Shown here one piece after another: positions 1 through 34,095 of a stretch of 34,095 nt of DNA. How positions within the stretch are numbered: position 1 is the stretch's first letter; every line of letters begins with the position of its first letter. The notes beneath the pieces were generated by a model, which searched no databases, was not told the DNA's origin, and saw only the letters and a list, made by a program, of their open reading frames with translations. This DNA is from a virus, in IMG/VR virus record IMGVR_UViG_3300037245_004852, positions 1 to 34,095 of that record; one strand, given 5' to 3'. The position numbers were made by a program, and so were the translations under genes.

Positions 1-2856
1 GAGACGGGTGTCCAGGGAACACAGGGAGAGACAGGAGTACAGGGTCAGACGGGTGCTGGTATCCAGGGCGAGACAGGAGTTCAGGGAACACAGGGCGAGA
101 CAGGAGTTCAGGGTGAGACCGGTACTGGTATCCAGGGCGAAACGGGTGTCCAGGGAACACAGGGCGAGACAGGAGTTCAGGGTGAGACCGGTACTGGTAT
201 TCAGGGCGAGACAGGAGTTCAGGGAGATCAGGGAGAGACAGGAGTACAGGGTGAGATAGGTGAAACGGGTGTCCAAGGTGATATTGGTCCTCAAGGTCCA
301 AGAGGAGACCAGGGGGAGACCGGAGTCCAGGGAATTCAAGGTATCCAAGGAACTACAGGGGTCCAAGGTATCCAGGGTGTCACCGGGGTTCAGGGAGAAA
401 CAGGAATCCAGGGAACCCAGGGTAATCAAGGTGAAACAGGAGTTGAAGGTATACAGGGAGACACAGGTATAGCAGGTGTAGCTGGTGTCACGGGGACCCA
501 AGGCTCACAGGGAGTAACAGGAGTTGAGGGTACACAGGGAGACACAGGTGCAGGTCTTCAAGGTGTTACGGGTATCCAAGGGATCCAAGGCCAGACAGGT
601 GTACAGGGAGAGACCGGTATAGAGGGTGAAACTGGAATAGAGGGCTCTCAGTTTGTCGGTTTTATGTATAATGCTTTAACAAATAGTCAATCGGATACAG
701 ATCCAGGGACAGGGAAATTAAAATGGAGTACTGTTGGTCAGACAAATGCTGCTGAATTATATGTAGATGATGAGGATAAAAACTCTATAGATTATAGTTC
801 ACTTTATATCACTTTAAAAAATAGTGATGTTATTCGTGTCCAGCGTCAGGAAAATCCCAAACAATTTCAAATTTTTAAAATAGATGCTGTTGTTGATAGA
901 ACAGGATGGTTTCGTTTTGAAGTTTCTTTTATTGTAAGTGGAGGTTCTGTTTTTAGTCTTAATGATAATCTTATTTTGATTTTTGAGATTTCTGGACCGC
1001 AGGGAGAGACAGGAGTAGCAGGAGAGACAGGAGTTCAGGGAGACACAGGTGTAGCAGGTGTAGCGGGGGAGACCGGAGTCCAGGGAGTTCAGGGTATCCA
1101 GGGTAATCAGGGCGAGACAGGAGTTCAGGGAGACACAGGAGCGGGAGTAGCCGGAGAGACAGGAGTTCAGGGAGACACAGGTATAGGTGTAGCGGGGGAG
1201 ACCGGAGTCCAGGGAGTTCAGGGAGAGACAGGAGTAGCAGGAGAGACAGGAGTTCAGGGGACTCAGGGAGAGACAGGAGTACAGGGTCAGACGGGTGCTG
1301 GTATCCAGGGGGAGACCGGAGTTCAGGGAACACAAGGAGAGACTGGTTCTCAGGGTCAGACGGGTGCTGGTATCCAGGGCGAGACAGGAGTTCAGGGGAC
1401 TCAGGGAGAGACTGGTTCTCAGGGTCAGACTGGTGCTGGTATCCAGGGCGAGACAGGAGTTCAGGGTACACAGGGAGAGACAGGTTCTCAGGGTCAGACT
1501 GGTGCTGGTATCCAGGGAGAGACAGGAGTTCAGGGTACACAGGGAGAGACAGGTTCTCAGGGTCAGACGGGTGCTGGTATCCAGGGAGAGACAGGAATTC
1601 AGGGTCAGACGGGTATTCAAGGAGTCACGGGAGAAACTGGAGTCGGTATCCAGGGAGAGACAGGAGTTCAGGGAACACAGGGAGAGACAGGAGTCCAGGG
1701 TCAGACTGGTGCTGGTATCCAGGGAGAAACAGGAATTCAGGGAACACAGGGAGTAACAGGAGCTGGGATTCAAGGAGAGACAGGAGTTCAGGGAGCACAG
1801 GGCGATACAGGAGTTCAGGGAGCACAGGGCGAGACAGGAGTTCAGGGTCAGACGGGCGAGACAGGAGTTCAGGGCGAGACAGGAGTCGCGGGTGTAGCAG
1901 GAGAGACAGGAGTTGCGGGTATTCAGGGAGAGACCGGAAGTCAGGGTCAGACGGGTGTTCAGGGAGACACAGGTATAGCAGGTATAGCGGGGGAGACCGG
2001 AGTCCAGGGTAATCAGGGTATCCAGGGTAATCAGGGAGAGACAGGAGTTCAGGGTACACAGGGAGAGACAGGTTCTCAGGGTCAGACGGGTGCTGGTATC
2101 CAGGGAGAGACAGGAATTCAGGGTCAGACGGGTATTCAAGGAGTCACGGGTATCCAGGGTGAGACAGGAGCGGGTGTAGCAGGAGAGACAGGAGTTCAAG
2201 GAGACACTGGTATAGGATCGTTTATTCAAATAGACCCTAATAATATAAATAGATACGAAGTTGCAGACGGAGGTGGTGAAGAAGTATGGATTGTTTCAAG
2301 CTCAGCTACTTATTTATTAGTGCCCTGGACAAGAGCCAGTACAAGTTTAACAATTACTCGAGCAGGACATGGCCATGTTACAGGAAATAGAATTATTGTC
2401 AGAAATTCTAATGTTGAATATCAGTCCACGCTTATAACATCATATAATGCAAATGATTTTACAGTAACTACTGTAGATTCAGGAGCAACATCAGGCTCAT
2501 CGGCGACCTATTTATTAGGTTTTTCTTTTAGTCATACCGGCATGCCTAAAACAGGTGGAACTTTAAGTGCTCCTATAGGAGATCATGCCGATGTGCAGCT
2601 TTTATCTATGAGGGTTCGTACTGGACCGAGAGCGGGTACAACTTATGACTTGGTAGTTCCGGCAAGTTCTCTTAATGGTGCAGGGGATAATACAAGTCTT
2701 GCGGATTGCTATATCCCTGATTTTAATGTTAGAACAGATTCTAATTCATTAGCTGCCATAGCAGCTACTATAGCCACAAATATCGGCGGTTCTTATACAA
2801 CATTTAGATTTGGTAATTTAGGGTCGCTATCAAGATTTATTATACTCCAATTTTAA
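1..2856 (+). CDS. Collagen-like phage tail fibre protein (5' end outside window)
   Basis: The frame is open from base 1 to the TAA at 2854-2856. The first in-frame ATG (662-664 region) lies inside the protein, so it is not the true start; 951 residues are visible and the N-terminus is missing. Visible order: Gly-X-Y repeats (residues 1 to about 217, units such as GETGVQGTQ), a globular insert (about 218-332, with DPGTGKLKW), a second Gly-X-Y stretch (about 333-738), and a C-terminal globular domain (about 739-951, with the TRAGHGHVTGNRIIVRN segment). The insert and C-terminal domain resemble modules I know from phage collagen-like tail proteins. The repeats almost lack proline and are rich in Gln, Thr and Glu. 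The likely role is a trimeric host-contact fibre. The next fibre gene starts 15 bases downstream. The fibre class is secure; the receptor is unknown. Confidence 0.85.
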   Translation, partial: ETGVQGTQGETGVQGQTGAGIQGETGVQGTQGETGVQGETGTGIQGETGVQGTQGETGVQGETGTGIQGETGVQGDQGETGVQGEIGETGVQGDIGPQGPRGDQGETGVQGIQGIQGTTGVQGIQGVTGVQGETGIQGTQGNQGETGVEGIQGDTGIAGVAGVTGTQGSQGVTGVEGTQGDTGAGLQGVTGIQGIQGQTGVQGETGIEGETGIEGSQFVGFMYNALTNSQSDTDPGTGKLKWSTVGQTNAAELYVDDEDKNSIDYSSLYITLKNSDVIRVQRQENPKQFQIFKIDAVVDRTGWFRFEVSFIVSGGSVFSLNDNLILIFEISGPQGETGVAGETGVQGDTGVAGVAGETGVQGVQGIQGNQGETGVQGDTGAGVAGETGVQGDTGIGVAGETGVQGVQGETGVAGETGVQGTQGETGVQGQTGAGIQGETGVQGTQGETGSQGQTGAGIQGETGVQGTQGETGSQGQTGAGIQGETGVQGTQGETGSQGQTGAGIQGETGVQGTQGETGSQGQTGAGIQGETGIQGQTGIQGVTGETGVGIQGETGVQGTQGETGVQGQTGAGIQGETGIQGTQGVTGAGIQGETGVQGAQGDTGVQGAQGETGVQGQTGETGVQGETGVAGVAGETGVAGIQGETGSQGQTGVQGDTGIAGIAGETGVQGNQGIQGNQGETGVQGTQGETGSQGQTGAGIQGETGIQGQTGIQGVTGIQGETGAGVAGETGVQGDTGIGSFIQIDPNNINRYEVADGGGEEVWIVSSSATYLLVPWTRASTSLTITRAGHGHVTGNRIIVRNSNVEYQSTLITSYNANDFTVTTVDSGATSGSSATYLLGFSFSHTGMPKTGGTLSAPIGDHADVQLLSMRVRTGPRAGTTYDLVVPASSLNGAGDNTSLADCYIPDFNVRTDSNSLAAIAATIATNIGGSYTTFRFGNLGSLSRFIILQF

Positions 2857-2871
2857 TGGTTTGGAAATAAA

Positions 2872-5800
2872 ATGGCTAGAATAATTAACGGTTCATTATA
2901 TGTAGAACTGTATAATGCCACTGCGACTCCAGGTGAATATACTTTTTCTGATGCTACGTTTAATAATCAAGCCGACGCTCTTGGCGAGGGTTCATTAAGT
3001 ATTGATTCTGGCTATGTAATGTTTATTTCTTCTATAGATTCTATTTCTTTAGTTCCTATTCCTGGTGTTGCACATAGATATCAAATCACTTCTATTTCGG
3101 CTGCTGATGGTATTCATTTATCTGCTACTATTTTGTGGGATGAAGATGGTAGTGAAGTTGATAAACCTCAGAATCAAACATTTGCTCTTTTGACAGAGGA
3201 TACTACAAATCTTAGTTATGGTTTACCTATATCAAGTGAAGTTTATGTTAATCTTCCTGGGGGTATAATAGAAGCCGCTTATAATGCAGATATAAGACAC
3301 ATTACAGATAAACTTAGTGGAATCACGGGTATCCAGGGAGAAACGGGTGTCCAGGGAGTTACTGGTGCCGGAACTTTTGGTACAACGGGTATCCAGGGAG
3401 AAACGGGTGTCCAGGGAGTTACTGGTGCCGGAACTTTTGGTACAACGGGAGTCCAGGGAGAAACGGGTGTCCAGGGCATTCAGGGCGGGACGGGTATTCA
3501 GGGGACCCAGGGTGATACCGGAGCTGGAATTCAGGGAGAGACAGGAGTTCAGGGAACTCAGGGAGAGACAGGAGCTGGTATTCAGGGTGAAACAGGCGTA
3601 GCAGGTGTGGCCGGTGAAACAGGCATAGCTGGAGTTCAAGGAACTACTGGGGCAGGTATCCAGGGAGAGACAGGAGTAGCAGGTGTCCAGGGTCAGACGG
3701 GTGCTGGTATCCAGGGCGAGACCGGAGTTCAAGGAATTACTGGTGCTGGAACTTTTGGTACAACCGGTGTTCAGGGAGAAACGGGTGTTCAGGGGATACA
3801 GGGTCAGACGGGTGCTGGTATCCAGGGAGAGACAGGAGTAGCAGGTATCCAGGGTCAGACGGGTGCTGGTATCCAAGGAGAGACAGGAGTTCAAGGAGTT
3901 ACTGGTGCTGGAACTTTTGGTACAACCGGTGTTCAGGGAGAAACGGGTGTTCAGGGGATACAGGGTCAGACGGGTGCTGGGATACAGGGAGAGACAGGAG
4001 TCCAGGGACAGACTGGTGCTGACGGTTCAACCGGCGAGCAGGGAGAGACGGGTGTCCAGGGAACACAGGGAGAGACAGGGATACAGGGTCAGACGGGTGC
4101 TGGGATACAGGGAGAGACAGGAGTCCAGGGAATTACCGGTGTTGGAACTTTCGGTACAACAGGAGTTCAAGGAGAGACCGGTGTTCAAGGCATTCAGGGT
4201 CAGACGGGTGCTGGTATCCAGGGAGAGACAGGAGTTGCGGGTATTCAGGGAACTACTGGTGCTGGTACTCAGGGAGAAACCGGAATCCAAGGTGAAACTG
4301 GTGCCATGGGTGGCGGTGATACAGGTATCCAGGGAGAAACGGGTGTCGCTGGAGTAGCAGGAGAGACAGGAATTCAAGGTACCCAGGGTGACCAGGGAGA
4401 GACAGGAGTACAGGGAACTCAAGGTGATCAGGGAGAGACCGGTGTTCAGGGAGTCCAGGGTCAGACGGGTGCGGGTATTCAAGGAGAAACAGGAGTCCAG
4501 GGTATCCAGGGAGAGACAGGTGTAGCAGGTGTAGCAGGTGAAACAGGTATCCAAGGTATTCAGGGAGTCACTGGCGTGCAAGGCATCCAGGGTGTGACTG
4601 GTGTTCAAGGTACTCAGGGTGACACGGGTGTACAGGGGATTCAGGGAGACACTGGGGTTCAGGGGACACAGGGCGACACAGGAGCCATGGGAACCCAAGG
4701 TGAAACGGGTGTGCAGGGTGTCCAGGGCGAGACAGGAGTGCAAGGAGATACTGGGGTCCAGGGAGATATTGGGGTCCAGGGAGAAACAGGAGTCCAGGGT
4801 GAAACGGGTGTCCAAGGGGAGCATGGTGAGGTTGCTGGAGCTCTTCTATATCTTCATAACGAAGCTTCAGATATAGGTGGATATAAAGATCTGCGTGTAA
4901 CAGTCCACGAAGGAGCCGAGGTCAAAGCAGATGCGACTGTGATCGGTGGCGGAGGTAATGTCGAAATTGCCCCTTTTGTTACACTCTCTACTTATCCCGG
5001 GGAAGGGATCTGGCCATATGGAGAATGGCTTTTAAAAACATATGCGAGCGTGAGCTCAGATGCCGGTGATTCGCGGGTAATAGCAACTGCTTACCGAAGG
5101 GATACGGACGGCACTGAATCATTTTTGTTTGATTCCACGACTACTGAGATCAGTGGGTTCTCTCCCGTTTTGTATCCGACGACCAAAGTAACTTCGGATT
5201 TAACCGGTAATGACAGTGATCGATTAGTAATCAAATATTCAGCTAATACTACAGGAGCCAGTAAGGTTGTCTCTCTGTATTATGAAGGCCAGACGAACTA
5301 TACCCATCTCCATACCCCTCTAAGAATTGAAGGTGTTCAGGGAGAAACGGGTGTCCAGGGTGAGACCGGAGTTCAGGGAGTCCAGGGTCAGACGGGTGTC
5401 GCAGGAATTGCCGGAGAGACAGGAGTAGCAGGAGTCGCCGGAGAGACAGGGGTAGCGGGTGTAGCAGGAGAGACAGGAGTCGCGGGTATCCAGGGAGTCA
5501 CAGGTGTTCAAGGTGACCAGGGAGAGACAGGAGTAGCGGGTGTAGCAGGAGAGACAGGAGTCCAGGGAGAAACTGGTGTTCAGGGAGTTCAGGGTGATCA
5601 GGGAGAAACAGGAGTTCAAGGTGATCAAGGTGACCAGGGAGAGACAGGGGTAGAGGGAATACAGGGTCAAACGGGTGCTGGAATTCAGGGAGAGACAGGA
5701 GTCCAGGGTACACAGGGCACGCAAGGAGTTACTGGTATTCAGGGCACACAGGGTATCCAGGGAGTCACTGGTATCGCAGGTATCCAGGGAGAGACAGGAA

Positions 5801-8103
5801 TCCAGGGAACACAGGGTGATACAGGAGATCAGGGTGAAACGGGTATAATTGGTGTTGCTGGTGAAACAGGAATCCAAGGGATCCAAGGCCAAACAGGAGC
5901 CGGTATTCAGGGTGAAACCGGTGTAGAGGGTGTCGCCGGTGAAACCGGAGCAGGAATTCAGGGAGAGACAGGAGTTCAGGGAGTTACAGGTGCCGGAGCT
6001 TTTGGTACTACCGGAGCTCAAGGTATTACAGGAGAGACTGGTGTTCAGGGAGAAACTGGTGCTGGGATTCAAGGAGAGACAGGTGTAGCAGGGATTCAGG
6101 GAGAAACAGGTGTAGAGGGTGTAGCAGGTGAAACCGGAGCTGGTATCCAGGGAGAGACAGGTGTAGAGGGTGTAGCAGGTGAAACCGGAGCTGGTATCCA
6201 GGGAGAGACAGGTGTAGAGGGTGTCGCCGGTGAAACAGGTGCTGACGGTTCAACTGGTGAGCAGGGAGAAACAGGAGTCGGGGGTATTCAGGGAGAAACG
6301 GGTGTTCAGGGAACACAGGGAGAGCAGGGCGAGACAGGTGTTCAAGGAATTCAGGGTGACCAAGGAGAGACAGGTATAGCGGGTATCCAGGGCGAGACAG
6401 GAATAGCCGGAGTAGCAGGAGAGACAGGAGTACAGGGCACTCAGGGGGATCAGGGTGAGACCGGTGTTCAAGGAATTCAGGGTGACCAGGGAGAGACTGG
6501 TATTCAAGGAATCCAGGGAGAAACGGGAGTCCAGGGAACCCAAGGTGAAACTGGTATAGCAGGAATTCAGGGAGAGACAGGAGTTCAGGGGGATACTGGT
6601 GTTCAGGGTACTCAAGGAGAGACCGGTGAAACGGGTGTCCAAGGGGAGCATGGTGAGGTTGCTGGAGCCCTTTTATATCTTCATGACGAAGCCTCAGATA
6701 TCGGCGGATATAAAGATCTGCGTGTAACAGTCCACGAAGGAGCCGAGGTCAAAGCAGATGCGACTGTGATCGGTGGCGGAGGTAATGTCGAAATTGCCCC
6801 TTTTGTTACACTTTCTACTTATCCCGCAGAAGGAATTTGGTCAGCGGGAGAATGGCTTTTAAAAACATATGCTTCAGTAAGTTCTGATGCCGGTGATTCG
6901 CGGGTAATAGCAACTGCATATCGTAGAGATACAGACGGCACGGAATCATTTTTGTTTGATTCCACGACTACTGAGATTAATGGAGCCTCTCCTGTTTTGT
7001 ATCCAACGACTAAAATAACCACGGACATCACAGGAAATGATACTGATCGATTAGTAATCAAATATTCAGCTAATACTACAGGAGCCAGCAAGGTTGTCTC
7101 TCTGTATTATGAAGGCCAGACGAACTATACTCATCTCCATACCCCTCTAAGAATTGAAGGTGTTCAGGGAGAAACCGGTGTTCAGGGAGAGACCGGAATC
7201 CAGGGAGTCCAGGGTCAGACGGGTGTCGCAGGAATTGCCGGAGAGACAGGAGTAGCAGGAGTCGCCGGAGAGACAGGGGTAGCGGGTGTAGCAGGAGAGA
7301 CAGGAGTCGCGGGTATCCAGGGAGTCACAGGTGTTCAAGGTGACCAGGGTGAAACAGGAGTCGCGGGTGTAGCAGGAGAGACAGGAGTCCAAGGAGTTGC
7401 CGGTGAAACCGGTGTTCAAGGAACCCAGGGAGAGACAGGTGTAGAGGGTGTCGCCGGTGAAACAGGTGCTGGTATTCAAGGAGAGACTGGAATAGCAGGA
7501 GTAGCAGGAGTCGCTGGTGAAACCGGTGTTCAAGGAACCCAGGGTGACCAAGGTGAAACAGGAGTCGCCGGTATCCAAGGAGAGACAGGAGTAGCGGGAG
7601 TAGCCGGAGAGACAGGAGTTCAGGGAATTGCCGGTGAGACAGGAGTCGCGGGTATTCAGGGAACTACTGGAGCAGGAATTCAGGGAGAGACAGGAGTCGC
7701 GGGTGTAGCCGGAGAGACAGGTGTCGCTGGAGTAGCTGGTGAGACGGGTATCGCTGGAGTAGCAGGAGAGACAGGAGCTGGGATCCAAGGAGTTACCGGG
7801 GTTCAGGGCGAGACAGGTTCTCAGGGTGAAACGGGGATAGGTTCTGATAGTACCAGTATTGTTTATAATTATTCAGGAGCTGATTCTACAGATTTAAATT
7901 TTGCCGTGTTTGATGGAACGACAGGGTTTAGAATTGAGGATAATGGCTATACTCCTTTAGAACAATATGTTGATTATTCCCCATTACCCGATACAACCGG
8001 TACGAAAGGACAAAAGTATTATGAGGATTCCAGTGGATATGTATATGATTGTGTAGATACAGATACTTGGATACGTTATGTAGTCGTTAAAGATTGGTCT
8101 TAA
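2872..8103 (+). CDS. Giant collagen-like tail fibre with duplicated receptor-type domain
   Basis: A 1743-residue protein. Order: N-terminal globular domain (about 1-149), Gly-X-Y repeats (150-645), globular domain A (about 646-822), Gly-X-Y (823-1254), globular domain B (about 1255-1431), Gly-X-Y (1432-1654), and a short C-terminal domain (1655-1743). Domains A and B are near-identical and end in YYEGQTNYTHLHTPLRI, which resembles a C-terminal domain seen in other phage fibres. Here it is internal and present twice. A GAGTFGTTG variant recurs as an interruption that could give flexible points. The start ATG has only a weak GGAAA upstream and follows the previous fibre gene by 15 bases. It was probably translated on the same message. 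The fibre assignment is strong; which domain binds the host is inference. Confidence 0.88.
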   Translation: MARIINGSLYVELYNATATPGEYTFSDATFNNQADALGEGSLSIDSGYVMFISSIDSISLVPIPGVAHRYQITSISAADGIHLSATILWDEDGSEVDKPQNQTFALLTEDTTNLSYGLPISSEVYVNLPGGIIEAAYNADIRHITDKLSGITGIQGETGVQGVTGAGTFGTTGIQGETGVQGVTGAGTFGTTGVQGETGVQGIQGGTGIQGTQGDTGAGIQGETGVQGTQGETGAGIQGETGVAGVAGETGIAGVQGTTGAGIQGETGVAGVQGQTGAGIQGETGVQGITGAGTFGTTGVQGETGVQGIQGQTGAGIQGETGVAGIQGQTGAGIQGETGVQGVTGAGTFGTTGVQGETGVQGIQGQTGAGIQGETGVQGQTGADGSTGEQGETGVQGTQGETGIQGQTGAGIQGETGVQGITGVGTFGTTGVQGETGVQGIQGQTGAGIQGETGVAGIQGTTGAGTQGETGIQGETGAMGGGDTGIQGETGVAGVAGETGIQGTQGDQGETGVQGTQGDQGETGVQGVQGQTGAGIQGETGVQGIQGETGVAGVAGETGIQGIQGVTGVQGIQGVTGVQGTQGDTGVQGIQGDTGVQGTQGDTGAMGTQGETGVQGVQGETGVQGDTGVQGDIGVQGETGVQGETGVQGEHGEVAGALLYLHNEASDIGGYKDLRVTVHEGAEVKADATVIGGGGNVEIAPFVTLSTYPGEGIWPYGEWLLKTYASVSSDAGDSRVIATAYRRDTDGTESFLFDSTTTEISGFSPVLYPTTKVTSDLTGNDSDRLVIKYSANTTGASKVVSLYYEGQTNYTHLHTPLRIEGVQGETGVQGETGVQGVQGQTGVAGIAGETGVAGVAGETGVAGVAGETGVAGIQGVTGVQGDQGETGVAGVAGETGVQGETGVQGVQGDQGETGVQGDQGDQGETGVEGIQGQTGAGIQGETGVQGTQGTQGVTGIQGTQGIQGVTGIAGIQGETGIQGTQGDTGDQGETGIIGVAGETGIQGIQGQTGAGIQGETGVEGVAGETGAGIQGETGVQGVTGAGAFGTTGAQGITGETGVQGETGAGIQGETGVAGIQGETGVEGVAGETGAGIQGETGVEGVAGETGAGIQGETGVEGVAGETGADGSTGEQGETGVGGIQGETGVQGTQGEQGETGVQGIQGDQGETGIAGIQGETGIAGVAGETGVQGTQGDQGETGVQGIQGDQGETGIQGIQGETGVQGTQGETGIAGIQGETGVQGDTGVQGTQGETGETGVQGEHGEVAGALLYLHDEASDIGGYKDLRVTVHEGAEVKADATVIGGGGNVEIAPFVTLSTYPAEGIWSAGEWLLKTYASVSSDAGDSRVIATAYRRDTDGTESFLFDSTTTEINGASPVLYPTTKITTDITGNDTDRLVIKYSANTTGASKVVSLYYEGQTNYTHLHTPLRIEGVQGETGVQGETGIQGVQGQTGVAGIAGETGVAGVAGETGVAGVAGETGVAGIQGVTGVQGDQGETGVAGVAGETGVQGVAGETGVQGTQGETGVEGVAGETGAGIQGETGIAGVAGVAGETGVQGTQGDQGETGVAGIQGETGVAGVAGETGVQGIAGETGVAGIQGTTGAGIQGETGVAGVAGETGVAGVAGETGIAGVAGETGAGIQGVTGVQGETGSQGETGIGSDSTSIVYNYSGADSTDLNFAVFDGTTGFRIEDNGYTPLEQYVDYSPLPDTTGTKGQKYYEDSSGYVYDCVDTDTWIRYVVVKDWS
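4801..5556 (+). repeat. Copy A of long direct repeat inside fibre gene
   Basis: About 750 bases that recur at 6628-7383 (offset 1827) in the same frame. The repeat covers the globular domain plus flanking Gly-X-Y coding sequence. The ends (for example 4900-4980, 5220-5340 and 5340-5510) are almost identical between copies. The middle carries clustered, mostly silent differences. Confidence 0.85.
6628..7383 (+). repeat. Copy B of long direct repeat inside fibre gene
   Basis: Second copy of the 4801-5556 unit. Most amino-acid changes lie near GEGIWPYGEW versus AEGIWSAGEW and near SGFSPVLYPTTKVTSD versus NGASPVLYPTTKITTD. The rest is nearly invariant. Confidence 0.85.
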
Positions 8104-8366
8104 TATCAAAGATAAAAAAAAGGAATTGTATAACGGCAATTAATAAAAAATACAGCGTTTTAGCGGTGCTGTGTGGCTGTTCGCATATTTGGACTAAAAC
8201 TTGGAATGTAGAGAACTACAAATGAGTTAGATACGAATGATTGTGGATTAGAGGGAGTACGAGTTCTTTTAGTAAGGGCGATGTCGGCTACCCTCCTTCG
8301 TGGGAAGTGTATAGCGGAATACAGAAATTGGGCTATATTCAAGTTAGAGTAAAGAAGGGATAGATT
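8104..8366 (+). other. 263-base gap with coding-like remnant and small hairpins
   Basis: No intact gene found. Read in the frame of the following LamG gene, the stretch from about 8148 looks partly protein-like (Trp- and Tyr-rich) but is broken by TGA at 8223 and 8238 and TAG at 8361. Small hairpins are visible: TGTAG-AGAA-CTACA at 8207-8220 and ACAGC/GCTGT at 8152-8172. It could be a decayed 5' part of the downstream gene, a structured leader or a small RNA. I cannot decide between these. Confidence 0.4.
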
Positions 8367-9203
8367 GTGTGGGATAATACAAACTGTCAATTTGCTGTGG
8401 CTCCGAGTCCATGGTCAAAGGGAAACGGAACGAGTAATCAAACTACTGGTAACTTTCCAACATATCCTAGTGGGGCTTTTCAAATTGTTAGTTTAAAGAA
8501 TTTTGCTTCAGGTTATGGGTATGTTTATAATTCTGGGGATGGTTATATAAGATTTGATGGTGATAATGATACTGTTCCATTTAATGGGGTCCCTGCGGCC
8601 TTTGATGATTCTGCTTCTTTTTCGTTAGAATTTTGGTTTAATTTGAGCACTATCCCACAGGAAGTTGTTGAAAATGTGTTTTATGTTTATAAAGATTCTG
8701 ATCAACACACTTATATCAATTTTACTCGTGATGATATAACTGTATATCTAGCAAATATTTTAGTGTCTGAAACTTCTTGGAATAACTATAGCAATGATTA
8801 TACTTCAGATACTTGGGGACATCTTCTTGTTATTTATGATGGAAATGGTGTAACTAGTGCAGATAAATTAAAAATATTTTTTAATGGAGTTCAAAAATCA
8901 TTAAATACTTCAGGGACGATACCCTCAACAACTTATAACGCGGGTATGATTAATGTAACAAACATATCCGCACCACCAAATGAATTTAAGGGTAAGATTG
9001 CATGGTTAGCAGTTTACGGAGATTCTGATACATCAAGACCAGCTACGAACAATGCACTCGGCAGAGATATGGGGTTGGTAGGAACGAATACCGTTGCCTC
9101 AATGGCACTTACAGAAAGTTCTGACTTAAGTGATAGACCGGTAATGTCTGTCGGAAATACCGTTTATTGTATTGATAAGAATGTATTTGTTAATTTAGAA
9201 TAG
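8367..9203 (+). CDS. LamG-domain (concanavalin A-like) tail-associated protein
   Basis: 278 residues. The start is a GTG six bases after AAGAAGGGA, directly following an in-frame TAG-ATT, so translation cannot begin further upstream in this frame. Residues about 70-255 carry the Laminin_G_3 pattern: a FSLEFWFNL strand near residue 90, WGHLLVIYDGNG and KLKIFFNGVQ in the middle, and a FKGKIAWLAVYGD strand near residue 210. LamG sandwiches usually bind glycans or surface polymers. Lying between two fibre genes, it is probably an adhesin or fibre-tip subunit. The stretch upstream may be a decayed extension of this gene. The fold is fairly sure; the ligand is unknown. Confidence 0.75.
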   Translation: MWDNTNCQFAVAPSPWSKGNGTSNQTTGNFPTYPSGAFQIVSLKNFASGYGYVYNSGDGYIRFDGDNDTVPFNGVPAAFDDSASFSLEFWFNLSTIPQEVVENVFYVYKDSDQHTYINFTRDDITVYLANILVSETSWNNYSNDYTSDTWGHLLVIYDGNGVTSADKLKIFFNGVQKSLNTSGTIPSTTYNAGMINVTNISAPPNEFKGKIAWLAVYGDSDTSRPATNNALGRDMGLVGTNTVASMALTESSDLSDRPVMSVGNTVYCIDKNVFVNLE

Positions 9204-9208
9204 TTTTT

Positions 9209-9225
9209 TAATAATCTCTTAAAAT
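9209..9225 (+). promoter_or_regulatory. Recurring 17-base motif, candidate phage promoter (copy 1)
   Basis: TAATAATCTCTTAAAAT lies in a 50-base gap, 28 bases before the ATG at 9254. It matches the motif seen before other genes in this window (near TAATAATCTCTTAATAC), always on the plus strand. The promoter role is inferred from position and recurrence. Confidence 0.5.
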
Positions 9226-9253
9226 GAGAAATTGAAATTAAAAGGAATTAATT

Positions 9254-10903
<1,650 letters not shown>

Positions 10904-10918
10904 TAAGGAGAGAAATAA

Positions 10919-11356
10919 ATGTCTTTAACTAACGAAGCCGAAACAAATTTGTTAAAATTATTGTTTGAAAATAATGCCTGGGCAGATATTGGTAATGAGG
11001 CTGGTTTGCAACCATCTGCTGTTGACGGAACTTATAGTATTTCAATACATACAGCGGATCCTGGGGAAACAGGTAATCAGACTACGAGTGAATGTAATTA
11101 TACAAGCTATACGAGAACATCTGTTTCCCGTACAGACGGCTTTTCTGTATCTGGCTCTAATGTAGCCAATAGTGATATCGTTAATTTTCCGGAAGCTACA
11201 GGTGGAGATAACACGGCAACTTATTTTGGTGTAGGGACTCATCCCACTGGAGTAGGGCATCTATTGTTAAGAGGTCAATTAAATACCCCAACGGCTATAA
11301 ATAATGGGATTGTTCCTTCGTTTGCAGCTGGAAAACTTAATGCTGATTGTACGTAA
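10919..11356 (+). CDS. Small tail protein (phage fibre-associated family)
   Basis: 145 residues, with AAGGAG well placed before the ATG. The layout resembles a common family of about 130-150-residue phage tail proteins: an N-terminal helix (SLTNEAETNLLKLLFEN), a strand giving the YSISIHTADPGETGN motif, a middle with SNTxxVxFPEATGG-type sequence (here DIVNFPEATGGDNTATYFGV), and a closing LLLRGQLNTP...FAAGKL strand. Members usually sit among fibre and baseplate genes, as here. A fibre attachment or tail-surface role is inferred. It is 13 bases from the next gene and likely in the same operon. It has no enzymatic motif. Confidence 0.6.
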   Translation: MSLTNEAETNLLKLLFENNAWADIGNEAGLQPSAVDGTYSISIHTADPGETGNQTTSECNYTSYTRTSVSRTDGFSVSGSNVANSDIVNFPEATGGDNTATYFGVGTHPTGVGHLLLRGQLNTPTAINNGIVPSFAAGKLNADCT

Positions 11357-11369
11357 AGGATAATAATTT

Positions 11370-14351
11370 ATGGCAGATACCTGGATTAGTACAGATCAAG
11401 CTACTCTCGGCGAGTATGAAGACACAGATACCTATGAGGGTTATTGTTTCTGTGGTGCATTCGTTGCGCCATCAGGTTATACCTGTAATAGATTAGGGAT
11501 ATATTCTTTTGCTGATCCCGGGGCAGACCTTTATGCTAAGTTAGCTGTTTATGCGGATAGTGCAGGTGCTCCTACAGGCACTCCATTACAGGAATCTGCT
11601 CCAATTTTAATCAATGCCGCTGATCAGTGGTTTGATGTTGATATTTCTGATTTATCGATATCAAATGGTGTTACTTATCATATGGGTATGATAATGAGTA
11701 AGATGCCGAGCGCTGATTGGAGAAGGAGAGATCCTGGTGCGCCGAGTGGTGATTCACATTATGCGAGTGGAATAAGTTATCCGACATTTCCAACAAGCCC
11801 TGATACAGGTCCTTCATCAAGACGCTATGGCGCTTTCCGGATGGGTTACGCTGAAGTACCCTCTGGTGAAATGAGCGGTACTGCAACTATAACAATTAAT
11901 GCATCTGGAGAATTAACACAACCAGTTACAGAATGGTTATCAGATTGGAAATATAGAAGAGAAATAACAGTTTCAAATACAAATATTGATAGTAACTTAA
12001 CCCATTTCCCCGCTCTTTTAACGCTTGGTAGTTCTGTCGGGATAGGTAACGATAATGTAACAAGTATTTTTGATGAGCTGGGTTCTGATAGTAAAAAGAT
12101 AGCTATCACTAAAACAGATGGAGTTACTCAACTTTATGCAGAAATAGAAGAGTGGGATGATTCGGGTGAAACCGCGGTATTATGGGTTTCAAAATCCGAT
12201 TTAATACTTACAAGCGGTTCAAGTACAAGTCTGTACTTCTATTATGATTCCTCGAAAGACGACAATACTACATATATAGGTGATACAAAAGGTTCTACAC
12301 CTGTTACCAATGTCTGGGATAGTAATTTTGGTAGCGTGTGGCATTTAAATGAGACATCTGGTGGTTCAGGTGCTATCAAAGATTCAATCGGGAATGATAA
12401 TGGAACTGATCTTAATAGCCCTACTCTGGAGTCAACAGGACAGATAGGTAATGCTATTGAGTTCAATACTGGAGATTCGGAGGCTATTGATTTAGATGGT
12501 TCTGGGTATAATCAAGGTGCTTTTACTGTAAAAATGTGGATTAACCCGCAATCAGGAGTTGCACAATACCAAAGAGCATTAACATTCGGGCCGGATGATA
12601 ATACTACTCGTTCCTTTTTAGTTGTTTGGATTACAGGGACCTCCGATAATCCAGAGTTACAGGGTATTGTAGGAACGGGTGAGGCTCCTGCGGAAGAGGC
12701 TTCGAATGTAGGAGGTGAAGTTAGTCAATCTACTTGGACTCATTGGGTATGGACATTTGATGGAGGTACTGCCCATAAGTTATATGTAAATTCTGTTGAT
12801 ACAAATAGCACAGGCCTTGGGACGGGATTAGGTATTACAGGATCTACTTATATTGCGAGCCGTAATTTAGGATCTTATTTTGATGGTATCATTGATGAAG
12901 TAACAATTTCAAATTCTGTTAGAAACGCTGCATGGGTTAAAGCGGAATTTTATTCAGAAACTGATGACCTGGTAACTTGGGGTGGTGAAGACCCATACCC
13001 AGGTACAACTTACACAGTAACATTTCATTGTGGTGCTAACGGTACCCTGACCGGTGCTGATGCAACTCAATCTGTGAGCCCTGGAGGAGATAGCACAAGT
13101 ATAACTGCTACTGCTGATGGTACACATGTCTTTGATGGCTGGACTGGTGACCATGTATCTCTGATCAATCCACTGCAGTTAACTAACGTTACTTCAGATA
13201 AAGATGTGACATCCAATTACGGTCTATGGGGGATAAATAATCCAAATTATATGTATAGATCAGATAATACTCAATGCCTGTTCTGTGGCTGCGATACGAC
13301 TGATTATACCTCTGTTATCTGTGATTGTTCATCCGTGCCCTATCCCATTACGGCTGGGGTCCGGGAAGGAGCGTATGGATTAGCAAGCGATGAAGCGACA
13401 CACGAAGACTGGACCAATGGTTTTTGGGGCATGCACTGGCGTACAGGACGTGCGGATAAAGTTGGACTATGGAATATCTCTCATATTATCGGTAATGATT
13501 GCCAATTCGGTTTTATTGATCCTGGCGATACTACTGATGTCAATATTACATTTACTGGATCAGATATACATTCAAGCTTATTCACACAATTTGACTCAGA
13601 CGGTGATATTGATATTTATCTGGCGTTGGAACTTGGTGAAGCAGATCCAACCGAATGTATAGAAGTAGCATTAAATCAATACGGTGATCACTCCTGTGTA
13701 AAAGGAATATTGATAGATTTGGAATGGTGGAACGTAGATAGTGGAGGTAATTATTCTGTACAATTACCTAAGGCGACAGCAGAATCATGGCTATCTACGA
13801 TTCAAGGCTATGATGAAAATTATAAATTAATAACGAGACACCCAAAACCTGAAATTCACCCACCTCCCACGCCTGCTTTTGACGAAGATATCTGGGTAAA
13901 TTGTGATGATCAGGGTTTTATAGAATTAGGTGATTCTACTACCACCGGTGATTTCATGATACCAATGTTCAAAACTTTCTGTGATACCTTTCCAGATCAT
14001 ACGTGTATTTTTCAAATAGGTTATAATTCTATTTGGGGCGATGGTGGGGAGACCAGAAATGATAAGGATTGGTGGGGGGGCTATGATAATCCGCCAACAA
14101 CAATTATTGATGCAATAAAAGATTATATAATAACACCTCGAGCAGATAGTACAAGCCAGTCCTTTGGAATAACATGGGTAGATTTTTCGTTAGAGGACGA
14201 AGAAATTGATTTATTGGATACACCTGATTCAACAGCATTATGGGGAAACTGTGAATTACATAATTTTGCTATAGCCGATGTAAAATTAAACTTGCCAGCA
14301 AATTCTCCGGTATGTAGTTGTTGTGATACTTCTGGAAAGGCTTGTTGGTAA
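11370..14351 (+). CDS. Multidomain adhesin/depolymerase candidate: DUF2341, LamG, repeat, TIM-barrel-like end
   Basis: 993 residues, SD AAAGGA. Order: an N-terminal beta-sandwich (about 1-170) of the kind that precedes carbohydrate-binding modules; a DUF2341-like module (about 192-320, opening WKYRREITVSNTNID); LamG (about 323-545, with IKDSIGNDNGTDLNSPTL and FDGIIDEVTIS); an InlB-type B-repeat (about 546-615, with HVFDGWTGDHVSL); and a C-terminal region (about 617-993). The C-terminal region looks like an alpha/beta barrel, with a strand GILIDLEWW near residue 780 and later FGITWVDFSLED. Acidic residues at strand ends are typical of glycoside-hydrolase-like barrels. Cysteines cluster at CLFCGCDTTDYTSVICDC and at the extreme C-terminus (VCSCC). 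A tail enzyme that digests a surface polymer is plausible but unproven. Confidence 0.7.
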   Translation: MADTWISTDQATLGEYEDTDTYEGYCFCGAFVAPSGYTCNRLGIYSFADPGADLYAKLAVYADSAGAPTGTPLQESAPILINAADQWFDVDISDLSISNGVTYHMGMIMSKMPSADWRRRDPGAPSGDSHYASGISYPTFPTSPDTGPSSRRYGAFRMGYAEVPSGEMSGTATITINASGELTQPVTEWLSDWKYRREITVSNTNIDSNLTHFPALLTLGSSVGIGNDNVTSIFDELGSDSKKIAITKTDGVTQLYAEIEEWDDSGETAVLWVSKSDLILTSGSSTSLYFYYDSSKDDNTTYIGDTKGSTPVTNVWDSNFGSVWHLNETSGGSGAIKDSIGNDNGTDLNSPTLESTGQIGNAIEFNTGDSEAIDLDGSGYNQGAFTVKMWINPQSGVAQYQRALTFGPDDNTTRSFLVVWITGTSDNPELQGIVGTGEAPAEEASNVGGEVSQSTWTHWVWTFDGGTAHKLYVNSVDTNSTGLGTGLGITGSTYIASRNLGSYFDGIIDEVTISNSVRNAAWVKAEFYSETDDLVTWGGEDPYPGTTYTVTFHCGANGTLTGADATQSVSPGGDSTSITATADGTHVFDGWTGDHVSLINPLQLTNVTSDKDVTSNYGLWGINNPNYMYRSDNTQCLFCGCDTTDYTSVICDCSSVPYPITAGVREGAYGLASDEATHEDWTNGFWGMHWRTGRADKVGLWNISHIIGNDCQFGFIDPGDTTDVNITFTGSDIHSSLFTQFDSDGDIDIYLALELGEADPTECIEVALNQYGDHSCVKGILIDLEWWNVDSGGNYSVQLPKATAESWLSTIQGYDENYKLITRHPKPEIHPPPTPAFDEDIWVNCDDQGFIELGDSTTTGDFMIPMFKTFCDTFPDHTCIFQIGYNSIWGDGGETRNDKDWWGGYDNPPTTIIDAIKDYIITPRADSTSQSFGITWVDFSLEDEEIDLLDTPDSTALWGNCELHNFAIADVKLNLPANSPVCSCCDTSGKACW

Positions 14352-14908
14352 TGGCAACAGCACAGTTTTCTTCACCAAATCCAAGGGTATGGCTTGAGAT
14401 AGATAATTTCTCAACAGTAGGGCATGCAAATAATACCGGTCGGTTTGGAGAATATCAAAGAGGAGCGCAGTTTGGATACAATGATGAGACTCTTTTAAGT
14501 TTTGATGTTTCAAGTATTTCTGGTACTGTGACATCAGTCTCTCTACAAATAACATGTAATAATGCCGGTGGTCAATCAGTCTTCACTACGACAGCATATT
14601 TATACGAACAGGATAAAACTACACCAGGATCATGGAGCAGTCCACCGGTTTATAATGATTTTGCTAACACGGCATGGAGTAATTCATTACAAACTGTGAC
14701 TGTCGGTGCGACAGGATCATATACTTTTACAACAACGGGAGGATTTGTAACATATGTACAGAGCTGGTTGGATAATTCTGCCGATAACTGGGGTCTAATC
14801 ATCGCAGCAAGTTGGAATGCATTGAACTGGTATTTATCAGTGGATGCGGCGACATTAACAGTAAACTATACGCCATCTGAGATAACACAATTCATTTTTA
14901 TGGATTAA
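14351..14908 (+). CDS. DNRLRE/CBM96-like tail or adhesin protein
   Basis: 185 residues. I place the start at the ATG of 14351, which overlaps the previous TAA by one base; TTG codons just upstream are less likely. The pattern fits the DNRLRE/CBM96-type sandwich: an early RVWLEIDNFS, then ETLLSFDVSSISGTVTSVSL (about residues 45-65), a central W and tWsn motif, a FVTYVQSWLDNSADNWGLII strand, and a final LTVNY. Family members are surface or fibre modules that bind polysaccharide. Its coupling to the preceding multidomain gene suggests the two proteins work together at the tail tip. Confidence 0.6.
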   Translation: MATAQFSSPNPRVWLEIDNFSTVGHANNTGRFGEYQRGAQFGYNDETLLSFDVSSISGTVTSVSLQITCNNAGGQSVFTTTAYLYEQDKTTPGSWSSPPVYNDFANTAWSNSLQTVTVGATGSYTFTTTGGFVTYVQSWLDNSADNWGLIIAASWNALNWYLSVDAATLTVNYTPSEITQFIFMD

Positions 14909-14920
14909 GGAAGATTTTAT

Positions 14921-15559
14921 ATGCTTTATGTTAAAACTGCTTGGATAATAAGAAAAACAGCGGGAGCATATTTAGAAGCAATAAAAAAGATAGACGAAGA
15001 AGTTTTTGTATTCTTAAAAAAAAATCCGAATCCCTCGGATATTCAGGTCCATGCTTTTGCTAAAGAGAAGGAATATAATGTGCATGATCTGGAGAAAGCT
15101 TTTTATCACTTAGCTACGAAGTACGTGCAACTTAAGTCAGAGCAGGATAAAGAGGCTTCTGATGCCAAAGGATTTTCTGTTAATATAGAAAAAAATACTA
15201 TCAGTAATGCTAATTTCAGAAAAGTCTTATATACCGGAAAAAATATGCAATTGGTATTGATGAGTTTAAGACCTAATGAGGATATAGGTGATGAAGTGCA
15301 TAAAGTGGATCAGTTCTTTCGGATAGAAAAAGGAACTGGAGAAGCAATAATAAACGGTAATAAACATTCCTTGTCTGATGGTGTCTCTCTTATTGTTCCA
15401 GCAGGATCAAAGCATAATTTAATGAATACTGGTAAAGGGGAAATGAAAATTTACTCAATATATAGTCCTCCTCAGCATGAAGATGGTGTGACACATGAAA
15501 CAAAAGAAAAAGCAATGGAGGATGAAGAGGAACACTTTGATGGGAAGACAACTGAATAA
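14921..15559 (+). CDS. Cupin-domain protein with phage-type helical N-terminus
   Basis: 212 residues, SD AAGGAAG. Residues about 1-80 are helical, with FLKKNPNPSDIQVHAFAKEK, a segment of the type found in small phage virion proteins. Residues about 90-212 form a cupin: EVHKVDQFFRIEKGTGEAII gives motif 1 with His (near 127), Gln and Glu as metal ligands, and VPAGSKHNLMN gives the motif 2 His. The C-terminal SPPQHEDGVTHETK matches a bacterial cupin family related to mannose-6-phosphate isomerase-like proteins. The cupin may bind metal or sugar; no substrate can be named. A fusion of a virion-type module with a bacterial cupin suggests it is carried in or on the particle. Confidence 0.7.
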   Translation: MLYVKTAWIIRKTAGAYLEAIKKIDEEVFVFLKKNPNPSDIQVHAFAKEKEYNVHDLEKAFYHLATKYVQLKSEQDKEASDAKGFSVNIEKNTISNANFRKVLYTGKNMQLVLMSLRPNEDIGDEVHKVDQFFRIEKGTGEAIINGNKHSLSDGVSLIVPAGSKHNLMNTGKGEMKIYSIYSPPQHEDGVTHETKEKAMEDEEEHFDGKTTE

Positions 15560-15573
15560 CATACAGTAAAATT

Positions 15574-15590
15574 TAATTATCTATTAATAC
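15574..15590 (+). promoter_or_regulatory. Recurring 17-base motif, candidate phage promoter (copy 2)
   Basis: TAATTATCTATTAATAC lies in the 90-base gap before the gene at 15650. A weaker relative (AAATATCTAAATAATAC) follows at about 15612-15628. The arms TTAAT/ATTAA form a short dyad, so an operator is an alternative reading. Confidence 0.5.
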
Positions 15591-15649
15591 ATATACCTTA
15601 ATGATAAACAAAAATATCTAAATAATACATAACAGATAGGAGAAGTTAT

Positions 15650-15844
15650 ATGAATCAGATGGAGTTTCAACGTGAATTGTTGTCTTTTGATGAAAAAATA
15701 ACCCTTGCTGAACTAGAGGAATCAAAAGCAACTGAAAGAGTCAAGGAATTGAGATATCAGAAGGCTCGATTTTCATTAGATATCTATGTACAAAACGCTA
15801 AAGAAACTCAGCAACAAGAGCAACCTAAACCAGAAGGTCAATAA
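15650..15844 (+). CDS. Small coiled-coil protein
   Basis: 64 residues, with a clear AGGAG before the ATG. Residues about 3-45 are a continuous charged helix with heptad-like spacing of Leu and Ile (ELLSFDEKITLAELEESKAT). It ends in a Gln/Pro tail. It is the first gene after a regulatory gap, only two bases before the next gene, at the head of the portal operon. Not recognised; a small head-assembly or chaperone-like role is only a guess from position. Confidence 0.6.
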   Translation: MNQMEFQRELLSFDEKITLAELEESKATERVKELRYQKARFSLDIYVQNAKETQQQEQPKPEGQ

Positions 15845-15846
15845 CC

Positions 15847-16149
15847 ATGCCAGGTGATCTGAAAGATCCTGAACAATCAATACCCTATTATTATGAGAAT
15901 AGGTATGATGAGGCCCCCAATCCTTTTAGTCCGGGAGCTCCGGACATGGACGGTTATTTACGATCAATAGCTGAGCAGTGCAGAGGAGTAAGATTAAGTC
16001 CGGGGAAGCTGGATGAGTTAAAAGAAATATTAGTAAGTAAAGGGTATTTTCACCGGAATCCCGGTGATGAGACGTTCAGGTCAGAGGTGAGCCGGCAAGT
16101 AAAGCGCCTTATGATGGCGAGAAAGGTCGCTCAAAGATGGCTGATCTGA
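15847..16149 (+). CDS. Small hypothetical protein of the portal operon
   Basis: 100 residues; an AGAAGG-type SD overlaps the previous gene end. The N-terminal half is Pro- and Asp-rich (YYYENRYDEAPNPFSPGAPD) and probably unstructured. The C-terminal half is helical and basic (KLDELKEILVSKGYF; VSRQVKRLMMARKVAQRWLI). The following gene starts 13 bases inside it, in another frame, so the two are probably translationally coupled. No family recognised. The position just before the portal gene suggests a head-assembly role. Confidence 0.6.
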   Translation: MPGDLKDPEQSIPYYYENRYDEAPNPFSPGAPDMDGYLRSIAEQCRGVRLSPGKLDELKEILVSKGYFHRNPGDETFRSEVSRQVKRLMMARKVAQRWLI

Positions 16150-16538
16150 ATAATTTAATGACAGAAATCCAAAAAGAAGGTTCTGATTTAGAGAAAAGAC
16201 TGAAATCTTTTTTAATAAAATACGAAGGATTATACCGTGAAGGAAACAGGCAACTCCAGACAGAGAGGACAGCGTCCTTGGGTTCAATGGAAGGTCTGGA
16301 ACAATTTCACCGCCTGGTGCAGATAATGCGGAGAAATAAAGATGTTGCTGGTTCTCTTGTAAGAGGTATTTCAAATTTACGGTCAATGTCAGCTTTTAAA
16401 TTTATTGAAGAGGAAGTTCCGAAGCCCGCGGAGAAACCGAAGAAGGCGAAGAAGAAAAAGCCCGCTCCGAAAGCTCCGCCAGAACCTAAACCAGAAACAG
16501 AAAATATTGTAGCAGCGGAGGAAGTTGATGGCTCCTAA
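16137..16538 (+). CDS. Helical protein with Lys/Pro tail, before portal
   Basis: 133 residues, overlapping the previous gene by 13 bases and the portal start by 11. Residues 1-95 are helical (MADLNNLMTEIQKEGSDLEK; HRLVQIMRRNKDVAGSLVRG). Residues about 98-133 are a low-complexity Lys/Pro/Glu linker (PAEKPKKAKKKKPAPKAPPE), similar in style to linkers in other head proteins of this window. Function unknown. The overlaps mean tightly coupled translation with the portal. Confidence 0.65.
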   Translation: MADLNNLMTEIQKEGSDLEKRLKSFLIKYEGLYREGNRQLQTERTASLGSMEGLEQFHRLVQIMRRNKDVAGSLVRGISNLRSMSAFKFIEEEVPKPAEKPKKAKKKKPAPKAPPEPKPETENIVAAEEVDGS

Positions 16539-18372
16539 AAGACGTGTACGGGTTGTAACTGCTCAGGATCAAACAGTAGCTACTAGACCGCAAAGAAAAG
16601 TTGTCAGTACTGAGGTAAATCCTAAAGTGTCTCATCTTACTGATAATGAAAAAAAAGCACGAAGATATGCTACTACCACTTCGATGGGTGGTTTTAGTTT
16701 CCGGTCTGCAAATGATGTCCTTGATAGCGGTACTTCACAATTTTATTCTCCCCAATTAAGTACAGACTTTCTTGAGAAGCCTCAGAATTTACGGGAACGT
16801 AGAGCATTTTACCGGTTTTTCTATAATACGAATGAAATTATTGGACAAGCTATCGATATCCATTCTACTCTGCCGTTGTCAAAACTTCGGTTAGTTCCTC
16901 CTAAAGGCAAGAATAAGCATCAGAATGAATATGTGTATAAATTTTTCACAAAAATGTGTGAGGATATGAAACTCTTTAAGACTCTCATAGAAATCACACA
17001 TGAATATTATTTATTCGGGAATGCTTTTATTTTCGCTGAAGAAGATGATTGGAAAGAGAGTATAGAGACTGATGAGCTTTCCACTAAAAAAGAAGAAGCC
17101 AAGCAGCGGAGTCTCCTCCTGAAAGAGAAGTATGATATTAAGGATAAAAATCCTCTCTTTAAGGGCTGGAAGAAACTTCTTATTCTTCCCCCTGACCAGG
17201 TAAGGGTCCGGAAACTTCCCCTTACTGATGAAGTAGCGATAGAATATATGCCTGATCCGGAAACTCGGAAGTTCCTGACTTCTGATGTTCCGCTTGATCC
17301 TACAGATCCGACAAGAAAACTTGATTATTCCATTTCTCGTGAATTGCGGGAAAAAGTTCGACAGAGTGGTGTAATTCCGTTGGATACAAATCCGAATACC
17401 GGTTCGCATGTTTATCATCTGGCCAGGAAGAAATCTCAATATGAACCTCTCGGTGTATCTATTGTTGAACGGTGTATCAATACTCTTATTCTGATGGATA
17501 AGCTGAGACAGGCCCAGACCTCTATTGCTTCCCGTCATATGACTCCTATGCGTATTGTGTGGGCTGACGAGCTGAACCAGGATGATGTCGATAATCTCAG
17601 AGAACAGGTTGACTTGGCTCTGGTAGATCCGGACTTCTCGATTGTGGCGAATTATGAGATACATTGGGAAGAGATGGGTTCCAGTGGCCGGCTTCTGGAT
17701 GTTGAAGCGGAGATGGAAAGTTCCCTTAACAGACTCCTTGCCGGTCTCGGTGTGACCCGGGAAGTATTAACTGGAGAAGGAACTTATACTGGTAGTAAGA
17801 TTTCATTGGAAATCATGAATACTATGTATCTCCTATTCCGGGAAGTAATTCAGGATTACATTGAGAATTATCTATTCAAACCAGTAGCGCGGAAAAAAGG
17901 ATTTATTGAATATGACGATTATGGAAATGAAGTTTTGCTTTATCCGCGGCTCAGTTTCACTCGTTTAGCTATCAGGGATAATGAACAATTCTTTGATGCT
18001 GCTTTTCAATTATATCAGAAGGGTTCAATTTCAATTGATCTCATTCTGGATATTCTTAATATTGATCCGGATGCTACCATGGATAAGGTTGAGCGGGATT
18101 TATTTACAGTTAATGACTGTTTATTTAATGAAATGATGAGGAATTTATATACGAACGTAGCGGCACCGCTTGTTGAAGAGACGGATATAACCCAGAAAAT
18201 GGCTGAATATCTGAAACTGAAGATGATTCCCAAGGAAGAAGCTGGGGAAGAGGGTGCTTCCAGGTTCAGTTCGGTAAAAGATCCAAAGCACCGTAAAAAA
18301 ATGGCGAAGATAATTAAATATCTTACAGAGCATCCTGAAAAAGTAGATCAAATTTTTGCGAGAGCTGCTTAA
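16528..18372 (+). CDS. Portal protein
   Basis: 614 residues from the ATG at 16528, preceded by CGGAGGAAG; a TTG one codon earlier is less likely. It forms the dodecameric ring at the capsid vertex through which DNA is packaged. Portal features: an N-terminal region leading to RAFYRFFYNTNEIIGQAIDI (about 95-115), a core with HEYYLFGNAFIFAE, LLILPPDQVRVRKLP and HVYHLARKKSQYEPLGVSIV, a long-helix region with MDKLRQAQTSIASRHMTPMR, and the GLGVTREVLTGEGTYTGSKI segment. This is the architecture of portals in large myophage-like viruses. Length fits the usual 500-650. The C-terminal 60 residues are basic and helical. It shares an operon with small head proteins on both sides. Confidence 0.85.
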   Translation: MAPKRRVRVVTAQDQTVATRPQRKVVSTEVNPKVSHLTDNEKKARRYATTTSMGGFSFRSANDVLDSGTSQFYSPQLSTDFLEKPQNLRERRAFYRFFYNTNEIIGQAIDIHSTLPLSKLRLVPPKGKNKHQNEYVYKFFTKMCEDMKLFKTLIEITHEYYLFGNAFIFAEEDDWKESIETDELSTKKEEAKQRSLLLKEKYDIKDKNPLFKGWKKLLILPPDQVRVRKLPLTDEVAIEYMPDPETRKFLTSDVPLDPTDPTRKLDYSISRELREKVRQSGVIPLDTNPNTGSHVYHLARKKSQYEPLGVSIVERCINTLILMDKLRQAQTSIASRHMTPMRIVWADELNQDDVDNLREQVDLALVDPDFSIVANYEIHWEEMGSSGRLLDVEAEMESSLNRLLAGLGVTREVLTGEGTYTGSKISLEIMNTMYLLFREVIQDYIENYLFKPVARKKGFIEYDDYGNEVLLYPRLSFTRLAIRDNEQFFDAAFQLYQKGSISIDLILDILNIDPDATMDKVERDLFTVNDCLFNEMMRNLYTNVAAPLVEETDITQKMAEYLKLKMIPKEEAGEEGASRFSSVKDPKHRKKMAKIIKYLTEHPEKVDQIFARAA

Positions 18373-18384
18373 ATGGAGTGAAAT

Positions 18385-18858
18385 ATGATTCTTTCTATTC
18401 ATGAATATATCCGAAAATTTGCTAAAGATGTACCGGAAGGGGATGTGACGACGAAATTCAGGGCTCAACCGAAGATAAAGCCTCCACGTCGTGAATCTCC
18501 CGTTCGGAATAAAAGTAACCGTACGGATTATATGCAAGTATATATGGAAAAATATCGTGAAGACGGTGAGGATTACCAAAAAAAACCTCAAAAAATAAAA
18601 GACCTCAAAAAGAAACAGAAGAAAGAGAGGAAAAAAGAAGGCCATATAGAAGATGTAAGAATCTATAATAAAACTCTCTCTGCATCTGAAATCAATCATA
18701 TCTATATCGAATCAAAAGGAAATGTAGGTCTCTATAAGGAGCCTACGGCAACTTTGCATTTTGATAGCAGTTCTCCTAATTTTGGTATAGGGGCCAATTA
18801 TCCAACTGCAATGCTTAATATTACCTCAAATGATAATAATGTTTTAATAATCTCTTAA
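18385..18858 (+). CDS. Small head protein fused to a LamG-end fragment
   Basis: 157 residues, SD GGAG. Residues 1-85 look like the small helical head proteins of this operon: SIHEYIRKFAKDV, then a basic linker KDLKKKQKKERKK. From about residue 87 the sequence changes to the closing strand of a LamG domain, GHIEDVRIYNKTLSASEINH, followed by a fibre-like tail (LYKEPTATLHFDSSSPNFGI). A lone LamG end cannot fold as LamG, so this looks like a recombination product that captured the 3' end of a fibre gene. The base change occurs at about 18640. Function unknown; possibly still produced, as the frame is intact. Confidence 0.6.
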   Translation: MILSIHEYIRKFAKDVPEGDVTTKFRAQPKIKPPRRESPVRNKSNRTDYMQVYMEKYREDGEDYQKKPQKIKDLKKKQKKERKKEGHIEDVRIYNKTLSASEINHIYIESKGNVGLYKEPTATLHFDSSSPNFGIGANYPTAMLNITSNDNNVLIIS

Positions 18859-18861
18859 TCC
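18845..18861 (+). promoter_or_regulatory. Recurring 17-base motif, candidate phage promoter (copy 3)
   Basis: TAATAATCTCTTAATCC overlaps the last codons and stop of the preceding gene and lies 24 bases before the ATG at 18886. This copy may have been acquired with the fibre-gene 3' end, since an almost identical copy follows the LamG gene at 9209. Confidence 0.5.
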
Positions 18862-18885
18862 TCTATAATCAGTGGAGGAAAAATT

Positions 18886-19179
18886 ATGGCAAAAAAACAG
18901 GGTTTAGGCGCTCAAGTCAATAAATCTATTACAGTTATGGAAGAATTAGTTGAATGTCTTGGGAAGTTTGCTAACATCCCTATAAAAAGAGGTCTTTCTT
19001 CCATAGATAAGGATGAGCGTGAAGATATAAAAAAAATGATTAATGAATCATCAGAGATTGCCTTTTCTTTAAAGAATAAAGTAGATGACCTTAAAGAGAA
19101 AGTAGAAGAGCTAAAACCTCCCAAAAACAGCCGCTTTGCACGTAATGTAGTGGCTCGTTTTCTTGAGGATGATTCTTAA
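18886..19179 (+). CDS. Small helical head-operon protein
   Basis: 97 residues, with GGAGGAAAAATT before the ATG. Two helical segments (VNKSITVMEELVECLGKFAN; then a charged coiled coil SLKNKVDDLKEKVEELKPP) lead to a C-terminal RFARNVVARFLEDDS. The VARxFL ending recalls short basic/aromatic motifs in neighbouring head proteins. It is flanked on both sides by copies of the recurring 17-base motif, so it may be expressed as a single unit. Family not recognised. Confidence 0.6.
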   Translation: MAKKQGLGAQVNKSITVMEELVECLGKFANIPIKRGLSSIDKDEREDIKKMINESSEIAFSLKNKVDDLKEKVEELKPPKNSRFARNVVARFLEDDS

Positions 19180-19184
19180 TTTTG

Positions 19185-19201
19185 CAATAATCTATTAATA
19201 C
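19185..19201 (+). promoter_or_regulatory. Recurring 17-base motif, candidate phage promoter (copy 4)
   Basis: CAATAATCTATTAATAC lies 40 bases before the ATG at 19241, in a 61-base gap. It differs from the consensus only at the first base and the variable C/A position. Confidence 0.5.
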
Positions 19202-19240
19202 AAGATTTTTTGCGACGATAATATCTAAAGGTATTTAACT

Positions 19241-19825
19241 ATGAAAATGATGATCTTACTGGTTCCGAAAGTTGTCCAGAGTTATAAAAATCAATTCCCT
19301 GAAGTCAGACATAATGCTTACAAATATTTCAACTATGATAACCGTGTTGTAAATGAGCGGGTTGAAAGATTTGATAACCAGCGGCCTTATCAAAATCCTG
19401 ATGACTTCAGAGATGCGGACTATGACCAGCTTGTTAGATACGCGAAATCACTTATAAATCCTATACTTGCGAAGTATAGCGGTAAGGTGGCTTGCGAGGA
19501 TGCTCTTTCTCTGGCTATCCGTTCTTATGACAGAGGCCGTTTTGATGGTAAAGTGAACGCCGGTCGTTTTGAAGTTTTATTGAGAGCTATGGTTCCTCCG
19601 GTAGCAATAGCTATTCCGATGAAGGCTGCAAAGAAGAAAGAGAAACCAGTTAAAAAAGAAAAGAAGAAGGAAGAAAAACCGATAGCGGTAAAACCGCATG
19701 TTTTAAAACAGTTGGGATTAACACGTAAAGATATTCCGATGCACCAGCGTGTAATGCAGAGAGTACGGCAGACAGGTGTACCGCTTATTGTTCGTGAAAA
19801 AGGAAAAGACGTAATAAAGAAATAA
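19241..19825 (+). CDS. Head-operon protein with basic linker
   Basis: 194 residues; AAAGG lies upstream of the ATG. Residues 1-125 are mixed: an early hydrophobic MILLVPKVVQSY, aromatic YKYFNYDNRVV, then helices with DQLVRYAKSLINPILAKYSG. Residues about 130-155 are a Lys/Glu linker (AAKKKEKPVKKEKKKEEKP). The C-terminal 40 residues are basic (HQRVMQRVRQTGVPLIVREK). It has the same modular style as the other small virion proteins here. Not recognised; a role inside the head with the DNA is possible given the charge, but unproven. Confidence 0.6.
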   Translation: MKMMILLVPKVVQSYKNQFPEVRHNAYKYFNYDNRVVNERVERFDNQRPYQNPDDFRDADYDQLVRYAKSLINPILAKYSGKVACEDALSLAIRSYDRGRFDGKVNAGRFEVLLRAMVPPVAIAIPMKAAKKKEKPVKKEKKKEEKPIAVKPHVLKQLGLTRKDIPMHQRVMQRVRQTGVPLIVREKGKDVIKK

Positions 19826-19856
19826 ATTTCTTATAAAAAATATAAGGAGGATTTAG

Positions 19857-20189
19857 ATGACTGCTCTTAAAAATGCAGAGTTGTACACAGAGAGACTGGA
19901 TAAAGTCGCTACTGAGCTTGAGACCGTATCTCCTGAGATGGCTCTGGAAGTTGACAAGATTTCGGACGTTATTGAAGGTCGTCGGGAAGCAACCACATTG
20001 AAATATGACCCCGATGAATCTCGCTACATGGCCAATCGTTTCAATTATGATGTACGCAAAAAAGAACCTGATGAACCCTATGTCGATGATTTCAACAAAA
20101 GCGATTTCGAGCAGGTTATGCGTGCAAAGAAAAGTCCTGAACCGATCAAAAAGGCCAGTGTTGCTCCTTATCAAAAAGTACAGGGATAA
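19857..20189 (+). CDS. Small acidic head-operon protein
   Basis: 110 residues, with a very strong AAGGAGG before the ATG. An N-terminal helix (YTERLDKVATELETVSPEMA) includes a KISDVIEGRREA segment, followed by a Tyr/Asp/Pro-rich C-terminal half (ESRYMANRFNYDVRKKEPDE). It ends in KKASVAPYQKVQG, close to the Ala-Ser-x-Ala motif that recurs in neighbouring proteins. The strong SD suggests it is made in quantity, consistent with a structural role. Family unknown. Confidence 0.6.
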   Translation: MTALKNAELYTERLDKVATELETVSPEMALEVDKISDVIEGRREATTLKYDPDESRYMANRFNYDVRKKEPDEPYVDDFNKSDFEQVMRAKKSPEPIKKASVAPYQKVQG

Positions 20190-20232
20190 TATTCATTAAT
20201 TATTTCTTGTCCTTTTCTTGATAGGAGGTGTC

Positions 20233-20787
20233 ATGCCCGCATTATACCCTTCAATGGTGGGCCCTGAGGCTTTTAAGGTAGGAGACTGTGTTAAGAAATT
20301 CATTACCGATTGGAATGTAACCCCTTATCATGGTGTTGTAACTCACATTGTACCTGCTACATCTAAGGTGTGGGTTCAGTGGCCCTTTGCCAATACATCA
20401 GAAAGCCCTGAGACACTTGTAAAGGTTAATCCCCTTGTTTCTGGTATGCCCACAGCTCTTATTGATCGCGGATATGATTCTTATGAGAAGAGTCTGAGTG
20501 AACAAGCTCATGGCTCTCTTCCCAAGAGAGTCACACCAAGTCGGGATCTGAAACGTATCCTTGTTCCTAAAATGGCCGCTGAAATAGATAAAATGGCGAT
20601 ACGTATTGCTCATACCTTTGCTACCAATGTAGTGGGTAAATTGGTAGAAAGTATTGATGATTGTAAGAAAGCGGGGATGTCTGATGTCCAGGCATATAAC
20701 AAGGTTTTTAAAGATTATGGAGATTTTTGCTCTGACTATATCATAAAATCTTCAATTCAAAGAGTATACGCCGGAGAGGAGAATTAA
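20233..20787 (+). CDS. SH3-barrel-like virion-associated protein
   Basis: 184 residues from the ATG at 20233. AGGAGG ends four bases upstream, which is slightly close, so the ATG at 20254 cannot be excluded. Residues about 14-65 look like a small beta barrel of the SH3/KOW type: FKVGDCVKKF, YHGVVTHIVPATSKVWVQWP, then ETLVKVNPLV. Residues about 95-184 are helical (KMAAEIDKMAIRIAHTFATN; SDYIIKSSIQRVYAGEEN). I recall proteins with this layout near portal and capsid genes of large phages, without a known function. A weak relative of the recurring motif precedes it at about 20187-20203. Confidence 0.6.
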   Translation: MPALYPSMVGPEAFKVGDCVKKFITDWNVTPYHGVVTHIVPATSKVWVQWPFANTSESPETLVKVNPLVSGMPTALIDRGYDSYEKSLSEQAHGSLPKRVTPSRDLKRILVPKMAAEIDKMAIRIAHTFATNVVGKLVESIDDCKKAGMSDVQAYNKVFKDYGDFCSDYIIKSSIQRVYAGEEN

Positions 20788-20790
20788 AAG

Positions 20791-21051
20791 ATGTATGTAC
20801 TAAAATATAAAATTGGTGATGAAGTTGTTTACAGGCTGAGTGAATCTTCGACACCATCCAACATTCAGCTAAGAAAAGATGGTCTTGTAGGTCCTGCGAA
20901 AAAAGCCAGTGAGTCTGTTATGACTCATTTCGGTATGGTTGATAAAGTATTGAGAGAGAAAGTTGAGCCGGAACCAGTTGCTGAAGAGCCAAAGACAGCC
21001 AGTATAGCAAGTGTGATCCGTCAATATGCTGTAGCATTAAAGGAGAATTAA
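20791..21051 (+). CDS. Small head-operon protein (paralogue of next gene)
   Basis: 86 residues, SD GGAGAGGAG. It begins MYVLKYKIGDEVVYRLS and ends TASIASVIRQYAVALKEN, with a Pro/Glu linker between. The following gene has the same plan (MYLLKFETDYGRLYLVS ... YAEILRQYAGVIQQYA), so the pair probably arose by duplication. Its stop overlaps the next start as TAATG. Function unknown; the co-transcribed position between portal and protease indicates a head-assembly component. Confidence 0.65.
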   Translation: MYVLKYKIGDEVVYRLSESSTPSNIQLRKDGLVGPAKKASESVMTHFGMVDKVLREKVEPEPVAEEPKTASIASVIRQYAVALKEN

Positions 21052-21356
21052 TGTATCTGCTTAAGTTTGAGACAGATTACGGCAGACTCTATCTGGTGAG
21101 CCCAAAGCCCATGGTGCGGGATATAAATCTCAGCCTTTCTAAACCGGTTGATTCAGTTTCTTTTGAAGCTATCAAGAATTATATCAACAATATAGAGGCC
21201 AAGTTCAAGGAAGAACCTGTGCCTAAAGAAGAAATTGAGAAAGAGAAAGAAGATGTTAAAGAGAAAGACTCGAAGAAGAAAAAGGCTACTTATGCTGAAA
21301 TTCTCCGTCAGTATGCTGGAGTTATTCAACAGTACGCATCAATACTAAAGGATTAA
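21051..21356 (+). CDS. Small head-operon protein (paralogue of previous gene)
   Basis: 101 residues; starts on the last base of the previous stop, with AAGGAG upstream. It has an N-terminal beta segment (YLLKFETDYGRLYLVSPKP), a Lys/Glu-rich middle (EEIEKEKEDVKEKDSKKKK) and a helical C-terminus with two QYA motifs. Compared with its neighbour the middle is longer and more charged. Family not recognised. Confidence 0.65.
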   Translation: MYLLKFETDYGRLYLVSPKPMVRDINLSLSKPVDSVSFEAIKNYINNIEAKFKEEPVPKEEIEKEKEDVKEKDSKKKKATYAEILRQYAGVIQQYASILKD

Positions 21357-21359
21357 TAC

Positions 21360-22952
21360 ATGGCAATGATGAGATACAGTTCGGCTACAGTTGTTGAGCC
21401 GTGTGTTGATGAAAAAGAATGGACAAAGAATGTCTGCTGTGGGCATAAAAGTAAATGTGTCTGTGGCGAGGGCAGTTGCCGGGTTAAAGTTGCCCGGACA
21501 GTCCTGGCAAAATATTCTCCTGAAAAATATCTGTTATCTCATTGTACTATTATAGCTGCAGTTGATACTGAATTAGCAAATCCTTCAGATCCTAAGAGTG
21601 ATTATTACATCCATCCTGCCTATTCAAAGTTTATCAATAATAATGGTGATGCATGGAGTAAAGCCATGCTTGCCAGCTGTTATCGTTCTTTTATAGGTTC
21701 AAATAATTATCTCGAACATGTTCAAATACCTGAGTTAAGTAAAGGTAAAATTGTTGATGCCATTCTGAGAGAAGTCCCTATCGGTAAAGATAAAACCGGT
21801 AAGGATTTAACTACTTATTATGTAGACATCCTTGTTGCAACGGAGAGAAAGCATAAAGACCTTATAAGAAGAATAGAGGCAAAAGAGCTTTGTACACTCA
21901 GTATGGGTTGTAAAATTGCTTACAGTATATGTAGTAAATGCGGTAAAAGAGCAGTAGATGAAACTGAAGCATGTCAGCATGTCCGTTTTGAAAAGAATAA
22001 CATGTTTTATGATGAGAATGGTGTTCAGCGGAAAGTCGGTGAATTATGTGGTCATCCTTCAGAACCGGACAGTGTCATTTTTATCGATGCTTCATGGGTA
22101 GAAGCCCCTGCTTTTACGGGAGCGGTAATTCGTAATATTGTTAATCCACCTGAAAATATTTTGGCAAAATTGGAAGAAGCAAATAAAAAAGATTCATATG
22201 TTGTCCAGGACGGTGATTTTTTAAAGGCTGCTTATAAAAAAGCTCAGGATGAAGATAAGCCCGCAGAAAAAGATGAACCGCCTAAAGAAGAACCTAAAGA
22301 GGATGAACCTGCTGGTGCAGAAGAACCTGCTGTAGAAGATAATGCAGTTCCAGGTGATGAGGCACCGGAGGAAACTCCTACTCCAGCTCCCGCACCGGCA
22401 GCACCAGTTCCTGAAGAATCCCCGGTAAAAACATGGAAAAAAGATATAAAGAAAAAGCTCCTTGATGAATTAAGTAATGATTTGATCAAAGAGTTTACTG
22501 AAGAGACTGAAGGTAGAACAAATGAATTGGAGACTCTGGATGAGAGTTTGATTCAGCCAACAGCATCAAGCGCTTTCAGAAAAATGTGGCTGTTTAAGAG
22601 AGGATGGGATAAATATCTCAGGAAAACAGCCAAGGACATGGATAAGAAGAGTTTCGATAAGCTGAGATTAGGCACTTTCATGATTCTGACGAGTAATGAT
22701 TTGACAACTCTTGCCAATTATGGCTTTAATCGCCGAGATTTCCTTGCAGTTATGTCTTATCTGGACAGGTGCTTTAAGAATCCTTTATCACTGGGAACAA
22801 AGAAAGCTATAGCTGAGTTGAACGGATCAAAGGATTTAACTTTGAAAGAAGCAGTTTATGCTTTGCAGAAACTTTCCAGCCGGAAATTGTCGGAAGGAGA
22901 AATAAAGAAAGCTTTGACCTGGCTGAAAGCAATGGATTTTTATCAGGAGTAA
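21360..22952 (+). CDS. Candidate prohead (capsid maturation) protease with zinc-ribbon and C-terminal domain
   Basis: 530 residues; the SD AAAGGA overlaps the previous gene. Residues about 55-265 resemble phage prohead proteases of the T4 gp21/HK97 group: a histidine in LLSHCTIIAAVDTE (near 61), YVDILVATERKHKDLIRRIE, then ELCTLSMGCK (near 180), whose Ser-x-Gly fits the catalytic serine motif, and SWVEAPAFTGAVI. A CSKCGKRAVDETEACQH segment (about 192-208) could bind zinc. An upstream CCGHKSKCVCGEGSC adds more cysteines. A Pro/Glu/Ala linker (about 295-355) leads to a helical C-terminal domain (about 360-530). It lies between portal and scaffold-like genes, where such proteases usually sit. The His and Ser assignments are inference. 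Confidence 0.55.
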   Translation: MAMMRYSSATVVEPCVDEKEWTKNVCCGHKSKCVCGEGSCRVKVARTVLAKYSPEKYLLSHCTIIAAVDTELANPSDPKSDYYIHPAYSKFINNNGDAWSKAMLASCYRSFIGSNNYLEHVQIPELSKGKIVDAILREVPIGKDKTGKDLTTYYVDILVATERKHKDLIRRIEAKELCTLSMGCKIAYSICSKCGKRAVDETEACQHVRFEKNNMFYDENGVQRKVGELCGHPSEPDSVIFIDASWVEAPAFTGAVIRNIVNPPENILAKLEEANKKDSYVVQDGDFLKAAYKKAQDEDKPAEKDEPPKEEPKEDEPAGAEEPAVEDNAVPGDEAPEETPTPAPAPAAPVPEESPVKTWKKDIKKKLLDELSNDLIKEFTEETEGRTNELETLDESLIQPTASSAFRKMWLFKRGWDKYLRKTAKDMDKKSFDKLRLGTFMILTSNDLTTLANYGFNRRDFLAVMSYLDRCFKNPLSLGTKKAIAELNGSKDLTLKEAVYALQKLSSRKLSEGEIKKALTWLKAMDFYQE

Positions 22953-22974
22953 GTACAATATTTTCAGGTTTTTG

Positions 22975-22991
22975 TAATAATCTCTTAATAT
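22975..22991 (+). promoter_or_regulatory. Recurring 17-base motif, candidate phage promoter (copy 5)
   Basis: TAATAATCTCTTAATAT lies in the 103-base gap before the scaffold-like gene, 65 bases from its ATG. It is one of the closest matches to the consensus. Confidence 0.55.
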
Positions 22992-23055
22992 CCATATATT
23001 GGACAACAAAAAAGAATATGAAAAATATAGTGAAAAAATTAAATAGGAGGTAACC

Positions 23056-23964
23056 ATGGCGAGAGAAAGATTGAGCTGGGATAAGGAAAAATCGGCTGAA
23101 ATTGAGAAGAGAGCCGATCCTTACACAATGAATCAGAGTCACCCCAATCCACCTGTTTCTAAGTATGACATAGGTGGTCCTTCTCAATTTGCAGAAGATC
23201 CAGACATGAAAAAGCCCTGGTTATCTGAGGGTCGTACCGAAACCGGTCACCCTGCTCCTGCCGCACGTCAGGCTGTGAAAGCTGCACGCCAGTTGGAAGA
23301 TAAAGCTCTGAAATGTATCACCATTGCTCAGAGAATGCTTCCGGGAGCCTCCGATGAACTCATCGAGGATCAGGCAACCGACCTCATGTACATTCCTGAA
23401 AATCGCGTAATGGCAACATTACAGCGTCAGGCTTCCTTTGCTGAAGTTCTCGCTAATGGCGAAGAGGAAGAGCCTAAGAAGGAAGAGAAGGAAGAAAAGG
23501 AAGAGAAAGAGGAAAAATCGGCTCAGGAAGAAGAACCTGAGAAGGAAGAGAAAGAAAAGCCTGAGAAGGAAGAGAAAGAGGAAAAAGCGGCTCAGGAAGA
23601 AGAACCTGAGAAGGAAGAGAAAGAAGAAAAAGAAGAGAAGGAAGAGAAAGAGGAAAAAGCGGCTCAGGAAGAAGAACCTGAGAAGGAAGAGAAGGAAGAA
23701 AAAGAAGAGAAGGAAGAGAAAGAGGAAAAGGCTGCAACCGAGAAACCTGAGAAAAAAGAAGCAGAAGAGAAACCAGCTCTGGAAATTGACCTCAATCCTC
23801 CTACCGATCTTCTTGATTCAATTTTTGCAAATGAGGAAACAGAAAAAACAGGTGCAAAGAAACTCAGTGGTATTGTAAAGAAGGCTTCAACAGATGTCAC
23901 TCTTGACAGTCTGTGGAGTGCTCCCCCTGATGTTTCCGAAGCCTTTCCTACGGGAAAAGTGTAA
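23056..23964 (+). CDS. Scaffold-like head protein with Glu/Lys repeats
   Basis: 302 residues, SD AGGAGGT. Residues 1-135: a Pro-rich start (NQSHPNPPVSKYDIGGPSQF), then helices with QLEDKALKCITIAQRMLPGA and EDQATDLMYIPENRVMATLQ. Residues about 140-235 are almost only Glu and Lys, with AAQEEEPEK units. The C-terminus (about 245-302) carries SGIVKKAS and LDSLWSAPPDVSEAF. I recognise the N-terminal KA.KCI.IA.RML pattern and the SAPDVS-type end from proteins next to capsid genes in other large phages. A highly charged middle and position just before decoration and capsid genes fit a scaffold or internal head protein. Cleavage during maturation is possible but not shown. Confidence 0.6.
   Translation: MARERLSWDKEKSAEIEKRADPYTMNQSHPNPPVSKYDIGGPSQFAEDPDMKKPWLSEGRTETGHPAPAARQAVKAARQLEDKALKCITIAQRMLPGASDELIEDQATDLMYIPENRVMATLQRQASFAEVLANGEEEEPKKEEKEEKEEKEEKSAQEEEPEKEEKEKPEKEEKEEKAAQEEEPEKEEKEEKEEKEEKEEKAAQEEEPEKEEKEEKEEKEEKEEKAATEKPEKKEAEEKPALEIDLNPPTDLLDSIFANEETEKTGAKKLSGIVKKASTDVTLDSLWSAPPDVSEAFPTGKV
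23509..23721 (+). repeat. Imperfect tandem repeat, 69-72 bases, three units
   Basis: Units begin at 23509, 23578 and 23650, with a partial fourth at 23722. Each starts GAGGAAAAA(G/T)CGGCTCAGGA and encodes EEKAAQEEEPEKEEKEEK-type sequence. All lengths are multiples of three, so unit number can change without shifting the frame. Confidence 0.85.
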
Positions 23965-23993
23965 ATAATTTCCTTCGGGAAAAGTATAAATAA
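23944..23993 (+). repeat. 25-base tandem duplication forming two UNCG-loop hairpins at a gene end
   Basis: 23944-23968 and 23969-23993 are the same 25 bases with two differences. Each contains a TTTCC/GGAAA stem closed by a UNCG-type tetraloop: TACG in the first copy and TTCG in the second. The first copy carries the stop codon of the scaffold-like gene. There is no T tract, so this is not a classical terminator. An mRNA-stabilising or processing role is possible. Confidence 0.7.
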
Positions 23994-24026
23994 AAATATC
24001 TATTCATCTTTAAGGAGGTGAGCTAA

Positions 24027-24596
24027 ATGGGTGCTAATCTTCCCGTTCCTAATGCACACTGCAACGTCCTTTATCGTCAGACTTATAACACTTTGGGTGC
24101 TATAGTTGCTGCCGGTTTGACTCAGGACAACCGCGTGGGGAACGCTCAGAAGGTAAACAACACACGTCTGACCACGACTACCAATAAGGGTATTCTGGCA
24201 GGGAGTGTTGTGGCCGTAGCTGGAAGTCAGACCATTGGTGCTGCCGCTGGCGATAGTTCCACATTCGACAAAGTTGTCGGTATTGCTGTGAACGACGCTG
24301 TAGGTAACCCCTATGAATCAAGTTCCGCAGTCGGCTCAGGAAAAGTTGTTTATGCCCATGGATCCGGTACTGTTGCTAGTACTGATGTCTATGAAACCAA
24401 GCAAACAGACGGTACAGCTACTGTCACTTATCTTTATGGTGACCTGTTGTATGCTTCACAAAACGGTCTGTTAACCAATTCAAGTGGTATGGATTTAACA
24501 CAAGCTGGAAGAGATTTATATTCCACGCTCATTGCCATTGTGTTAAAAGTTCCGACCGCAACAGATCCTTACATGACCTTTCAAATGAAATTATAA
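24027..24596 (+). CDS. Capsid decoration-like protein
   Basis: 189 residues, strong AAGGAGGTGAG before the ATG. It is rich in Gly, Ala, Thr and Val with beta character throughout: NKGILAGSVVAVAGSQTIGA (about 50-70), KVVGIAVNDAVGNPYESSSA, KVVYAHGSGTV, and LLYASQNGLLTNSSG near the end. This is what head-stabilising (decoration) proteins with a beta-tulip-like fold look like. The place directly before the major capsid gene is the usual one. Codon use is more even and GC is higher than in the neighbours, consistent with high expression. An alternative is a second minor capsid protein. Confidence 0.6.
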   Translation: MGANLPVPNAHCNVLYRQTYNTLGAIVAAGLTQDNRVGNAQKVNNTRLTTTTNKGILAGSVVAVAGSQTIGAAAGDSSTFDKVVGIAVNDAVGNPYESSSAVGSGKVVYAHGSGTVASTDVYETKQTDGTATVTYLYGDLLYASQNGLLTNSSGMDLTQAGRDLYSTLIAIVLKVPTATDPYMTFQMKL

Positions 24597-24612
24597 GGGA
24601 GGTGAGTCTCTA

Positions 24613-25485
24613 ATGGCTGAAATTAGCAATCAGGTAAAACAGGAAATTATCCAGGAATACATAAAGACAGCTGGTGGGCGTGTGAAATTAGCAGCATCTA
24701 TGACACAGCCTCTGCGTCTTAGGAGAGACTATACCTCGGTAGGTCGTAAGACCTTCTTGGTAGAACAGCTCCCTGACGGTGCACTGCCGATTTACGACAA
24801 GGATCCATATGTCACTGCATACGTGGTCGGTGAAGAGGGTCAGAATATTCTGGCTATCACCAAACCTCGCCGTGTCATATTCCCCTTGTTCGAGATTTCT
24901 TCAAATCCAGAAATTCCGTTGACCCAGGTCAAGGAACGTAGGTTTGATCTCATCGAACGTGCTCAGGACCTTGCGAAAGCTGAGATCCAGGCTGAAGAAG
25001 ACACTCGTGTCTTTGAAATCCTGGATGCAGTGGCCACATCAGGTTTTGATAACATCGGTGCGACAAATGCCGACATTCCAGCAACAGCTCCGTTAACACC
25101 GGCTGATCTGGCAGACGCTTTTGCTCTCGTCGAGCGGCATGACCTTCGCGTAGCCCGTGTGTTCGCAAACGCACTGGATTACAGCGACATCCGTAAGTGG
25201 GGCAGGGACGTTCTGGATATTGAGAGCCAGGCAACCTTACTGAAAACCGGTCTGATGGCCTCCGTATGGGGTGCCCAGATCATAGTATCACGTAGGGTCC
25301 CAACGGGATACATCTATGTTTGTGCAGAACCTGAATTCTTCGGCCGGATCCCGGTTCGTACCGAGTTGACAGTTCTTTCTGCCGATGATCCTAAAAACCG
25401 TACCATCGGTTTCAGTTGCTTTGAAAACCTTGGTATCGGCTGTCACAACCCTCTGGGTCTGACACGGGTGGTTCTTTCTCGGTAA
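24613..25485 (+). CDS. Major capsid protein (HK97-fold)
   Basis: 290 residues, SD GGGAGGTGAG. Pattern of a short HK97-fold capsid protein: N-terminal helix (EISNQVKQEIIQEYIKTAGG), E-loop region (RRDYTSVGRKTFLVEQLPDG), a spine with LTQVKERRFDLIERAQDLAK and AEIQAEEDTRVFEILDAVAT, then A-domain sequence (LADAFALVERHDL, VWGAQIIVSRRVPTGYIYVC) and a closing FSCFENLGIGCHNPLGLTRV. It forms the icosahedral shell. It has no long N-terminal delta domain, in keeping with a separate scaffold gene. GC-rich third positions and a strong SD fit the most abundant virion protein. A terminator follows after about 30 bases. Confidence 0.85.
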   Translation: MAEISNQVKQEIIQEYIKTAGGRVKLAASMTQPLRLRRDYTSVGRKTFLVEQLPDGALPIYDKDPYVTAYVVGEEGQNILAITKPRRVIFPLFEISSNPEIPLTQVKERRFDLIERAQDLAKAEIQAEEDTRVFEILDAVATSGFDNIGATNADIPATAPLTPADLADAFALVERHDLRVARVFANALDYSDIRKWGRDVLDIESQATLLKTGLMASVWGAQIIVSRRVPTGYIYVCAEPEFFGRIPVRTELTVLSADDPKNRTIGFSCFENLGIGCHNPLGLTRVVLSR

Positions 25486-25514
25486 GCGAAGCCTACATAT
25501 TTGAGGATATAAAT

Positions 25515-25550
25515 AGCCGTTGGAGAAATCTGACGGCTTTTTTCTTTTTT
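25515..25550 (+). terminator. Intrinsic terminator after major capsid gene
   Basis: AGCCGT/ACGGCT six-base stem with a 12-base loop (25515-25538), followed by a long T-rich tract to 25550. It ends the head operon. Confidence 0.8.
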
Positions 25551-25566
25551 GAGTTATATTTATTAT

Positions 25567-25737
25567 ATGATAACAATAATTTCATGTTTAATTATTCTTG
25601 TTGCCACTTTTGTTCTATTTTTTAATATGAGAGAAAGAGGTATCTTCAATATTTGCCCTCAGAATATTGCTATTACTGGCTCTATTATTGTAATATTTCT
25701 TGCCGTTGCTCTAATCATTTATGCATATTCATTATAA
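25567..25737 (+). CDS. Possible small two-helix membrane protein
   Basis: 56 residues from the ATG at 25567; a TTG six codons earlier lies in the terminator T tract and is unlikely. Two hydrophobic helices (ISCLIILVATFVLFF; ITGSIIVIFLAVALIIYAYSL) flank a short charged turn, NMRERG. The size and topology would suit a small holin-like or accessory membrane protein. However, there is no recognisable SD and it lies just behind a terminator, so it may not be expressed. No family recognised. Confidence 0.35.
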   Translation: MITIISCLIILVATFVLFFNMRERGIFNICPQNIAITGSIIVIFLAVALIIYAYSL

Positions 25738-25817
25738 CAGCAGCGATTTTCTTACCTGTTCTGAGATTAGTACATTTTAAATTGTATTTGAGGATTAACC
25801 AATTATTATATTATGAA

Positions 25818-25838
25818 AGGATACTGGATATCCTTTTT
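25818..25838 (+). terminator. Intrinsic terminator-like hairpin, alternative pairing possible
   Basis: AGGATA-CTGGA-TATCCT perfect six-base stem followed by TTTT. GGATAC of the left arm (25819-25824) can instead pair with GTATCC at 25841-25846, which would compete both with this hairpin and with the closing stem of the RNA structure that follows. Confidence 0.6.
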
Positions 25839-25840
25839 AC

Positions 25841-25923
25841 GTATCCGGTTAAAGAATATCTGTATATGAGATGCAGATATTTCTCTGTTTGTCTATAAAC
25901 AGGGAGCTATTTAATACGGATAC
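25841..25923 (+). ncRNA. Predicted three-way-junction RNA element
   Basis: The outer stem GTATCCG (25841-25847) pairs with CGGATAC (25917-25923). It encloses stem 2, AATATCTG/CAGATATT (25855-25862 with 25874-25881, perfect), and stem 3, CTCTGTTT with AAACAGGGAG (25883-25890 with 25897-25906, containing a G-T pair). Joining strands are 7, 1 and 10 bases. No long frame crosses it with an SD. It lies 64 bases before the gene at 25987, so it could be a cis-acting leader or a free small RNA. I do not recognise a known riboswitch or ribozyme core. The pairing was found by eye and its stability is not computed. Confidence 0.5.
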
Positions 25924-25944
25924 ATTTGTTTTTAAACTATTTAG

Positions 25945-25959
25945 GCCGGGAAACCGGTA
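25945..25959 (+). other. CCGG-GAAA-CCGG hairpin in leader
   Basis: A short stem with a GNRA tetraloop, about 30 bases before the start at 25987. It could dock as a tertiary contact or simply space the SD; its function is unknown. The gap 25738-25986 otherwise contains only the terminator and junction structure. Confidence 0.4.
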
Positions 25960-25986
25960 AAAACTTTAATAAACTAAGGAGGTACT

Positions 25987-26559
25987 ATGTACCTGACATT
26001 TTTAAAGATGTGTAAGCTTGTTCTCAGTTTCGGTGGGGACAAGGAAGACAATCTTCTGCATTATCTCGCACGACCTCGTTGTAACATGGAGGGTGTCGCT
26101 GAAAAGGCTCTCCAGGCTTTCAAACGTAGGATTCCTTTTACCGAATGTTCTCTTGGTTTTGCTCCGCAGGATTCCAAAATTTACAAGAAACGCTTTCAAT
26201 TATTGAATCATAATAACAGAGCATTTCAGATTGCTATCAAAGAAAACCCTACTATTGAAGAATTGGAAGAGTTTTCATTAATTGAGCCCGGTTGGTCTAT
26301 TCTTTTTCCTTTGAAGGCCTTTTTACATGATCATCCCAAGATGGCCGTTAAGTACAGAGGTCTGGTTCCTTTTGGGAAAACTGTCATGGCTTTTTTTAAT
26401 GCCTTAGAGATAGGAGAGCCTGTAAAAGGTACTCCTTCTTTTGGTGATCATATAGCTTTGCAGGAATTAACAAATAAATTGGCAGATCTTCATGGATGCA
26501 GTACAATTCTTATTAATAATTTAATGTATCTTGAAGGTATGAAAATGAAAGCCGACTAA
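25987..26559 (+). CDS. Hypothetical protein behind structured leader
   Basis: 190 residues with an excellent AAGGAGG six bases before the ATG. It is mostly helical, with LVLSFGGDKEDNLLHYLARP early, EGVAEKALQAFKRRIPFTE, then a hydrophobic GWSILFPLKAFLHDHPKMAV and a closing helix HIALQELTNKLADLHGCSTI. No signal peptide or clear membrane helix. No family recognised. Its leader holds a terminator-like hairpin and a three-way junction, which suggests regulated expression separate from the capsid operon. A terminator follows its stop. Confidence 0.6.
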   Translation: MYLTFLKMCKLVLSFGGDKEDNLLHYLARPRCNMEGVAEKALQAFKRRIPFTECSLGFAPQDSKIYKKRFQLLNHNNRAFQIAIKENPTIEELEEFSLIEPGWSILFPLKAFLHDHPKMAVKYRGLVPFGKTVMAFFNALEIGEPVKGTPSFGDHIALQELTNKLADLHGCSTILINNLMYLEGMKMKAD

Positions 26560-26591
26560 AAGTAAAAGGGATATCCAGTTCCATTTTTTAG

Positions 26592-26620
26592 GAGCCCTGC
26601 TATTCAGTGGGGTTTTTTTA
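26592..26620 (+). terminator. Intrinsic terminator
   Basis: Stem AGCCCTGC with GTGGGGTT (includes G-T pairs), loop TATTCA, then a run of T to 26619. It lies about 30 bases after the stop at 26559. The last T of the tract begins a copy of the recurring 17-base motif. Confidence 0.65.
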
Positions 26621-26635
26621 ATTATCTATCGATAT
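26619..26635 (+). promoter_or_regulatory. Recurring 17-base motif, candidate phage promoter (copy 6)
   Basis: TAATTATCTATCGATAT follows directly on a terminator T tract and lies 33 bases before the ATG at 26669. A terminator immediately followed by the motif is what one expects at an operon boundary, which supports the promoter reading. Confidence 0.5.
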
Positions 26636-26668
26636 TTTGAGGTTAAAAGATAGAAAAGGAGGAGCTTT

Positions 26669-26947
26669 ATGAAGGTCCCAATTTCTGATAAAATAATTCT
26701 GACGGCTGACATTATTACCGGTAAGAAAAAAAAGTGGATGCAGCAAATGACAAAATCAAAGAAATTTGAAGAAGGAGCTCTTAGAAAACATTTCGGTCTT
26801 AAAAAAGACGAAACAATAACTATTGCTATGATTGAAAAAGAGCTAAACCGTCTTGAGAAAAAATATCCCGATGGTGGCTATTCAAAATCTGATCTGGAGC
26901 TTCAAAAACGTTTAGTGGCCGCTAGGACTATGATGAGTCGAAGTTAA
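26669..26947 (+). CDS. Small basic conserved phage-type protein
   Basis: 92 residues, AAAGGAGG before the ATG. The centre FEEGALRKHFGLKKDETITI (about 31-50) resembles a short GALRKALGVKEGE-type module that recurs in proteins of large phages. It is followed by an amphipathic helix (IEKELNRLEKKYPDG) and a basic end. The N-terminal KVPISDKIILTADIITGKKK is unusual. Probably a small virion or DNA-associated protein; function unknown. Its stop is two bases from the stop of the convergent minus-strand gene, with no visible terminator between. Confidence 0.6.
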   Translation: MKVPISDKIILTADIITGKKKKWMQQMTKSKKFEEGALRKHFGLKKDETITIAMIEKELNRLEKKYPDGGYSKSDLELQKRLVAARTMMSRS

Positions 26948-26948
26948 T

Positions 26949-27959
26949 CTACGTGATGTTTTCTATTGTCTCTATAGCACTGTCTATTGATTCACCTAAT
27001 CCTGAATCTTCCAGGAATTCTTCAAATTCGTCTCGGATAGCCTGTCTCTTTTTTCTAAATCTGTCCTTGGCATCAGGCCCTAGATATTTTTCAATAGCTT
27101 CACGGACTAAGTCCCGGGCAACGTCTGGTATAGTGATTATGGCATTGGCTTCGCATTTTCTTTCACCTATAGTATGCAGATATTCCTGAACATAGGACAT
27201 TTTGAAATTTTTATGGGTAGGAGATGCGAGGTTTTTCTTTGATCCAGTTATTAAATTATTGATCCAGGTGAGATCGTTATCTTCAATGAAATCATAATTC
27301 AGGCCGAATCTTTCAATTATCAGATCAGAAGGATCGTAACCAGCTAAATTATCATTCCAGACAACATCTTTTAAATCATAAAGATTTTTTCTTATAAATT
27401 CCGAAATACGTAAACCGTCAGGATCGTGATCTCCACAATATAGTAACACGCATTTGAGTCCTCTATCTTCAGCTTCTGCAAATCGACGGGCATACTCGGC
27501 CCGCTGAAGCATAGAGCCCCATCCCCGTGAATTTGCGATACATAAATGATACTCTTCGCATACTGGTTGAAAAAGAGTCACAAGATCAATTTTCTCTACA
27601 ACCATTTGGATATAATATTCTTCACCCTCCCACCAATCGGGAGTATATACTTCTGCGGTATTCCGAGTGAATTTTAGATATTGACCGAATTTCTCTATAA
27701 CATCCTTTTCATCAGGTTTTTCAACATTTTGAAATTCTCTGGCGCTCTCCTCGGCAACAAAATCGATGGGTAGGAGGCCTTTTCTTCTACATTTGTTTAT
27801 CAGTTCGTTTACTCTCTCGAATTCATCCTTGTTTATTAGTCGTCTTGTTTCTAATAGATAGCACCAACCACGGGAGGACACTTTGAAACCAATCTTATCC
27901 GATATATCTTGTAAATATTCGGAAAATTCCTCTAAATCAACACCTCTGTCTAAATTCAT
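26949..27959 (-). CDS. TOPRIM-domain protein, topoisomerase VI A/Spo11-like
   Basis: 336 residues. Residues about 25-70 resemble the winged-helix region of topoisomerase VI A: SSRGWCYLLETRRLINKDEF, then NKCRRKGLLPIDFV. A TOPRIM core follows, with the conserved Glu in MVVEKIDLVTLF (near 122) and the Asp-x-Asp motif in YCGDHDPDGLRISEFI (near 175). The tail (280-336) is charged and helical. In the family such proteins bind Mg and cut or bind DNA. The usual catalytic tyrosine cannot be assigned with certainty (Tyr near 33 is a candidate). It starts one base after the nucleoside hydrolase stop, so the two are coupled. It is alone, without a topoisomerase VI B partner here. The TOPRIM call is strong; activity is unknown. 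Confidence 0.7.
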   Translation of the reverse strand: MNLDRGVDLEEFSEYLQDISDKIGFKVSSRGWCYLLETRRLINKDEFERVNELINKCRRKGLLPIDFVAEESAREFQNVEKPDEKDVIEKFGQYLKFTRNTAEVYTPDWWEGEEYYIQMVVEKIDLVTLFQPVCEEYHLCIANSRGWGSMLQRAEYARRFAEAEDRGLKCVLLYCGDHDPDGLRISEFIRKNLYDLKDVVWNDNLAGYDPSDLIIERFGLNYDFIEDNDLTWINNLITGSKKNLASPTHKNFKMSYVQEYLHTIGERKCEANAIITIPDVARDLVREAIEKYLGPDAKDRFRKKRQAIRDEFEEFLEDSGLGESIDSAIETIENIT

Positions 27960-27960
27960 A

Positions 27961-28839
27961 TTATATACTCTCAGCTATGTGTTCCCATAATTTATCGTAA
28001 TCTATATCAACAATAATTTTATCATTTGTTGTTCCATTTACATGTGCACCCCATTGACCTTTTTCTCGGTATAATTTGGCATTTACCCATGTTGCTATTT
28101 CAGGATGGAGATGGCATACTGCAGCAGATGGATCATGAAATTTCTTACCTTTAGGGTGTCTTTTGAGATAGAGCCCCATACCCTCTCTTAAGAGCTCTGA
28201 CGCTCTGTTTCTTGGAGGAGTCTGCATTACTCTTCTATGGACATCAGTGTTATATACAATAGTATGACAGACATTTTTTGATACAAAACGTCTTTCCTGG
28301 ATATTTGCTTCTAGAAATGCCGTTGATCCTTTAACATCGCCATTAAGATTAAAGGTTGCAACGGTATTTCTCCCTTTAAATTTATCAAGCTGGGGTACTT
28401 TAATACCGTGCTCATCGTATCCTATAAAACCGCCCTGCATGGTAGCTTTAGTAATCTGGACCTGGTGCGTAGAAAGATAACGTCCTATATTTTTAACTGC
28501 ACCGCAGATAAATAACTCAGTAACAGGATGAAGACGGTCATTTAACAATCCTTCTGACAAAAGGCATTCAGAGGAGTGTAAAGGGTATTTATACTTTTCT
28601 AAAAGCTGTCGATGCACACTTGTAGGTTCTTCTCTATGTCTTCCTATGAGAGGAACCCCTATAAGAGTGTTCGGGCTTAATTCATTAATAAGGAATTTAA
28701 CTATGGCTACTTGTGATTCATCCCCGGGAGTAAGCAGAATAGCTCTAATATCGACCCCTGCTGAGAATAGATAGCATAAAGCAAAGAAGTCATCGGGGTC
28801 ATGCCCTATATCAGTCTCAACAATTAATTCATTTTCCAT
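27961..28839 (-). CDS. Inosine-uridine-type nucleoside hydrolase
   Basis: 292 residues, within the usual 290-340; AAAGGA lies before the ATG. The N-terminus IVETDIGHDPDDFFALCYL carries the calcium-binding Asp cluster of the family (Asp10, Asp14, Asp16, Asp17), with Glu8 where the first Asp often is. Later family landmarks: FICGAVKNIGRYL (about 109-121, equivalent to the GPLTNL segment), MQGGFIGYD (about 133-141), and HDPSAAVCHLHPE (near 233). It should cleave N-glycosidic bonds of ribonucleosides or related compounds. In a phage it might feed salvage or alter signalling nucleotides. It lies between the exported protein and the TOPRIM gene in a three-gene operon. The family is secure; the substrate is not. 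Confidence 0.8.
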   Translation of the reverse strand: MENELIVETDIGHDPDDFFALCYLFSAGVDIRAILLTPGDESQVAIVKFLINELSPNTLIGVPLIGRHREEPTSVHRQLLEKYKYPLHSSECLLSEGLLNDRLHPVTELFICGAVKNIGRYLSTHQVQITKATMQGGFIGYDEHGIKVPQLDKFKGRNTVATFNLNGDVKGSTAFLEANIQERRFVSKNVCHTIVYNTDVHRRVMQTPPRNRASELLREGMGLYLKRHPKGKKFHDPSAAVCHLHPEIATWVNAKLYREKGQWGAHVNGTTNDKIIVDIDYDKLWEHIAESI

Positions 28840-28845
28840 TTCCTT

Positions 28846-29277
28846 TTATATCTTTCTACTTATAATTATTTTCGTTAATCTGTTATTTTTTAATTCCAAA
28901 GTCATAATATAATTAATTCCATTGCCATAGTTATACTCTAAAATTTCTCTGGTGGGGAGTGTATCTATGTCAGTTTTCCCGAGTTTTTTGAAGATTTTTC
29001 TCTTTGACATGCCTATTTCTAAATGGTCAAATTTCCCCTCTTTTATCTCAATACTGTACAAAACATCAATTAGGAGATAACAAATCAGGTTATCTTTACG
29101 ATAAATCATATTTGTTTTACCGAGTTGTTCTACTTTAGTGCCTGAAATTCCCCAAGCGGTCAGTAAATCTGTGACAGTTATCTCTTCTTTGAGGTTAAGG
29201 CCAAAAAGGTTATGGCTCATAGTATCGCCCATGCAGAGGGCTACTAACAGTGTGATAATAATGGTGAAGGATTTCAT
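28846..29277 (-). CDS. Small exported protein of accessory cassette
   Basis: 143 residues, AAGGAG 8-9 bases before the ATG. Residues 1-17 form a signal peptide: MKSF, then IIITLLVALCMG. Cys15 follows LVAL, so a non-canonical lipobox is possible, otherwise cleavage after the small residues beyond it. The mature part has two short repeats of a SmpA/BamE-like strand-helix pattern: KEEITVTDLLTAWGISGTKV, and later KFDHLEIGMSKRKIFKKLGK, with a GMSK.KI...LG motif. It is first in the minus-strand operon, behind a TATAAT-like promoter. A host-envelope-modifying (moron) role is inferred. The SmpA-like resemblance is weak. Confidence 0.6.
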   Translation of the reverse strand: MKSFTIIITLLVALCMGDTMSHNLFGLNLKEEITVTDLLTAWGISGTKVEQLGKTNMIYRKDNLICYLLIDVLYSIEIKEGKFDHLEIGMSKRKIFKKLGKTDIDTLPTREILEYNYGNGINYIMTLELKNNRLTKIIISRKI

Positions 29278-29319
29278 TCTCTTTCTCCTTATTTGAGTTA
29301 AATTTCTCTTTCCATTTAT

Positions 29320-29325
29320 ATTATA
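29320..29325 (-). promoter_or_regulatory. TATAAT -10 box for minus-strand cassette
   Basis: Reading the minus strand, a perfect TATAAT lies about 42 bases before the start of the exported-protein gene. No good -35 hexamer stands 16-18 bases upstream, so it may need an activator or be weak. It differs from the 17-base motif of the plus-strand late genes, suggesting host-sigma expression. Confidence 0.45.
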
Positions 29326-29362
29326 CCCAGTTTTGTGTGAAATTATTGAATTTTTTAAAAAT

Positions 29363-29379
29363 TAATATTCTCTTAACAG
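29363..29379 (+). promoter_or_regulatory. Recurring 17-base motif, divergent-region copy
   Basis: TAATATTCTCTTAACAG differs from the consensus at three positions. It lies in the 257-base divergent gap, 156 bases before the ATG at 29535, further from a start than the other copies. It may be fortuitous. Confidence 0.35.
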
Positions 29380-29457
29380 TTTTCTGCTTTTTAAGGCCCA
29401 TAGAGGTCTCCCGCAAAAAACTCTGATTTTCAACTTTTTTCGTCTAACTCCAGTTTT

Positions 29458-29488
29458 TTGAACAATTTATATAAAAAGTACGTATAAT
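29458..29488 (+). promoter_or_regulatory. Sigma70-like promoter before basic-protein operon
   Basis: TTGAAC (29458-29463) and TATAAT (29483-29488) are separated by 19 bases, slightly long. The predicted start is near 29495, leaving a leader of about 40 bases with GAAAGGAG before the ATG at 29535. Confidence 0.5.
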
Positions 29489-29534
29489 AGAAATGGAATA
29501 ATTTATCTCATTTATTTAATGAAAGGAGCATGGT

Positions 29535-30236
29535 ATGGTAACCTATGCTAAAATTTATGAACTTCTTGATCCTATTATCAAGAAGAATCCAAAAATAACA
29601 ATCTCTGAATTAAGAAAGGAGCATCCAGAGATTGTTAAGAAAATTTCTTACTGGTCTTTCCGTGCCCGTGTAAACAAGTTAACTGGGAAAAAGAGTTATG
29701 GGAAGAAGAAATCTGCCAAAAAGGCAGCAGTCAAAAAAACCGGCATGAAGAGGAAATATGTCAGGAAAGTTGTGGCTGTAGATAAATACTCAACTATAGT
29801 AGAAACAATTCAGAAAATTGTTCCTACTACGAAGAGAATGAAAGAATATATTGAAATAGGTAAAATTCTGGTGGATAACCCAAATGCAGTTCATTCTCAA
29901 TTGAAGAAGACCGGCAAAGTAAAAATGTGTGATGCGAATTTTTATCAGTTCCGGAGGAAATTTTGTACGATGATGGGTCTCAATCTTACCGCTCCATCAG
30001 TAAATAGCGGTGGTAACCACAGCCAGCATCCGGTAAGTCCTGTGCCCGCTCCTAAAAGGAAGACAGCAATCTACACTGTTCTCTATGAGAGGGAGTCAGA
30101 CGGGTATGATGCAAAAGCCAAAGATCTCGTAACTGAAATTTTTGAAGCTCTCCAGAGGGAAAGAGTAGCGAACCTGGAAATGGTAGAGCTGATTCATCCG
30201 ACCAAGGTTCTTGAGGTACGTTCTTATCAAAAATAA
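29535..30236 (+). CDS. Basic protein with two similar helical units
   Basis: 233 residues, GAAAGGAG six bases before the ATG. Residues about 8-50 (ELLDPIIKKNPKITISELRK, then WSFRARVNKLTG) and about 88-150 (ILVDNPNAVHSQLKKTGKVK, then NFYQFRRKFCTMMG) share the order xNPxxxxSxLKK ... FxxFRxKxxxxxG, so they look like diverged copies of one domain. A Lys-rich linker (about 51-75) separates them. The C-terminal 60 residues include YTVLYERESDGYDAKAKDLV. The predicted role is nucleic-acid binding from charge and helix-turn-helix-like layout; no named family recognised. It heads an operon of small basic proteins. Confidence 0.6.
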   Translation: MVTYAKIYELLDPIIKKNPKITISELRKEHPEIVKKISYWSFRARVNKLTGKKSYGKKKSAKKAAVKKTGMKRKYVRKVVAVDKYSTIVETIQKIVPTTKRMKEYIEIGKILVDNPNAVHSQLKKTGKVKMCDANFYQFRRKFCTMMGLNLTAPSVNSGGNHSQHPVSPVPAPKRKTAIYTVLYERESDGYDAKAKDLVTEIFEALQRERVANLEMVELIHPTKVLEVRSYQK

Positions 30237-30277
30237 TATCAACTAAAATTTTTGAGATACGTTCTTATCAAAAATAA
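30211..30277 (+). repeat. 26-base direct repeat at 3' end of gene, offset 41
   Basis: 30211-30236 (the last codons and stop of the basic-protein gene) recurs at 30252-30277 with one difference. The second copy is non-coding and reaches to just before the SD of the next gene. It probably arose by slippage or local duplication. Confidence 0.75.
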
Positions 30278-30293
30278 ATAAAGAAGGAGTAAT

Positions 30294-30689
30294 ATGAAGC
30301 AGCAAAAAGTTGTCGAAGTCATGAGGAAAGAGAAAGGCTGGCATGCTATAATGTCAGAGACTCGTGACAAAATTATTTTAGCAAGACAGTTTGGTATAAA
30401 GAGTAAGAAATATATTACCCTTGTTTTGACGCATTCAAAAGGGAATTATATACTCGAACATCCGAACTATGAATTTGTGAACAGAGTTGCTCATTTTAAA
30501 TCTGTTCAGAAGGATATAAGGCTTTCTCTGAATAAGACCTACCTTGGTTCTATTATACATGCGCTGAAAAGAGCCGGTGTATGGCCTTATATCATGAATA
30601 AAAGTTTTCTCAGAGTAAATACCGAAAACACGAAATCAGATAAAGGAAAGGTTAGAAGAGAACTCGCAGGTTTACTTTCAAAGAATTAA
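30294..30689 (+). CDS. Small basic hypothetical protein
   Basis: 131 residues, AAGAAGGAG before the ATG. Helical and basic throughout: an early VVEVMRKEKGWHAIMSETRD, a middle ILARQFGIKSKKYITLVLTH, an aromatic YILEHPNYEFVNRVAHFKS, and a C-terminal IIHALKRAGVWPYIMNKSFL. No catalytic motif. Its layout, a small domain followed by helices with conserved aromatic residues, is in the style of the other proteins in this operon and would fit DNA or RNA binding. Not recognised. Confidence 0.55.
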   Translation: MKQQKVVEVMRKEKGWHAIMSETRDKIILARQFGIKSKKYITLVLTHSKGNYILEHPNYEFVNRVAHFKSVQKDIRLSLNKTYLGSIIHALKRAGVWPYIMNKSFLRVNTENTKSDKGKVRRELAGLLSKN

Positions 30690-30702
30690 GTTAGGAGTTC
30701 AT

Positions 30703-30969
30703 ATGATCAGTCAGGTTGATATTAATGAACTCTGGTCCAGACTTGCTTTAGAAGGTAGGCATCATTTAATGGATAAGTTGCGCAGAGCTGAGCGCCATGA
30801 GCCCGGTTTTGGTACTATTGTTGTGAAAAAAGAGGGATTTAGTGAGGATGATGAAACTCATAATCTTGTGTTGAAATTCCTCCGGCAGAATGGTATCTGT
30901 GTATTTAATCCGGGTCTTGAGGTTACACGGCTTGAACGGGCTCTTCATTGTAATTATTATGAAGGTTAG
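30703..30969 (+). CDS. Small hypothetical protein, possible winged-helix
   Basis: 88 residues, TTAGGAG before the ATG. Helix one (NELWSRLALEGRHHLMDKLR) is followed by a beta hairpin-like stretch (GFGTIVVKKEGFSEDD), a helix (THNLVLKFLRQNGICVF) and a short basic end (VTRLERALHCNYYEG). The order could be a winged-helix or similar DNA-binding fold. It overlaps the next gene by 11 bases, so translation is coupled. Function unknown. Confidence 0.55.
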   Translation: MISQVDINELWSRLALEGRHHLMDKLRRAERHEPGFGTIVVKKEGFSEDDETHNLVLKFLRQNGICVFNPGLEVTRLERALHCNYYEG

Positions 30970-31651
30970 ATATAAAAGAAGAATTTACCATGTACAGTGG
31001 CCTAAGAGATTTGATGAGATAATTTTAAGAGTAGCGAAGACATATAGGTGCACTGACGGTACAGTAAGCTGGAAGGAAGCTGAAGCTGATGGGATGCTAA
31101 GGGGACTTCCTATATTTCTTAATTTGAGAAATATTTCTCAAAGGAATGCTCATCTTAAATCTTCAAAGAATCCGAGAAATAGAAGGAAGAGGTTAAAACG
31201 AAATCAGGAATATGTAAAAACTCATCCGTCAACTTCCTCTCAGAGTACTTCTGTGAAGCAGAAATTATATGCTGGAACAGTGCCAGAGAAAATCAAGAAA
31301 AAGTATGGATGGAAACCTCGGAGTATCTGGACAGAGAAACAGAAAAAGTTACTTTTAGAATTGTCGGAGAAATATCGAAAGTCAAAAGTCACTATTGACT
31401 GGATAAAGTTAGCAAAGGATAAGAGAATAAAAAAATTGCCTTTTCAGGGTTCGTTCAAATTATGTAAGTATTATAACAGCCTTAAAAGAAAAAAGAAAGG
31501 TGGAAAAAAATTTATTGTACAGAGACGCAAAGATGCTTTAATTTACAAGTATGATAATTATGATGTTTATCTGGATAATCAAGAAAAGAGACGAATTAGA
31601 GTAAAAGACTCTGTAAATGAATTTCTATTAAGTAAGTTGGAGTTGAGATGA
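30959..31651 (+). CDS. Basic protein with two Myb/SANT-like domains
   Basis: 230 residues from the ATG at 30959. Upstream codons in this frame overlap the previous gene and have no SD. The first domain (about 8-65) has VQWPKRFDEIILRVAKTYRC, SWKEAEADGMLRGLP and a third helix. The second (about 120-180) has SIWTEKQKKLLLELSEKYRK, IDWIKLAKDKRIKKLP, then CKYYNSLKRKKKGG. Both follow the W...(L/I)L...Y....W..(A/L)......LP pattern of Myb/SANT-type three-helix DNA-binding domains. A Lys/Arg/Ser linker (about 70-115) separates them. It overlaps the following gene by four bases (ATGA). A DNA-binding regulator or genome-organising protein is likely; the targets are unknown. Confidence 0.6.
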   Translation: MKVRYKRRIYHVQWPKRFDEIILRVAKTYRCTDGTVSWKEAEADGMLRGLPIFLNLRNISQRNAHLKSSKNPRNRRKRLKRNQEYVKTHPSTSSQSTSVKQKLYAGTVPEKIKKKYGWKPRSIWTEKQKKLLLELSEKYRKSKVTIDWIKLAKDKRIKKLPFQGSFKLCKYYNSLKRKKKGGKKFIVQRRKDALIYKYDNYDVYLDNQEKRRIRVKDSVNEFLLSKLELR

Positions 31652-32439
31652 AAAAATCCTCCCCATCGTTTGAAAAAATCCTCGCTAATATGGCCCAGCA
31701 GGGTCTTATTGAACCGCGTACTGAGAATAACAAGTATTTGAAATTATCCTATAAAGGTACTGATGGTCTGGTTTCCCCGAAGTGGAATATAAAGATATAT
31801 ACTACAAATATGATTGTCTGTACAGATATGGAAGTAGTCAAGGCCTTTCATGAGGGAAAACTGATTACTCCTGATCCTTCTCTGAAGCTCATTCAGATAG
31901 ACGATGCAGGCTGGGGTTTTCCCCTTTGTGGTATTTTAATAGGCTTACAAATGGGAAAGAGAGTAATTACTGGTGAAATCCCTGTGTCTTTCTTTAAACC
32001 TGGTATTTTCGAAACAAAGAAGTATTTACAGGTATATTCTGATATAGGGTACGGGCTTTTACAGAAGGAGTTTCAGGCAACTCCGCAGACTCATAGAGTG
32101 GAGATATGCACCGGTTTTATTAATAGTAGGCTGAGAGATGTTCTCCGGAAAGAGGGCTATGATGTTCGAGCAGTTGAAATAAAAGGATTGCTACAGAATT
32201 CTCTGGAAAATCTTTTTAAAAAATATGTATATAAAGAACTGGGTGCACATTTAGCTTATGATGTTAAGGAACTTACAAAGAAAAAACTCAGTTTTGAGTA
32301 TTATAAGGCTCTGGATTGGGGTAGACGGAATGCGCCAGGCCAGATAAAATCCGGGTGGAAATCTCTTCAGGAGAGTAATCACCCGCTTCAACAAACAGAA
32401 TTATTTAAATACCTTGAAGAAAGGACAATGGATGAATAA
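31648..32439 (+). CDS. Hypothetical protein, possible RNase H-like fold
   Basis: 263 residues, start overlapping the previous stop (ATGA). A hydrophobic strand with paired Asp, LKLIQIDDAGWGFPLCGILI (about 80-100), is followed by RVITGEIPVSFF, a helix, then HRVEICTGFINSRLRDVLRK (about 149-168), YDVRAVEIKGLL, and a C-terminal helical part with YYKALDWGRRNAPGQIKSGW. The strand with Asp, later strand with Glu, and helices fit an RNase H-like (RuvC-type) arrangement. I cannot name the family, and the active site is a guess. Belongs to the small-basic-protein operon. Confidence 0.5.
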   Translation: MKKSSPSFEKILANMAQQGLIEPRTENNKYLKLSYKGTDGLVSPKWNIKIYTTNMIVCTDMEVVKAFHEGKLITPDPSLKLIQIDDAGWGFPLCGILIGLQMGKRVITGEIPVSFFKPGIFETKKYLQVYSDIGYGLLQKEFQATPQTHRVEICTGFINSRLRDVLRKEGYDVRAVEIKGLLQNSLENLFKKYVYKELGAHLAYDVKELTKKKLSFEYYKALDWGRRNAPGQIKSGWKSLQESNHPLQQTELFKYLEERTMDE

Positions 32440-32593
32440 GCAGGAATGCCCCGTCTGCGGAGAAAAAGTGGATATTGATGATGCAGAGGCTGTAAGGGCT
32501 CATATGAATATAGATGATGAGGCACACAGGGCGCATAAGGAAGTGGCTCGTAAAAACATGAAAGTAGCTCAGACAAATGAGGTCATGGAATAA
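32432..32593 (+). CDS. 53-residue zinc-finger-like protein
   Basis: A short gene overlapping the previous stop by eight bases, with AAAGGA six bases before the ATG at 32432. The sequence opens NKQECPVCGEKVDIDDAEAV with Cys6 and Cys9, followed by His24, His32 and His35, giving a CxxC...H...H pattern that could hold one zinc. The C-terminal third is helical and basic. Likely a small nucleic-acid or protein-binding factor. Coupling to the preceding gene by overlap and the good SD support that it is real. Confidence 0.6.
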   Translation: MNKQECPVCGEKVDIDDAEAVRAHMNIDDEAHRAHKEVARKNMKVAQTNEVME

Positions 32594-32633
32594 ATGTTAA
32601 GTTCTGGTATTCTACGTAGAGTCAGGAGGTAAT

Positions 32634-32924
32634 ATGGGCGCTTTTGATAGAGATGAAAAGACCTGGAAAGATATCGACTGGGAAAAGGTTAATTTCGATG
32701 GTTCAGCGGTTTCTGACGATCCGGAAGCAGGTCACTGGGCCTGGGGCTGTGGTGGCCGTCCTCATGAAGATAATGAATATTCCATATCCCGCGTGGATGA
32801 TCAGTTGAATGAAGTACGGTATAAAATGCCCGATTGCATAAACAGGATGCTGAAAGTGCAAGGAGAGTGCGCGGCTGAAGAAGCGAAAAGAAAGATAAGA
32901 AGTGCCATGGGATGTAATAGTTGA
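32634..32924 (+). CDS. Small hypothetical acidic protein
   Basis: 96 residues with an excellent AGGAGG before the ATG. The N-terminal half is Asp-, Trp- and Gly-rich (TWKDIDWEKVNFDGSAVSDD, then GHWAWGCGGRPHEDNEYSIS). The C-terminal half is a helix (DDQLNEVRYKMPDCINRMLK, ending KRKIRSAMG). It has three cysteines spread through the protein. No family recognised. Its strong SD suggests efficient translation. Confidence 0.6.
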   Translation: MGAFDRDEKTWKDIDWEKVNFDGSAVSDDPEAGHWAWGCGGRPHEDNEYSISRVDDQLNEVRYKMPDCINRMLKVQGECAAEEAKRKIRSAMGCNS

Positions 32925-32991
32925 TAGCTTGTGAAAAGTGTATTGTCAGTTTAAAAACAAAATTAATATCATGGAAGCGAGGCGCTATAAG

Positions 32992-34095
32992 ATGAAGGTC
33001 GAAATACGAAATGCTGTTGGGGAGTTGCCATTCAGTCTCTCAGGTGTTATGCTACCCCTTACAAAGATTAACAAAAAACTTGTTGACTCGTGGCTTAAGC
33101 TATGGACAAAGATAAAGAAAAAAATATCAGATAATCAAGAAATTACCCTTACGGAAGCGGAAAATCTTTTAGAAGGGATCTATAATATCTATAGCGAGGC
33201 CACCACGTTTAAGGGTGAGCCGGCTGGTGATATAGCCGTAGAAAATGTTAATGATTGTTTTATGAATTATCTCAATCGACGCCTTGACCACACCTCGCAA
33301 GGTGATAGTAATATGGCGCGTTTTATTTCTGTTTATAGCGCATGGATCCACTCGCACGGTACAAGTTGGCCCTATGATTTGGCAGTAATGGCTATAAATA
33401 GTGACCGCCAGATAGACTTCTCTGTGCTTAACAAGGTTGTAGATTTTCTTGGCTATGAGATTCAGCCGGCCATGGCCCAGCGCCAGAAGCAGCAAGAATA
33501 TATGCAAGAGATAATAAAAAAGGAAAAGGTCATAGCTGCTCAGATGCAATGGGTATCGCAAGGAGGCCCGGTGTTAATCTACGATGCTCATATGGATGAT
33601 TTTCTTGAGGGTGCTGCGCCTAGCAAGGGCCAGTACCCTGATCTTCTGTATATCAGCAAGAATCAATTTCTTTCTGAATTTCCCGCCGATGAGCAGGAAT
33701 CAGGATGCGTTGTGGTTACTAATATCTCTTGTGTTAAAGATGCAGGAGCAGACTATGTAAGGGAGTTAATCGAGGAGTGGTTAGCGGAGTCAAGACGACT
33801 AAAGGGAGACGATTTTTACCAATCAAAAACAGTGGACCGCTACCTCCTGAAACGGGCACGCCTGGTAGCGATGATCCGTACGATTATACGCCAGCTCAAC
33901 CCTTATGTTAAAACAGAGCGGGATGGAGGAATGCATGGGATAGCTGTTTTTGTTAATCGCGTATGCAGAGATTATCTATTCAGGGGAAAATTATCGTATA
34001 AATGGCCTAAGCGTCTCGTGGTTTTTATGTGGGTTCTTTTTGCCCTTTACGGTATAAGGGTGATCTGGTTCATTCATAAAATATGGAGTAATTAA
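32992..34095 (+). CDS. Hypothetical protein with C-terminal membrane anchor
   Basis: 367 residues from the ATG at 32992, preceded by GCGAGG at nine bases. An ATG at 32971 and a GTG at 32938 in the same frame have no SD, so the start is uncertain. Mostly helical, with KLVDSWLKLWTKIKKKISDN early, a middle with PVLIYDAHMDDFLEGAAP and GCVVVTNISCVKDAGADYVR that may form an alpha/beta core, and a final membrane helix (RLVVFMWVLFALYGIRVIWF) followed by a short basic tail. Base use looks more GC-rich than the preceding operon. No family recognised. A tail-anchored host-membrane protein is plausible; it may belong to a different module. Confidence 0.6.
   Translation: MKVEIRNAVGELPFSLSGVMLPLTKINKKLVDSWLKLWTKIKKKISDNQEITLTEAENLLEGIYNIYSEATTFKGEPAGDIAVENVNDCFMNYLNRRLDHTSQGDSNMARFISVYSAWIHSHGTSWPYDLAVMAINSDRQIDFSVLNKVVDFLGYEIQPAMAQRQKQQEYMQEIIKKEKVIAAQMQWVSQGGPVLIYDAHMDDFLEGAAPSKGQYPDLLYISKNQFLSEFPADEQESGCVVVTNISCVKDAGADYVRELIEEWLAESRRLKGDDFYQSKTVDRYLLKRARLVAMIRTIIRQLNPYVKTERDGGMHGIAVFVNRVCRDYLFRGKLSYKWPKRLVVFMWVLFALYGIRVIWFIHKIWSN

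Follow-up and report, generated by a model that had tools for sequence, protein, structure and literature searches.

The original description of the Mini-A proteins is said to be that of Takahashi et al. (2020), and to our knowledge no Mini-A has a measured activity. The family consists of truncated homologues of the topoisomerase VI A subunit (Topo VI A) found in viruses and plasmids (PMC7614492, PMC8185306), and the membership criteria used here were taken from reviews. For the residues of a Topo VI-type enzyme, M. mazei Top6 serves as reference with R102, Y106, E202, D254, D256 and E342 (PMC13040014). The second family considered here is that of the nucleoside hydrolases (Pfam IU_nuc_hydro, PF01156), represented by RihA, YeiK and the Crithidia hydrolase (CfNH). 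In CfNH the ribose 5'-hydroxyl is contacted by E166.

Members of both families lie next to each other in the window, by which we mean the whole stretch of 34,095 nucleotides analysed. We put the probability at about 0.72 that a resident metabolic nucleoside hydrolase gene of a huge phage came as a passenger into a conserved Mini-A slot, on the minus strand behind the head genes, in which case the two proteins would need no joint function. Both Mini-A and PF01156 are already known; a hydrolase branch with a Thr/Ser ribose pocket and a post-head Mini-A slot remain useful.

The virus and the layout of the cassette

The major capsid protein of the window is 77% identical to that of LR745208 (uncultured phage, 485 kb), 49% to that of Tunturiibacter phage Tunturi_5 (309 kb) and 41% to that of Bacillus phage G (497 kb). 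Within IMG/VR, the identity is 98% to L065, L066 and L096, and 94% to G001 (469,617 bases; locus L097). This kinship, with which the portal and protease comparisons agree, argues that the window is most likely a fragment, less than one tenth, of a phage-G-like huge-phage genome and not a small phage genome. The capsid, portal and protease are common to the window, LR745208, phage G and related huge phages, whereas in whole-record searches LR745208, phage G and Tunturi_5 contained neither the hydrolase nor Mini-A. The features of the region are as follows.

24613..25485, plus strand: major capsid protein, which marks the virus as a phage-G-like huge phage
25987..26559, plus strand: uncharacterised conserved protein, 190 aa; syntenic homologue in L065 (75%)
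26669..26947, plus strand: uncharacterised conserved protein, 92 aa, convergent with Mini-A; syntenic homologue in L065 (75%)
26949..27959, minus strand: Mini-A, Topo VI A/Spo11-like by phrog_6247, residues and fold, 336 aa
27961..28839, minus strand: nucleoside hydrolase by PF01156, model and residues, 292 aa, catalytic Asp and His intact
28846..29277, minus strand: small exported protein, 143 aa, predicted signal peptide at the N terminus (ORF and L008 homologue)
through 29278, minus strand: cassette leader, with an AAGGAG ribosome site at about 29285-29290 read from the sequence
29325-29320, minus strand: -10 box TATAAT of the cassette; GTATAATATAAATG identical in the L008 leader
29535..30236, plus strand: uncharacterised conserved protein, 233 aa, divergent from the cassette; L065 50%, L097 31%, order kept
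30294..30689, plus strand: uncharacterised conserved protein, 131 aa; L065 74%, L097 50%, order kept

The cassette consists of three consecutive minus-strand ORFs (29277-26949), transcribed in the order exported protein, nucleoside hydrolase, TOPRIM protein (Mini-A), and the other clear genes of the window lie on the plus strand. An earlier note on this DNA had described three tightly packed genes with their own TATAAT box, the hydrolase stop and the TOPRIM start being one base apart. All of this was confirmed: the gaps are 6 nt and 1 nt (TAA-T-ATG), and the box is present within a leader that has diverged from that of L008 except for GTATAATATAAATG. A plain promoter scan of the region was near chance, with 15 found versus 11.3 +/- 3.4 expected. 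That the cassette interrupts the structural genes, as was also claimed, is only loosely true. It does lie behind the head genes, but its neighbours on both sides are uncharacterised and the nearest recognised structural gene, the capsid, ends at 25485. Judged by homology, the three ORFs are genes and not chance ORFs, because one matches phrog_6247, one matches IU_nuc_hydro and the exported protein has a homologue in L008.

This homologue of the exported protein stands at the equivalent place in L008 (43-53% identity), and a third one, with 42% identity, is found at the end of L100. The C terminus of the protein carries the pattern IGMSKxxI..LGK. The Pfam search returned only a sub-threshold match to DUF3192 (E 0.21), and NCBIfam has no name for any of the three cassette proteins. 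By eye, the exported protein resembles BamE/SmpA-OmlA. The virion genes of the window include one for a protein of 993 aa (11370-14351), in which a laminin-G-like domain and an InlB-type repeat were recognised, and one for a cupin protein of 212 aa (14921-15559).

Mini-A and the nucleoside hydrolase

Both family calls of the earlier note, a topoisomerase VI A-like TOPRIM protein and an intact nucleoside hydrolase, were right. By its sequence-family membership, the TOPRIM protein is a Mini-A: its match to phrog_6247 (DNA topoisomerase) extends over 304 residues with an E value of 5e-80, and it is 51% identical over 87% to a protein annotated as "Topo mini-A" on an archaeal plasmid (LC711081). 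Arg30 and Tyr34, the winged-helix arginine and the catalytic tyrosine spaced four residues apart, are invariant in 15 close and 14 diverse aligned rows. Glu122, Asp177 and Glu270 are invariant and Asp179 is near-invariant in 14 diverse Mini-A proteins, giving the TOPRIM Glu, the DxD and the distal Glu. The residue spacing fits the M. mazei set, in which E342 would be the counterpart of E270.

When compared with known members, i.e. the "Topo mini-A" of the archaeal plasmid P-10H_0 and those of Salmonella phage BP12C and HCIV-1, the window protein is similar over the full length. It is like them in having R-x3-Y, the TOPRIM Glu and DxD, and the C-terminal Glu, and in being virus- or plasmid-borne. 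It differs from them in clade, being part of a separate one within Mini-A that has an extra TWIDNLITGSKKNLAS insert, and in location, since its slot is on the minus strand behind the head genes of a huge phage and not in a replication region. Mini-A genes of other phages adjoin ThyX, helicase, DNA polymerase and RNR, i.e. replication or nucleotide genes. No Topo VI B (GHKL ATPase) subunit was found among the window proteins scanned, which are part of the proteins of a genome fragment.

The structure prediction that the earlier note had proposed for the TOPRIM protein gave a model with a pLDDT of 84. In the fold ranking by VIA, Topo VI A came first (1d3y, Z 9.4, rmsd 3.8, 154 residues), the top rows being 1d3y, 9o0g (9.1) and 2zbk (9.0), over 150-160 residues, while JetD (7til) and MksG (8b7f) reached Z 8.5-8.6, less than one unit below. 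Only VIA puts Topo VI A first; plain Foldseek returned no significant match for the model, so the support for a Topo VI A fold is moderate. PDB sequence searches with Mini-A queries found no relative. As for OLD and Gabija GajA, with which the earlier note had also suggested a comparison, they were not among the VIA rows listed, which carries no weight against them, and the 336-aa protein has no ATPase domain above the Pfam cut-off.

The hydrolase scores 38.0 bits (E 2e-9) against PF01156, for which the curated cut-off is 34.2. Its model (pLDDT 96.4) can be superposed from end to end on solved nucleoside hydrolases (VIA Z 26.5), and the calcium-site cluster D14, D16 and D17 as well as the catalytic H76, H235 and D236 are conserved when aligned to them. 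By these features it belongs to the PF01156 fold family, over its full length and with the look of an active enzyme. RihA, YeiK and CfNH share with it the whole fold (Z about 26), the DxGxDPDD calcium site, His76, His235-Asp236 and Asn164. The window protein is unlike them in its low identity (13-19%), in the replacement of Glu166 by Thr/Ser and in the variable position of Asn39, and its branch has an insert before FNLNGD and an invariant KNxCH. Among the 38 branch members, the CfNH Glu166 position is T in 34 and S in 4, and the position of Asn39 is taken by Asp, Thr, Gly, Ser or Tyr. The 5'-OH-binding Glu of the ribose pocket is present in the aligned solved hydrolases and missing here, so ordinary nucleosides may not be the substrate, and the pocket changes in the branch suggest an unusual one. 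This loss weakens the claim on the substrate and not the membership in PF01156, since the Glu is not defining for the fold. We know of no member of the branch with a measured activity, and our literature search found no study of a comparable phage nucleoside hydrolase.

Relatives of the hydrolase occur mainly in large-phage contigs, and cellular ones in Myxococcota, cyanobacteria and others; a tblastn search of isolated phages and plasmids gave no match at 1e-5. In the tree, the window hydrolase forms one clade with those of L013 (from G001) and L014, with a support of 100/99. Elsewhere the gene has metabolic neighbours such as NT5C 5'-nucleotidase, thymidylate synthase, RNR, dCMP deaminase and nicotinamide phosphoribosyltransferase, which are varied, with no neighbour family strongly enriched. 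Two salvage pathways were considered as leads and rejected. For NAD, the NAPRTase family is present in 13 of the 19 hydrolase-bearing large contigs, yet also in 4 of 7 without the hydrolase, and is not enriched. For queuosine, a Q_salvage-domain protein was seen near one hydrolase-bearing locus and did not recur.

The slot in related genomes and the readings of the pair

The closest relative (L008/L065, capsid 98%) has at the same place an exported protein (43-53%) and a Mini-A (80%) that are 4 nt apart, with no hydrolase, and its flanking genes are the same as those of the window at 50-75% identity. In G001/L097 (capsid 94%), the slot upstream of the orthologues of 29535, 30294 and 31648 also holds a Mini-A (L097:12910-13797). 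This Mini-A is only 24% identical to the window protein at 26949-27959, belongs to another Mini-A clade and has an unrelated 242-aa gene as its upstream neighbour. The post-capsid slot of these sister huge phages has thus apparently undergone a non-orthologous Mini-A replacement. The hydrolase of G001 is located at 121,479-122,348, 157 kb from its Mini-A slot. The Mini-A slot was seen in only three genomes of this lineage; all of them are metagenomic and most are fragments.

A whole-record profile search, in which the positive controls worked, found the hydrolase in none of 27 other Mini-A records. The reverse whole-record search found Mini-A in one of 19 large hydrolase-bearing contigs, with adjacency in none. 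The pair stands together only in the window, and in none of the related genomes examined are the two genes adjacent; the earlier note, which had proposed the co-occurrence search, had named such a result as one that would speak against its suggestion. The evidence says that the hydrolase and Mini-A are not a system, and that the combination, unfamiliar to the earlier note, would be a local arrangement in one lineage. Because these genes also occur in a close relative that lacks the hydrolase, the pairing looks like a chance lodging and not a new defence system.

The passenger reading can be set out as follows. In the phage-G-like lineage, a minus-strand slot behind the head genes carries a Mini-A gene, as synteny shows for three genomes. 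Both in the window and in its closest relative, Mini-A stands downstream of the exported protein under a conserved -10 box. In the window lineage a hydrolase gene, kept elsewhere in a sister phage genome, is located between the two, as the presence or absence of the gene and the tree show. From parsimony over few genomes, the hydrolase was probably gained at the slot and not lost from it. Mini-A would most likely work as a Spo11-like dimer and sever both strands of the DNA via a 5'-phosphotyrosyl link, for which Tyr34 would act together with the TOPRIM metal site of the partner subunit; it may serve in phage DNA replication, recombination or topology. We infer this cleavage role because of the conserved residues, the fold and the replication-gene neighbourhoods in many phages. 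The hydrolase would most likely be an enzyme of nucleotide recycling that works on its own and converts nucleosides to base plus ribose. A common transcript would give co-expression, so no joint function of the two is needed.

The earlier note had instead suggested a joint function in defence, anti-defence or superinfection exclusion, for example by a change in a signalling nucleoside pool. In such a module the hydrolase would remove a signalling nucleotide and the TOPRIM protein would cut DNA. The tight gene spacing and the one common -10 box are consistent with such a module, Wadjet/MksBEFG and, at a greater distance, Gabija have Topo VI-like TOPRIM proteins as nucleases (PMC13040014), and nucleoside hydrolase folds can hold ADP-ribose (the 4p5f row in VIA). 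Nevertheless, we consider the module very unlikely, given the co-occurrence counts, the closest relative without the hydrolase, and PADLOC, which gave no match for the hydrolase or the exported protein and for the TOPRIM protein only JetD at E 0.008; in addition, Mini-A retains the tyrosine that JetD-type nucleases lack. That JetD match, together with the fold matches within one unit of Topo VI A, could also be read as a JetD/MksG-like defence nuclease in place of a Mini-A. JetD and MksG do share with the window protein a TOPRIM domain and a fold at Z about 8.5, but they have no winged-helix tyrosine (PMC10123090) and act with SMC complexes. Here Tyr34 and Arg30 are invariant, no JetABC or MksBEF family was seen in the cassette, its flanking genes or the other window proteins scanned, and the identity to an annotated Mini-A is 51%, so that this reading appears highly improbable.

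Quite unlikely, too, is a hydrolase acting alone in counter-defence by cleaving an NAD-derived or modified nucleoside signal, with Mini-A unrelated. The branch is mostly found in large phages, Thr/Ser at the Glu166 position in 38 of 38 members would suit a substrate with an altered 5' side, and the L017 member has a phosphoribosyltransferase-domain gene and a nicotinamide phosphoribosyltransferase at a distance of 3-4 kb; however, the branch has cellular homologues, and contigs with the hydrolase do not clearly carry NAPRTase more often than those that lack it. A wrong assembly join at the slot seems hardly credible. There is one metagenomic contig and no second contig with the pair, but both junctions lie precisely between genes that are intact and normally spaced, the G+C (0.385 vs 0.381) and codon use of the hydrolase gene match those of its neighbours, and its nearest relative comes from the same phage lineage. 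A further possibility, unlikely in its full form, is that the lineage keeps a dedicated Mini-A slot with clade replacement and that, in addition, the substrate of the hydrolase branch is an unusual nucleoside, either 5'-modified or with a modified base; interchanging Mini-A clades in a dedicated slot would then imply a late, packaging- or recombination-linked job of a lone Spo11-like enzyme.

Under the passenger reading, a suggested new defence pair is removed, and the comparison of close huge-phage relatives with and without the hydrolase separates the core gene from the passenger. The slot, the Mini-A clade replacement and the complete Top6-like cleavage residues provide concrete proteins for the question of lone A-type DNA cutting, and a new substrate might be found for the hydrolase branch.

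Some minor observations concern the same region and family. Between the capsid and the 25987 orthologue, L065 (2666-6849) encodes a LAGLIDADG endonuclease, a ParB-like protein, a PAPS reductase-like protein and an FkbM methyltransferase; because these four genes are absent from the window, the post-capsid region is, on this comparison, a hot spot of gene exchange. In two unrelated phages, BP12C (L004) and Delta (L006), Mini-A overlaps or abuts ThyX, which might point to a connection with the synthesis or modification of DNA bases. A decayed Mini-A of 128 aa that has lost its TOPRIM part adjoins a D5-like primase gene (L035:4956-5342). In a 149-kb phage contig, the Mini-A gene (L012:3522-5585) is interrupted in frame at the invariant IAN/SKGW site by an apparent intein of about 350 aa, which begins with Cys, ends in SGN before Ser and contains LAGLIDADG-like motifs.
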